Shown: positions 1-8,696 of the stretch, one piece after another
How positions within the stretch are numbered: position 1 is the first letter of the stretch
How the letters are laid out: each line of letters begins with the position of its first letter
Assembly: GCA_021129445.1 (NCBI GenBank)
Contig: JAJOLG010000015.1
Coordinates: forward strand, 1 to 8,696
DNA length: 8,696 bases
Source of the DNA: Candidatus Altimarinota bacterium
Lineage (GTDB): Bacteria; Patescibacteriota; Gracilibacteria; GCA-2401425; JAJOLG01
Direction: 5' to 3'
Made by a program: the position numbers and the translations under genes
The notes under the pieces: model-generated
The model's database searches: none
What the model saw: only the letters and a program-made list of their open reading frames with translations
What the model was told of the DNA's origin: nothing

Positions 1-207
1 ATCTCATTTTTCTGGTTTTGCTAATTGATCAAAAATCATATTTTTATTATTATTTATAGTTTCTTTATTTTCTTTTTTAATTGACTGATCCATCATTTTA
101 TTAATCTCATCAAGATTTTTATCAACTTTATTTCAAGAATTTTCACAAGATGAAAATAATAAAGTTGTTGCAAATAAAATTGAAATAATTGTTAAAATTT
201 TTTTCAT
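1..207 (-). CDS. Small putative lipoprotein, N-terminal part (runs off left edge)
   Basis: This is the first 69 codons of a minus-strand gene whose end lies outside the window. The N-terminus is a signal peptide: two lysines after the initiator Met, a hydrophobic stretch to about residue 18, then Phe-Ser-Ser-Cys with Cys21 as the likely lipidated residue. The rest is hydrophilic and rich in Lys, Asn, Asp and Glu, with no recognisable domain. Two in-frame TGA codons (read as Gly) occur, one shortly after the cysteine and one near the window edge. It begins 24 bases after the yidC stop, so it may be co-transcribed with yidC. No Shine-Dalgarno sequence precedes the ATG. The export signal is fairly clear, but the lipobox is imperfect (Phe at -3) and the function is unknown. 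Confidence 0.7.
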
Positions 208-231
208 AATATTTTTATTAATTTTTTATTT

Positions 232-1500
232 TTATGCTTCAATTACTGTAACTCAATCTTTTTTTTCATGTTTTTTTACAATTACAGCATCAGAAATATT
301 TTTATTTTTTTTATTCTTTTTTCAAGGTTTTTTTGGATTATCATCATTATCACTTTTGTAATTTACATAAAGCTGTTGAACTGCTGAAAAAAGTGTAGAA
401 ACAAACCAGTAAATTCATAATCAAGCAGGCATTGTGTAAGAAAAAACGGTTATCATTAAAGGCATTACATATTTCATAGTTTTTCACATAATTTTCATCT
501 GCTCTTCCATTATTCCTCATAATCACACCGGCTGAGTTTTTTGTCAAGCAAAAGTTAAATGCATTTGCCAATATTGAGTTAATCAAATTATTATTGCCAA
601 ATACCAAACATACGAATCCTTTAAATCAAACAATCAAAAGAAATGTGAATTTATCATTCAGTAATCAAAATCTTGCAAAAAACCATAAAGTAAATATGCA
701 TTATTTGCTGTCAATCAATCTTTAATTATGTAAAAAATTGCAATTAAAAATGGAAATTGAATCAAGATCGGTAAACACGATCACATTGGATTTACTCAAT
801 TTTTCTTCCAAATTTGCATTGTTTCTTGTGCAATTTTTGCCTGATCTCATGCATATTTTTTCTTTATTTCATCAAGCTTTGGCTGAATTTTTTGTAATTC
901 TTTTTGACTTTTTAAAGCCTTGTGATTTGGATACAAAAGAGCTAATTTAATCAAAATCGTCAAAACAATAATTGCAAAAGCTAATGAATTTCAAGGTCAA
1001 ACCTCAATTAACCAAATTAAAAAATTGTAAAGCGGTTTATAAAATAATCCATCCCAAATTTTTCAAAAAAATCAAGATTCAACAATTTTTACATTGTTCT
1101 CATAAATTTTTCAATCTTTTGTTTCAAAAATAATTTTATAATCTCAAATCTCTCAAAACATTTTTAAATTTTCATCTCAAAAACTTATAACTTTTCTTTC
1201 TCACGAAGCCAAAGAAATCGCCTTACAATCGTTGATTTGAAAAACATTTGTTAAATCTTTTTTTTCTCACAATTTCAAAAACTCAACTTTTAAAGGAGAA
1301 TTTGGACAATAATCCTTAAATTCAACTTTTTCTTTTGTGTTATTAAAAACATCAAAAGACACCATTTCTCAAAATGTGTATTCCTGTTTTCATTTTATGA
1401 TAATTTGATTTTCTGAAATTTTTTGAGGTTGAGGTAAAATTAAAAGAAAAAAAGTGTAAGATAGTAAAAAAATTAATGAAAATTTTAAAATTTGGTTCAT
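232..1500 (-). CDS. yidC: Membrane protein insertase YidC/Oxa1 family
   Basis: Reading TGA as Gly gives 422 residues ending in TAA. YidC inserts and folds inner-membrane proteins, alone or with SecYEG. Residues about 5-23 form the first membrane segment. A modest extracytoplasmic domain follows, then the conserved Oxa1 core of about five segments from about residue 160. The family signature is clear: a Lys/Gln-rich cytoplasmic hairpin, then Asn237-Pro-Met-Gly-Ser-Cys-Leu-Pro leading into ILIQFPFLIAIFY. Gly240 of this motif is encoded by TGA. The charged residue in the hydrophilic groove, usually Arg, is Lys185 here. The C-terminal tail is Lys/Asn-rich and basic, as expected for ribosome contact. 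The gene follows rnpA after a 133-base gap, the conserved rpmH-rnpA-yidC order. No Shine-Dalgarno sequence is seen before the ATG at 1500. Confidence 0.95.
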
Positions 1501-1633
1501 ATTTTTTTGTTATTTTTAAAATTATTTTTTTATCTTTATTTTTATTTTTTCTTTATTTTCCTACTTTTGTAGGAAAATTAAAAATTATTTTTTAAAATAA
1601 AAATTATTTTTTTTCTAAAAGCAAAAATATTTT
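1501..1633 (-). other. rnpA-yidC intergenic region, low-complexity AT leader
   Basis: This 133-base gap is the longest in the window. It consists almost only of A/T runs and could hold the yidC 5' untranslated region. A 15-base direct repeat (taaaaattatttttt) starts at 1579 and again at 1598, a spacing of 19 bases; this may be simple low complexity. The only G/C-containing structure is the inverted repeat at 1555-1578, listed separately. I see no convincing -35/-10 pair and no coding potential. Confidence 0.5.
1555..1578. other. Perfect 10-bp inverted repeat (stem-loop) upstream of yidC
   Basis: Arms attttcctac (1555-1564) and gtaggaaaat (1569-1578) are perfectly complementary around a 4-base loop. 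Five base pairs of the stem include three G-C pairs, which stands out in this AT-only gap. On the transcribed minus strand the stem is followed by taaagaaaaaa, not a U-run, so a classical intrinsic terminator for rnpA is not supported in that direction. It may be an RNA processing or stability element in the yidC leader, or a protein-binding palindrome. Confidence 0.45.
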
Positions 1634-1993
1634 TTATTTTTTCAAAAAATTTTTATCAAGTTTGAAAAAAAATTTTTCAATAAATTCGTCAATTTCAGAA
1701 GATTGTTTATCCAAAGCAGTTTCAAATGGGAAAAAAACAAATTTTCATAAAAGCTTATCCTCAATTCATTTTTTTTTCAAAACATTCTTTATTGATGCAC
1801 GAAAAATTCTTTTTAATCTGTTTCTTTTTACTGCTAATTTTGAAATTTTTTTTGAAACAATTACAGTAATTTTAAATTTTTCATCACTTTTCAAAAATTT
1901 AACATTAAAAAAAGGCGTCCTAAAACCAGCACCTTTTCTTAATGTTTTCTGAATCTCTTTGTTATTTCTTAATCTGTTTGATTTTTGAAACAT
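1634..1993 (-). CDS. rnpA: Ribonuclease P protein component
   Basis: This is a 119-residue basic protein when TGA is read as Gly. It is the protein subunit of RNase P, which aids the catalytic RNA in removing 5' leaders from pre-tRNAs. The family signature is plain: VSKKISKLAVKRNRLKRIFR at residues 46-65, containing the Arg-Asn-Arg motif (57-59). The N-terminal RLRNNKEIQKTLRKG block is also typical. The C-terminal part after Lys75 needs TGA readthrough as Gly at residue 76 and continues to a TAA at 1634. Without it the protein would stop after 75 residues and lose the last third of the fold. It starts 13 bases after the rpmH stop, the usual tight rpmH-rnpA pairing. No Shine-Dalgarno sequence is visible. 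Confidence 0.95.
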
Positions 1994-2006
1994 TGAAAAA
2001 ATAAAA

Positions 2007-2180
2007 TTAAACTCTTTTTCAGTAAAAAGTCTTTTTAACAGCTAAAACATGTCTTCATTTAGATCTTCTTGATTTAATCACATTTCTTCATCAAACAGTA
2101 GACATTCTTTTTAAAAAACCGTGTTTTCTATGTCTTTTTACTTTATTTCACTTTTTTTTGTAATGATACATTAAACTCAT
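2007..2180 (-). CDS. rpmH: 50S ribosomal protein L34
   Basis: This 57-codon gene is too short for routine gene finding and is split five times by TGA under the standard code. Read with TGA as Gly it gives the L34 core VKRHRKHGFLKRMSTVGG (14-31) followed by RNVIKSRRSKGRHVLAV. The TGA codons fall at residues 11, 30, 31, 42 and 54; 30, 31 and 42 match glycines conserved in L34 throughout bacteria. Only one Gly uses GGT (Gly21). The start at 2180 has a purine-rich gaga just upstream; a second ATG at 2171 (Met4) would give an N-terminus closer to the usual length. A nine-residue tail after LAV is longer than in most L34 proteins. It is the strongest evidence in the window for the code assignment. 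Confidence 0.95.
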
Positions 2181-2268
2181 AATATCTCGTTATTTTTACT
2201 AATTATTTTATATTTTTTAAAAAATGCCAGAAAAAAATATTATTTTTTTATTTTAAGTCAATATTTTT
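2181..2268 (-). promoter_or_regulatory. secF-rpmH gap with possible promoter for rpmH-rnpA
   Basis: This 88-base AT-rich gap holds a TTGACT on the minus strand (2261-2256) that matches a sigma-70 -35 box. No good -10 lies at the ideal 17 bases; taatat comes only 13 bases after it, and tataaaat lies much further downstream, nearer the gene. An AT-only inverted repeat (aaaaaaatatt at 2231-2241 and aatattttttt at 2260-2270) overlaps the secF stop and could act as a weak terminator. Both calls are tentative because chance matches are common at this base composition. Confidence 0.25.
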
Positions 2269-3222
2269 TTAAATTAAATCATCACTAGTTTTAATTTTAC
2301 TTTTTCTTTCAGTTAATTCTCATTTATGAGACATCCCAACTAAAACAGGAGTTGCGATAAAAATTGAAGAATAAGTTCAAATTGCAATTCAAACTATCAA
2401 AGCTAAAACAAATAATTGAATCGATTCTGCTCAGAAAAAATAAAGCGCAATCAAAGGAAATAATGTTGAAACTGAAGTATTTATTGATCTTGACAATGTT
2501 TGATTTACAGCATTATTTGAAATTTCTTCAAAATTTGAAGTCTTTTTTCTTCTCTGTGTATTTTCTCTAATTCTATCAAAAACTACAATTGTATCATGAA
2601 CCGAAAATCACATCACAGTTAAAAGCGCAGTAATAAACAAGGCATCAATTTCAACTCATGTAAAAATTCACATTAAAGAAAAAACTCAAATTGTAATAAT
2701 TATATCATGCGCAAGCGCGATAATCGCTGTAATTCAAAACTTAAATGAAGATAATTCTTCTGGCAAATTTCTGAAGGCATATGCAATATAAAAAATAATT
2801 ATCACAATCGCAACAAGCAAGGCAATCATTGCATTATACTTCATTTTTTCTCAAACAGATGCTCAAATTGTTGTAAATTCTTTTTCCGTAAATTCTCAAA
2901 ATTTTTCTTTCAATGCAAATTTTACATCTGCATGATTTTTTTCGTCCAACTCTTTTGTTTTAATTAAAAAATCATTATTTCAAACACTTTGAATACTTGG
3001 ATAAAGACTTGAAAATTTTTCATCAAATACTGATTTTAAATCAGATTTTGTAACATTTTTATCAAAAATCACCTTCATCATTGTTCATCATGTAAAATCA
3101 AGTCAAAAATTTAAAATATTTCAAGTTGTAATTTTATTATAAGCTAACGATCACAAACTTATAAAAATCAATGTTAATGAAATTGCGAACCAAATTTTTG
3201 ATTTTCAAATAATATTGTACAT
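2269..3222 (-). CDS. secF: Protein translocase subunit SecF
   Basis: This is a 317-residue protein with TGA read as Gly (about 19 TGA codons against a single GGG). SecF works with SecD as a proton-driven motor that helps pull secreted proteins through SecYEG. Membrane segment 1 lies at about residues 8-28, followed by the family motif LDFTGGT at 41-47, with both glycines TGA-encoded. An extracytoplasmic domain of about 90 residues comes next, then a five-helix C-terminal block. The diagnostic segment is VMGFSVHDTIVVFDRIREN, with Asp210 in the conserved His-Asp-Thr position. The length fits the SecF family. An in-frame TAA just upstream of the ATG fixes the start region. The 68-base gap to priA is A/T runs only. 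SecD, normally adjacent or fused, is not in this window. Confidence 0.95.
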
Positions 3223-3290
3223 ATTTTATGTTAATTTTTAATTTTTTTTATTGAAAAAAAATTTTTTTTTAAAGCAAGAAAAAATAAATT

Positions 3291-5552
3291 TTAAGAAAAA
3301 TTATTCGGATTTCTATCAATTTTACAATCTAAAAACAAACTTTTATCAATATTTCACATAAATTTTTCAACATTTTTTCAACGAATAATTATGTTCCAAA
3401 TATATTCATTTTTAATTTTTGGAATTACAGCGGGGGCAGAATTTATTCTAATTTTTTCAAAATTTTTATTTTTTTTCGCAAAATCATCAGATTTTTTTTT
3501 CAAATTCTCAAAAATATTTTTCACCCTTTCCTGTAATTTTTGTAAATTTTTATCCCTCAAAGAAATTTTTACAATCTCTCAAAATGGTGGCAATTGCAGG
3601 ATTTTCCTTGTTTCAAGCTCTCTTTCATACAATTTTTGAAAATCATATTTTTGAATAATCTCAAATAAATCATGATCATTTTTAAAAGTCTGAACCAGAA
3701 CTTTTGCATTTTTTTCTCATCTTCAGGCCCTTCAAGCTACTTGAACAATCAACTGAAAAGTCCTCTCTTCTGATTTAAAATCCGGAATATTTAAAGACAT
3801 ATCCGCAGAAATCACTCAAACAAGCGAAATATTTTCAACATCAAGTCATTTTGTAATCATTTGAGTTCAAATCAAAATATCAATTTCTCAATTTTTTAAC
3901 TTAGAAAATAAATTATCGTAATCCTTTTTTGACTTTATATTATCAGCATCTGCTATTTTTATTTTTGCATTTGGAAAAATTTTTTTCACATTTTCAAAAA
4001 GTTTCTGTGTTCAAATTCAAATTTGTCTAAAATCTTTTCATCAGCATTTTTTTCAATCAATAATATTTTTGCAAGCTCAAACATCTTCAATTTTTCAACA
4101 ATAATGACAAACCAATTTTGATTTTTCTCATTTTTTATGAAAAGTCATAGACACTTCGCAATTTTGACATTTCACTGGATTACCGCAATTTAAACAGGAA
4201 ATCGATGAATGCATTCATCTTTGATTTAAAAATAAAATCACCTGCTCATTTTTTTTCAAAGAATTTTTTATTTCAAATTTTAATTTTTCAGAAATATAAG
4301 AAAAATTTTTTGCCCTAAATTCCATTTTCAAATCAACAATTTCAATATTTGGCAAAGGTTTTCAGTTTGCTCTTTTTGGTAATTCAAGTATTTTAAATCA
4401 ATTTTTTTGAAATTCAAAATAATCAGCAACATCGGGGGTTGCAGTTCAAAAAATCAATTTTGAACCAAAAATTTCCGCATAAAATTCAGCAATTTTTTGA
4501 GTGCGATAATTTGGCGAGGAATTGTTTTTAAAAGTCCACTCATGCGCTTCATCAAGGCAAATCAAGCCTAAATTTTGCCACGGCATAAAAATCGCAGATC
4601 TTGAACCGATAATCAATTTTGTTTTTCAAATTTTCACATTATGCCAAATTTCCGCCTTTTTTACAGGAGAAATTTTTGAATGCACAACTCAAATCACATC
4701 TTTTTCAAAAGAATTTTCAAAACTTTTCAAAAATTGAGGTGTCAAGGAAATCTCGGGGAGCAGTAAACAAGCCTGTTTTCAAACTTTCAAAACCTCTCTC
4801 ACAGCATGTTTGTAAATTTCAGTTTTTCAAGAACCTGTAATTCAATGGATAAAAATTTTCTGATTTTTTTGAATTTCTTCAAAATTTTTTTCTTGGTCTG
4901 AATTTAATTTTAGAAAATTTTTATCATTAAAAAAATTTTGTTCCTCTAACTTTTTTTTTAAAAAAATATTTTTTTTCAATTTTTTATTTTCAAGATCAAT
5001 TTTTTTTATCTCTTCCAAGTTTTTTTTCAAAATTTTTTTCTCATTTTTTTCTTCCAAGACCCTAATTTTTTCTAAATTTTCGTCTAAAATTTTTTCAGGA
5101 TTTAAAAAAAATTTTTCCTCTTTTAAAAAATTTTTTACTTCATTTTCAGTTGGGGAAAAAATTTTTTTTGGCAAAAATAAAGAACTTGTCTGCTGTAAAT
5201 TTGAAAAATAAAATTTATTGATTTTAAAAATCAACTCCAAAAATTTTTTAGTCTGGGAAAAATTTTCAAAATTCAATCAAAAATTTTTTGGCAAAATTCA
5301 CAAAATATTTTTAATTTTTTTTTCGTCTAAAACTTTTCAATGTTGATCAAACGGAGTTTCAGAAAAATTTACAAGCAATCCAAATTTTTCCTTTTTTCAA
5401 AAAGGAATTTTTACAATTCTTCATAAAATTTTTTCAAAATTTTTTCAAAAAAACTCTTTTTCCGCATCAGAAAAATTTTCATCAGAAAACTTGTACCAAA
5501 CAGTATTTGGCATATAATAAACATAATCTGATAAAATTATTTCTAAAAACAT
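3291..5552 (-). CDS. priA: Primosomal protein N' / replication restart helicase PriA
   Basis: This is a 753-residue protein with TGA read as Gly, near the usual PriA length. PriA recognises stalled forks and D-loops and starts helicase reloading. Walker A is GITGSGKT at 237-244 (Lys243) and Walker B is LDEAH with Asp334, where DEEH is common in the family. Further motifs are GSRSAIF, GTATP, LNQRG, then IGTQMITKGLDV, QVAGRAGRG and the C-terminal LPPF. Eight zinc-binding cysteines are kept at 453, 456, 462, 465, 482, 485, 494 and 503. The last pair is spaced CX8C rather than the usual CX2C. The N-terminal region before the helicase, about residues 150-220, is an unusually Lys/Glu/Asn-rich predicted coiled coil. 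The gene follows the tsaE-HD gene after 40 bases and has no Shine-Dalgarno sequence. Confidence 0.95.
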
Positions 5553-5557
5553 AATTA

Positions 5558-5589
5558 AAAAATCTTTTTAGAAAGATAAAAAGATTTTT
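5558..5589 (-). terminator. 12-bp AT-rich hairpin between tsaE-HD and priA
   Basis: Perfect arms aaaaatcttttt (5558-5569) and aaaaagattttt (5578-5589) surround an 8-base loop. On the transcribed minus strand the hairpin comes right after the tsaE-HD stop and ends in gatttttt, only a few bases before the priA ATG. The U-run and symmetry resemble an intrinsic terminator or attenuator. However, the stem contains a single G-C pair and the U-run is mostly part of the stem, so it should be weak. It may reduce read-through into priA or influence its translation start. Confidence 0.4.
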
Positions 5590-5592
5590 ATT

Positions 5593-6609
5593 TTATTCAA
5601 ATTTTTCCAACTCTTTTTCAATTTTTAAATTGTATTTCAACATTTTTTCGTAAACCTTTTCACTTTTTTTACTTCAATCTCAATATCTTTTTTTCACATC
5701 TTTAACCCTCTCTTTCACAGAAACCCTTTTATTATGCATAGTTGTCGCATCTGCAAAATAAACAATTTTCTCTTCAATTGTTGAAAATCATTTTGAATTA
5801 AATCAATGAGACGAAATAACTTTTCAAATTTCTTTGTATCACATTTCATAAAACAGCTTTCAACCTGCTTTTTCGTGCGATAATCAGGAAAATTGTTCTT
5901 TCATTTTTTTCCAAAGATTTACAGTTTCAGCAGAAAATTTTAATCAAAAAATATCAAAATAATATCAATCTTTTTCCTTCATTTTATCCACAAAATCAAT
6001 ATATTTCAAAATATCATGCAATCTTGCTGATGTGTAAATCAATCATTTGTCAACAATTTTTCAATTTTTCAAAAATTTTTCTGCAATTTGAACAGCAGTA
6101 TTTGCAACTTGTGCGGTGTGCTCTTGAATTCAAATTGGAGTTTTAAATTTTTCAAAAATTTTTTTAATCTCATTTTCAGAAAAATTTGTTCAAAAAAATT
6201 TTATTTCGACAAATCTTTCATTTTCAGATTTTTTTTGAAAATGCAATTCAATTCCAGATTTTGGCTTAAAATTCAGTTTTTCAGCCCATTCAACAATCAC
6301 AAAATCATCAGATTCAAAATTTTCTTCAAGAGATTCCAAATTTTGATTTTCAAGTCTGTAAATATCATAATGCCAAATTTTTTTGAATTTTTCAGAATTT
6401 TTTAGTTCATAAAAATTCTCCAAAGCATAACTTGGCGATTTAATTTTTTTCTCAACTCAAATATTTTCCAAAAAAAATTTTGTAAAAGTAGTTTTTCAAG
6501 CTCAAACTTCTCAAAAAATCAAAATATTTGAAAATCAAAAAACATTTTTTTCAATTTCCTTCGCAAAATTTTTTGTATCCTCCAAGTTTTTCAAAACTTT
6601 TTTTATCAT
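5593..6609 (-). CDS. tsaE: TsaE tRNA t6A ATPase fused to HD-domain phosphohydrolase
   Basis: This is a 338-residue two-domain protein (TGA as Gly). Residues 1-140 are TsaE, the ATPase that partners TsaB/TsaD in making t6A37 on ANN-reading tRNAs. It shows the P-loop GEVGAGKTT (33-41, Lys39, all three glycines TGA), the SPSYALENFYE segment, HYDIYRL (80-86) and the conserved VEWAE (Glu107-Trp108). Residues about 155-338 form an HD domain with a complete set of candidate metal ligands: His164, His198-Asp199, His245, His268 and Asp287, followed by the HD-typical VSVKERVKDVKKRYG. A TGA-encoded Gly141 lies at the boundary. No ATG, GTG or TTG occurs between that codon and His164, so a separate HD gene is unlikely. 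The HD substrate is unknown; YqeK-like nucleotide hydrolases are one comparison. The start is 7 bases after the upstream stop. Confidence 0.85.
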
Positions 6610-6616
6610 AAAAAAA

Positions 6617-7684
6617 TTATTGAATAATTGTATAACTCAAATCAATTCACTGAGTTCATTGATAAATTTTTCTTGTAATTGTTTGAACCGATCAATAAAC
6701 CTGTGCAGTTGAGGTAATCTCTTGAACAAGAGATGGCAAAGGTTCGGTACATCAAGAAATTTCATAATGAATTGGAAGTCAATTTATATCATCTCAATTT
6801 TCATAAAGATAATTTTGATAAGTTAAAGTTAAAACAGGTTTAAAAGGATTTCAATTTAATGGATCTCATCATCAATCAAGCAAATCAACAATTGATTGAT
6901 CTTTACAATCATCACCTGCATTAGTTAAGCAATGTCAAATTGTATTTGTTGAATCAAATTCAAGTTTTCAATTATGTGAAAAAGTTCAATTGATTTTATA
7001 ACAAAATGGATTTTTATCCTGATCTCAGGAATAACTACATTCTTGAGAAGATTGTAAATAATATCAAGTTCAATCCGCGCTGTCTTCATTTACATCTAAC
7101 CTCCAATTCACAATATTTGTTTTATCGCTATCTCAATCTGTATAAATACTATTTCAATTTACAGAAAAATTCACCTCAGCGGTATCAGTATTACAAATAT
7201 TTACAATTGTTCAACTATTTGAAGATTCTCAAATTCAAGCATTATCCTTATAAAGATAAAATTTTCTAAAATTTTTATATTTTTTTCTATTTTTATCCAA
7301 ATTTAAAATATTATCAATATTTCACTTCCAAACTAAATATCAAGATTCAGTAGTTGAATCCGATAATCATTTCACTCACCATTTATACATCAATCTATTT
7401 CAATTCAATTTCAATAATCAATCATTTACAATTAGTCCATATTGTGTTTTTCAATTTGTTGAATCATTAAATCAAATATCATGAGTATTTATTTCAAATA
7501 AAGCCTGTTCAATTCAAGATTCTGCTCAATAAATTGCCATATTATATCTTTCTGCAATTCAAATATTTTTTTGTGAAGAAACAAGAGATCAAACAAGTAA
7601 TGATGACAATCAAAATAAAATAATTGAATATCAAAATACCATCATTAAAGAGGCCGCTTTTTTTTCTTTTAAAAATTTTAACAT
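6617..7684 (-). CDS. Prepilin-like secreted surface protein
   Basis: This is a 355-residue protein with TGA as Gly. The N-terminus is basic (KEKK at 6-9), followed by Ala-Ala-Ser and a hydrophobic helix at about 12-35. Next comes an amphipathic segment with AESGIEQAL at 54-62. This layout is typical of type IV minor prepilins of the PilX kind and of their relatives in candidate-phyla bacteria. The rest is an extracytoplasmic domain rich in Asp, Asn, Ser and Gly with six cysteines, which could pair as disulfides outside the cell. The C-terminal part contains short beta-like strands. The canonical Glu5 of the mature pilin is not evident, so cleavage by prepilin peptidase is an inference. It starts one base after the stop of a related gene, which argues for one operon. 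The specific function is unknown. Confidence 0.75.
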
Positions 7685-7685
7685 T

Positions 7686-8696
7686 TTAATTTAAAACATT
7701 TATTGTTTTTGATGAATTTCTTGGAATTATTGTTGATTGTAAATTTATTTCAATATTACTCTTTCTTCATCAATCTCTTCAAAAAGAAAAATCTCTTGAT
7801 TTAACTCATAATTTCAAGGTTATAAAACTTGGCTTATTATAAAGTGGTTGATTAAATGATAAATCTGATTTTTTTTCCGGTCATAAATAAAAATCAAATT
7901 GAGTGACAATTAAATTTTCTGGTGTAATATCCTGCCATTTTATATCATTTCAAATAATTCAAGTTAAAGTTTCAGGACACTCAAAATCATCAACACATTT
8001 CCACGAATTTGCAATTCAATTTGTCGTAAAAGTTTTTGCTTCCATTTCTAAAAATAAAACACATCAAACTCAATTTACACACTCATTTCAATCTCAATAT
8101 TTAAAAGCATACCTTTTATTTCACTGAGAATTTACCAAAATAAGTGGAAATTTTTTAGATTTTACAGAATTTTGATCATAATCCCAAGTCCATAAAATAT
8201 CTTGTGAAAAAGTTCATGAAAAAGCTTTTGGTCATCTTCAATAATATGGATCATCATCATAAATGTTTTGCTGATTTCAAGTTTTCGTTGTATCCTCTCT
8301 AATAAAATCTGTTCTACAATTTAAATGAACAGTTGTATCTGTATTGTTATTCATTTTAGTTTCAGCATTATACTGCCATCAATTTGATTCATCTCATGAT
8401 TCCGTATTTCACGGAAAAATAAATTGATATTTATAATTTTCCAAAATAAACCTTCAAGATCAAGACTCATCAACATTATAATCACTTGAATGATCACTTC
8501 ATGTAGTTGCTCAACTACAATTTAAAACAGAATTAAATCATTGAGTTCAATCAACATTTAAATCAGAATCTGCTCATTTTGGATTTGGTCATTCATCAAT
8601 AAAAGCATCAGCGATTTTTGCAGATCAATCTTCATTTTTCATTCTAGTCGCTTCTCTCCAATACGATTGATAATCAATATCAGAATTTTTAATATA
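7686..8696 (-). CDS. Prepilin-like or pseudopilin surface protein, C-terminal part (start beyond right edge)
   Basis: The visible 336 residues run in one frame from the window edge to a TAA, with many TGA codons read as Gly. No start is visible. The fragment is hydrophilic and rich in Asp, Asn, Ser, Thr and aromatic residues, with six cysteines, which suggests an exported disulfide-bonded domain. Near the C-terminus, ITPENLIVTQFDFYLGPEKK is followed by a strand with KPSFITLKL and by IEINLQSTIIPRN. Together these resemble the final beta strands of pseudopilin-like proteins (an 'LQT-x-x-x-x-R' style ending). With its neighbour one base away, it forms a probable surface or pilus gene pair. The prepilin call depends on this ending and on context, because the N-terminal helix lies outside the window. 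Confidence 0.65.

Follow-up and report, generated by a model that had tools for sequence, protein, structure and literature searches.

In this study, we analyzed a window of 8,696 nt, positions 1 to 8,696 of contig JAJOLG010000015.1 (assembly GCA_021129445.1), to whose full length all positions given here refer. In it, one gene on the minus strand joins the t6A ATPase TsaE to an HD phosphohydrolase domain. The features of the window and of this gene are the following:

235-3222, minus strand: secF, a small basic L34-like ORF (2007-2180), rnpA and yidC, in this order
3291..5552, minus strand: priA, with PriA domains, the next gene downstream of tsaE-HD (40 bases away); outside the proposed mechanism
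5593..6609, minus strand: tsaE-HD fusion gene, 338 aa under table 25 (TGA = Gly), with ATG at 6609 and TAA at 5593
6214..6591, minus strand: TsaE domain, residues 7-132 (PF02367, TIGR00150), with a genome-level match at the same coordinates
6487..6513, minus strand: Walker A motif GEVGAGKTT, residues 33-41; G33, G36, G38, K39 and T40 invariant
6136..6195, minus strand: TsaE-HD junction, residues 139-158, without a stop codon; high-confidence helix at 145-154 (AlphaFold)
5737..6123, minus strand: HD domain core, residues 163-291 (PF01966); modeled alone at pLDDT 96.0 and pTM 0.91, with HD-superfamily structural matches
6118..6120, minus strand: H164, first predicted metal ligand, invariant in all three homologue sets (fused, split, stand-alone)
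6013..6018, minus strand: H198-D199, the HD pair, invariant in the same three sets
5875..5877, minus strand: H245, expected second-metal ligand (fused 30/30, split 20/22, stand-alone 25/25)
5806..5808, minus strand: H268, expected second-metal ligand (fused 30/30, split 21/22, stand-alone 25/25)
5749..5751, minus strand: D287, last predicted metal ligand, invariant
6617-7684 and 7686-8696, minus strand: two adjacent proteins without a Pfam match

Under table 25, the frame runs from ATG to TAA without a stop, with 19 TGA codons translated as glycine. Both domains score above the Pfam cut-offs on this translation, PF02367 over residues 7-132 (E 4.3e-26, 91.8 bits against a cut-off of 26.6) and PF01966 over residues 163-291 (E 8e-9, 36.2 bits against 22), TIGR00150 matches the TsaE half with 78.9 bits (cut-off 60.1), and AlphaFold yields a confident two-domain model of the full-length protein (pLDDT 94.6, pTM 0.92). 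The claim of an earlier note on this DNA, that TsaE continues in frame into a complete HD domain, is thus confirmed by the domain searches and the structure prediction that it had proposed as checks. The modeled TsaE half superimposes on YdiB from B. subtilis (5np9) with a Z of 18.0 and an rmsd of 2.0 over 137 residues (VIA-align), and shares the fold, Walker A, H80, D82, R85 and W108 with known TsaE proteins (YjeE/YdiB), the ATPase of the TsaBDE t6A complex, from which the window protein differs by ∼190 extra residues that make up the HD hydrolase domain. Invariant residues of this half are G33, G36, G38, K39, T40, S58, P59, H80, D82, R85, E107 and W108, with the invariance of Walker A read from two alignments, one of 31 and one of 30 fused proteins. 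A profile search of the host genome matches TsaE at the window locus only and finds one clear TsaD and one clear TsaC; TsaB has a weak candidate (C24:3493-3726, TIGR03725 E 2.4e-4, below the cut-off) and appears from its sequence to be very divergent or reduced. This candidate harbors a GPGRFMSMR motif in a frame of ∼200 aa.

It is extremely improbable that the in-frame join stems from an assembly error, a reading error or a wrong genetic code. The host genome is indeed fragmented (77 contigs), and the frame depends on reading TGA as glycine. However, three of the 19 TGA codons stand for G33, G36 and G38 of the Walker A motif, positions occupied by glycine in all aligned relatives, and because of this coincidence we consider code 25 correct for this gene; moreover, the same join is present in ∼100 other, independently assembled genomes, mostly without in-frame TGA. 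An assembly error at about position 6187, named in the earlier note as a finding that would overturn the fusion, is therefore not credible, and we rejected both an assembly and a code artefact on these two grounds.

The ligands first proposed for the HD half, H164, H198-D199, H245, H268 and D287, are exact in position and invariant in 30 fused proteins. Published work takes two additional histidines, located between HD and D, as the mark of a dinuclear HD site such as that of YqeK, and assigns YfbR and YpgQ, with the motif H...HD...D, to the mononuclear enzymes (PMC8177086). Because the six ligands H...HD...H...H...D match this rule, we infer a dinuclear site for the HD half, which is probably a catalytically competent hydrolase. 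In the window protein, D287 is followed by A288-T289 (5743-5748), where nearly all relatives show K-R, with K288 and R289 present in 29 of the 30 fused proteins and the window protein being the exception; compared to nearly all relatives, it also bears an insertion of ∼8 residues around positions 214-220. One fused TsaE-HD protein (L040, genome G289) has D and Q in place of the two extra histidines and is a possible mononuclear or inactive variant, and two related split genes, L038 and L041, are likewise missing part of the extra-histidine region.

Structural comparison places this half in the HD superfamily. The predicted model matches YqeK structures (2o08, 3ccg, 2ogi and 8wmy, among the best matches), PPX/GppA, GlyRS and others, all tied at a Z of ∼10-11, and such ties in a helical domain therefore indicate the superfamily and nothing finer. 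Foldseek with the HD model alone returned HD enzymes, none at an E below 0.001, and a PDB sequence search with the HD half gave weak matches to 1xx7, 3mzo and 2cqz (E 5e-4 to 2e-3); since no close structure was found, no substrate can be read from the fold search.

Since the HD half misses the cut-offs of YqeK, TIGR00295 and NF045665, we treat it as what its sequence indicates to be a new HD subfamily. YqeK, an HD-domain Ap4A hydrolase, has the same six-ligand motif in the same order, but the present subfamily differs in an xxR/K...DF stretch after HD, in a conserved E..K....ADKR..V..R region, in its linkage to TsaE and in a score far below the family cut-off. The YqeK profile (TIGR00488) has no match listed for the window protein and reaches at best 18 bits in our HD alignment (E 0.00099, member 1) against a cut-off of 70.15, so that membership was rejected; a search of the host genome found no canonical YqeK and did not pick the tsaE-HD locus. 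The closest curated relative is NF045665 (DVU_1551-family NTP transferase; E 5.8e-20), which matches 18 of 18 members of the HD alignment. However, the best-matching stretch is the C-terminal HD part (profile positions 263-355 of 359), the partner of HD there is a nucleotidyltransferase rather than TsaE, and membership was rejected because the score of 71.6 bits falls short of the cut-off (315). The archaeal HD proteins of TIGR00295 share a related HD part (17/18 members match), with membership rejected at 39.4 bits against 172.35. Six of the 18 members also match the C-terminal part of PRK12703 (Trm56-HD; best E 4e-6), another tRNA-modification enzyme with a fused HD domain, in which the partner is a methyltransferase. 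The fold of the superfamily is further shared by the RSH/SAH (p)ppGpp hydrolases and the YfbR/YpgQ nucleotidases. RSH proteins carry the motif HDxxED (HDVVED in the host's own RSH), whereas the window protein reads HDILKYIDF and its relatives HDxxR/K, and we rejected a (p)ppGpp hydrolase of the RSH/SAH type because the ED after the HD motif is absent. The host genome encodes three PF01966 proteins, namely, RNase Y, RSH and TsaE-HD.

To place this gene into a broader perspective, we surveyed 353 genomes of the GTDB class to which the window belongs, using the whole protein and a profile of the HD half as queries. In ∼100 of the 353 genomes, nearly all without in-frame TGA, the whole protein matched across TsaE and HD within one long reading frame, and the HD profile matched in 153. 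Counting the HD-profile rows whose open frame reaches 300 residues or more, a manual tally that takes this length as a proxy for fusion, gives ∼104 fused loci including the window. The architecture is therefore common in the class, standard-code genomes included, contrary to the rarity implied at first, and we rejected the notion that the fusion is unique to table-25 Gracilibacteria, since most fused genomes lack in-frame TGA. In an independent collection of 80 loci, the hosts of TsaE-linked HD are labeled Peregrinibacteria, Peribacteria, Gracilibacteria and Patescibacteria, with TsaE and HD fused in 29 loci and encoded by neighboring genes in 23. In this lineage of very small, uncultured bacteria, TsaE is joined to, or predicted to be translated together with, a putative metal-dependent hydrolase in well over a hundred species. 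The open-access papers searched yielded no description of TsaE joined to an HD domain in the relevant sense (the CASP15 paper concerns TsaB); what is new is the fusion of the known essential ATPase TsaE with the known HD superfamily, each kind of partner having been known already.

In all 23 unfused loci of this collection, HD lies directly 3′ of TsaE on the same strand. In five of them, the likely HD start reaches back 4 bases into the TsaE stop (ATGA), and in five others the overlap is 8 bases; most of the remainder overlap or touch. One gap measures 53 bases and one overlap 59 bases, the latter value hinging on the choice of start. Relatives with two separate genes, which the earlier note had regarded as grounds for refuting the fusion, do occur, yet their adjacent and usually overlapping genes represent an alternative architecture and no refutation. 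Opposite-strand genes flank the fused or unfused unit on both sides in 42 of the 49 loci with both neighbors resolved, which suggests that TsaE and HD form their own transcription unit. In a tree built from concatenated TsaE and HD domains, the fused or split state needs ∼4 changes, with the starred branches forcing at least 3, and single fused rows are nested inside split groups. As the same two neighbors have repeatedly been fused or split, their products probably work together. Many genomes of the class, including G137 from the same order as the window, have TsaE without this HD, and the HD domain is consequently dispensable for t6A. In 22 loci from other CPR classes, the stretch fetched around the HD relative held no TsaE (0/22), and a TsaE neighbor is likewise absent where HD relatives occur in Planctomycetota, Woesearchaeota, Wirthbacteria and a Falkowbacteria bin. 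The TsaE-HD link thus characterizes this class, and t6A as such does not depend on it.

Outside the class, with neighbor names assigned by eye rather than by profile search, the HD relatives lie next to varied genes (dnaK/dnaJ, Thi4-like, ndk in some CPR, mreB, polA and def) that define no single pathway. In seven of seven Woesearchaeota loci (L061, L067, L079, L104, L105, L109 and L111), dnaJ immediately follows the HD relative, which has dnaK upstream in six and grpE in five, in the order grpE-dnaK-HD-dnaJ; by this gene order, the hydrolase appears to lie inside an archaeal heat-shock operon. In seven Planctomycetota loci (L074, L077, L084, L085, L100, L121 and L128), the HD relative comes immediately after a Thi4-like gene (thiazole biosynthesis), whose end it overlaps in most cases. 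The occurrence of stand-alone relatives beside dnaK/dnaJ, Thi4-like and ndk genes argues that the chemistry of the HD domain is not specific to TsaE. DnaK binds Ap4A in E. coli (PMC10148737), and the varied contexts fit a hydrolase of adenosine-phosphate compounds.

Previous work showed that TsaE with ATP docks on TsaBD and that ATP hydrolysis resets TsaD (PMC9654439, PMC11648230), with TsaE and tRNA binding TsaBD in turn and in a mutually exclusive manner (PMC9654439). TsaC forms an AMP intermediate (PMC11648230), and adenylate-forming enzymes yield Ap4A when ATP attacks such an intermediate (PMC10148737). Our preferred reading, to which we give an even chance, is that TsaE-HD is a bifunctional t6A-pathway protein. 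By homology, and following the published mechanism, its TsaE half would bind ATP, dock on TsaBD and reset it after each modified tRNA, while its HD half would hydrolyze a phosphoester or phosphoanhydride at the predicted dinuclear metal site. The two activities, whose association is observed, would serve one process in this class. Its tether to TsaE would put the HD domain in a good position to remove, close to the TsaC/TsaBD site, either such a dinucleotide or an obstructing nucleotide. The functional coupling of TsaE and HD is itself well supported at the sequence level by ∼100 fusions, apparent translational coupling where the genes are unfused, an isolated unit and conserved active sites in both halves. 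The earlier note's proposal that ATP turnover is coupled to phosphohydrolysis is therefore upheld as regards the coupling, through the fusions, overlaps, isolated unit and conserved residues, and only partly as a whole; the hydrolyzed molecule may inhibit t6A synthesis or arise from it. The most likely substrate, which we name tentatively, would be an adenine-nucleotide phosphoanhydride, such as Ap4A-type dinucleotides or spent or inhibitory adenylates, cleaved much as YqeK would do. Against the bifunctional reading and its substrate stand the score of the HD half far below the YqeK cut-off, a fold comparison that fails to separate YqeK from PPX/GppA or GlyRS, the loss of the nearly invariant K-R in the window protein, the HD relatives beside unrelated genes elsewhere and the many class genomes that have TsaE but not this HD. 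The host genome also encodes two Nudix proteins, which could already remove dinucleotides.

Several other roles of the HD domain have to be weighed. It could be a general hydrolase of alarmones or damaged nucleotides without a direct role in t6A, the fusion serving only to secure joint expression at equal levels from a compact genome, but we consider this rather unlikely. Stand-alone homologues in very different contexts, including archaea without TsaE nearby, and the frequency of TsaE without HD in the class speak for it, but a housekeeping neighbor would be expected to shuffle, as it does outside the class, whereas here the association is with TsaE only, in an isolated unit that has persisted in many families of this class through ∼4 changes of fusion state. 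Some CCA-adding enzymes use an HD domain for tRNA repair, and the present domain might similarly act on RNA ends, as a phosphatase or cyclic phosphodiesterase repairing or trimming tRNA on TsaBDE. This would agree with a partner that works on tRNA, with the relationship to the archaeal tRNA methyltransferase PRK12703 and with the lack of a CCA enzyme among the three PF01966 proteins of the host. We nevertheless consider it quite improbable, given that TsaE and tRNA exclude each other on TsaBD (PMC9654439), so that the HD domain would not sit on the bound tRNA, and that the domain is also found in contexts without tRNA enzymes.

Very unlikely is a role mainly in binding tRNA or TsaB/TsaD, with chemistry being incidental, as for the HD-like domain of bacterial glycyl-tRNA synthetase. 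Domains of this kind rank with the top structural matches (Z 11.2), but their Z values are tied with those of many HD enzymes, and the six metal ligands, needless for binding, are invariant in 30 of 30 fused proteins and nearly so elsewhere. Taking the bifunctional reading one step further, t6A synthesis in this class may include an unrecognized second hydrolase step, in which the TsaE-borne HD domain would remove an adenylate or dinucleotide made or bound by TsaC/TsaD and thereby drive or police TsaBD turnover; we regard this as possible, if doubtful.

The modification t6A is universal, and why TsaE burns ATP is still debated. The recurrent joining of TsaE to a phosphohydrolase is a genetic hint at a missing activity, such as the clearing of AMP, ADP, TC-AMP by-products or Ap4A, and points to an unrecognized partner activity of the t6A pathway, for which TsaE-HD offers a ready-made single protein for testing. 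Moreover, the HD subfamily is also met next to dnaK/dnaJ, a Thi4-like gene and ndk, so that identifying its substrate would explain several genomic contexts together.

As for the other genes of the window, the one at 6617-7684 stops 7 bases short of tsaE-HD, and its product combines a hydrophobic N-terminal segment with a pilin-like AESGIE motif. We rejected priA as a general neighbor of TsaE-HD, as it was matched in 2 of the 80 fetched loci and directly beside TsaE-HD in neither. In locus L187 of G025, a TGA-rich genome of the class, a stand-alone HD gene, with no TsaE, immediately precedes a PriA-like ORF; tsaE-HD in the window is likewise directly upstream of priA, and the adjacency in these two loci may be a trace of an older gene order.
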